Source: Deltaproteobacteria bacterium
GTDB taxonomy: Bacteria; Myxococcota_A; Polyangia; Haliangiales; Haliangiaceae
Length of the DNA: 34,032 bases
Assembly (NCBI GenBank): GCA_013813765.1
Contig: JACCRC010000465.1
Span: 1 to 34,032, forward strand
Direction: 5' to 3'
The translations under genes were made by a program, and so were the position numbers. The notes beneath the pieces were generated by a model. That model saw only the letters and a program-made list of their open reading frames with translations, ran no database searches and had not been told where the DNA came from. Shown here piece after piece: positions 1 through 34,032 of the stretch. Each line of letters starts with the position of its first letter. Within the stretch, counting starts at the first letter, position 1.

Positions 1-729
<729 letters not shown>

Positions 730-750
730 TGCGGCTCGTTCGTACCGCAG

Positions 751-1341
751 CTAGTCCCGCGTGACCATAAGCCCGACGCCCTGACACGCCTTCTCGAACG
801 CGGGGAGCGCGGCCTTCGCTTCGTCGTCGAGCCTGACGGTGCACGTCCAGTACTGGGGCTGGTCCTCACCCCACCACGCGAACACCAGCTCGGTCTTCGT
901 ACTGCCCCCGAACAGGCTCTCGGTGATCACGAGGCGGTTCGTCGCCCCCTTGACGTCCTTCTGGACCTTGCCGTCCATGCCCTTGACCCGCTTGTCGAAG
1001 ACCTCCGCCCAGTTCTTGCTCTCGCAGAGCCCGTCGCAATCCTTCCCGAGCTTCATCTCGGTGCCGAAGCCGAGCGCGGTGCCAGGGGAATCGAGCTGGA
1101 CGCCGACCGCGCGCTCCTCGTGCTTCCAGCCCTTCGGCGCGGCGAGCGTGAACTTCGTCGTCTTCGAGCCGAAGTCGTCGACAAGCTCGCGCTGCTCGAA
1201 GACCAGCTTGTCCTTGAGCGCCGCGGGCACGAGCGCGTTCACGCCGGCGACGTCGACCGGTATCCCGGTGCCTTGCTCGCCGGTTCCGTCCTTCTTGCAG
1301 CCAGCCGTGAAGAGGAGCAGGGCTAGGGCGATGACCTTCAT
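751..1341 (-). CDS. Putative lipoprotein, function unknown
   Basis: The protein opens with a short lipoprotein signal peptide: MKVIALALLLFTAGC with lipobox TAGC, so the mature protein should be lipidated on Cys15 and exported to the membrane. The rest (about 180 residues) contains no motif I recognise. It has a WKHEER segment, a paired Cys motif (KDCDGLC) and a C-terminal part with WTCTVRLDDEAKA. A GGAGG lies 2 nt upstream of the ATG at 1341; a GTG directly before it (1344) is an alternative start. The gene begins 17 bp downstream of the carotenoid oxygenase stop and is followed 21 bp later by an Hsp70 gene, all on the minus strand, so it is probably the middle gene of an operon. The exported-lipoprotein call is firm; no function can be given. 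Confidence 0.75.
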   Translation of the reverse strand: MKVIALALLLFTAGCKKDGTGEQGTGIPVDVAGVNALVPAALKDKLVFEQRELVDDFGSKTTKFTLAAPKGWKHEERAVGVQLDSPGTALGFGTEMKLGKDCDGLCESKNWAEVFDKRVKGMDGKVQKDVKGATNRLVITESLFGGSTKTELVFAWWGEDQPQYWTCTVRLDDEAKAALPAFEKACQGVGLMVTRD

Positions 1342-1361
1342 CACCTCCAGCGTCGCACGCT

Positions 1362-2744
1362 TCAGCTGCGCGCGAACGTGCCGTGGAACGTGATCGGCAC
1401 GTGGTGGTCGATCCAGATCTTCGCGACCGGACCGTCGGGGATCCGCGCGGCATCGTAGACGCCGACATACGCCGCCCCCTGCTTGTGGCAGAGCACGAGG
1501 AGGTGGCCGTCGACATGGAGCGGCTCGCTCGCGCGCTCGCCGGCAGCGAGCTCGTGCGAGACAACCGCGCCACGTTGATCCACCGAGCCGATCGACGTGA
1601 GGTTGTCGAACGCCAGGTACGTGATCGACTGCTCGCGGCCTTCCTCGCCAGGCTTCACGGTCGGGAACTCGCAGCTGCGGTCGCAGGTCTGCTCGGTGCG
1701 GATCGTCTTCGCCGCGAGATCGATCGTCGCGCGGTGCATGCGGCCCTCGCCGAGCGCCTCGGGAGCGCCGCCGGCACCGACGTTACCGATGTCGTAAAAC
1801 GAGTCGAAGTTCGGATAGCGGATGTAGTCGACGATCAGCTCGTTCGCGCGGTTGAACGCGTTCGCGAAGTGCCACTGGTAGAAAGCGTCGGTCGTGAAGC
1901 GCAGGACTTCCGTGGGCCGATCGATCGGCACGCAGATGATCTCGGTGCCCTTCTCCGGCTTCCAGCGGAACAGCTTCTCGAAGCCACTGAGGCCGAGCAG
2001 CATGCGCGGCACGTCGACGCGTGTCGGGGACACGAAGAACACGAGGTGCGTGTCGGTCGCGATGAAGTCGTGCAGCATCGGCGGATAGCCGAGCTCCACC
2101 GCTCCGAGGTTACGCGCGGGCCCCACATCCGGCAGCTCGTAGAGGTGCAGCTTCGTGGCGCGGCCATACTGGAGACCGAAGTTGTAGGACGCGTTGCGCG
2201 ACGCCACGCGGTGCGGGTGCGCGCTGAACATCGAGTGGACCACGCCGAGGTCGGTCTCGCCGATCGTCGACAGGTCGCGCGGATCGATCTCGGTCGGCTT
2301 GCCCGCCTCCATCAGCGCGAACACGCGGTCCTGCCACACGATGATGTTCGTGTTCGCCGTGTTCTTCTGGCGGTTCTTCAGGTTGTTCCTGATCCGCCGC
2401 GACCACGGCGCCGACAGTCCATACTGGATCTTGCCCGCGGCGCGCTCCTCGATCAGGCCTGCGGTCTGGTGGATGCGCGAAGCGCCCGTCGCTGCGCCGT
2501 TCGCGATCCGGATCGCTGTGGCGGCGCCGTCGGCCTCGAACGGATGCGAGTAACGCGTGCCGAACTGGCCGTACTGGCCCGGTCCGTTGCGGTACAGCGT
2601 GCCGTGCAGCTGGGCCGGCAGCCGGCCCTCGATGCGCAACGGCTCGAAGCCGTGCTCGCGCCCGAGGTTCTCGGTCCACACCAGCGATTCCACCGGGGCG
2701 CCGGCGGGCGAAACAGCAACATTCGATTTGATAGCTGCGACCAT
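1362..2744 (-). CDS. Carotenoid oxygenase (RPE65/CCD family)
   Basis: This 460-residue protein matches the carotenoid/apocarotenoid cleavage dioxygenase family, non-haem Fe(II) enzymes that split a double bond of carotenoids, apocarotenals or stilbenes. The N-terminal family block is clear (LHGTLYRNGPGQYG, then HPFEADGAA). The four iron-ligand histidines have plausible places: SAHPHRV, MLHDFIATDTHLVFF, QWHFANAFN, and the C-terminal HVPITFHGTF that ends the protein. Length fits the bacterial family. I chose the ATG at 2744 because a longer reading (to 2804) would run through the promoter and operator region and into the start of tetR. The predicted -10 box ends 7 nt before this ATG, so the mRNA may be leaderless. 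The gene is divergent from tetR and is probably its target. The actual substrate is not readable from sequence. Confidence 0.9.
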   Translation of the reverse strand: MVAAIKSNVAVSPAGAPVESLVWTENLGREHGFEPLRIEGRLPAQLHGTLYRNGPGQYGQFGTRYSHPFEADGAATAIRIANGAATGASRIHQTAGLIEERAAGKIQYGLSAPWSRRIRNNLKNRQKNTANTNIIVWQDRVFALMEAGKPTEIDPRDLSTIGETDLGVVHSMFSAHPHRVASRNASYNFGLQYGRATKLHLYELPDVGPARNLGAVELGYPPMLHDFIATDTHLVFFVSPTRVDVPRMLLGLSGFEKLFRWKPEKGTEIICVPIDRPTEVLRFTTDAFYQWHFANAFNRANELIVDYIRYPNFDSFYDIGNVGAGGAPEALGEGRMHRATIDLAAKTIRTEQTCDRSCEFPTVKPGEEGREQSITYLAFDNLTSIGSVDQRGAVVSHELAAGERASEPLHVDGHLLVLCHKQGAAYVGVYDAARIPDGPVAKIWIDHHVPITFHGTFARS

Positions 2745-2760
2745 GTGAACGTTGTAAACA
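2744..2760. promoter_or_regulatory. Putative TetR operator, oxygenase side
   Basis: TGTGAACGTTGTAAACA is a 17-bp imperfect palindrome (TGTnnAC...GTnnACA). It covers the predicted -10 box (TACAAC, minus strand, 2756-2751) and the first base of the carotenoid oxygenase start codon. A near copy lies 43 bp away at 2787-2803. That TetR binds here is inferred from position and symmetry. Confidence 0.65.
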
Positions 2761-2779
2761 TTCGTGGTTGACGGATCAA
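2751..2779 (-). promoter_or_regulatory. Predicted promoter of the carotenoid oxygenase gene
   Basis: On the minus strand, TTGATC (2779-2774) and TACAAC (2756-2751) are separated by exactly 17 nt, a sigma-70-like arrangement. Transcription would start at or within a base or two of the ATG at 2744, implying a leaderless mRNA. The -35 box abuts, back to back, the -35 box of the divergent tetR promoter. Confidence 0.5.
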
Positions 2780-2796
2780 GCGGAAAAGTGAACAAT
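2768..2796 (+). promoter_or_regulatory. Predicted promoter of tetR
   Basis: TTGACG (2768-2773) and AACAAT (2791-2796) have a 17-nt spacer. The expected start near 2803 leaves only about 4 nt before the GTG at 2807, so this transcript may also be leaderless. The -10 box lies inside the second palindrome (2787-2803), which predicts autorepression. Confidence 0.5.
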
Positions 2797-2803
2797 GTAA
2801 ACA
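2787..2803. promoter_or_regulatory. Putative TetR operator, tetR side
   Basis: AGTGAACAATGTAAACA matches the palindrome at 2744-2760 in 14 of 17 positions and has the same orientation. It covers the predicted -10 box of tetR. Two spaced operators, one per promoter, would let one repressor control both divergent genes. Confidence 0.65.
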
Positions 2804-2806
2804 TCG

Positions 2807-3457
2807 GTGGCCAAGAGCGCGTATCACCACGGAAACCTCAAGCCCGCGCTGATCGCTGCGGCGCTGAAAGAGATCGCGCACGAGGGGCCGGAGAAGTTCT
2901 CGCTGCGCGGCGTCGCGCGGCGCGCGGGAGTGTCCGCGCCCGCGGTCTATCGCCACTTCAAGGACAAGGATGACCTGCTCGCCGCCGTCGCCGCGGATTG
3001 CTACGAGCGGTTCGGCGACGCGATCGTCGCGTCCGCGGAGCAAGCGCCGCCCGACGATCCGCTCGAGCAGTTCCGCGCGACCGGCATCGCTGTTGTGCAG
3101 TTCGCGGTCGCGCACCCCGAGCACTACCGCGCGATGAACGCCCCCGGCCTGTACGAGCGGATGCCCGCCGAGCAGCGCGCGGCGCAAGAAGGCTTCGTCG
3201 CGGCGCAGCGCGAGTCGCTCGCTGCCGCGCAGGCCGCCGGCAAGATCGCGAACCTTCCGCTGGACGACATTCTGCTGACCGCCACCACCGCGATCACCGG
3301 GCTCGCGCACGCCATCATCGAGGGCCGGCTGGGCGATGTCGATGCAAAACGGGCGACGCAACTCGCCACCGCCGTGACCAAGGTGCTCGGCGTCGGCTTC
3401 TGGCCGCGCGAGAAGAACCCGATCGATCCGCGTGAGCCGAAGCCGCGGAAGCGTTAG
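2807..3457 (+). CDS. TetR/AcrR family transcriptional regulator (WHG-type C-terminal domain)
   Basis: This is a one-component repressor of 216 residues, normal for the family. The N-terminal TetR helix-turn-helix is unmistakable: GNLKPALIAAALKEIAHEG, then SLRGVARRAGVSAPAVYRHF and KDKDDLLAAVA. The C-terminal half, with FAVAHPEHYRAMNAPGLYE, resembles the WHG-type ligand-binding domain. The start is a GTG at 2807 with no room for a ribosome-binding site downstream of the predicted promoter, which fits a leaderless message. It is divergent from the carotenoid oxygenase gene and probably represses both it and itself through the palindromes at 2744-2760 and 2787-2803. The inducer may be the oxygenase substrate or product, but that is a guess. 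The lipoprotein and Hsp70 genes downstream of the oxygenase may be in the same regulon. Confidence 0.9.
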   Translation: MAKSAYHHGNLKPALIAAALKEIAHEGPEKFSLRGVARRAGVSAPAVYRHFKDKDDLLAAVAADCYERFGDAIVASAEQAPPDDPLEQFRATGIAVVQFAVAHPEHYRAMNAPGLYERMPAEQRAAQEGFVAAQRESLAAAQAAGKIANLPLDDILLTATTAITGLAHAIIEGRLGDVDAKRATQLATAVTKVLGVGFWPREKNPIDPREPKPRKR

Positions 3458-3494
3458 TCGCACTGCTGCTCGCGCAGTGCGCTCACGTCCGGAG

Positions 3495-3609
3495 AGAAGC
3501 AGAAACCTGGAACTAAGAATCAAAGGGAGCGGAGCAGAAAACCGTCCGAACGGTCCCCGAGGGTTTTCTGCTCTGTCTCTCTGCTTCTTAGTTCCAGTTT
3601 TCTGGTTCT
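3495..3609. repeat. Long imperfect inverted repeat (115 bp) between convergent genes
   Basis: The outer arms 3495-3519 and 3585-3609 pair over 25 bp with two mismatches, including a perfect 13-bp core (CTGGAACTAAGAA, 3507-3519, against 3585-3597). The inner arms 3532-3543 (GAGCAGAAAACC) and 3562-3573 pair perfectly over 12 bp. The centre (about 3541-3554) is itself nearly self-complementary. The segment is richer in A/T than its surroundings. It lies 38 bp after the tetR stop and before the convergent Hsp70 gene, so it could terminate transcription from both sides. It could also be a small non-autonomous repeat element. Confidence 0.7.
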
Positions 3610-3697
3610 GCGCGCGGCGGTTGCTGGTCGTGTAGTCCGGTGCGGACGATTCTGGTCGGCATTCATGCGCCGGCGCCGGTGCTCGTCGCGTTGGCGA

Positions 3698-3765
3698 GTG
3701 TGCAGAAAATGGGGTCGGACCCCATTAATGCGCACGATGTGCAGAAAACGGGTCGGACCCCTTTT
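3698..3765. repeat. Two REP-like palindromic units
   Basis: The first unit is the perfect palindrome AATGGGGTCGGACCCCATT (3708-3726), extended by outer arms GTGTGCA/TGCGCAC (3698-3735). The second is AAAACGGGTC-G-GACCCCTTTT (3745-3765) with one mismatch. Both are preceded by TGTGCAGAAAA, at 3699 and 3738, giving a 39-bp period. GGGGTC-n-GACCCC palindromes of this kind are familiar from REP-like intergenic repeats mobilised by Y1/RAYT-type transposases; no such transposase gene is in the window. The pair sits directly before the stop of the convergent Hsp70 gene at 3779 and may also act as its terminator. Confidence 0.65.
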
Positions 3766-3778
3766 CGGGCCGGACACG

Positions 3779-5538
<1,760 letters not shown>

Positions 5539-5542
<4 letters not shown>

Positions 5543-6126
5543 GATGCAGACAGCTCGACTTCCGCGGGAGCGATCACCGTACGATCGACGCCATCCGCAA
5601 GCGTGGGGAGCTTGGCCTCTACCACGCGCCAGCCGTGGTGGCGAAGCGTGCCCTTGAACGGCGGCTCGCCCTTCGCTTCGCCGATCAGTCGGACCTCCGC
5701 GGGATCGAAGCCCTTCGGCACCGAGACGCGCTCCTCCTCGGCACCCGGCATCACCGGCTCGAACGTCAGGTGCTGGTCGAGGACCTTCTTGCAGCCGCGG
5801 TGCACGTCACGCGCGGCGGCGCCGATATCGGCATCTGCGAAGCCGTCGAGCGGCTCGCGTAGAAAGTCGACGAGCCGGCCTTCGCGCTGGAGCAGCGCCA
5901 GCAGCGCGAGCGCGCCGTCCTTGTGGTGCTGCGCGGTCGCCACGCGCGGCTTGTCGTCGGCCTTCGGCCGCTCGACGACCTTCTCTCTCTCCTTCTCCTT
6001 CTCGGGCGCCGGTGCCGGCAGCGCCTTGGGCACCGCGCCCTCGGGCAGGAACTGCACCGCGTCGGCGGGGAGCTTCTGCCCGAACAGCATCCGGAAGAAG
6101 TAGATGAAGGCGAGCAGCGGGTGCAT
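5539..6126 (-). CDS. DUF2760-family protein, translationally coupled to Hsp70
   Basis: This 195-residue protein has three parts. The N-terminus is hydrophobic (LLAFIYFFRMLFGQ). A Pro/Lys/Glu-rich linker spans about residues 35-65. The C-terminal domain matches DUF2760 as I know it: LALLQREGRLVDFLREPL, then DIGAAARDVHRGCKKVL, then GEPPFKGTLRHHGWRVVEA and a final APAEVEL. The family is commonly found beside non-canonical Hsp70 genes. Here its stop codon overlaps the Hsp70 start (ATGA), so the two proteins are probably made in proportion and may act together, for example as an Hsp70 partner at the membrane. The biochemical role of the family is unknown to me. The start at the ATG 6126 places the hydrophobic segment at the extreme N-terminus. 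Confidence 0.85.
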
Positions 6127-6260
6127 CGGGGCACGATCTAAGCGAAATCCACCCGGTTGTCGCGATGATCACCTCGAAAAACTGACGGAGAGGCCCACTC
6201 AAGCCTGCGCACTCACACGGCATCTGTCGTGGCGCGCCGTTTGCTGAACGGATCCGCACC

Positions 6261-7130
6261 ATGCGTCGCCTACTCGCCGTCCTCGTCCTCCTCTCCGGCT
6301 GCGACCTCTACTGGAACGACGACGACGACTGCAAGTACTACGCGACCGTGGGAGCCGAGCTGTCGGTCCCCGCGAACGAGCTCCGCAACCCGGAGACCGG
6401 CGAGTGCGAGTACTTCAGCAACGGCGGAGGCTACTGCAACGATCCCTGCGCCCCGTGCGCCGCGGAGGACCAGGGCGCGCCCCGCCCGGATCCAGACTGG
6501 GCGCAGTGCTACGGCCAGTGCAACGGGCTGACCGAGTCGTCGTGTATCAGCACGAGCGGCTGCCAGGCCACGTACGACCAGGCCGGTGCGCACCCCACGT
6601 TCGGCGGCTGCGTCGGCACCGCGCCGTCGGGCCCGATCTCGACCGGCAGCTGCGTCGGCCTCAACTCCTACCAGTGTAACCAGCACGACAACTGCGCCGC
6701 GTACTACGGCGCCAACAGCGGCAACTTCGATCATTGCGCGGCCGAGACCGGCGGCTCGGCGTGCACCAACGTCGACTGCGGCCCCGGCTATCACTGCGAG
6801 GATCAGTGCAAGGACACCTGCGGCCCGGGCGGCGACTGCGGTCCGCAGTGCGGCTCGATGTGCGTTCCCGATGGCAACGTCTGCGCGAACGTCGACTGCG
6901 GCCCCGGCTACAGCTGTGTCGAGACCTGCACGTCCCCGACGCCCACGCATAACGGCCAGTGCTTCGCGAGCTGCCAGCCGACGACCTCCTGCGAGGCGCT
7001 GACCACCGAAGCCTCGTGTGCCGCCCGAACCGACTGCACGACCGTCTACAACGGTACGGACTGCACCTGCACCCCCGGCGGCGGCTGCACCTGCGAGATC
7101 CTGACGTACGACCACTGCGAGACGCTCTAA
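6261..7130 (+). CDS. Cysteine-rich secreted lipoprotein
   Basis: The protein (289 residues) starts MRRLLAVLVLLSGC, a lipoprotein signal peptide with lipobox LSGC at Cys14. The mature part is extremely rich in cysteine, glycine and asparagine. It contains a duplicated module, NVDCGPGYHCEDQCK and NVDCGPGYSCVETC, separated by CGPGGDCGPQCGSMC. Regular Cys spacing of this kind suggests a disulfide-bonded extracellular or outer-membrane protein; similar Cys-rich lipoproteins of unknown role are common in myxobacteria. A stretch of Asp residues (NDDDDC) directly follows the anchor and may affect sorting. It lies 39 bp upstream of the Ser/Thr kinase gene on the same strand, so co-transcription is possible. 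No enzymatic motif is seen. Confidence 0.82.
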   Translation: MRRLLAVLVLLSGCDLYWNDDDDCKYYATVGAELSVPANELRNPETGECEYFSNGGGYCNDPCAPCAAEDQGAPRPDPDWAQCYGQCNGLTESSCISTSGCQATYDQAGAHPTFGGCVGTAPSGPISTGSCVGLNSYQCNQHDNCAAYYGANSGNFDHCAAETGGSACTNVDCGPGYHCEDQCKDTCGPGGDCGPQCGSMCVPDGNVCANVDCGPGYSCVETCTSPTPTHNGQCFASCQPTTSCEALTTEASCAARTDCTTVYNGTDCTCTPGGGCTCEILTYDHCETL

Positions 7131-7169
7131 GCTCGCCATCGTCCTCGACCCAGGGCTACACTTTCGGTC

Positions 7170-9050
<1,881 letters not shown>

Positions 9051-9062
9051 CGTGGTACCTGT

Positions 9063-9079
9063 GGAAGAGCTTTTCTTCC
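9063..9079 (+). promoter_or_regulatory. Small hairpin over the translation start of the ATP-grasp gene
   Basis: GGAAGA (9063-9068) and TCTTCC (9074-9079) form a perfect 6-bp stem with a 5-nt loop, ending one base before the ATG at 9081. The left arm is the only purine-rich ribosome-binding-like sequence there, so folding could limit translation. It could also simply end the kinase transcript; the evidence is slight. Confidence 0.3.
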
Positions 9080-9080
9080 G

Positions 9081-10205
9081 ATGCAGCGTTCGCGCATCCT
9101 GATCCTCTGGAACCAACTCGACGACGATGTGTACACACATTTCCGTCGGGATGGTCGTCGCGCCCCTGACTGGGATCCGACGCTCCAGATCGAGCCGTGG
9201 GAGACCGGCGAAGAGGAGATGCAGCTGATCCAGCGCTCCCTCGAGGAGCACGGTCACACCGTCACGATGGTCAACGTCCGCGACAACTTCGACACGATGC
9301 TCGACGCGATCCGGACCACCAAGCCCGACGTCGTGATGAACCTCGTCGAGTTCTTCCGCGACGACGCCGAGCTCGAGCACGACGTCCCCGCTCTCTACGA
9401 GCTGCTCGGCGTCGAGTACACCGGCAACCGTCCGCTCGCGCTCTCGCTCTGCCAGAAGAAGCCGCAGGCCAAGGCGCTGCTCGCGGCCCACGGCCTGCCC
9501 GTGCCCCGCGGTGTCGTCATCGAATCGATCGATGCCGCGGCAAACCTGGACCTCGAGTTCCCGATCATCGTCAAGCCAGCGTTCGACGACGCCTCCGGCG
9601 GAATCGACGCCGGGTCCGTCGTTCACGACCGCTCGTCCCTCATCGCACGCATCGACAAGATGCTGCACGAGCACAAGCAGGCCGCGCTCGTCGAGGAGTA
9701 CATCGAGGGCCGCGAGATCCACTGCGCGATCCTCGGCGACCGCCCGCTCCCTCTCTACGAGATGCAGTTCAAGGGCGGCAACGACGAGCACGGCAAGCCC
9801 CTGCCGAAGATCATCACGTACCGCGCGAAGTGGGATCCCTACAGCCGCGAGCACCACGCCGTGCAGGGCGTGTGTCCCGTCCCCGATCTCGACCCCGCGC
9901 TCGCCCGTACGATCGAGGACGTCGCGATGCGCGCGTATCGCGCCCTCGGCTGCCGCGACTACGCCCGTGTCGACATGCGTGTCGATTCGCGCACGAATCA
10001 GCCGTACATCCTCGAGGTCAATCCCAACCCGGACCTCGCGGAGTCGTGCGCGTTCAACGCGTCGGCCAAGGCCGCCGGTCTCACGTACGCGCAGATGATC
10101 TGCGAGATCGTGGACCTCGCGATCGCCCGCAAGGCCGGACCGAAGAAGGTCGTGACCGGCGTCGATGCGCTCCTCAAAGAGTACCTCGCGAAGAAGCAGG
10201 GCTGA
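9081..10205 (+). CDS. D-alanine-D-alanine ligase-like ATP-grasp protein
   Basis: This 374-residue protein has the ATP-grasp fold of the D-Ala-D-Ala ligase family. The N-terminal domain contains VVMNLVEFFRDDAELEHDV and YELLGVEYTGNRPLAL. The central grasp region has FPIIVKPAFDDASGGID with the ATP-binding Lys and a Gly-rich loop, followed by LVEEYIEGREIHCAILG. The C-terminal metal site is YARVDMRVD followed by ILEVNPNPDL, with the usual Asp/Glu/Asn ligands. Such enzymes join an amino acid or peptide carboxylate to an amine through an acyl phosphate. The N-terminal domain differs from the housekeeping Ddl, and no cell-wall genes are nearby, so a role in making a peptide natural product or modified peptide is as likely as peptidoglycan synthesis. 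It begins 30 bp after the kinase stop. Confidence 0.85.
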   Translation: MQRSRILILWNQLDDDVYTHFRRDGRRAPDWDPTLQIEPWETGEEEMQLIQRSLEEHGHTVTMVNVRDNFDTMLDAIRTTKPDVVMNLVEFFRDDAELEHDVPALYELLGVEYTGNRPLALSLCQKKPQAKALLAAHGLPVPRGVVIESIDAAANLDLEFPIIVKPAFDDASGGIDAGSVVHDRSSLIARIDKMLHEHKQAALVEEYIEGREIHCAILGDRPLPLYEMQFKGGNDEHGKPLPKIITYRAKWDPYSREHHAVQGVCPVPDLDPALARTIEDVAMRAYRALGCRDYARVDMRVDSRTNQPYILEVNPNPDLAESCAFNASAKAAGLTYAQMICEIVDLAIARKAGPKKVVTGVDALLKEYLAKKQG

Positions 10206-10342
10206 CACGCTCGGCCCGTCGCGAGCTCAACCGCGCGACGCTCGCGCGACTCCCGAAGCCCGTGCTCGCGGCCGTTCACGCCGAGGGTGAGGCGCTGCTG
10301 CGCTGGCACGAGCCCGACGCAACCCGCTACAAGCTGACGTAG
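10206..10342 (+). pseudogene. Coding-like segment after the ATP-grasp gene (possible gene tail)
   Basis: The +1 frame directly after the ATP-grasp stop stays open for about 43 codons to a TAG at 10342. Nearly every codon ends in G or C, like real genes here. The peptide contains LARLPKPVLAAVHAEGEALL and ends WHEPDATRYKLT. There is no ATG or GTG at its head. It may be the truncated tail of a lost gene or a small gene starting at CTG. The rest of the gap to the tRNA (10343-10425) holds only the palindrome described separately. Confidence 0.3.
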
Positions 10343-10399
10343 CGCGGGCTGAATCCCGATTCCCAGCATCGCGCGACTCGACCTTGACGTGCCCGGGTC

Positions 10400-10414
10400 A
10401 TAGATGGCATCTAT
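10400..10414. promoter_or_regulatory. Perfect palindrome upstream of tRNA-Asn
   Basis: ATAGATG-G-CATCTAT is a 7-bp inverted repeat around one base, ending 11 nt before the tRNA. A TTGACG -35-like box lies at 10384-10389. The palindrome would overlap the -10 region, so it may be an operator or part of the tRNA promoter. Confidence 0.4.
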
Positions 10415-10425
10415 TGCGTCCCCTT

Positions 10426-10500
10426 TCCGGAGTAGCTCAGGGGTAGAGCAGGCGGCTGTTAACCGCCGGGTCGGGGGTTCGAAGCCCTCCTCCGGAGCCA
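10426..10500 (+). tRNA. tRNA-Asn (GTT anticodon)
   Basis: The 75-nt cloverleaf folds fully. The acceptor stem TCCGGAG pairs with CTCCGGA. The D arm is GCTC-AGGGGTA-GAGC. The anticodon arm is GGCGG-CTGTTAA-CCGCC with anticodon GTT. The T arm has loop TTCGAAG. Discriminator G is followed by an encoded CCA. The mosaic accessory stretch begins just downstream; tRNA genes are frequent integration points for mobile DNA, but no integrase gene or duplicated tRNA end was found here. Confidence 0.96.
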
Positions 10501-10552
10501 ACGACGAAGCGACGCGGTCACGCAGTGTGGCGGCGCCTTCCGGAGAATGGAA

Positions 10553-10858
10553 ATGGGTTGGGCAGATGGACACATCGCGCGTCTCGCGCTTGGCGAGACC
10601 GTGCAATTTCGGCCGCGCGGTCACTCGATGACCGGCAAGGTCAATGACGGCGAGCTGTGCACGGTCGCGCCGCTCGCGGCCGATCACGTGTTGAAGGTCG
10701 GCGACATCGTGCTGTGCCGCGTGAACGGCTCGCAGTACCTCCACCTGATCAAGGCGATCCAGGGCGAGCGGTTTCAGATCGGCAACAACCGCGGCGGTAT
10801 CAACGGCTGGGTGACGCGGCGGCAGATCTTCGGCCGCTTAATGGCGGTGGAAGCATGA
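10553..10858 (+). CDS. Small S24/S26-type Ser-Lys peptidase-like protein
   Basis: This is a stand-alone domain of 101 residues resembling the LexA/UmuD/signal-peptidase fold. The nucleophile motif is RPRGHSM (Ser25), followed by a GDIVLCRV strand and a candidate general-base Lys67 in YLHLIKAIQ. The end is RGGINGWVTRR, a family-like last strand. There is no DNA-binding domain and no membrane segment, so it is neither a LexA repressor nor a leader peptidase. It could be a free self-cleaving or partner-cleaving domain. I chose the ATG at 10553 because GGAG (10542-10545) is 7 nt away; the ATG at 10547 is too close. Its stop overlaps the next ATG (ATGA). A 35-bp piece of its 3' end recurs at 14924-14958. 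Confidence 0.75.
   Translation: MGWADGHIARLALGETVQFRPRGHSMTGKVNDGELCTVAPLAADHVLKVGDIVLCRVNGSQYLHLIKAIQGERFQIGNNRGGINGWVTRRQIFGRLMAVEA
10790..10824 (+). repeat. 35-bp direct repeat, copy 1 (inside the peptidase gene)
   Basis: This segment encodes RGGINGWVTRRQ at the end of the peptidase. It matches 14924-14958 at 33 of 35 bases in the same orientation. The two copies bracket 4.1 kb of mosaic sequence. Confidence 0.8.
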
Positions 10859-11670
10859 GCTACACGCTCGAACACGCAGCGCTCCTCGCGCGCCAGCTCG
10901 AGAAGCTCGCCACGGCGCGCACGCATCACGCGGCCCCGCAGTTCGCGAACCTCGAGTTCTGGCTCGCGGAGGTCGAGCACGTGATCGCGACCATTCGCGA
11001 ATACCCGCAGCGGTTCCGCCGACTCCGCGATGCACAGCAGGCGTGGGTACGCGCGCATGGCACGCGAACGACCGAGCACTGCCTGCACTGCGGCGGACCC
11101 TGCGACCTCGGTCCGCAACCGCCGGCGCCGCCGACGCGGATCTCGTCTGACGAGATGGAGGCCGCGCAGCGCGACCTGCAGCGCGCCGCGTATCGGCTTC
11201 TGCTTCGCGGGTATCGGATCAAGATGGTCGACGAGCCGGCGCTCATGGCGGCGTGCGCCCGCATCGGCATGACGCTCGAGCGAGACGATCTGCGCGGTGA
11301 TGCGCTGAGCGCCACGCCGAGGTTCCGTCGTCCGCAGAACGGCGATGAACGGGGGCATCCTCACCGCCGAGGCTCCAGTCATGGCGGTCAGCGTCCGGGC
11401 TCGCAGAGCTGCTCGCGCTGCTCGATGAAGCTGCGGATTCACCGGCTGGCCGTTGTCGAGATCGGCCACGAGGTCGACTACTACGAGTCGCGACAGCCTG
11501 GTCTCGGCGCCGATCTCGAAGACGAGCTCGAAGCGGTCTTCGCCACGATTCTGCAGTTCCTTCCGGAGAGCTGCACCACCGTGGAGCCGAGAGGCTATGG
11601 GAAGAGACCCCACGTGCTGAAACGCATCGTGGTTCCGACCGGCGGCACGGGCCCATCGATGATGTTGTAG
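10855..11670 (+). CDS. Hypothetical protein, open frame running into a ParE-like remnant
   Basis: The start ATG overlaps the stop of the peptidase gene (ATGA), so the two are probably translated together. The first ~150 residues look like a genuine protein: a helical N-terminus (SYTLEHAALLARQLEKLA), a CxxC-type pair (HCLHCGGPCD) and QRDLQRAAYRLLLRGYRIKM. I do not recognise a family. From about residue 155 to 190 the composition changes to Arg/His/Ser-rich sequence that looks untranslated in nature. From the in-frame Met at 11425 onward the frame encodes the ParE-like toxin remnant annotated separately. The last ~15 codons are antisense to another gene remnant. The long frame is therefore probably a chance fusion caused by loss of the original stop or a rearrangement. 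Confidence 0.5.
   Translation: MSYTLEHAALLARQLEKLATARTHHAAPQFANLEFWLAEVEHVIATIREYPQRFRRLRDAQQAWVRAHGTRTTEHCLHCGGPCDLGPQPPAPPTRISSDEMEAAQRDLQRAAYRLLLRGYRIKMVDEPALMAACARIGMTLERDDLRGDALSATPRFRRPQNGDERGHPHRRGSSHGGQRPGSQSCSRCSMKLRIHRLAVVEIGHEVDYYESRQPGLGADLEDELEAVFATILQFLPESCTTVEPRGYGKRPHVLKRIVVPTGGTGPSMML
11425..11625 (+). pseudogene. 3'-truncated RelE/ParE-family toxin remnant
   Basis: From the ATG at 11425 the peptide begins MKLRIHRLAVVEIGHEVDYY and continues ESRQPGLGADLEDELEAVF, the typical N-terminal helix pattern of ParE-type toxins (VDYYE..PGLG..F.DE.E). It then reaches VEPRGYGKRPHVLKR, where family members normally continue with FPY and further strands. Instead the sequence switches at about 11625 to DNA that is coding on the opposite strand. 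The toxin therefore lacks its last two or three strands and should be inactive. No intact antitoxin precedes it. An antitoxin-tail-like LAELLALLDE can be read in another frame just upstream (about 11398-11427), with stops further up. Confidence 0.6.
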
Positions 11671-12075
11671 ACCTCGAGCGGATCCTTCCGCGCTTCGCTG
11701 TAGCCGTTGTACCGATTGGACTCGTAGACCCCGATCGCGAAGACGTCGCCCGTGTCGCCCGCGTCGGGCATGACCGGGAACATTGACGGGAGCTGAGGAA
11801 GAGTGACCGTCGCAGACACGGGCGCCAGAACGATCCATGTCCGACTCGGACTGTTCGGGTGCGAGTAACCGAGGCCGACCCTCATCACGTCGGCCTGCGC
11901 CGTGACGTTCGTGGTGACGGTACGAGAAGAGATGTCGAACGACGCGGCCCCCAGGTACGGCAGGCGAACCGTGTCCATGTCGCGCGTGTACGCCGTCTCC
12001 GTTCCATCGGTGACCTCTGCGACGCCGCCGAACTGATTGGTCGAGTGGTACGCGTACCGGACTCCTGAGGTATCC
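11626..12075 (-). pseudogene. C-terminal fragment of a secreted or surface protein
   Basis: On the minus strand a frame open from 12275 to 11595 has a protein-like section between about 12075 and 11626. It contains VRYAYHSTNQFGGVAEVTDG, then DMDTVRLPYLGAASFDISS, FPVMPDAGDTGDVFAIGVYE and EVYNIIDGPVPPVGTTM. It reads like beta-rich exported protein sequence. Upstream the frame turns into Arg/Pro-rich text with no signal peptide. Downstream it runs into the antisense of the ParE remnant. Both ends thus look cut and I take it as a gene fragment. A complete small gene starting within this frame cannot be excluded, but no ribosome-binding site supports one. No family recognised. Confidence 0.45.
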
Positions 12076-12319
12076 CGAGTCTGCCGAGGGCGCGCGTCGC
12101 TGGCTCGCGGCGCAATCGGCCGCATCGTAGCGAGCACCAGCGAGATCGGCGCGCCCGAGGCCGGGATGCTGGCTCGTCGACCGAGAACCTGCGAACCTCG
12201 CGGCATGATCATGCCTCTCGACCCGGTCGCCACTCGCCATGCGGCCAGGTCACGGGGGCCGATCACAAGCCTCACGGCGTCATGGTTCAGGTCCTCGACC
12301 CTCGAGAGGAAGTGACGCG

Positions 12320-12895
12320 ATGGCCGTGCCTCTCGATCCCGAAGCCGTGCGCCTCGCGCCCGGTCTCCGGTTCGCTACGGGTGACGGCGGGCCGCTGATC
12401 GCGATGAGCGAGTCCGCGCTGCCGGACTGGCTCGGGGCTCACGATGCGGCGGGCAACGTTCTCGACTTCGACGCCGGGTCTGATTACGCACGCGCGTGCG
12501 ACGAGACGTTCGCCCTGATCGATGTCGGCTCGACGCGCGCGTTGACGATCGACAGTTCCGACAGCGGCGCGTTCCTCGCGCGACCCGACGGTGCCTTGAT
12601 CATCCGCTGGGTCGGCGCGCACGACACGGAGACGCTGATCTCTGCGGCGCTTGCGATCCCGGCGGATCGCTATCAGGACATTGAGGGAGAGCTACCACAC
12701 GACAGAGGACGGCTCGTGATGTTCGATGCGCTCGAGCGAGGCTCGGCGCTCGACGCCGAGTCGATGGTGTCGATCGAGCTCCCGGCCGGCTGCTACGCGG
12801 TCCGCGTGTGCGCGTACTGGGAGGGGCCGGTCATCGGCGTCGACGGCCTGCCGCACGACACGATGGTGCAGACGATCGAGCTGCGCCGGCGCTAG
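12320..12895 (+). CDS. Imm21-like immunity protein (orphan)
   Basis: The 191-residue protein resembles immunity protein family Imm21, which neutralises toxins of polymorphic/contact-dependent systems. Family-like features in order: GGPLIAMSESALPDWLGAH, then GSDYARACDE, LTIDSS, LIIRWVGAHDTE, a late LVMFDALERG and IELPAGCYAVRVCAYWEG. The assignment rests on recalled family pattern and is probable, not certain. A good ribosome-binding site (GAGGAAG, 12305-12311) precedes the ATG at 12320. No toxin with a secretion domain lies next to it, so it would be an orphan immunity gene that protects against toxins of neighbouring cells. Its stop overlaps a minus-strand stop in a shared CTAG (12892-12895) with the convergent pseudogene. 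Confidence 0.65.
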   Translation: MAVPLDPEAVRLAPGLRFATGDGGPLIAMSESALPDWLGAHDAAGNVLDFDAGSDYARACDETFALIDVGSTRALTIDSSDSGAFLARPDGALIIRWVGAHDTETLISAALAIPADRYQDIEGELPHDRGRLVMFDALERGSALDAESMVSIELPAGCYAVRVCAYWEGPVIGVDGLPHDTMVQTIELRRR

Positions 12896-13261
12896 CGGTA
12901 CACGGTACGCGCGACCTCGCGCGGAACCAGTTCGGGCCGTGCTCGTCGTCCGGCGCGAACCGGCCGCGCGGCGCGAATCCGGACTTCATGCCGCTCGCGA
13001 CCTGCGCGAGGGCGTCGACCGCAGCGCGAACACGCGGCGGCCCTTCGGGTCGCGGAAGCGCTCGTGCAGCCAGGTGGGGTCGAAGCCATCCTCGGGCTTC
13101 GCGGAGTACACCCACTGCAGCCCCGAGTCCGCGTAGAGCTCGTGGGCGCTCGGGTTGATGGTGCTGACCCGTGCGCTCAGGGTCGGCCTGTCCGTGTGGA
13201 GCGGCCGACTCGTGGCGACGTCGCCGTGGGCGTCGAGCGCGCGTGCGCGTGCGGTCGCCAT
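12892..13261 (-). pseudogene. Frameshifted small gene, function unknown
   Basis: From the ATG at 13261 (minus) the frame reads HELYADSGLQWVYSAKPEDG, then FDPTWLHERFRDPKGRRVF. It then hits an early TGA at 12988 after losing coherence. Shifting frame near 13020 restores plausible sequence: VDALAQVASGMKSGFAPRGR and DDEHGPNWF. A second shift near 12930 gives REVARTVYR and a TAG sharing the CTAG at 12892. Codon third positions stay G/C-rich across all three pieces. I read this as one small gene broken by two frameshifts. It is convergent with the Imm21-like gene. No family recognised. Sequencing error at one site is possible but less likely at two. Confidence 0.45.
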
Positions 13262-13352
13262 CAGCGCGAGGCCAGGTCAGCCGTGACTGGCTCGCAGCAT
13301 CCTGGTGGAGCGGGGATCCATTTCTGCCGGATCGAGGTAGGCTGACGTCGCT

Positions 13353-14903
<1,551 letters not shown>

Positions 14904-14923
14904 CCAAGCGAGTCGGAGCCGTT

Positions 14924-14958
14924 CGCGGAGGCATCAACGGCTGGGTGACGCGGCGGCA
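14924..14958 (+). repeat. 35-bp direct repeat, copy 2 (peptidase gene fragment)
   Basis: This is a 33/35 match to 10790-10824. In the matching frame it reads VRGGINGWVTRRHLRG, the end of the S24/S26-like peptidase, but without the rest of that gene. It starts 20 bp after the AbgT stop. The remainder of the gap 14904-15047 shows nothing else recognisable. Confidence 0.75.
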
Positions 14959-15047
14959 CCTCCGCGGTACCTCGCGGACGCTGGTGACTGCCGAAATCAA
15001 ATCTCGCTGGCGAGACGATACCTGCAGCGCGCTGCTAGGTTCGCTTC

Positions 15048-15263
15048 ATGAAGATTCTGTCGATCCTGATGGTGTGCGCCCTCGCGGCATGTGGTGGCAA
15101 GAAGGCCGATCCGTCCACCCCGACGGCGAATACCGACCCCACACCGACAGGTGACGGCGTGCCGTGCACGCAGGAGATCGCCCTCCAGTGTCCGGAAGGT
15201 CAGATCGATGGCTGTCTGAAGACGCCCGCCGAGGGCACGACGCACGCCTGCGTAGCACCGTAA
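15048..15263 (+). CDS. Small lipoprotein, function unknown
   Basis: This 71-residue protein begins MKILSILMVCALAACGGKK, a clear lipoprotein signal with lipobox LAAC at Cys15. A Thr/Pro-rich spacer follows (about residues 22-36). A short domain with four cysteines (PCTQEIALQCPEGQIDGC, later HACVAP) probably forms two disulfides. Similar tiny Cys-containing lipoproteins are common in this kind of genome and have no known role. No operon partner is evident; the next gene starts 65 bp downstream on the same strand. Confidence 0.75.
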   Translation: MKILSILMVCALAACGGKKADPSTPTANTDPTPTGDGVPCTQEIALQCPEGQIDGCLKTPAEGTTHACVAP

Positions 15264-15327
15264 CGCTCCTGGCAAGCTCAGCCGACTCGTTCGCCGAGCT
15301 GCGCACCGTCAGCTAAATGGCATCGTG

Positions 15328-16137
15328 ATGCGATACGAACCCAGCGATCTCCCTAACGATGGAAACCTCGTCCCTCTCCTACGAGAGGTAGCGACGCATG
15401 GGGTCAACGAGCGAAGCGACGCTGGCGACTTCTCGTCGTGGGATTGGGTTTGCCGGCTGTATGCCGAGCGTCCCGAATGGCGAGACAGCGTCGACGACGC
15501 GTTCGCGACGTTGTTAACGGCCGAAGATCCGCTGCCGAAACGAGTCCTCGAGCAGGTCACGAAGCTGCCGGTGCGGAGCTTCCTCCCGAGGCTTTACGAC
15601 GCCATCACGGGTCGCTGCGCCGACCTTGCCGCGCGCAAGGACACCACCCGTACCGACAACCGAAGCCTGCTCGGTTCGATCGTGCACGCTGCCTCTACGA
15701 TGCAGAAGACAGTGCGGCCATCACGCGCGATTGCACACGAGCTCGCCAGCATGTTGCGGCGCGAAGATGGCTGGCCCGATACGTTTCTGCTCGCGCTACC
15801 CGGGGACGTCCAGGGGTTGCTCCCACGCGTGATCGCGGTTCTTCAGGGTCTCGACGAAGCGGACTTCAAGGACTTCGTACACGGAATGATTGCCGACGGA
15901 CCTCCGTGGACCGATCTCGTCTTCGAGGAAATTGGGCGCGGTCCGCCCGACGTTCGCGACCGAGTCGCCGGCGTCGTACACGGCTGGACCGAAGAAGCGG
16001 AGCGTCAGCGCAGCAAGATGGCGAGCATCAGCTTCCCGGACGACCCGGCGCTTGACGCGCTCGTACGCGCGGCAGTGGCGAAGAAAGATCGGTGGCCCGA
16101 GTACGCTGCCCGACTGGGCGTGCCCGCGTCTACATAG
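15328..16137 (+). CDS. Hypothetical protein, alpha-helical
   Basis: The protein has 269 residues and no family I can name. It appears soluble and largely helical, with no signal peptide or membrane segment. It has a Trp-rich N-terminal part (FSSWDWVCRLYAERPEWR), repeated Leu/Arg helices (PLPKRVLEQVTKLPVRSFLP) and a C-terminal DALVRAAVAKKDRWPEYA. The repeating helix pattern resembles HEAT-like scaffold proteins, and such proteins occur among immunity or effector-partner genes. Given the orphan Imm21-like gene nearby, an immunity role is conceivable but only a guess. I chose the ATG at 15328; a GTG directly before it is an alternative. Codon use is less G/C-biased than in neighbours (for example GAT and CGA codons), which may indicate acquisition. 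Confidence 0.65.
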   Translation: MRYEPSDLPNDGNLVPLLREVATHGVNERSDAGDFSSWDWVCRLYAERPEWRDSVDDAFATLLTAEDPLPKRVLEQVTKLPVRSFLPRLYDAITGRCADLAARKDTTRTDNRSLLGSIVHAASTMQKTVRPSRAIAHELASMLRREDGWPDTFLLALPGDVQGLLPRVIAVLQGLDEADFKDFVHGMIADGPPWTDLVFEEIGRGPPDVRDRVAGVVHGWTEEAERQRSKMASISFPDDPALDALVRAAVAKKDRWPEYAARLGVPAST

Positions 16138-16223
16138 AGTTGTACTGGATCGCGATCCACAGCTGCTCGCGGAGCGACTTGGGATCGTGTCGGCGGCGGC
16201 GGAGCTCGTGGAAGGGGACTGCC

Positions 16224-16838
16224 TCAGAGCTTCGTGAGAGCGAACCAATCGCCCTGCATGCTCAAGAGCATCAGGCCAGTGGGCGATGCGGTGTACTTCA
16301 TCACGCTTGTGCCCCCCAGGCTCGTAGTACAGCTCGAGACGAAGGTGACGTTCTCGGCCGACGCCGAGTACGTCGCGGCTCCTCGCTGAACCTGGGATGG
16401 CGACAGGACCTCGGTGACGTGCGTGAACTCGCCGTTTTCGAACCTCACCGTTTGCTTCAGCGAGAGTCCACCGGGGCCGCTGGGCCCACCCGTCCCGCTG
16501 TAGGTCTTCCAGTCCACGAGCTTGTACGTACCTTCCAGTACCGTCCCACCTGTCATCGCGGGTGGAGCGGAAGCAACCCTGACCGAGGCGATCCAGGCGC
16601 CGTCGACCTGGAGCGTGCTGCAGGTGCCGGGCTGCGGTGGTGGCGAGGGAGCATCGATCCCACCGGGCGGCGGGCTCGCGTCGAGAGGCACCGGCGAACT
16701 ATCCGTCGGCGTGGGGCCCGCGTCGAGTGCCGGGCGGTCGGGCCTTGCATCGCACGCACCGATCAGGAGCGCGGCTCCGAGGCTGATCGATCCGAGGAAA
16801 CGGCGTCGACGTTCCGCTCTACGACGAGACGCGTGCAC
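16224..16838 (-). CDS. Lipoprotein with twin-arginine-like signal, function unknown
   Basis: The 204-residue protein starts at a GTG (16838). It has a very basic N-terminus with RRRRFLGS, matching the twin-arginine RRxFL pattern, then the hydrophobic ISLGAALLIGAC with lipobox IGAC at Cys29. An Asp/Pro/Ser-rich linker (about residues 30-70) separates the anchor from a C-terminal domain of about 130 residues. That domain contains GTYKLVDWKTYSG, RFENGEFTHVTEVLS and MLLSMQGDWFALTKL, and looks like a small beta-barrel of the lipocalin-like kind seen in many secreted lipoproteins. Its function is unknown. Export by Tat rather than Sec is inferred from the Arg motif only. Confidence 0.72.
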   Translation of the reverse strand: MHASRRRAERRRRFLGSISLGAALLIGACDARPDRPALDAGPTPTDSSPVPLDASPPPGGIDAPSPPPQPGTCSTLQVDGAWIASVRVASAPPAMTGGTVLEGTYKLVDWKTYSGTGGPSGPGGLSLKQTVRFENGEFTHVTEVLSPSQVQRGAATYSASAENVTFVSSCTTSLGGTSVMKYTASPTGLMLLSMQGDWFALTKL

Positions 16839-16852
16839 GGCAGCCGGCGGCG

Positions 16853-17447
16853 ATGGACGGATTCCAGGTCCACAACGACGAACGCGCCGAGCTCGGAAAC
16901 GCCGAGACGACGGCGGTGCTGGTGTTCTTCGGCGGGGTCGGCGCGACGCTTCACTCGCTGGGCGCCGAAGCAGGGCGAGGCCAACACGAACGGGCTGAAG
17001 GATGCGAGAGCGGCGATCGATGCCCTGCAGAAGGCGATGCCCGAGGTCGACTGGAAGGCACTCCGGCGCACAGAGGCGCAGGCGACCGCGTCCGCTCTCG
17101 ACGACTTCGCGCGCGCGCGCAGGAAGAAGCTCGTGATCGGCCTCGTCGCGGTCGTCGCCTTGGCGCTGACCGGGTTCGGGCTCATCAAGATCCTCGAGAG
17201 CTCGCGCGCGCCCACGGCGGAGGAAGAGGCCGAGCAGCGCGCTGTCGAGTACAACGAAGCGCGGGACGAGATCAGCGAGCTCAACGACGTGCTGAGGCAG
17301 AACCCGTGCGACGTCAGGGCGGCCGAGCGACGCGTCGCGCTGTTTCAGGCGAACAGCCGGCTGGGCACCGCGCGGAAGCTCGCGAAGAAGTTCCTCGACC
17401 AGTGCGGTGAGAATGCGACGCTGAAAGCCGTTGCCGACAGCCGCTGA
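16853..17447 (+). pseudogene. Frameshifted single-pass membrane protein gene
   Basis: Two frames together give one sensible protein. The 5' frame, from the ATG at 16853, reads MDGFQVHNDERAELGNAETT and AVLVFFGGVGATLHSLGA. The 3' frame, open to the TGA at 17447, continues EANTNGLKDARAAIDALQKA, a Lys/Arg-flanked membrane helix (LVIGLVAVVALALTGFGLI), then an outside domain with DEISELNDVLRQNPCDVRAA and ARKLAKKFLDQCGENATLKA. The switch must lie at about 16960-17000. The pair of cysteines in the C-terminal domain suggests an exported disulfide. Coding-like text also extends upstream of the ATG (VPLYDETRARQPAA) without a start codon and antisense to the lipoprotein. A sequencing error is the main alternative to a true pseudogene. 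Confidence 0.5.
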
Positions 17448-17472
17448 GCGCCGACGCGCTTCGCGTTCGTCG

Positions 17473-18027
17473 TCAGATGAACCACCCGGTGGCGACCATC
17501 GCGATGGTCACCACCGGTGCGAGAGCGACCGCGCACGCTGCCACGTAGGTGCGGAGCGGAAGCACCGTGAACGCGAGTGCGTAGCTGAGTGGCGCGTTGA
17601 ACCACACGACCAGCCGCAGCACGACGACCGCTCGGAATGGATGGGTCTCGAGCATGTCGAACATGCGGCGGAGGTGGCGCTGCTTCGGCCGCCATGCGCT
17701 CGACTCCGCGCGCCGGAACCGCCGTGCGACGACGAACGGTAGGGTGACCGCGAGCATGCCGCCGCCGAAGCCGACCGCGAATCCAACATAGGGCCCGAAC
17801 GCCAGACGACCACCGATCACGAACGCCATCCCGGGCAACCCGATGAACGCGCCTGCAACGAACGCCGCGACGAACAGTGCCGGAGCGGCGGGCCCGAGCG
17901 ATTCGAGCCAGGCTGCCACGGTGGTCGGGGTCACGGCGCCGGAACGCCACAGGTAGACGCCGCCGACGACGAACGCGACGATGAATAACCCGAGGATGAT
18001 CCGCCGCCAGGTACGGGACACTTTCAT
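17473..18027 (-). CDS. TVP38/TMEM64 (VTT-domain) family membrane protein
   Basis: The protein has 184 residues counted from the ATG at 18027. It is an inner-membrane protein with an N-terminal helix (IILGLFIVAFVVGGVYLW) and the VTT/SNARE-associated domain: LFVAAFVAGAFIGLPGMAFV, then GRLAFGPYVGFAVGFGGGML, a cytosolic basic stretch (ARRFRRAESSAWRPKQ), and re-entrant RAVVVLRLVVWFNAPLSYAL. DedA/VTT relatives are linked to lipid scrambling and membrane homeostasis. The longer reading from 18114 adds an Arg/Cys-rich tail that does not look coding. No partner gene is on the same strand close by. Confidence 0.85.
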   Translation of the reverse strand: MKVSRTWRRIILGLFIVAFVVGGVYLWRSGAVTPTTVAAWLESLGPAAPALFVAAFVAGAFIGLPGMAFVIGGRLAFGPYVGFAVGFGGGMLAVTLPFVVARRFRRAESSAWRPKQRHLRRMFDMLETHPFRAVVVLRLVVWFNAPLSYALAFTVLPLRTYVAACAVALAPVVTIAMVATGWFI

Positions 18028-18167
18028 CGATTCTCTTCGTGCATCACGTGAACGCCCGGTGGCACACCGCGCGGTAGCGTAGCACTCGCTGATTCTCCGA
18101 GTCGCCCCGCGCACGGAGGTCGGTCGCAGCCGTAGACGATTGCCTCTGCGGCGTACGAGGATGCGCC

Positions 18168-18944
18168 ATGGGATCGCTCAAAGACCAGCTGCTCGCGAAG
18201 GGCCTCGCGTCGAAGACCGCTCCCGCTACCAAGGCCGTGGCTCCCGCGCCGATCGATCCCGCGGCGGCTCACCGCGCGCGCGAAGAGGAGGCAGCCGCTG
18301 CCGCGCACGCATCGCATAGCCCGCGCTATCCCGGCGCGCGCATCGCCACGCTCGCCGAAGCCCGCGAGCTGTTCGAGCCTCGCGCCTATGATCTGCGCAA
18401 CCTCACAGGCGATGTCGATGGCGCGGTCGACATCGAGACCCTGTTCCTGCCGAGCGTTCAGGTGATCGAGGGCGACGTCGCACTCGACGAGCTCCGGATG
18501 ACTCAGGAAGGCTCGAACCTGTACGTGCTGGGCGACCTCACGATCACCGGTCGACTGCTCCAGCCGTTCCGATCCAACGCCCTCGTCGTGTTCGGCTCGC
18601 TCCGCGCGCACCACGTGGTCACCGGCGCCGAGCTCCTCGTGTTCGGCGACCTCGAGGTTGCCCGCGTGCTGTATGGCAACTGCACGAACCATGCGACGAA
18701 CGTCCTCGGCACCGCGCGCGTCGGCACGCTCGTGAGCTGCAAGCAGCACATGTTCTCCTTCTGGGGACCGCGTGCCATTGGCGAGCTGGTCCGCCGGCAC
18801 ACACCGCCGAACTTCGAGGTCTACGGAATCGCACCGGGGATCCGCACCGGGCGCCTGATCGATCCCACCATCGGCGACCCGTACGACGAGGCCTCGATCG
18901 CGGCCGCGCTGCACGCTCGCGACGACATCTTCGTCGCGCCGTGA
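18168..18944 (+). CDS. Bactofilin-like / beta-helix protein
   Basis: This 258-residue protein starts MGSLKDQLLAKGLASK, followed by an Ala-rich charged stretch (about residues 18-50). From about residue 80 to 210 it has repeating short hydrophobic strands with Gly turns: VQVIEGDVALDELRM, LYVLGDLTITGRLL, NALVVFGSLRAHHVV and ELLVFGDLEVARVL. This spacing is typical of a right-handed beta-helix as in bactofilins, which polymerise into cytoskeletal filaments, but I cannot confirm membership. The C-terminus (PGIRTGRLIDPTIGDPYDEA) is not repetitive. No signal peptide is present, so it is cytosolic. It is convergent with the kinase gene ending at 18957, with only a 12-bp gap. Confidence 0.6.
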   Translation: MGSLKDQLLAKGLASKTAPATKAVAPAPIDPAAAHRAREEEAAAAAHASHSPRYPGARIATLAEARELFEPRAYDLRNLTGDVDGAVDIETLFLPSVQVIEGDVALDELRMTQEGSNLYVLGDLTITGRLLQPFRSNALVVFGSLRAHHVVTGAELLVFGDLEVARVLYGNCTNHATNVLGTARVGTLVSCKQHMFSFWGPRAIGELVRRHTPPNFEVYGIAPGIRTGRLIDPTIGDPYDEASIAAALHARDDIFVAP

Positions 18945-18956
18945 CGGCGTCCTGAC

Positions 18957-20666
18957 TCAGTGCTTCTGCCGGCTGCCCCACGGCAACGCCAGGAGCAGGA
19001 TCTCGCCCCGGGCGCGCAACTCTGCGGACAGGCCGCCCGACGCAGCCGCGGCCAATGCACGGGCGAGCTCGGTTGCGGAGGTGAACCGTTGCTCCGGGCT
19101 CTTCGCGAGCGCGATCGCGAGGAACAGATCGAGATCCCGCGACATCCCGGGCATCAGCTCGGTAGGCCGGCGCGGGCCCCGGTACACCACGTCGAACAGT
19201 GTCTGAGGCGTATCGTTGCCGCGGAATGGCGGTTGACCGGTGAGCGCGCGATAGAGCACCGCGCCGAGCGAGAACAGATCGCTGCGCGCGTCGGCCGCCT
19301 GACCCCGCGCTTGTTCGGGCGACATGTAGCCCGGCGTACCGACGACGAGGTTCTGGGTGAGCGTGTCACCACCGTCCTGCAACTTGGATATACCGAAGTC
19401 GAGGATCTTCCAGCTCGGTGCGCCGCCGTCGGTGGGCGTGTGAAGAAAGAGATTCTGTGGCTTGATGTCGCGATGCACGATTCCTGCGGCGTGCGCATCC
19501 CGTAGACCCGCGGCGACCTGCGTGCACATCGCGACGACCTCGGGCAGCTCCAGGTGCTGTTTCTTGCGGAGGTGCCAGGCGAGATCATGGCCCTGGAGAA
19601 GCTCCATCACGAGATACGGGACCTCGTTGTCCAGCGCTCCCACTTCGAACACCGAGACCAGCCCAGGGGCTCGCAGCTTCGTCGCGATCAAGGCCTCGCG
19701 GTAGAACCGCGCGAGCTGGTTTCCATCGGCGGTGGCCATCAGCATCTTGACCGCGGCGGTGGTGTGGCCATTCTCGTGCCGCGCAGCGTAGACCTCTCCC
19801 ATCGCACCACGACCGATCACGTCCCCGAGCACCCATGATCCAGCGACGCGGCCGGTGTGCCGACCGAGCTTTGCGGCGCCGCCCACGTCGAGCGCTTTCT
19901 CGAGGTCGAGGTTCGCCTCCGCGAGCTGGGCTTCACGCTGCTGAACCACGCGCGCGGCCGCATCCACGGCGATCATCGCCTGGGTCGCCGTGTGGCGCGA
20001 AAGCCGCGCCTGCCGCAGCGTGCCGAGGAAGACGAGCGGAACCATCACCGATGCGAATGTGATGACCAGCGGAGAGTCGGGGACACGGATCAACCCGAGA
20101 TCCGGAATCAGCCCGAGACCGAGGAGCGCGGCCGTGATCGAGTAGATAGCGCCCGCCACGAGGCAGCACCCCACGGCCCATCGCCGGTCGTCGCTCGTCC
20201 CGAAGAACGAGATGCCGAGTGACACGGCGATCGGCGCCGGCGAGAAGACTCCGATGTAGTAGTCCATGAGCGCCGACGTGAACACCGCCGTGCCGCTGAA
20301 CAGGCGCAACAACGGCACGTACCGCTCTCCCGGCTCGGCACGGCGCCACACATACAGCGAGATCGTCCCGAGCAGCGCCAGCGCGCCCATCGTCGTGAAG
20401 CGCAGCCATGGCGTTCCGCCGAGGAACAGAAACCACACCACCGCGATCAAACAGAGGGTGCCCAGAAGCAGCCCCATGCCGCGCGCACGCTGGACCTCGT
20501 CGACGTGGAGCGCGTGCTTGCCCGGCGCCCATGCTTCCGAGGAACCCGTCACGGCGACGGCGCCGCCCTCCACACCAGCACGCGCGCCGCCCACGCGCCC
20601 ACCAGGGGTAAGCGCCAACGTCACCGTTTGCGCGGACTCACTTGCCGGTTCCCCCGCTGATCCCAC
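18957..20666 (-). CDS. Transmembrane serine/threonine protein kinase, C-terminal kinase domain
   Basis: The protein has 569 residues and the same plan as the kinase at 7170-9050. A soluble N-terminus (about 65 residues) is followed by about six membrane helices (for example GLLLGTLCLIAVVWFLFLGG and PLVITFASVMVPLVFLGTL). Then comes a short coiled linker (VVQQREAQLAEANLDLEKAL), which the other kinase also has in similar form, and the kinase domain from about residue 275. The motifs are intact: IGRGAMGEVYAARH, AAVKML, VHRDIKPQN, LDFGISK, YMSPEQARG. It is likely an active Hanks-type kinase sensing a membrane signal. The start is the GTG at 20666. The 99-bp gap to the divergent VOC gene probably holds both promoters, though I see no strong consensus. 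Confidence 0.92.
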   Translation of the reverse strand: MGSAGEPASESAQTVTLALTPGGRVGGARAGVEGGAVAVTGSSEAWAPGKHALHVDEVQRARGMGLLLGTLCLIAVVWFLFLGGTPWLRFTTMGALALLGTISLYVWRRAEPGERYVPLLRLFSGTAVFTSALMDYYIGVFSPAPIAVSLGISFFGTSDDRRWAVGCCLVAGAIYSITAALLGLGLIPDLGLIRVPDSPLVITFASVMVPLVFLGTLRQARLSRHTATQAMIAVDAAARVVQQREAQLAEANLDLEKALDVGGAAKLGRHTGRVAGSWVLGDVIGRGAMGEVYAARHENGHTTAAVKMLMATADGNQLARFYREALIATKLRAPGLVSVFEVGALDNEVPYLVMELLQGHDLAWHLRKKQHLELPEVVAMCTQVAAGLRDAHAAGIVHRDIKPQNLFLHTPTDGGAPSWKILDFGISKLQDGGDTLTQNLVVGTPGYMSPEQARGQAADARSDLFSLGAVLYRALTGQPPFRGNDTPQTLFDVVYRGPRRPTELMPGMSRDLDLFLAIALAKSPEQRFTSATELARALAAAASGGLSAELRARGEILLLALPWGSRQKH

Positions 20667-20765
20667 AGCCGAGGATGCTCACGTGCGTTGACGGGGCCCG
20701 CAACCGTCCTCACACACTATTCCCACGTCGGCTCGTCGGTGGCCCGACCGTGATACGAGGGTCGG

Positions 20766-21239
20766 ATGGCGAAGAGAGTGACCGCGGCGAAGAAGCGAAC
20801 GAAGGCCAAGCCGGCTGCGAAGGCGAAGCGCACCGCGCGACCGCGGCCTGCTGCCAAGAAAACGCAGGCACCGATGATCCAGCGGATCGCGTTCACGATG
20901 TTCGCGATCGAGGACGCGACGCGCGCTCGCGACTTCTACGAGAACGTGCTCGGGTTCACGCGCGGTCTCGCGTCACCCGATGGTGCGTGGACCGAGTACG
21001 ATCTTCCGGGCGGCGGCTGTCTCGCGCTGTTCCGCCATCCGAACCCCGCGTTCGCCCGACCCGGCGGCGGCGCGAGCGTGGCATTCGAGGTTGCAGATCT
21101 CGATGCCCTCAACAAGCGACTGGTCACTGCCGGCGTGAGCTACCAGGGAGACGTGGTGCGCGGGCCGCACTGCCGGATGTCGAACATCCTCGACACCGAA
21201 GGCAACGCGATCATCCTGCACCAGCTCGACCGCGCGTAG
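20766..21239 (+). CDS. VOC (glyoxalase/bleomycin-resistance fold) protein with H1-like basic tail
   Basis: The protein has 157 residues. Residues 1-36 are almost only Lys, Arg, Ala, Pro and Thr (AAKKRTKAKPAAKAKRTARP), like the disordered tails of histone H1-type or AlgP-type DNA-binding proteins. From Met37 a standard VOC domain follows: IQRIAFTMFAIEDATRARDF, YENVLGFTRG, GGGCLALFRHP, ASVAFEVADLDALNKRLV and the C-terminal SNILDTEGNAIILHQLD. VOC proteins are metal-dependent lyases, dioxygenases, isomerases or antibiotic binders. The usual metal-ligand Glu in the last strand position is not obvious here, so activity is uncertain. A start at Met37 would give a normal tail-less VOC protein, but the long start has the same codon bias and no gap. 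Confidence 0.82.
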   Translation: MAKRVTAAKKRTKAKPAAKAKRTARPRPAAKKTQAPMIQRIAFTMFAIEDATRARDFYENVLGFTRGLASPDGAWTEYDLPGGGCLALFRHPNPAFARPGGGASVAFEVADLDALNKRLVTAGVSYQGDVVRGPHCRMSNILDTEGNAIILHQLDRA

Positions 21240-21242
21240 CGG

Positions 21243-21392
21243 CTACTGCCCGGACTTCGCGCGGCGACGCTTGAGGAGTGCGCGGTCTGCGCGCCTGCGT
21301 AGACGCTCGTTCGTCTTCTTCTGGGCGAGCGTGGCGGGATCGAGGTCCGACGTGGCGGCCGTGCGCTTCTTGGTGAACTTGCGTGTGCTCAT
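21243..21392 (-). CDS. Small highly basic protein, function unknown
   Basis: Starting at the ATG at 21392 this encodes 49 residues: MSTRKFTKKRTAATSDLDPA followed by LAQKKTNERLRRRADRALLK and a basic end. About 40% of residues are Lys or Arg. It could bind nucleic acid or the ribosome. No ribosome-binding site is visible and no family is recognised. Its stop lies only 3 bp from the stop of the convergent VOC gene. An in-frame extension to 21485 looks non-coding. Confidence 0.5.
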   Translation of the reverse strand: MSTRKFTKKRTAATSDLDPATLAQKKTNERLRRRADRALLKRRRAKSGQ

Positions 21393-21590
21393 GAGGGCGG
21401 CAAGATAACAGATCGTCGCGAGCCACCCATCCGGGCACGCGCACACACCGAGCGGATGTGCACTGTCGTTTGGGCGCACGCGCACGGCCGCCGCGGGGGA
21501 CCGCTACCTCCGGGTAACATGTTGTTTAGAGACCGCTATTGGCTGATGGAGATACGCGGTTGGCGCGCTTTGCGCATTCCCCTCCCTCGA

Positions 21591-21950
21591 ATGACGGACG
21601 CGGAACCCACCACGGCGCAGCTCTTCGAGCGACTACGGGACAGCCTCGTGGATGTCATTGGGACGGCGGCGGCGGCGACATTCTTGCGACGCGCCATCCG
21701 GAAGGCGGCGCAACGTCGCCCCGAGCTCGAGGCGATCGAGATCACCAAGAACCGCCTCGACTACGACTACCTGCTTCCCGATGACTGGAAGCACGGCCGC
21801 ACGAACCTCGCCGCGCTCGCCGAGCTGTCGTGCGACCTCGAGGAGTTGCTGCTCGATCTCACCGGCACGGTGATGGTGCGAAGGCTTCGATCGATCGCGC
21901 TGCTGACCGATGCTGGGCTGTTTCGGACCAAGGACGCCGACCATGAGTAA
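21591..21950 (+). CDS. Small protein of unknown function, first gene of the KaiC operon
   Basis: The protein has about 119 residues from the ATG at 21591 (ATGs at 21546 and 21519 are possible longer starts). It is soluble and helical: TTAQLFERLRDSLVDVIGTA, then ATFLRRAIRKAAQRRPELEA, a short LDYDYLLPDDW motif and a Leu-rich C-terminus (ELSCDLEELLLDLTGTVMV). It does not resemble KaiB or KaiA. Its stop overlaps the KaiC-like start by 8 bp (ATGAGTAA), so it should be made together with KaiC and is a likely partner or regulator of it. The 105 bp before it contains AACATGTT (21516-21523) but no clear promoter consensus. Confidence 0.7.
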   Translation: MTDAEPTTAQLFERLRDSLVDVIGTAAAATFLRRAIRKAAQRRPELEAIEITKNRLDYDYLLPDDWKHGRTNLAALAELSCDLEELLLDLTGTVMVRRLRSIALLTDAGLFRTKDADHE

Positions 21951-23394
21951 GAAGCTCGAAGTCACCCCGACCGGAGATGAGTCCCTCGACGAGATCCTCG
22001 GCGGAGGGATCCCATCGCACTCCGTCGTTGTCATTGCCGGCGAGCCGGGATCCGGCAAGACGGTCATGACGCTGCAGATGCTGTTCGCGGCTGCGCGGAG
22101 GGGGCAGGACAGCCTCTACCTGACGACGTTGTCGGAGCCCGCGATCAAGGCCATGCGCTACGCGCAGCAGTACGGGTTCTTTGACGGCGAGCTGTTCGAG
22201 AAGCACATCCGGTTTCACGACCTCGGCAGCATCCTGCGCGAAGGCGCACAAGCGACGATGAACGAGATCGAGCGGCTCGTGGTGGAGCGCGAGCCCGCGT
22301 TCGTCGTCATCGATAGCTTCAAGGTGCTCGGTGACGTGCTGCGTGGACAGGTCGATGGACGTCCCCTCATCTATGACCTCGCGGTCCAGATGGCGGGATG
22401 GGGAGCCACCACGTTTCTCGTCGGCGAGTACAGCCGCGCGGAACACGCGTCGTTCGCGGAGTTTTCGATTGCCGATGGCATCCTGCAGCTCGGGACCACT
22501 CGACAGGAGCTGCAAGCGATCCGCGAGATCGAGGTGATGAAGCTCCGGGGGGCCGCGCACCGGTCCGGCACCCACTTCTTCGAGATCAGCGAGCACGGGC
22601 TGCGGTTCGTTCCCCGGGTCTCGATCCCCGCCGATGTCGATGCGCACCCGGCAATCGGCAACGACGAGCGCGTCCTCACCGGTGTGGCCGGGCTCGACGA
22701 GCTCCTCGATGGCGGACTGCCACGAACCAGCGCGACCGTGGTGCAAGGCGGCACGGGCACTGGCAAGACGCTTCTTGGCCTGCAGTTCCTGATCGAGGGA
22801 GCCCGGCGCGGCGAGAAGGGCGTGCTGTTCACGCTCGAGGAGACGCCCGCCCAGATCCGCGCGGTGGCGCGCAGCTTCGGCTGGGACCTCGCGAAGCTGG
22901 AACGCGAGGGGATGCTCGCCATCAAGTACACCTCGCCGGTCGAGCTCTCGACCGATCGCTACCTCGACCAAGCGCGCCGTGAGGTGAAGTCGCTCGGCGC
23001 ACAGCGTGCGGTGTTCGACAGCCTCACGACGATGCAGCTCGGCGTTCACTCGGAGCGCCGGTTCAAGGAGCTGGTCTACGCGATCACGAAGTATTTGCGT
23101 GGGAGCGGCGTCACCGTGGTCATGACGTCGGAATCTCCGGAGCTCCTCGGGAACGCGCAGCTCTCGGGGCACGGCGTGTCGTTCATCGCCGACAACTTCA
23201 TCAAGATCCGGTACGTCGAGCTCGACGGCCGACTCGACCGGGCGATCTCGGTGATCAAGTCACGCGGCGTCGCGCACGACTCGGAGCTGAGGGGCTTCAC
23301 GATCGGCAAGGGAGGCCTCCAGGTGGTCAGCGGTCGGTTCAAGAATCTGCGCGGCGTTCTGACCGGTCAGCCGTCCCCGGTGAGTCAGGCATGA
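21943..23394 (+). CDS. KaiC-like double-domain ATPase
   Basis: This 483-residue protein is a tandem RecA-like ATPase of the KaiC/RadD group. The first domain has Walker A GEPGSGKT (about residues 33-40) and the second GGTGTGKT (about 269-276). The second domain keeps the catalytic pair (FTLEETPAQIRAVARSFGW). The first has LTTLSEP, where one of the two usual Glu is Ser. In KaiC the second domain is autophosphorylated on adjacent Ser431/Thr432. Here the corresponding residues are Ser413-Phe414 (HGVSFIADN), so only one phosphosite remains. The C-terminal A-loop tail of clock KaiC is reduced to a short Ser/Pro end. It overlaps genes on both sides (ATGAGTAA upstream, ATGA downstream). It is probably a phosphorylation-state switch feeding the histidine kinase, not a circadian clock, since no kaiB is present. 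Confidence 0.92.
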   Translation: MSKKLEVTPTGDESLDEILGGGIPSHSVVVIAGEPGSGKTVMTLQMLFAAARRGQDSLYLTTLSEPAIKAMRYAQQYGFFDGELFEKHIRFHDLGSILREGAQATMNEIERLVVEREPAFVVIDSFKVLGDVLRGQVDGRPLIYDLAVQMAGWGATTFLVGEYSRAEHASFAEFSIADGILQLGTTRQELQAIREIEVMKLRGAAHRSGTHFFEISEHGLRFVPRVSIPADVDAHPAIGNDERVLTGVAGLDELLDGGLPRTSATVVQGGTGTGKTLLGLQFLIEGARRGEKGVLFTLEETPAQIRAVARSFGWDLAKLEREGMLAIKYTSPVELSTDRYLDQARREVKSLGAQRAVFDSLTTMQLGVHSERRFKELVYAITKYLRGSGVTVVMTSESPELLGNAQLSGHGVSFIADNFIKIRYVELDGRLDRAISVIKSRGVAHDSELRGFTIGKGGLQVVSGRFKNLRGVLTGQPSPVSQA

Positions 23395-24947
23395 ACGATC
23401 ACGACATCCATCGGTTCGCGAGCACCCTCGCCGAGATCGCGCACGCGCTCGAGCACGTCGACGAGGTGCAGGCGCGTGTGGGCCGCGTCCTCGAGCTGAC
23501 GGCCACCATGGTCCCGTACTCGCGGATCACGCTCCTCGACATCGAGGACAGCCAGCACCAGATCCACACCGTGCCCACCGCGGAACCGAAGTCGGTCGCC
23601 GTGCTGGCGTCGTCACTCCTGCGGACCTGGCGGCGCATCGTCGATGACACCGATCATCGCTGCGACGAGCTGCCGGCCGAGAGCCTCACGCTCCCGGTGA
23701 TGGGGCTCGATCGGATCAACGGCCTGATCCGGGTCGAGCCGCCGGACCAGGGCGTCTACGACGCGACGCATCTCCGGCTCCTGTCGGTCGTCGCGGCGCA
23801 GCTCGGGGCCTACTTGACGATGACGCGCCTGCGCGCCGCGCAAGCGCGACACAACGCGGAGCTGGCGACCGCGATCGAATTCCAGCAGGTGCTCGCCGCC
23901 GTGGTAGGTCACGACCTGCGCAGCCCGCTCGCCGTGATCATGACCGTTGCCTGCATGCTCCGGGAGACCACGACCGATCCGAATCAGCTCCGCGCGCTCG
24001 ATCGTGCACTGTCGAGTGCGCAGCGCGCGAGCCGCTTGATCTCCGATCTGATCGATGTCACCGAGTGCCGCGTTCAGGGCGCGATGCCGATCCGCCGGCT
24101 GCGCACCGATGCACGCAGAATCGTCGATGACGTCGTGGAGGAGGCGCGGATCGCGCACCCGCGCTGCACGATCACGCTCGACATCCAGGGCAACGAGGTC
24201 GTGTTCGGCCAATGGGACCCGCATCGCCTCGCGGAGGTACTGACGAACCTGATCAACAACGCGGTTCATCACGGCTCCTCCGCAGGCACGGTCCGCGTCA
24301 CGATGAGCTACGACAGCTCGATGTTGCAGCTGTCGGTGCACAACACCGGGGATCCGATTCCGGACCACCTCTTCCCGACGATCTTCGATCCGTTCAAGCG
24401 CGGATCGAGTGCACGCGCCGCGGGCAAGCATGGGCTCGGTCTCGGGCTCTACATCGTCGACCAGATCACCCGTGCTCATGGCGGAACGATCACGGTGCTC
24501 TCTACCCACGAGCTCGGGACCACCTTCACGCTCTCGCTCCCGCGCGATGCAGAGGTCCCGCCGCCGCGTCGCCTGGAGCTGTCGCAGACCGTGATGATCG
24601 TCGATGACGATCCCGATGTCCGGATCGGCATCGCTGCCCTCCTCGAGAAGCGCGGGTTCGGAGTGGCGGAGGCTGCCGATGGCCAGGATGCCTACGAGCA
24701 GCTGCTGCGCGGCCTTCGACCGAGCGCGATCCTGCTCGATCTCCACATGCCGCGCATGGACGGCCAGGCGTTCTACGAGCGATGCGCCGGCGATCCTGCG
24801 CTCGCCGACATCCCGATCATCATCGTCTCGTCGGATGCCGCGAATGCCCTCAAGCTGTCGCGAACCGGCGCCGTGCTCGCAAAGCCCGTGAAGGGCGCTG
24901 ACCTGTTGCGGGCACTCGATTCGATCGGTGAGCCCGAGAAGAGCTGA
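23391..24947 (+). CDS. Hybrid histidine kinase (GAF-HisKA-HATPase-REC)
   Basis: The protein has 518 residues and no membrane segment. Domain order: GAF-like sensor (about 5-150), HisKA with phospho-His174 (VVGHDLRSPLAVI), HATPase_c (about 280-385) with N box LTNLINNAVHHG, G boxes FDPFKRGSS and GLGLGLYIVDQI, and a C-terminal receiver (about 400-510) with TVMIVDDDPDV, phospho-Asp450 (LLDLHMPRMDG) and Lys in LAKPVKG. A hybrid kinase of this plan normally passes phosphate from His to its own Asp and then to an Hpt domain. The only Hpt in view is in the protein at 26770-28146. Its ATG overlaps the KaiC stop (ATGA), strongly implying that KaiC state controls this kinase. It converges with the receiver gene ending at 24957, with a 9-bp gap. 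Confidence 0.95.
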   Translation: MNDHDIHRFASTLAEIAHALEHVDEVQARVGRVLELTATMVPYSRITLLDIEDSQHQIHTVPTAEPKSVAVLASSLLRTWRRIVDDTDHRCDELPAESLTLPVMGLDRINGLIRVEPPDQGVYDATHLRLLSVVAAQLGAYLTMTRLRAAQARHNAELATAIEFQQVLAAVVGHDLRSPLAVIMTVACMLRETTTDPNQLRALDRALSSAQRASRLISDLIDVTECRVQGAMPIRRLRTDARRIVDDVVEEARIAHPRCTITLDIQGNEVVFGQWDPHRLAEVLTNLINNAVHHGSSAGTVRVTMSYDSSMLQLSVHNTGDPIPDHLFPTIFDPFKRGSSARAAGKHGLGLGLYIVDQITRAHGGTITVLSTHELGTTFTLSLPRDAEVPPPRRLELSQTVMIVDDDPDVRIGIAALLEKRGFGVAEAADGQDAYEQLLRGLRPSAILLDLHMPRMDGQAFYERCAGDPALADIPIIIVSSDAANALKLSRTGAVLAKPVKGADLLRALDSIGEPEKS

Positions 24948-24956
24948 CGTTCGTGA

Positions 24957-25376
24957 TCAGGGCAGCTCCATCAGCCGCCAGTACGCGCTGATCATCGCCA
25001 TCGCCTTCTCGAACGCCTGGTAGGTGACGGGCTTCACGATGTAGCCAGCCACGTTGAGGCGGAACGCTTCGACGCGATCTCGGTCATCGTTCGACGTGGT
25101 CATCACGATCACGGTCAGCGCACTCAGCGCAGGGTCAGCACGCACCTCGCGGAGGAGCTCGATGCCCGTCATCTTCGGCATGTTGATGTCGAGGAGCACC
25201 AGCCGGCGCCCCGGCGGAAAGGCGCCGCTACGGAGGAGCTCGAGCGCCTCGAGGCCGTTGCGCGCCACGGTGACCTGGGTCGGAAGCTTCGCAGCCGCGA
25301 ACGCCCGGCGCACGGTGATGACATCGACCTCGTCATCCTCGACGAGCAAGAGGTTGAGGGTCCCGTCACCGTCCAT
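24957..25376 (-). CDS. Single-domain response regulator
   Basis: This is a 139-residue stand-alone receiver. The acidic pocket is LLVEDDEVD, phospho-Asp63 lies in LVLLDINMPKMTG, the switch Thr in VIVMTTSNDD and the Lys in GYIVKPV. The long spacing between the second and third strand is typical of Rcp1-like regulators paired with phytochrome-like or GAF kinases. There is no output domain, so it acts by protein contact or as a phosphate shuttle or sink. It lies 11 bp after the NtrC-like gene start region on the same strand (that gene ends at 25388, so this one follows it), likely in one operon. The convergent hybrid kinase is a probable partner. Confidence 0.92.
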   Translation of the reverse strand: MDGDGTLNLLLVEDDEVDVITVRRAFAAAKLPTQVTVARNGLEALELLRSGAFPPGRRLVLLDINMPKMTGIELLREVRADPALSALTVIVMTTSNDDRDRVEAFRLNVAGYIVKPVTYQAFEKAMAMISAYWRLMELP

Positions 25377-25387
25377 GGGGACGGCGT

Positions 25388-26677
25388 TCAGCCGAAGTCG
25401 GACTCTTCATCGGCTTCCTCTCGACCCTCGGCCGCCGGGATCCCGTGCGCCTTCAGCTTCTGCCACAGGCCCTTGCGAGAGAGATCGAGCACCTTCGCGG
25501 CACGCGTTCGATTTCCCCCGACTGCCCGCAGCACGCGCAGCAGGTAGCTACGCTCGAAGCGCTTCGCGACAGCATCGAGGGTCTCGAGCGCGGCGAGATC
25601 AGCGGAGTCATCCGACTCGCCGTCCGTTTGCCGCTGGATGTCGACGGGAAGGTGCTCGACCTCGATCTGGCGCCCTTGCGACAGCACGACGGCGTGGGTC
25701 AGCGCGTGCGCCAGCTCTCTCACGTTGCCCGGGAACGTGTAGCCATCGAGCGCTCGCGCGGCCGAGCTCGAGATCGGCGACCGTCGTCCGTCGTTGAGAC
25801 GATTGAGCATGCGCCCCATGATCGCCTTGAGATCTCTCGCGCGCTCGCGCAGCGGCGGGAGATCGAGCTCGTGAACCTTGAGGCGATAGAACAGCGACGG
25901 ACGGAGCGGCCCGCCCGCGTTCAGCCGCGCACGGTCGTCACCGACCATCACGCGGACGTCGATGTGCCGGTCGCGACCTTCGATCGAGACCTGTCTCTGC
26001 TCGATCAGGCGCAGCAGCTTCGCCTGCAGGCCCGGCGCGAGATCGGTGACGAACTCGATGAACAGCGTGCCCCCATCGACGCGAAGGATCTGTGGATCGG
26101 GACCGCCGAACAGGTGCTGATCGAGCTGATCTCCTGGGAGCGCCGACGCATTGACGGCCATGAACGGCCGCCCTTGCCGCATGCACCGGTCGTGGATCGC
26201 GCGCGCGACGACGGTCCGACCCGAGCCCAGCTCGCCGTAGATCGAGACCGGATGATCGCTCTGTGCAACGAGCCGCACCTGCCGCAGCAGATCGATGATC
26301 GCAGGGCTGTCACCCGCGAACAGCACCTCGAAGCTCACGAGCTCGCTCGGATCACTCTCGCCACTTCGAGCCTCGGTCAGCACGCGCACGAGCCTCGTCA
26401 GCTTCGGAACGTCGAGCGGCTTCATGAGCGCGATCCCCTCTTCGATCGGGAGGGACTCATCGAGACTATCGACGAGGAACAACAGCTCGGCGTTCGGCAC
26501 TCGCTTCGCCAGCCGTAACACCTCGGGCTCGGTCCAGGTCGCGACATCGAGGACCACCAGGTCACCCCAGAGATCCGTCGTATCGCGACTGACGATGTGA
26601 ACTTCGTGGCCCTCGGCCACGAGCGCGGCCTCGATGGCCCGCGCAGCGCTCTCGCTATCGAAGACGATCACTTCCAT
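25388..26677 (-). CDS. NtrC-like response regulator with degenerate AAA domain
   Basis: The protein has 429 residues: an N-terminal receiver-like domain (1-102; Asp44 in LVVLDVATW, Lys86 in LMKPLD), a central AAA domain (about 115-345) and a Fis-type helix-turn-helix at about 385-412 (RTRAAKVLDLSRKGLWQKLK). In place of Walker A GESGTGKE it has GELGSGRT, so the ATP-binding Lys is Arg154. The sigma-54 contact loop (GAFTGA) and its flanks are deleted: LFG (189-191) runs straight on to GGPDPQILRVDGGTLF. Walker B is GGTLFIEFV instead of GGTLFLDEI. The rest (PPLRERARDLKAIM, FPGNVRELAHAL) is normal. It should bind DNA but not remodel sigma-54 polymerase. It is followed closely by the receiver gene at 25376. 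Confidence 0.9.
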   Translation of the reverse strand: MEVIVFDSESAARAIEAALVAEGHEVHIVSRDTTDLWGDLVVLDVATWTEPEVLRLAKRVPNAELLFLVDSLDESLPIEEGIALMKPLDVPKLTRLVRVLTEARSGESDPSELVSFEVLFAGDSPAIIDLLRQVRLVAQSDHPVSIYGELGSGRTVVARAIHDRCMRQGRPFMAVNASALPGDQLDQHLFGGPDPQILRVDGGTLFIEFVTDLAPGLQAKLLRLIEQRQVSIEGRDRHIDVRVMVGDDRARLNAGGPLRPSLFYRLKVHELDLPPLRERARDLKAIMGRMLNRLNDGRRSPISSSAARALDGYTFPGNVRELAHALTHAVVLSQGRQIEVEHLPVDIQRQTDGESDDSADLAALETLDAVAKRFERSYLLRVLRAVGGNRTRAAKVLDLSRKGLWQKLKAHGIPAAEGREEADEESDFG

Positions 26678-26688
26678 CGCGGCACCCA

Positions 26689-26768
26689 GCTGCGTGAGGA
26701 GCCTTTAGTGTTACCTCCAGTACACGCGGACCTCAAGTGGGTGCATCGTCACACGGGTCTCACGCAGC
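26689..26768. promoter_or_regulatory. Inverted repeat upstream of the NtrC-like gene
   Basis: GCTGCGTGAG (26689-26698) and CTCACGCAGC (26759-26768) are perfect complements separated by 60 bp. They fill the gap between the GGDEF-Hpt gene and the NtrC-like gene. They could be paired sites for a regulator, possibly the NtrC-like protein itself, or a long stem. Confidence 0.4.
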
Positions 26769-26769
26769 G

Positions 26770-28146
26770 TCAGGTCTGCTCGACGAGCTGCGCCGTGATC
26801 GACTGGGACGTGCGGCGATACACCACCTGCACGTGTTCGAGGTACCACGCGATCTCGTCGACGACGCGCAAGAGCTCGGTTCGATTGACATCCTTCGCCG
26901 ACTGCTCGAGCCGGTCACCGAGGACGGAGAGGTCATCGAAGCCGAAGGTGCCGCCGGAGCCCTTGAGCTTGTGCCCGAACGCTTTGACCGCTGCGAGATC
27001 GCCGACGCGTGCGGCCTCACGAACGGGGAGCAGCTCGGTGCGCCGGTTCTCGAGGTACCGCGGGATGTGGTGGGCCATGTACGGATCGGCGCGGATCACG
27101 GGGCAGACCGGCCACGGGCGCCGGGAGACAACGACCTGGCCCGGCACGTCGGCATCCGAGCACCAGCGATTGCGCCCGCTGTCCTTCGCCCGGAACAGCG
27201 CGGTATCGGCGGCGGACACCAGCATGGTGGGGGGACGATCGAGCGAGGGTGCCATCGTGGCCACGCCGGCGCTGATCGTCACGACCTTCGCGCACCGCGA
27301 GCGCTCGTGCTCGATCCCGAGCTCCTCGACGGCCGCCCGCAGCCGCTCGGCGACGGCACATGCGCCCGCGGCATCGGTATCTGGAAGCAGCGCGACGAAC
27401 TCCTCGCCGCCGTAGCGCGCGAGCACGTCGGACGGACGCCGCAGGCAGTTCGTCATGGCCGTGGTGACGTCCTTCAAGCAGCTGTCGCCACCGAGGTGAC
27501 TGTAGTGCTCGTTGAAGGCGTGAAAATCATCGACGTCGACGAGCACCAGCGAGAGTGGCGATCCGGGACGTGAGGCGCGATTCCATTCGTTGCGCAGCAG
27601 CGTGTCGAAGTGTCCGCGGTTGGCAATGCCGGTCAACGCGTCGATACTGACCATGCGCTCGAGCTCGCGCGTGGTCTCTTCCAGACGGCGCGCCTGTGCG
27701 GCGAGCTCGGACTCGCGACTGCTGCGGAGCAAGCGCTCGGACCGGAGCTTGAGGGCCGCCCGTGCGCGCGCTGCCAGCTCACCGAGGCGAAATGGCTTGG
27801 CGACGTAGTCCTGAGCTCCCGCCTCGAAGGCCACCTGGATCACGGATTCGTCGCTGCGCGCGGTGATGATGACCACCGGGACGTTTGGAATCAGCTTCGT
27901 GAGCTGGCGACAGACCTCGAGCCCGTCGATATCCGGAAGACCGAGATCCAGGAGCACGAGGTCGGGGCCCAGCGCCTGTGCGACCCGCAGGGCTTCCACG
28001 CCCGAGGCGATAAAGCGCACCTCCTCGCACCCGACGCTGTTCAGGACGTCCCGCACCACGCCGCACAGCGACGCGTCGTCCTCGATCACGAGCGCGCGGA
28101 ACGACGGCGCGTTGGTCGGGCGGAGGGTGTTGAGTTGTGCAACCAC
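26770..28146 (-). CDS. REC-GGDEF-Hpt protein (response-regulated diguanylate cyclase)
   Basis: From the GTG at 28146 the protein has 458 residues in three parts. The receiver (about 16-135) has phospho-Asp67 in LVLLDLGLPDIDG and Lys in YVAKPFR. A short coiled linker leads to a GGDEF domain (about 180-345) with an intact active site RYGGEEF and DALTGIANRGHFD, so it should make c-di-GMP. The C-terminal Hpt domain (about 370-450) has phospho-His in FGHKLKGSGGTFGFDD. The combination means one protein can take phosphate on Asp, pass phosphate via His and make a second messenger. An upstream TTG at 28260 gives an Arg/Pro-rich extension that I regard as untranslated. It lies 92 bp upstream of the NtrC-like gene on the same strand. 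Confidence 0.9.
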   Translation of the reverse strand: MVAQLNTLRPTNAPSFRALVIEDDASLCGVVRDVLNSVGCEEVRFIASGVEALRVAQALGPDLVLLDLGLPDIDGLEVCRQLTKLIPNVPVVIITARSDESVIQVAFEAGAQDYVAKPFRLGELAARARAALKLRSERLLRSSRESELAAQARRLEETTRELERMVSIDALTGIANRGHFDTLLRNEWNRASRPGSPLSLVLVDVDDFHAFNEHYSHLGGDSCLKDVTTAMTNCLRRPSDVLARYGGEEFVALLPDTDAAGACAVAERLRAAVEELGIEHERSRCAKVVTISAGVATMAPSLDRPPTMLVSAADTALFRAKDSGRNRWCSDADVPGQVVVSRRPWPVCPVIRADPYMAHHIPRYLENRRTELLPVREAARVGDLAAVKAFGHKLKGSGGTFGFDDLSVLGDRLEQSAKDVNRTELLRVVDEIAWYLEHVQVVYRRTSQSITAQLVEQT

Positions 28147-28312
28147 GGTGAGTCCGATGCGCTCGCTATGACGTGTTGCGCTCGGTCGGAACCGCCGGCG
28201 AGGCGGCGGAGGCAGAACCGAGCGGCGAGTCGTCACCGTTGCATGCTCCGCACCAAGCAATTATCGATCAGAAATTCACGGAGACGTGGGGTGCGCTGGT
28301 GACTGCCGAGAG

Positions 28313-28456
28313 TCAACGGTAGTCCGAGTTCGCGAACTCGAGCGACATTTTCACCTCGGTCTGGGCGTCGCCGGGTGCGGTCGGAAACGCGATGCTCTGC
28401 ACGACGCGCATGGCGCAACCGGCGAGCTCGCCCATGCCAACTGCACCCAGGGTGCG
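28313..28456 (-). pseudogene. Tail fragment of an AgmX/PglI-type C-terminal domain protein
   Basis: Directly after the TAG of the receiver gene (28457), and in the same frame, the minus strand stays open to a TGA at 28315-28313. It encodes TLGAVGMGELAGCAMRVVQS followed by IAFPTAPGDAQTEVKMSLEF. This matches the end of the AgmX/PglI C-terminal domain (pattern TLG...E..C.....F..FP.P.G......Y.F.F), including the family Cys. The rest of that gene is absent, so it is a remnant cut at the receiver gene boundary. An internal ATG at 28435 could express a 40-residue peptide. The surrounding gap 28261-28456 holds nothing else clear. Confidence 0.55.
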
Positions 28457-28828
28457 CTAGCACAAGCGCGAAACTGCAGCGATCAGCTCTTTCCCGCGCG
28501 CGGGCTTGGCGAGAAAGCCGTCGACGCGGAGCTCGGACGCAATCTGGGCTCCTCGATCCGAGGCACTCATCACGAGCACGCGAATCGCCGCCCAGCGCGG
28601 GTCTGCGAGCTGCCGTTGCCGGAACTCCAGCCCGTCCATGACCGGCATCATGAGGTCGAGCACGATCAGGTTCGGCAGCGCGTGCGACTCCAGATAATCG
28701 AGGGCATCCTGTCCATTGCGCGCTCCCTCGACGGTGAATCCCTCGTCGGCCAGCACGTCGCAGAACGACTCGCGGATGTCGTCGTCGTCGTCGACGATGA
28801 GGATCGTGCTCGCTGTAGAAACGGACAC
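28457..28828 (-). CDS. Single-domain response regulator
   Basis: This is a 123-residue receiver with no output domain. It has an acidic run ILIVDDDDDIRES, phospho-Asp58 in LIVLDLMMPVMDG, a switch Ser in VLVMSASDRG and Lys in FLAKPARG. It starts 11 bp after the stop of the giant kinase gene (28840) on the same strand, so it is probably co-transcribed and receives phosphate from that kinase's histidine-kinase half. The very end (SRLC) borders the AgmX-like remnant, so its natural C-terminus might have been altered by a deletion, although the receiver fold is complete. Confidence 0.93.
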   Translation of the reverse strand: MSVSTASTILIVDDDDDIRESFCDVLADEGFTVEGARNGQDALDYLESHALPNLIVLDLMMPVMDGLEFRQRQLADPRWAAIRVLVMSASDRGAQIASELRVDGFLAKPARGKELIAAVSRLC

Positions 28829-28839
28829 CGCCAGGGATG

Positions 28840-31800
28840 CTAGCTCAGTGGCAAGGGCAGGGTCACGCGGAACGTCGCCCCGCCTCCCGGCGTCTCCTCC
28901 ACGGCGACGGTCCCCCCGTGTGCGAGCACGAACGCGCGGACCATGTACAGCCCGAGCCCCAACCCATCGACGTTGGTGGCCGACTGGACGCGCTCGAAGC
29001 GCTCGAAGATGCGCTCACGATCTCCGGCATGCACTCCGACACCATGGTCGGTGATCGTGAGCTGCGCGCCGCCGACCGCACGCTCGACAGCGAGCTCTAC
29101 CGGCTGCATGCGCCCGAACTTGAACGCATTGCGCAACAGGTAGGTCACGACGTGGTCGAGCTGCGTTCGATCCCACTCGCCGACGAGCCCAGCCTCGAGC
29201 CGCGACGAGACCACACACCCGGCCCGCGCTGCCAGATCAGCATGGGCCGCGATCTTGTCCTGCACGGCCGCCGCAAGATCGATCGGCTCGCGGCGGAGCA
29301 CCATCGTACCGGACTCGATCCGCGAGACGTCGAGGAGCGCTTCGACCAGCCTGGTCATCCGCTCGATCTGCGCCTCGCAGGTCGTCACCAGCTTGGTGAT
29401 CGCAGCGTCGGGCATCTCGCGCAGCGTGCCCTTGCGTACCGCGGCGCCGAGGCGGTGGACCTGCATCGCGAGTGGTGCGAGCGGCGTACGGAGCTCGTGC
29501 GACGCGATCGACAAGAACTCGTCGCGCGCGACGATGGCGGCCTGCGATGCCTCGTAGAGTCGCGAGTTCTCGACGGAGATCGCCGTCTGCGACGCCAGGA
29601 TGTCGAGGGTCGCGAGCCGTTCCGGGTCAAACGCACCGGCGACCAGGTCGTTCTCCAGATAGAACATGCCGACCATGCGGCCGTGACGCATGATCGGCTG
29701 ACACAGCACGGACCGCCGCCGCTGGGTCTGGAAGTACGGATCGCTGCCGAACTGGTTGCTGGTCGAGGCGTCGTCGATCAGCACGTGCTCCCCCGTCCGG
29801 CGCGCGTAGTTGAGCACCGACCACGGTAGGGCGTTGGGTAGGGCCTCCGCGTCGATCGATGCGGAGGCCGCGACGACCAGCGTTTCCGCCTCGAGGAGGA
29901 GCAGCGAACCACGCCGCGCCCCGGCGTACTCGATGACGATCGACATGAGCCGCGGGAGGAGGCGCGGCAGCACGATCTCTTCGGACAGGCTCTGCGAGGC
30001 CTTGAGCACCGATGCCAGATCGAGCTCGCTTCCGGTGGTCGTCTGCGTGGAAACGCTGCCGCGAGTCGCCGGGTCGACCACGATCGACCGACGACCGATT
30101 CCGCGATTTCGCGCCAACAAGTCGGCCGCCTTCCCAGCAGCGCCCCACCGCCGGTACAGGTTCGAGGCATCGGCGAGGAGCGCACGCCGCACGAAGTCGA
30201 CGCCGAGCGCTCCGTACATCTCTGCCGCGCGCTCGCACGCGAGCGCTTCGTACTGGACCATCTCCTGGGAGCGCGCCGCGAGCCGTGCTTCCTCGTACGC
30301 ACGAATCGCAGTGGGCACGTCGCCAGTCAGCCACGCGAGCTCCGCGCGAAGCAGCGCGGCCTTGTCGGCGAAGTTCGACGGACACGCGCGCGCCCATTCG
30401 CCGTGAACGCGTTGCTGTGCGTCGATCTCCGCGAGATAGCGAGCACGTGTCTCGGCGTCAACGTCACGACACAGCGCTGCGAGCGTCAGTGCACGGTACA
30501 GACCGTAGGACGCATAGATCGGCATCGAGAACGCGGAGCCGAGCTCGGGTGCGGCGAGATCGGCCGCCGTCAGCGCTGCGGCGTAGTCACGGAACGTGTA
30601 GCGCGCGATCATCTGCAGGATGTGCAAATAGACGATGCCGCAGCCAAAGCGCGCAGCGGTCACCGCCGTCAGAGCGGCCTGCTCGTCGAAGTCATGCGAA
30701 TCGAGGCTGCCACGCTCGCCCGTGCCACCCATCAGCGCGAGCACGAACTGCTCCTCGGCGCGTAGCGTCCAGTGCACGGCCTCGTAGCGGGTCTCTTGCG
30801 CGAAAGCGGCGTGCTTCGCGATCAACGCGGTCACGGCTGGCAACGGCGCGCCGGCCTCGTAGAGATGCCACGGCGCCTGGAACCCGATGTAGTTCGAGTA
30901 GATGTGATCGCCAGCGCGTACGCAGGCCGCGAACCCGCGCTCGAGAATCGGGAGATCCGTGGCGATCGGATTCTTCCAGAAGTTCACGTGATCGCCGAGC
31001 AGGTGCAGCATGCAGCCCTCGAGCTTCACGCCCCGGAGCTTCTCGTTGAGCCGGATCGCGAGCCAGCTGAACTCATGTCCGCCGTCGACGTCGCCGTACA
31101 CGGCGGCACGCAGCAGGGCATAGATGCCGTAGCCGTAACACGATGCTTCGGTGTGACCGTGGCGGAGTGAATGATTGACGAGCTGCAGGGCGACCCACGC
31201 GAACAGCTCCGGCTTGACCATGTAGATCGGAGGCCCGGATGCTTCGAGGAGATCGGCGAGCATCTGCATCCGCGGATCCGTCATCAGCGGGGCGTCGATG
31301 TGCGCTGCGATTGGCCGGTCCCCCAGCAGCTGGAGGGCGAGCTGCTTTTGCTCCTCGATCGCGCTGGTGGCCTCGCTTGACGCGGGCGTGTGAAGCCCGA
31401 ACAACGAGAACGCGCGAAGACAGACGTCGGCCGCCTGGGCCAGCTCGCCCGCGATCTGGAACAACCGGATCTGAAGATAGTAGATCCGGGCCTGCTCGAG
31501 ATCGGTGCGTGCGCGCCGCAGGAGCTCGTCGAACAGTCCACGAGCGGCGTCGAGATCACCACCGAGGTAGGCGCACTCGGAGAGCTCGACATGCACGTCG
31601 AACGCGAGCTCGAATCGGGACGTCCATGCGCTCTCGCCGAGAAGCGCGGCAGCTCGTGTGTGGTACGAGCGCGCCTGCTGATAAGCTGTCGAGAGCTTGG
31701 CCTTGTGCGCGGCGCGCACCAGCAGCTCGAGGAGCCGCTCTCGCTCGGTGGGTTCGGTGATCAGCGAACCCGCGGCGACGAGGTGGTTCGCGGTCTCGAA

Positions 31801-33894
31801 CAACCGCTCGCCACGCCCGTCCGTGGCTTCACGGTCCCAGAAGCGTCGCCCGACGAGAAGGTGCAGCGCACTCCGCTCGCTCGCGGGGGTGAGCTCGTAC
31901 GCCGCCTCCTGCACTCGGTCGTGGCTGAATCGTGCGCCGGGTGCGCCATCTTGCCGGATCGTGATCAGCCCCTGCTCGACCGCCGGCAGCAGGTCTGCGG
32001 CCAGCTCGTTCATCGAGCGACGCGTGATCGCCGCCAGGTCGGCGGTCTCGAAGTCGTTGCCCAGTACGGAGGCGATCCGCAGCACGTCGATCGTTTGCGC
32101 GGGAAGCTGGCGCAGGCGATCCACGACCAGCTCGACGACGTTGTCGGTGATCTCGGTGGTCTCGACCTCGGCCGGATCGAAGCGCCATGCTCGCGCGAGC
32201 TCGTCGAACCGCAGCAGCCCGGTGAGCTGAAGCGTCCGGACGAACTCGCGCACGAAGAACGCGTTTCCAGCGGTCTTGGACATCGCGAGCGCGGCCAGCT
32301 GCTCGCACGCCAGCGGGTCTGCGTGCAGCGTATCGCGCAGCAGCGTGCACACCGCGTCGTGATCGAGCGCCGCGAGGTGGATGTCCTGGATCCGAGCGCG
32401 CGTGGCGCGCAAGCGATCGAGCGCGGCGTGATGCTCGCGATACGCGATGATCAGGAGTACCGGCACCTGCCCGCTGTTCGCGAGGATCGACTCGACCAGC
32501 GCGACCGAGGCGTCATCCGCCCACTGCAGGTCGTCCAGGAACAGGACGACCGGATGATCGAACGCTCCCAGGAAGGCGCGGATCAGATGATGCAACCGGT
32601 TCTGCATCGCGGCCGGCGGCAAGTCCGGCGCTGGCGGCAGCGGTCCGAGAATTTGCTCGAGGCCTGGAATGAGGTCGACCAGCGTTCGCGCGTTGCCATC
32701 GACCCGCGCGAGCAGCCGTTCCTTCCATGCAGCGAGGTGGTGGCCGCTGTGGGTCAGGATTTGATCGACCAGCACGGCGCTTGCCTCGATGAAGGCGGAG
32801 TAGGGAAGGTGGCCTCGGTACTGATCGAACTTGCCCGATGCGAAGTAGCCCTGACTGCGAGCAACCGGCACCAGCAGCTCGCGGACCAGGGAGGTCTTGC
32901 CGACGCCGGGCGCACCAGAGATCAGCACGACCTCGCCATGAGAGGTGGTTGCGACTCGCGTGAACGCATCGTGGAGCGCTCGGACCTCGACCGCTCTCCC
33001 GTACACGCGATCCGGAAGCTGGAACCGGTCAGACACGTCGCGCTCCGCGAGCGGGAACATCGAGATCGTTCCAGTGTTCTGCAGATCGGCGAGTGCGCGC
33101 GTCAGATCACGCTCGACTCCGCTCGCACTCTGGTAGCGCTCCTCGGGAGTCTTCGCGAGCAGCTTGAGTACGAGCTGCGAGAGCACCTCCGGGAGATCCG
33201 GCAGAAGCTCGGTCAACGCACGCGGGACTTGTGCGGTGTGACAGTGCATCCATTGCAACGCATCTGTCGCGTGGAACGGTTGCCCTCCGACGAACAGCTC
33301 GTAGAGCACGACGCCGAGCGAGTACAGATCGGCCCGCTGGTCGACGGGGCGCCCGAGCCGACCGGAGGACTCGGGTGCCATGTACGCGAGCGTTCCCTCG
33401 AAGCCTGCGCCGGGCTCGGTCCGAACCTCGCCCTCCCGCAGCGCGACACCGAAGTCGGTGATCTTGATCTCGCCGGTCGACGGCCGATGGATGAAGTTGG
33501 AGGGCTTGACGTCGCGATGCACGATACGCGCGCGGTGAACGTCGGCGAGCGCACGTGCGATCTGGATCGCGATCGGTAGCGTGACCGAGAGGGCCGCGCG
33601 CGCAGGTAGGGTCAAGCTCAGCGCCTCGCCACCAAAATCCTCCAGCACGAGCGCGAGCCGTCCCTCGTGATGAGTCGAGCCGTACGCCTGGACCACGGTC
33701 GGCGCGGTGATGCCGCGGGCGACCTCGAGCTCGCGCAACAGGCGTGCGCGATGGAGGGCATCATCACACTGTGACGTCAGGACCTTGAGGACGACCGGCC
33801 GGTCATCCTCACCACGCACCGCCCGGTAGATCGTGCAGCGTGGGCCATCATGAACGATGCTGAGAATTTTCAGCGGGGTACGTGGGTCGTTCAC
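28840..33894 (-). CDS. Giant Ser/Thr kinase - AAA ATPase - GAF - histidine kinase
   Basis: From the GTG at 33894 this is about 1,684 residues. The N-terminal Hanks-type kinase (about 10-275) has VVLKVL, VHRDVKPSN, ITDFGVAL and YMAPESSGR; the Gly loop is atypical (HDGPRCTIYRA). An AAA/STAND ATPase follows (about 295-600; Walker A SGAPGVGKTS, Walker B VVLFLDDLQWADD). A long helical TPR-like region spans about 600-1260. A GAF domain lies at about 1275-1445 (SVLCQPIMRHGRMVGMFYLE). HisKA has its His at about 1463 (IASHELRTPLAPL). HATPase_c ends the protein (ITDHGVGVHAGDRE, GLGLGLYMVRAF). The plan matches known bacterial trifunctional Ser/Thr-His kinases. A TTG at 33975 would add 27 residues but runs through a palindrome. 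The receiver gene at 28828 follows. Confidence 0.93.
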   Translation of the reverse strand: MNDPRTPLKILSIVHDGPRCTIYRAVRGEDDRPVVLKVLTSQCDDALHRARLLRELEVARGITAPTVVQAYGSTHHEGRLALVLEDFGGEALSLTLPARAALSVTLPIAIQIARALADVHRARIVHRDVKPSNFIHRPSTGEIKITDFGVALREGEVRTEPGAGFEGTLAYMAPESSGRLGRPVDQRADLYSLGVVLYELFVGGQPFHATDALQWMHCHTAQVPRALTELLPDLPEVLSQLVLKLLAKTPEERYQSASGVERDLTRALADLQNTGTISMFPLAERDVSDRFQLPDRVYGRAVEVRALHDAFTRVATTSHGEVVLISGAPGVGKTSLVRELLVPVARSQGYFASGKFDQYRGHLPYSAFIEASAVLVDQILTHSGHHLAAWKERLLARVDGNARTLVDLIPGLEQILGPLPPAPDLPPAAMQNRLHHLIRAFLGAFDHPVVLFLDDLQWADDASVALVESILANSGQVPVLLIIAYREHHAALDRLRATRARIQDIHLAALDHDAVCTLLRDTLHADPLACEQLAALAMSKTAGNAFFVREFVRTLQLTGLLRFDELARAWRFDPAEVETTEITDNVVELVVDRLRQLPAQTIDVLRIASVLGNDFETADLAAITRRSMNELAADLLPAVEQGLITIRQDGAPGARFSHDRVQEAAYELTPASERSALHLLVGRRFWDREATDGRGERLFETANHLVAAGSLITEPTERERLLELLVRAAHKAKLSTAYQQARSYHTRAAALLGESAWTSRFELAFDVHVELSECAYLGGDLDAARGLFDELLRRARTDLEQARIYYLQIRLFQIAGELAQAADVCLRAFSLFGLHTPASSEATSAIEEQKQLALQLLGDRPIAAHIDAPLMTDPRMQMLADLLEASGPPIYMVKPELFAWVALQLVNHSLRHGHTEASCYGYGIYALLRAAVYGDVDGGHEFSWLAIRLNEKLRGVKLEGCMLHLLGDHVNFWKNPIATDLPILERGFAACVRAGDHIYSNYIGFQAPWHLYEAGAPLPAVTALIAKHAAFAQETRYEAVHWTLRAEEQFVLALMGGTGERGSLDSHDFDEQAALTAVTAARFGCGIVYLHILQMIARYTFRDYAAALTAADLAAPELGSAFSMPIYASYGLYRALTLAALCRDVDAETRARYLAEIDAQQRVHGEWARACPSNFADKAALLRAELAWLTGDVPTAIRAYEEARLAARSQEMVQYEALACERAAEMYGALGVDFVRRALLADASNLYRRWGAAGKAADLLARNRGIGRRSIVVDPATRGSVSTQTTTGSELDLASVLKASQSLSEEIVLPRLLPRLMSIVIEYAGARRGSLLLLEAETLVVAASASIDAEALPNALPWSVLNYARRTGEHVLIDDASTSNQFGSDPYFQTQRRRSVLCQPIMRHGRMVGMFYLENDLVAGAFDPERLATLDILASQTAISVENSRLYEASQAAIVARDEFLSIASHELRTPLAPLAMQVHRLGAAVRKGTLREMPDAAITKLVTTCEAQIERMTRLVEALLDVSRIESGTMVLRREPIDLAAAVQDKIAAHADLAARAGCVVSSRLEAGLVGEWDRTQLDHVVTYLLRNAFKFGRMQPVELAVERAVGGAQLTITDHGVGVHAGDRERIFERFERVQSATNVDGLGLGLYMVRAFVLAHGGTVAVEETPGGGATFRVTLPLPLS

Positions 33895-33938
33895 CGCAGA
33901 TAAGCCTAAGGGGCCCCGAATGAGCGAGTCGATCGAAT

Positions 33939-33954
33939 TCCATTTCGAAATGGA
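33939..33954. promoter_or_regulatory. Perfect 16-bp palindrome upstream of the giant kinase gene
   Basis: TCCATTTCGAAATGGA reads the same on both strands and lies 45-60 bp before the GTG at 33894, in a locally A/T-richer stretch. It is well placed to be an operator for a dimeric regulator. It argues for the start at 33894 and against 33975. The remaining 57 bases (33976-34032) show only a possible plus-strand start (ATG 34014) with too little sequence to judge. Confidence 0.55.
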
Positions 33955-34032
33955 TCGCGGACGATCGACAAGCACTGCGACGGCGTGATCTACGTCCGGG
34001 GTGCGGTCGTCGTATGACGCGGAGAAGCTGGT

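Follow-up and report, generated by a model that had tools for sequence, protein, structure and literature searches.

What role does a KaiC-like ATPase play in a gene cluster that holds neither KaiA nor KaiB, and what is the small protein encoded directly in front of it? We addressed this question in a stretch of 34,032 nucleotides from a Deltaproteobacteria bacterium, called the window here. Plus-strand genes for the small protein, KaiC and a kinase face a minus-strand receiver, an NtrC-like protein and a REC-GGDEF-Hpt protein, and the minus-strand run continues beyond these six genes:

21591..21950, plus strand: P0001, SKP, 119 amino acids, an open reading frame (ORF) with 0 Pfam hits
21943..23394, plus strand: P0002, double-domain KaiC-like ATPase of the SKP-linked type (PF06745 in two stretches, 7e-84)
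23391..24947, plus strand: P0003, GAF-type hybrid histidine kinase with a C-terminal receiver (HisKA, HATPase_c, REC)
24957..25376, minus strand: P0004, stand-alone receiver (REC)
25388..26677, minus strand: P0005, degenerate NtrC-like DNA-binding protein (Sigma54_activat, HTH_8)
26770..28260, or from a GTG start at 28146, minus strand: P0006, REC-GGDEF-Hpt protein (REC, GGDEF, Hpt)
28457-28828, minus strand: second receiver
28840-33975, minus strand: giant Ser/Thr kinase-AAA-GAF-histidine kinase

SKP is our own label for a family of small KaiC-linked proteins. According to the ORF coordinates, P0001 and P0002 overlap by 8 nt and P0002 and P0003 by 4 nt (ATGA), and the originally predicted layout of three overlapping plus-strand genes facing a minus-strand set held in its ORFs, overlaps and domains. 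The phospho-acceptors of the proposed relay are also present: a motif search located His 174 (H-box) and Asp 450 (receiver) in P0003, Asp 63 in P0004, and, in P0006, Asp 105 of the receiver and Hpt His 430 along with a GGEEF motif and its RxxD site. No KaiB or KaiA was found at this locus, as had been noted for its KaiC, but elsewhere in this genome KaiB adjoins two other KaiC genes, with two copies at C431 and one at C500.

A divergent protein family encoded before KaiC

P0001 belongs to a divergent, previously undescribed family, SKP, in that it matches the family profile and its gene immediately precedes KaiC in the same orientation. It had no match in Pfam, NCBIfam or PDB sequences; the KaiB profile (PF07689) in Pfam did not match it, and KaiB was absent among the families matched by 18 SKP members. 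Given the lack of any profile match, KaiB or another known family was ruled out as its identity. SKP members are very divergent, with 11-61% identity to P0001 in a 29-member alignment. AF2 models of the window SKP and a Burkholderiales SKP were built on 7 sequences each, and that of P0001 (pLDDT 86.1, pTM 0.80) predicted a small, mostly helical fold. Foldseek against the PDB returned nothing at E≤0.001 for either model (best 0.36 and 0.52, respectively), viral models gave no match to the SKP fold (best 0.13), and the SKP profile searched against PDB sequences for remote homologs returned only yktB at E 0.1. An SKP relative was encoded by 0/21 pattern stretches in viral contigs. Long ORFs at L147 and L152, considered as SKP-KaiC fusions, proved by their coordinates to be out-of-frame extensions, and no fusion was seen in the loci examined.

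Linkage of SKP to KaiC across genomes

The small first gene had been proposed to represent a new KaiC-binding family, a proposal to be refuted if the protein never co-occurred with KaiC elsewhere. In a genome search, a KaiC sequence lay directly downstream of SKP in 18/18 checkable strong hits that were held out, where strong denotes E≤1e-11 and held-out denotes not being a model member, and a KaiC-tied family is thus borne out by linkage. The downstream KaiC was one full ORF in 14 cases and broken or a remnant in 4. These hits came from G373 and eight Burkholderiales genomes, from six genomes of the same family, which contribute eight places (one truncated, two remnants), and from G927, and hits at contig ends (G595, G405, G409) were outside the checkable set. 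Gene calls were crude, based on ORFs and codon bias. In the first genome search, 14 of 15 strong hits were already model members, so that it tested specificity, not recall. Two weak hits with no KaiC nearby (G335:C324 and G351:C112, E 5e-4) were taken as false: the ORF containing the former was matched by an earlier SKP profile at 3.4e-7, but from its motifs we take it to be phytoene-synthase-like, and at the latter no called gene contained an SKP match. Weak hits in G787 (E 2.8e-4) and G816 (E 8.7e-4) were left out of the linkage check.

At 24 of 28 loci the SKP gene runs into the KaiC gene, its stop codon overlapping the start of the latter. Distances among SKPs and among their KaiCs were correlated across 25 pairs (L013, L058 and L148 left out), with r 0.83 and 0/5000 permutations as high, a correlation computed without species control and raised also by shared species history; the nearest neighbours of SKP and KaiC agreed in only 13 of 25. 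If SKP were an ancestral operon hitch-hiker of unrelated function, linked by descent only, its low sequence identity would be natural, but linkage and overlap persist across groups as far apart as the window's phylum and Burkholderiales, and also through paralogous pairs inside a single genome (two SKP-KaiC pairs each in G000, G366, G582 and G585); we consider this explanation very improbable. One SKP copy in the window's own genome (C154) has no adjoining KaiC, but this SKP is itself broken, and at L067 a KaiC inside the large SKP clade has no SKP upstream. Collectively, the idea that SKP is a partner of KaiC is supported.

Motifs and phylogeny of SKP-linked KaiCs

Like double-domain members of the KaiC superfamily, P0002 carries PF06745 twice, with Walker A and B motifs, and Walker A is present in both CI and CII. 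Its catalytic EE is changed to SE in CI and kept in CII, and its phosphosite pair is SF, the clock pair S431/T432 being absent. The KaiC loci for comparison were not a random sample, consisting of 40 regions among the best P0002 matches in 377 genomes along with further loci from the own genome, an earlier locus set and SKP-bearing loci; L149 was dropped from the motif table, and the row of L153, which had no KaiC at threshold, was also dropped. The first CI catalytic Glu was lost in 30/30 SKP-linked KaiCs with letters at that position, a loss that is not SKP-specific since it also occurred in 7/7 receiver-type and 18/19 'none' KaiCs. The first CII catalytic Glu was kept in 32/32 SKP-linked KaiCs versus 5/27 with neither SKP nor KaiB, two rows having been reassigned in this comparison. 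An ST or SS phosphosite pair was found in 0/27 SKP-linked KaiCs with letters there versus 6/6 KaiB-linked ones, and the second site was Phe in 23/27 and Thr in 2/27; L013 was left out of this count because its KaiC breaks off before the site. In the tree, from which seven broken or partial KaiCs were left out, the SKP-linked KaiCs lie outside the KaiB-linked clade. P0002 also scored below the NCBIfam circ_KaiC cut-off (190.7 vs 546.25 bits).

The idea that KaiC serves here as a timer fares badly against the CI Glu loss, the missing ST/SS pair and the position in the tree, and from these sequence features a clock seems disfavoured for SKP-linked KaiCs. An hourglass or clock in which KaiC keeps time through slow ATP hydrolysis and autophosphorylation, needs neither KaiA nor KaiB, and drives the kinase, would suit a locus with a kinase after KaiC and no KaiB; with the same three features and the Phe at the second site against it, we consider it improbable. 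The label 'circadian clock protein KaiC' on such genes is no evidence of a clock. The motif pattern (CI Glu lost, CII Glu kept, no phosphosite pair) sets SKP-linked KaiCs apart from those of clocks, so that the choice between clock and switch becomes testable.

No SKP gene stands before the KaiCs of neighbouring branches or of the KaiB-linked clade. This finding and the divergence of SKP speak against SKP being a factor that is translated ahead of KaiC, in coupling with it, and helps KaiC to fold or assemble without any signalling role. The predicted small, mostly helical fold, the close linkage, and a gene that adjoins KaiC so tightly that stop and start overlap are all as such a factor would have them, and we regard it as unlikely, albeit the least unlikely of the alternatives considered.

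The histidine kinase

P0003 has the H-box, ATP-binding domain and receiver Asp of a hybrid histidine kinase. Of the GAF hybrid kinase originally described, HisKA, HATPase_c and REC hold, while the GAF matches fall below the Pfam cut-off in P0003 and pass it only in relatives. Against Pfam at E≤1, P0003 gave a weak GAF and no KaiB match. Among the 25 SKP loci where this could be determined, 21 have a histidine kinase gene after KaiC. At the other four (L143, L147, L148, L150) SKP and KaiC are still paired, with a kinase upstream instead at L150, and in G582:C411 and G587 we detected no kinase gene adjoining KaiC. The input domains of 10 kinases vary among GAF, PAS, GGDEF or none. Given the pairs with no downstream kinase and the varied input domains, SKP tracks KaiC, not the sensor domain. 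An adaptor or cofactor of the kinase, not of KaiC, could account for the 21 loci, and the C154 locus, where an intact kinase is kept beside the broken SKP, may be read the same way; however, that kinase persists with a broken SKP and no KaiC, and SKP-KaiC pairs persist at the four loci above. Such an adaptor has little probability in our judgement.

A possible SKP-KaiC-kinase module

Gene order, overlaps, the family and its linkage to KaiC, co-divergence, motif changes and predicted folds are the basis for a signalling module of SKP, KaiC and kinase, in which SKP is the dedicated partner of the next-encoded KaiC and the ring, once set, gates the kinase; we give this reading about an even chance. 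SKP would bind the KaiC ring and set its nucleotide or oligomeric state, CI would be a nearly inactive ATP-holding ring with ATP turnover in CII, and the ring would gate autophosphorylation of the hybrid kinase, for which the action of cyanobacterial KaiC on SasA is a model. From there the phosphoryl group may move on to the receiver within P0003 and perhaps also to P0004, the neighbouring receiver, while P0005 would provide a putative sigma54-independent DNA-binding output. SKP-KaiC binding, the direction of control and the phosphotransfer route are what we infer. More tentatively, SKP may represent a novel type of KaiC subunit, its fold unmatched in the PDB and unrelated to KaiA and KaiB, that converts KaiC from clock to ATP-dependent histidine-kinase gate; compared with the clock, the activities within the ring would be swapped, with CI silent and turnover in CII.

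Minus-strand neighbours

P0005 is degenerate: its Walker A reads GSGR and its GAFTGA loop is deleted, traits common to P0005 and its four nearest relatives in a family search (5/5), and two control sequences read GK there and carry GAFTGA or GAFTDA. The NtrC-like assignment therefore stands for the Sigma54_activat and HTH_8 domains but not for an NtrC-type sigma54 activator, as the Walker A lysine and the GAFTGA loop are gone. A P0004 ortholog (64%) lies beside SKP-KaiC in the same-genus genome G582, and P0005 orthologs do so in G582 (63-65%) and G366 (71%); both neighbours thus turn up together in one further genome, and P0005 in a second. No P0006 counterpart was found beside the module in G366 or G582. 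As the minus-strand run continues with a receiver and a giant kinase, P0006 is not necessarily part of the KaiC cluster; its membership is doubtful, and it may belong with that neighbouring kinase. One circuit of all six genes, as first envisaged, has only partial support: P0004 and P0005 recur, P0006 does not, and the minus strand carries a second kinase.

Comparison with known systems

The KaiC-kinase operon Rta_04330/04340 of Ramlibacter tataouinensis, which lacks kaiB, was published in 2011, and an hourglass was proposed for it, resting on a kinase N-terminal domain weakly similar to KaiB/SasA (PMC3164672). As in the window, the kinase gene directly follows KaiC without KaiB; by contrast, section 17 of that paper names no small protein before KaiC, and P0003 starts with a GAF-type region. 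The KaiC phosphosite types in the paper include SF, and P0002, with this pair, lacks the two phosphorylatable residues on which the 2011 hourglass depends (PMC3164672). KaiC-kinase operons without KaiB and the hourglass idea were thus already known, and SKP is the new element, which points to a working part of bacterial KaiC switches. KaiCs outside the KaiB-linked clade are present in many bacteria, and a dedicated, sequence-recognisable SKP offers a direct handle on them.

The cyanobacterial KaiABC/SasA system likewise has a double-domain KaiC beside a sensor kinase, and the best PDB hit of P0002 is a KaiC chain (1.4e-75), but the window has no KaiA or KaiB, the first CI catalytic Glu is lost, the second phosphosite is Phe, and P0002 ends 3 residues past the stretch aligned to residue 497. 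Two kaiC-kaiB-kinase operons elsewhere in this genome, C431 and C500, also have KaiC, small gene(s) and a hybrid kinase on one strand, whereas their small genes are KaiB (PF07689) placed after KaiC, and their KaiCs keep EE in CI and fall within the KaiB-linked clade. In receiver-KaiC operons (own C416 and 6 further loci), a small protein precedes KaiC and a kinase was found behind in 4/7, but that small protein is a receiver instead of SKP, and CII has QE in 5/7. The lone receiver of this related KaiC branch occupies the same 5' place in 7 loci, which fits a regulator slot.

Genes of the KaiC island

The original prediction placed three genes on the plus strand and three on the minus strand, and all six were found with their proposed domains:

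21591-21950, plus strand, small protein of 119 aa (P0001)
21943-23394, plus strand, KaiC-like ATPase (P0002)
23391-24947, plus strand, hybrid histidine kinase (P0003)
24957-25376, minus strand, receiver (P0004)
25388-26677, minus strand, NtrC-like protein (P0005)
26770 to 28260 or 28146, minus strand, REC-GGDEF-Hpt protein (P0006)

Adjacent plus-strand genes share bases: 8 nt between P0001 and KaiC, and 4 nt between KaiC and the kinase. By motif search, the phospho-acceptors of the kinase, receivers and Hpt are present, as is a GGEEF motif. P0005 carries NtrC-like domains as predicted, but it is no normal NtrC: P0005 and four relatives (5/5) have arginine in place of the Walker A lysine and have lost the GAFTGA loop, unlike two control sequences, which have GK with GAFTGA or GAFTDA. 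Considering the properties of NtrC-type activators, P0005 would be expected to function independently of sigma54 because of these two changes.

The small protein defines a family linked to KaiC

Searches of Pfam, NCBIfam and PDB sequences returned nothing for P0001. Among 377 genomes of its phylum, relatives were found in G366 of the same genus (60%) and in G018 (37%), both adjoining KaiC, and as a partial, frame-broken copy on contig C154 of its own genome; the KaiC of G366 ends prematurely within CII. Scanning genome contigs with KaiC turned up six loci, and the gene before KaiC looked related in its three Burkholderiales loci and in L021. An HMM of eight sequences matched the ORF directly 5' of KaiC in nine more loci, and in one more after iteration. 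The final alignment of this family, denoted as SKP ("small KaiC partner") as a working label, holds 29 members with 11-61% identity to P0001, in which one Leu is invariant and Gly24 and Arg34 are nearly so. When the first 18 members were compared with known families, the best values were 0.057 (Pfam), 0.036 (NCBIfam) and 0.0049 (PHROG), from one member each. The P0001 model (pLDDT 86.1, pTM 0.80) opens with two helices and a short third one, continues through a beta hairpin into a long helix, and closes with two short helices. Since the model of a Burkholderiales member was all helical (84.5, 0.79), the hairpin is not common to the two. Neither model had a fold match in the PDB.

The SKP profile found 18 places in the 377 genomes, of which 15 were strong (E<=2.3e-25) and three weak. 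All 15 strong places, 14 of them already in the model, lie directly 5' of KaiC; one weak place is the broken C154 copy, and the other two (G335:C324 and G351:C112) were taken as false. Held-out strong matches with KaiC included G373, whose KaiC is split between frames, and G927 among 398 Pseudomonadota genomes. Thirty same-family genomes gave nine new places, one at a contig end and eight checkable (five full KaiC ORFs, one truncated, two remnants), and 200 Burkholderiales genomes gave ten, eight with KaiC and two at contig ends. KaiC sequence lay directly downstream in 18/18 checkable held-out strong matches (E<=1e-11), as one full ORF in 14. The SKP-KaiC linkage is strong. The small first gene was suggested to be a new KaiC-binding family; a new family linked to KaiC is supported. 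SKP is patchy, occurring in 14/377, 9/30, 11/200 and 6/398 genomes (E<=0.001, weak matches counted).

In 24 of 28 loci, the stop codon of SKP and the start codon of KaiC share bases, usually in the form ATGA or GTGA; L013, L014, L151 and L160 lack the overlap. SKP and KaiC distances correlated with r 0.83 over 25 pairs (0/5000 permutations as high; the statistic ignores kinship), and the nearest neighbour was the same for both proteins in 13 pairs. Both SKPs of the window's genome share it with their own KaiC, P0001 pointing to L143 and that of C467 to L160. Judging from linkage, the survey of KaiC loci, co-divergence and stop/start overlap, SKP is probably a working partner of KaiC.

The same genome has four further double-domain KaiC loci on C431, C500, C467 and C416 (L016-L019), two with KaiB, one with SKP and one with a receiver in front. 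In several same-family genomes, SKP stays beside a broken, truncated or remnant KaiC (L013 6906-8444, L148, L149, L153), some of these loci also keeping a kinase; the damage may be real decay or an assembly fault. On C154 (L015 1639-3503), an intact hybrid-kinase paralog (47%) stands behind the frame-broken SKP, and an 18-codon mini-ORF between them still overlaps its neighbours at start and stop, the pattern that an internal deletion of KaiC would leave.

KaiC-kinase operons without KaiB were reported from Ramlibacter in 2011, with co-transcription shown by RT-PCR and an hourglass proposed (PMC3164672). The window likewise pairs KaiC with a kinase and has SKP, whereas in section 17 of that paper no small gene product is named ahead of KaiC; the legend of a supplementary figure labels neighbours as 'hypothetical protein'. 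Within the literature searched, where coverage of subscription papers is sparse, the SKP family is undescribed: no title or abstract opening names one like it, and the literature covered also includes PMC5520375, PMC11832031 and PMC6627678.

Catalytic motifs of SKP-linked KaiCs

Our script sorted 65 KaiC loci into 30 with SKP in front, seven with a receiver in front, six with KaiB beside and 22 with none. L086 and L146, sorted as none, carry SKP before a frame-broken KaiC, so that 32 are SKP-linked versus 20 none. In a tree of 59 KaiCs, a branch with support 100 separated the six KaiB-linked sequences and one more from the rest. SKP-linked KaiCs fell into three branches of unsettled order, and the KaiC of L067, without SKP, sits inside the largest.

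The first catalytic Glu acts as the general base, and the CI ATPase paces the cyanobacterial clock. In CI, this Glu is gone in 30/30 SKP-linked KaiCs (22 Gly-Glu, 7 Ser-Glu, 1 Gly-Ala), in 7/7 receiver-type and in 18/19 other KaiCs with letters there, and is retained in 6/6 KaiB-linked KaiCs. In CII, it is retained in 32/32 SKP-linked KaiCs (second residue E 18, Q 8, K 5, R 1), in 5/6 KaiB-linked KaiCs and in 5/27 with neither. From these counts, CI loss marks KaiCs outside the KaiB clade generally, and the retained CII Glu is what distinguishes SKP-linked KaiCs. The phosphosite pair of 27 SKP-linked KaiCs (rows with letters there, the broken L013 row excluded) was SF in 13, AF in nine, ET in two, and SL, AI and CF in one each; ST or SS occurred in 0/27, as against three ST and three SS in KaiB-linked KaiCs. 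The idea of KaiC as a timer is disfavoured by these motifs, which make a clock function unlikely.

Kinases and other neighbours of SKP-KaiC

A same-strand histidine kinase lies within 700 nt downstream of KaiC in 21 of 25 SKP loci with sufficient sequence; of the 30, L062, L069, L158, L162 and L165 were too short to judge. None was found there in L143, L147, L148 and L150; in L150 the kinase is placed before SKP, and in L013 the downstream gene is a different, rearranged kinase. A Pfam scan of ten KaiC-locus kinases, nine with SKP and one with a receiver in front, showed varying inputs (GAF, PAS, GGDEF or none). Behind SKP-KaiC, a Rhizobacter kinase (L025 7489-9141) has an N-terminal GGDEF, and that of L060 (3555-4487) has no recognised sensor domain before HisKA, pointing to KaiC itself as a possible input to the kinase. 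The full model, in which a KaiC ring set by SKP gates the hybrid kinase, with CI nearly inactive and holding ATP while CII turns it over, strikes us as evenly poised between right and wrong.

The proposed six-gene circuit is only partly supported. Orthologs of P0004 and P0005 (64% and 63%) lie side by side in G582 of the same genus, divergent from a 177-aa gene, SKP (45%) and KaiC (64%), with no kinase found at this locus, and G366 has a P0005 ortholog before SKP; P0006 has no counterpart at either SKP-KaiC locus. The 177-aa gene (L143 9613-10146), without a Pfam match, lies directly 5' of SKP and overlaps it. Outside the proposed island, upstream of P0006 on its strand, the window encodes a 1711-aa Ser/Thr kinase-AAA-GAF-histidine kinase (28840-33975, minus) and, after it, a lone receiver (28457-28828, minus); this large protein competes with P0003 as the candidate kinase for P0006. 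Two Ser/Thr protein kinases are encoded elsewhere in the window, at 7170-9050 (plus) and 18957-20666 (minus).
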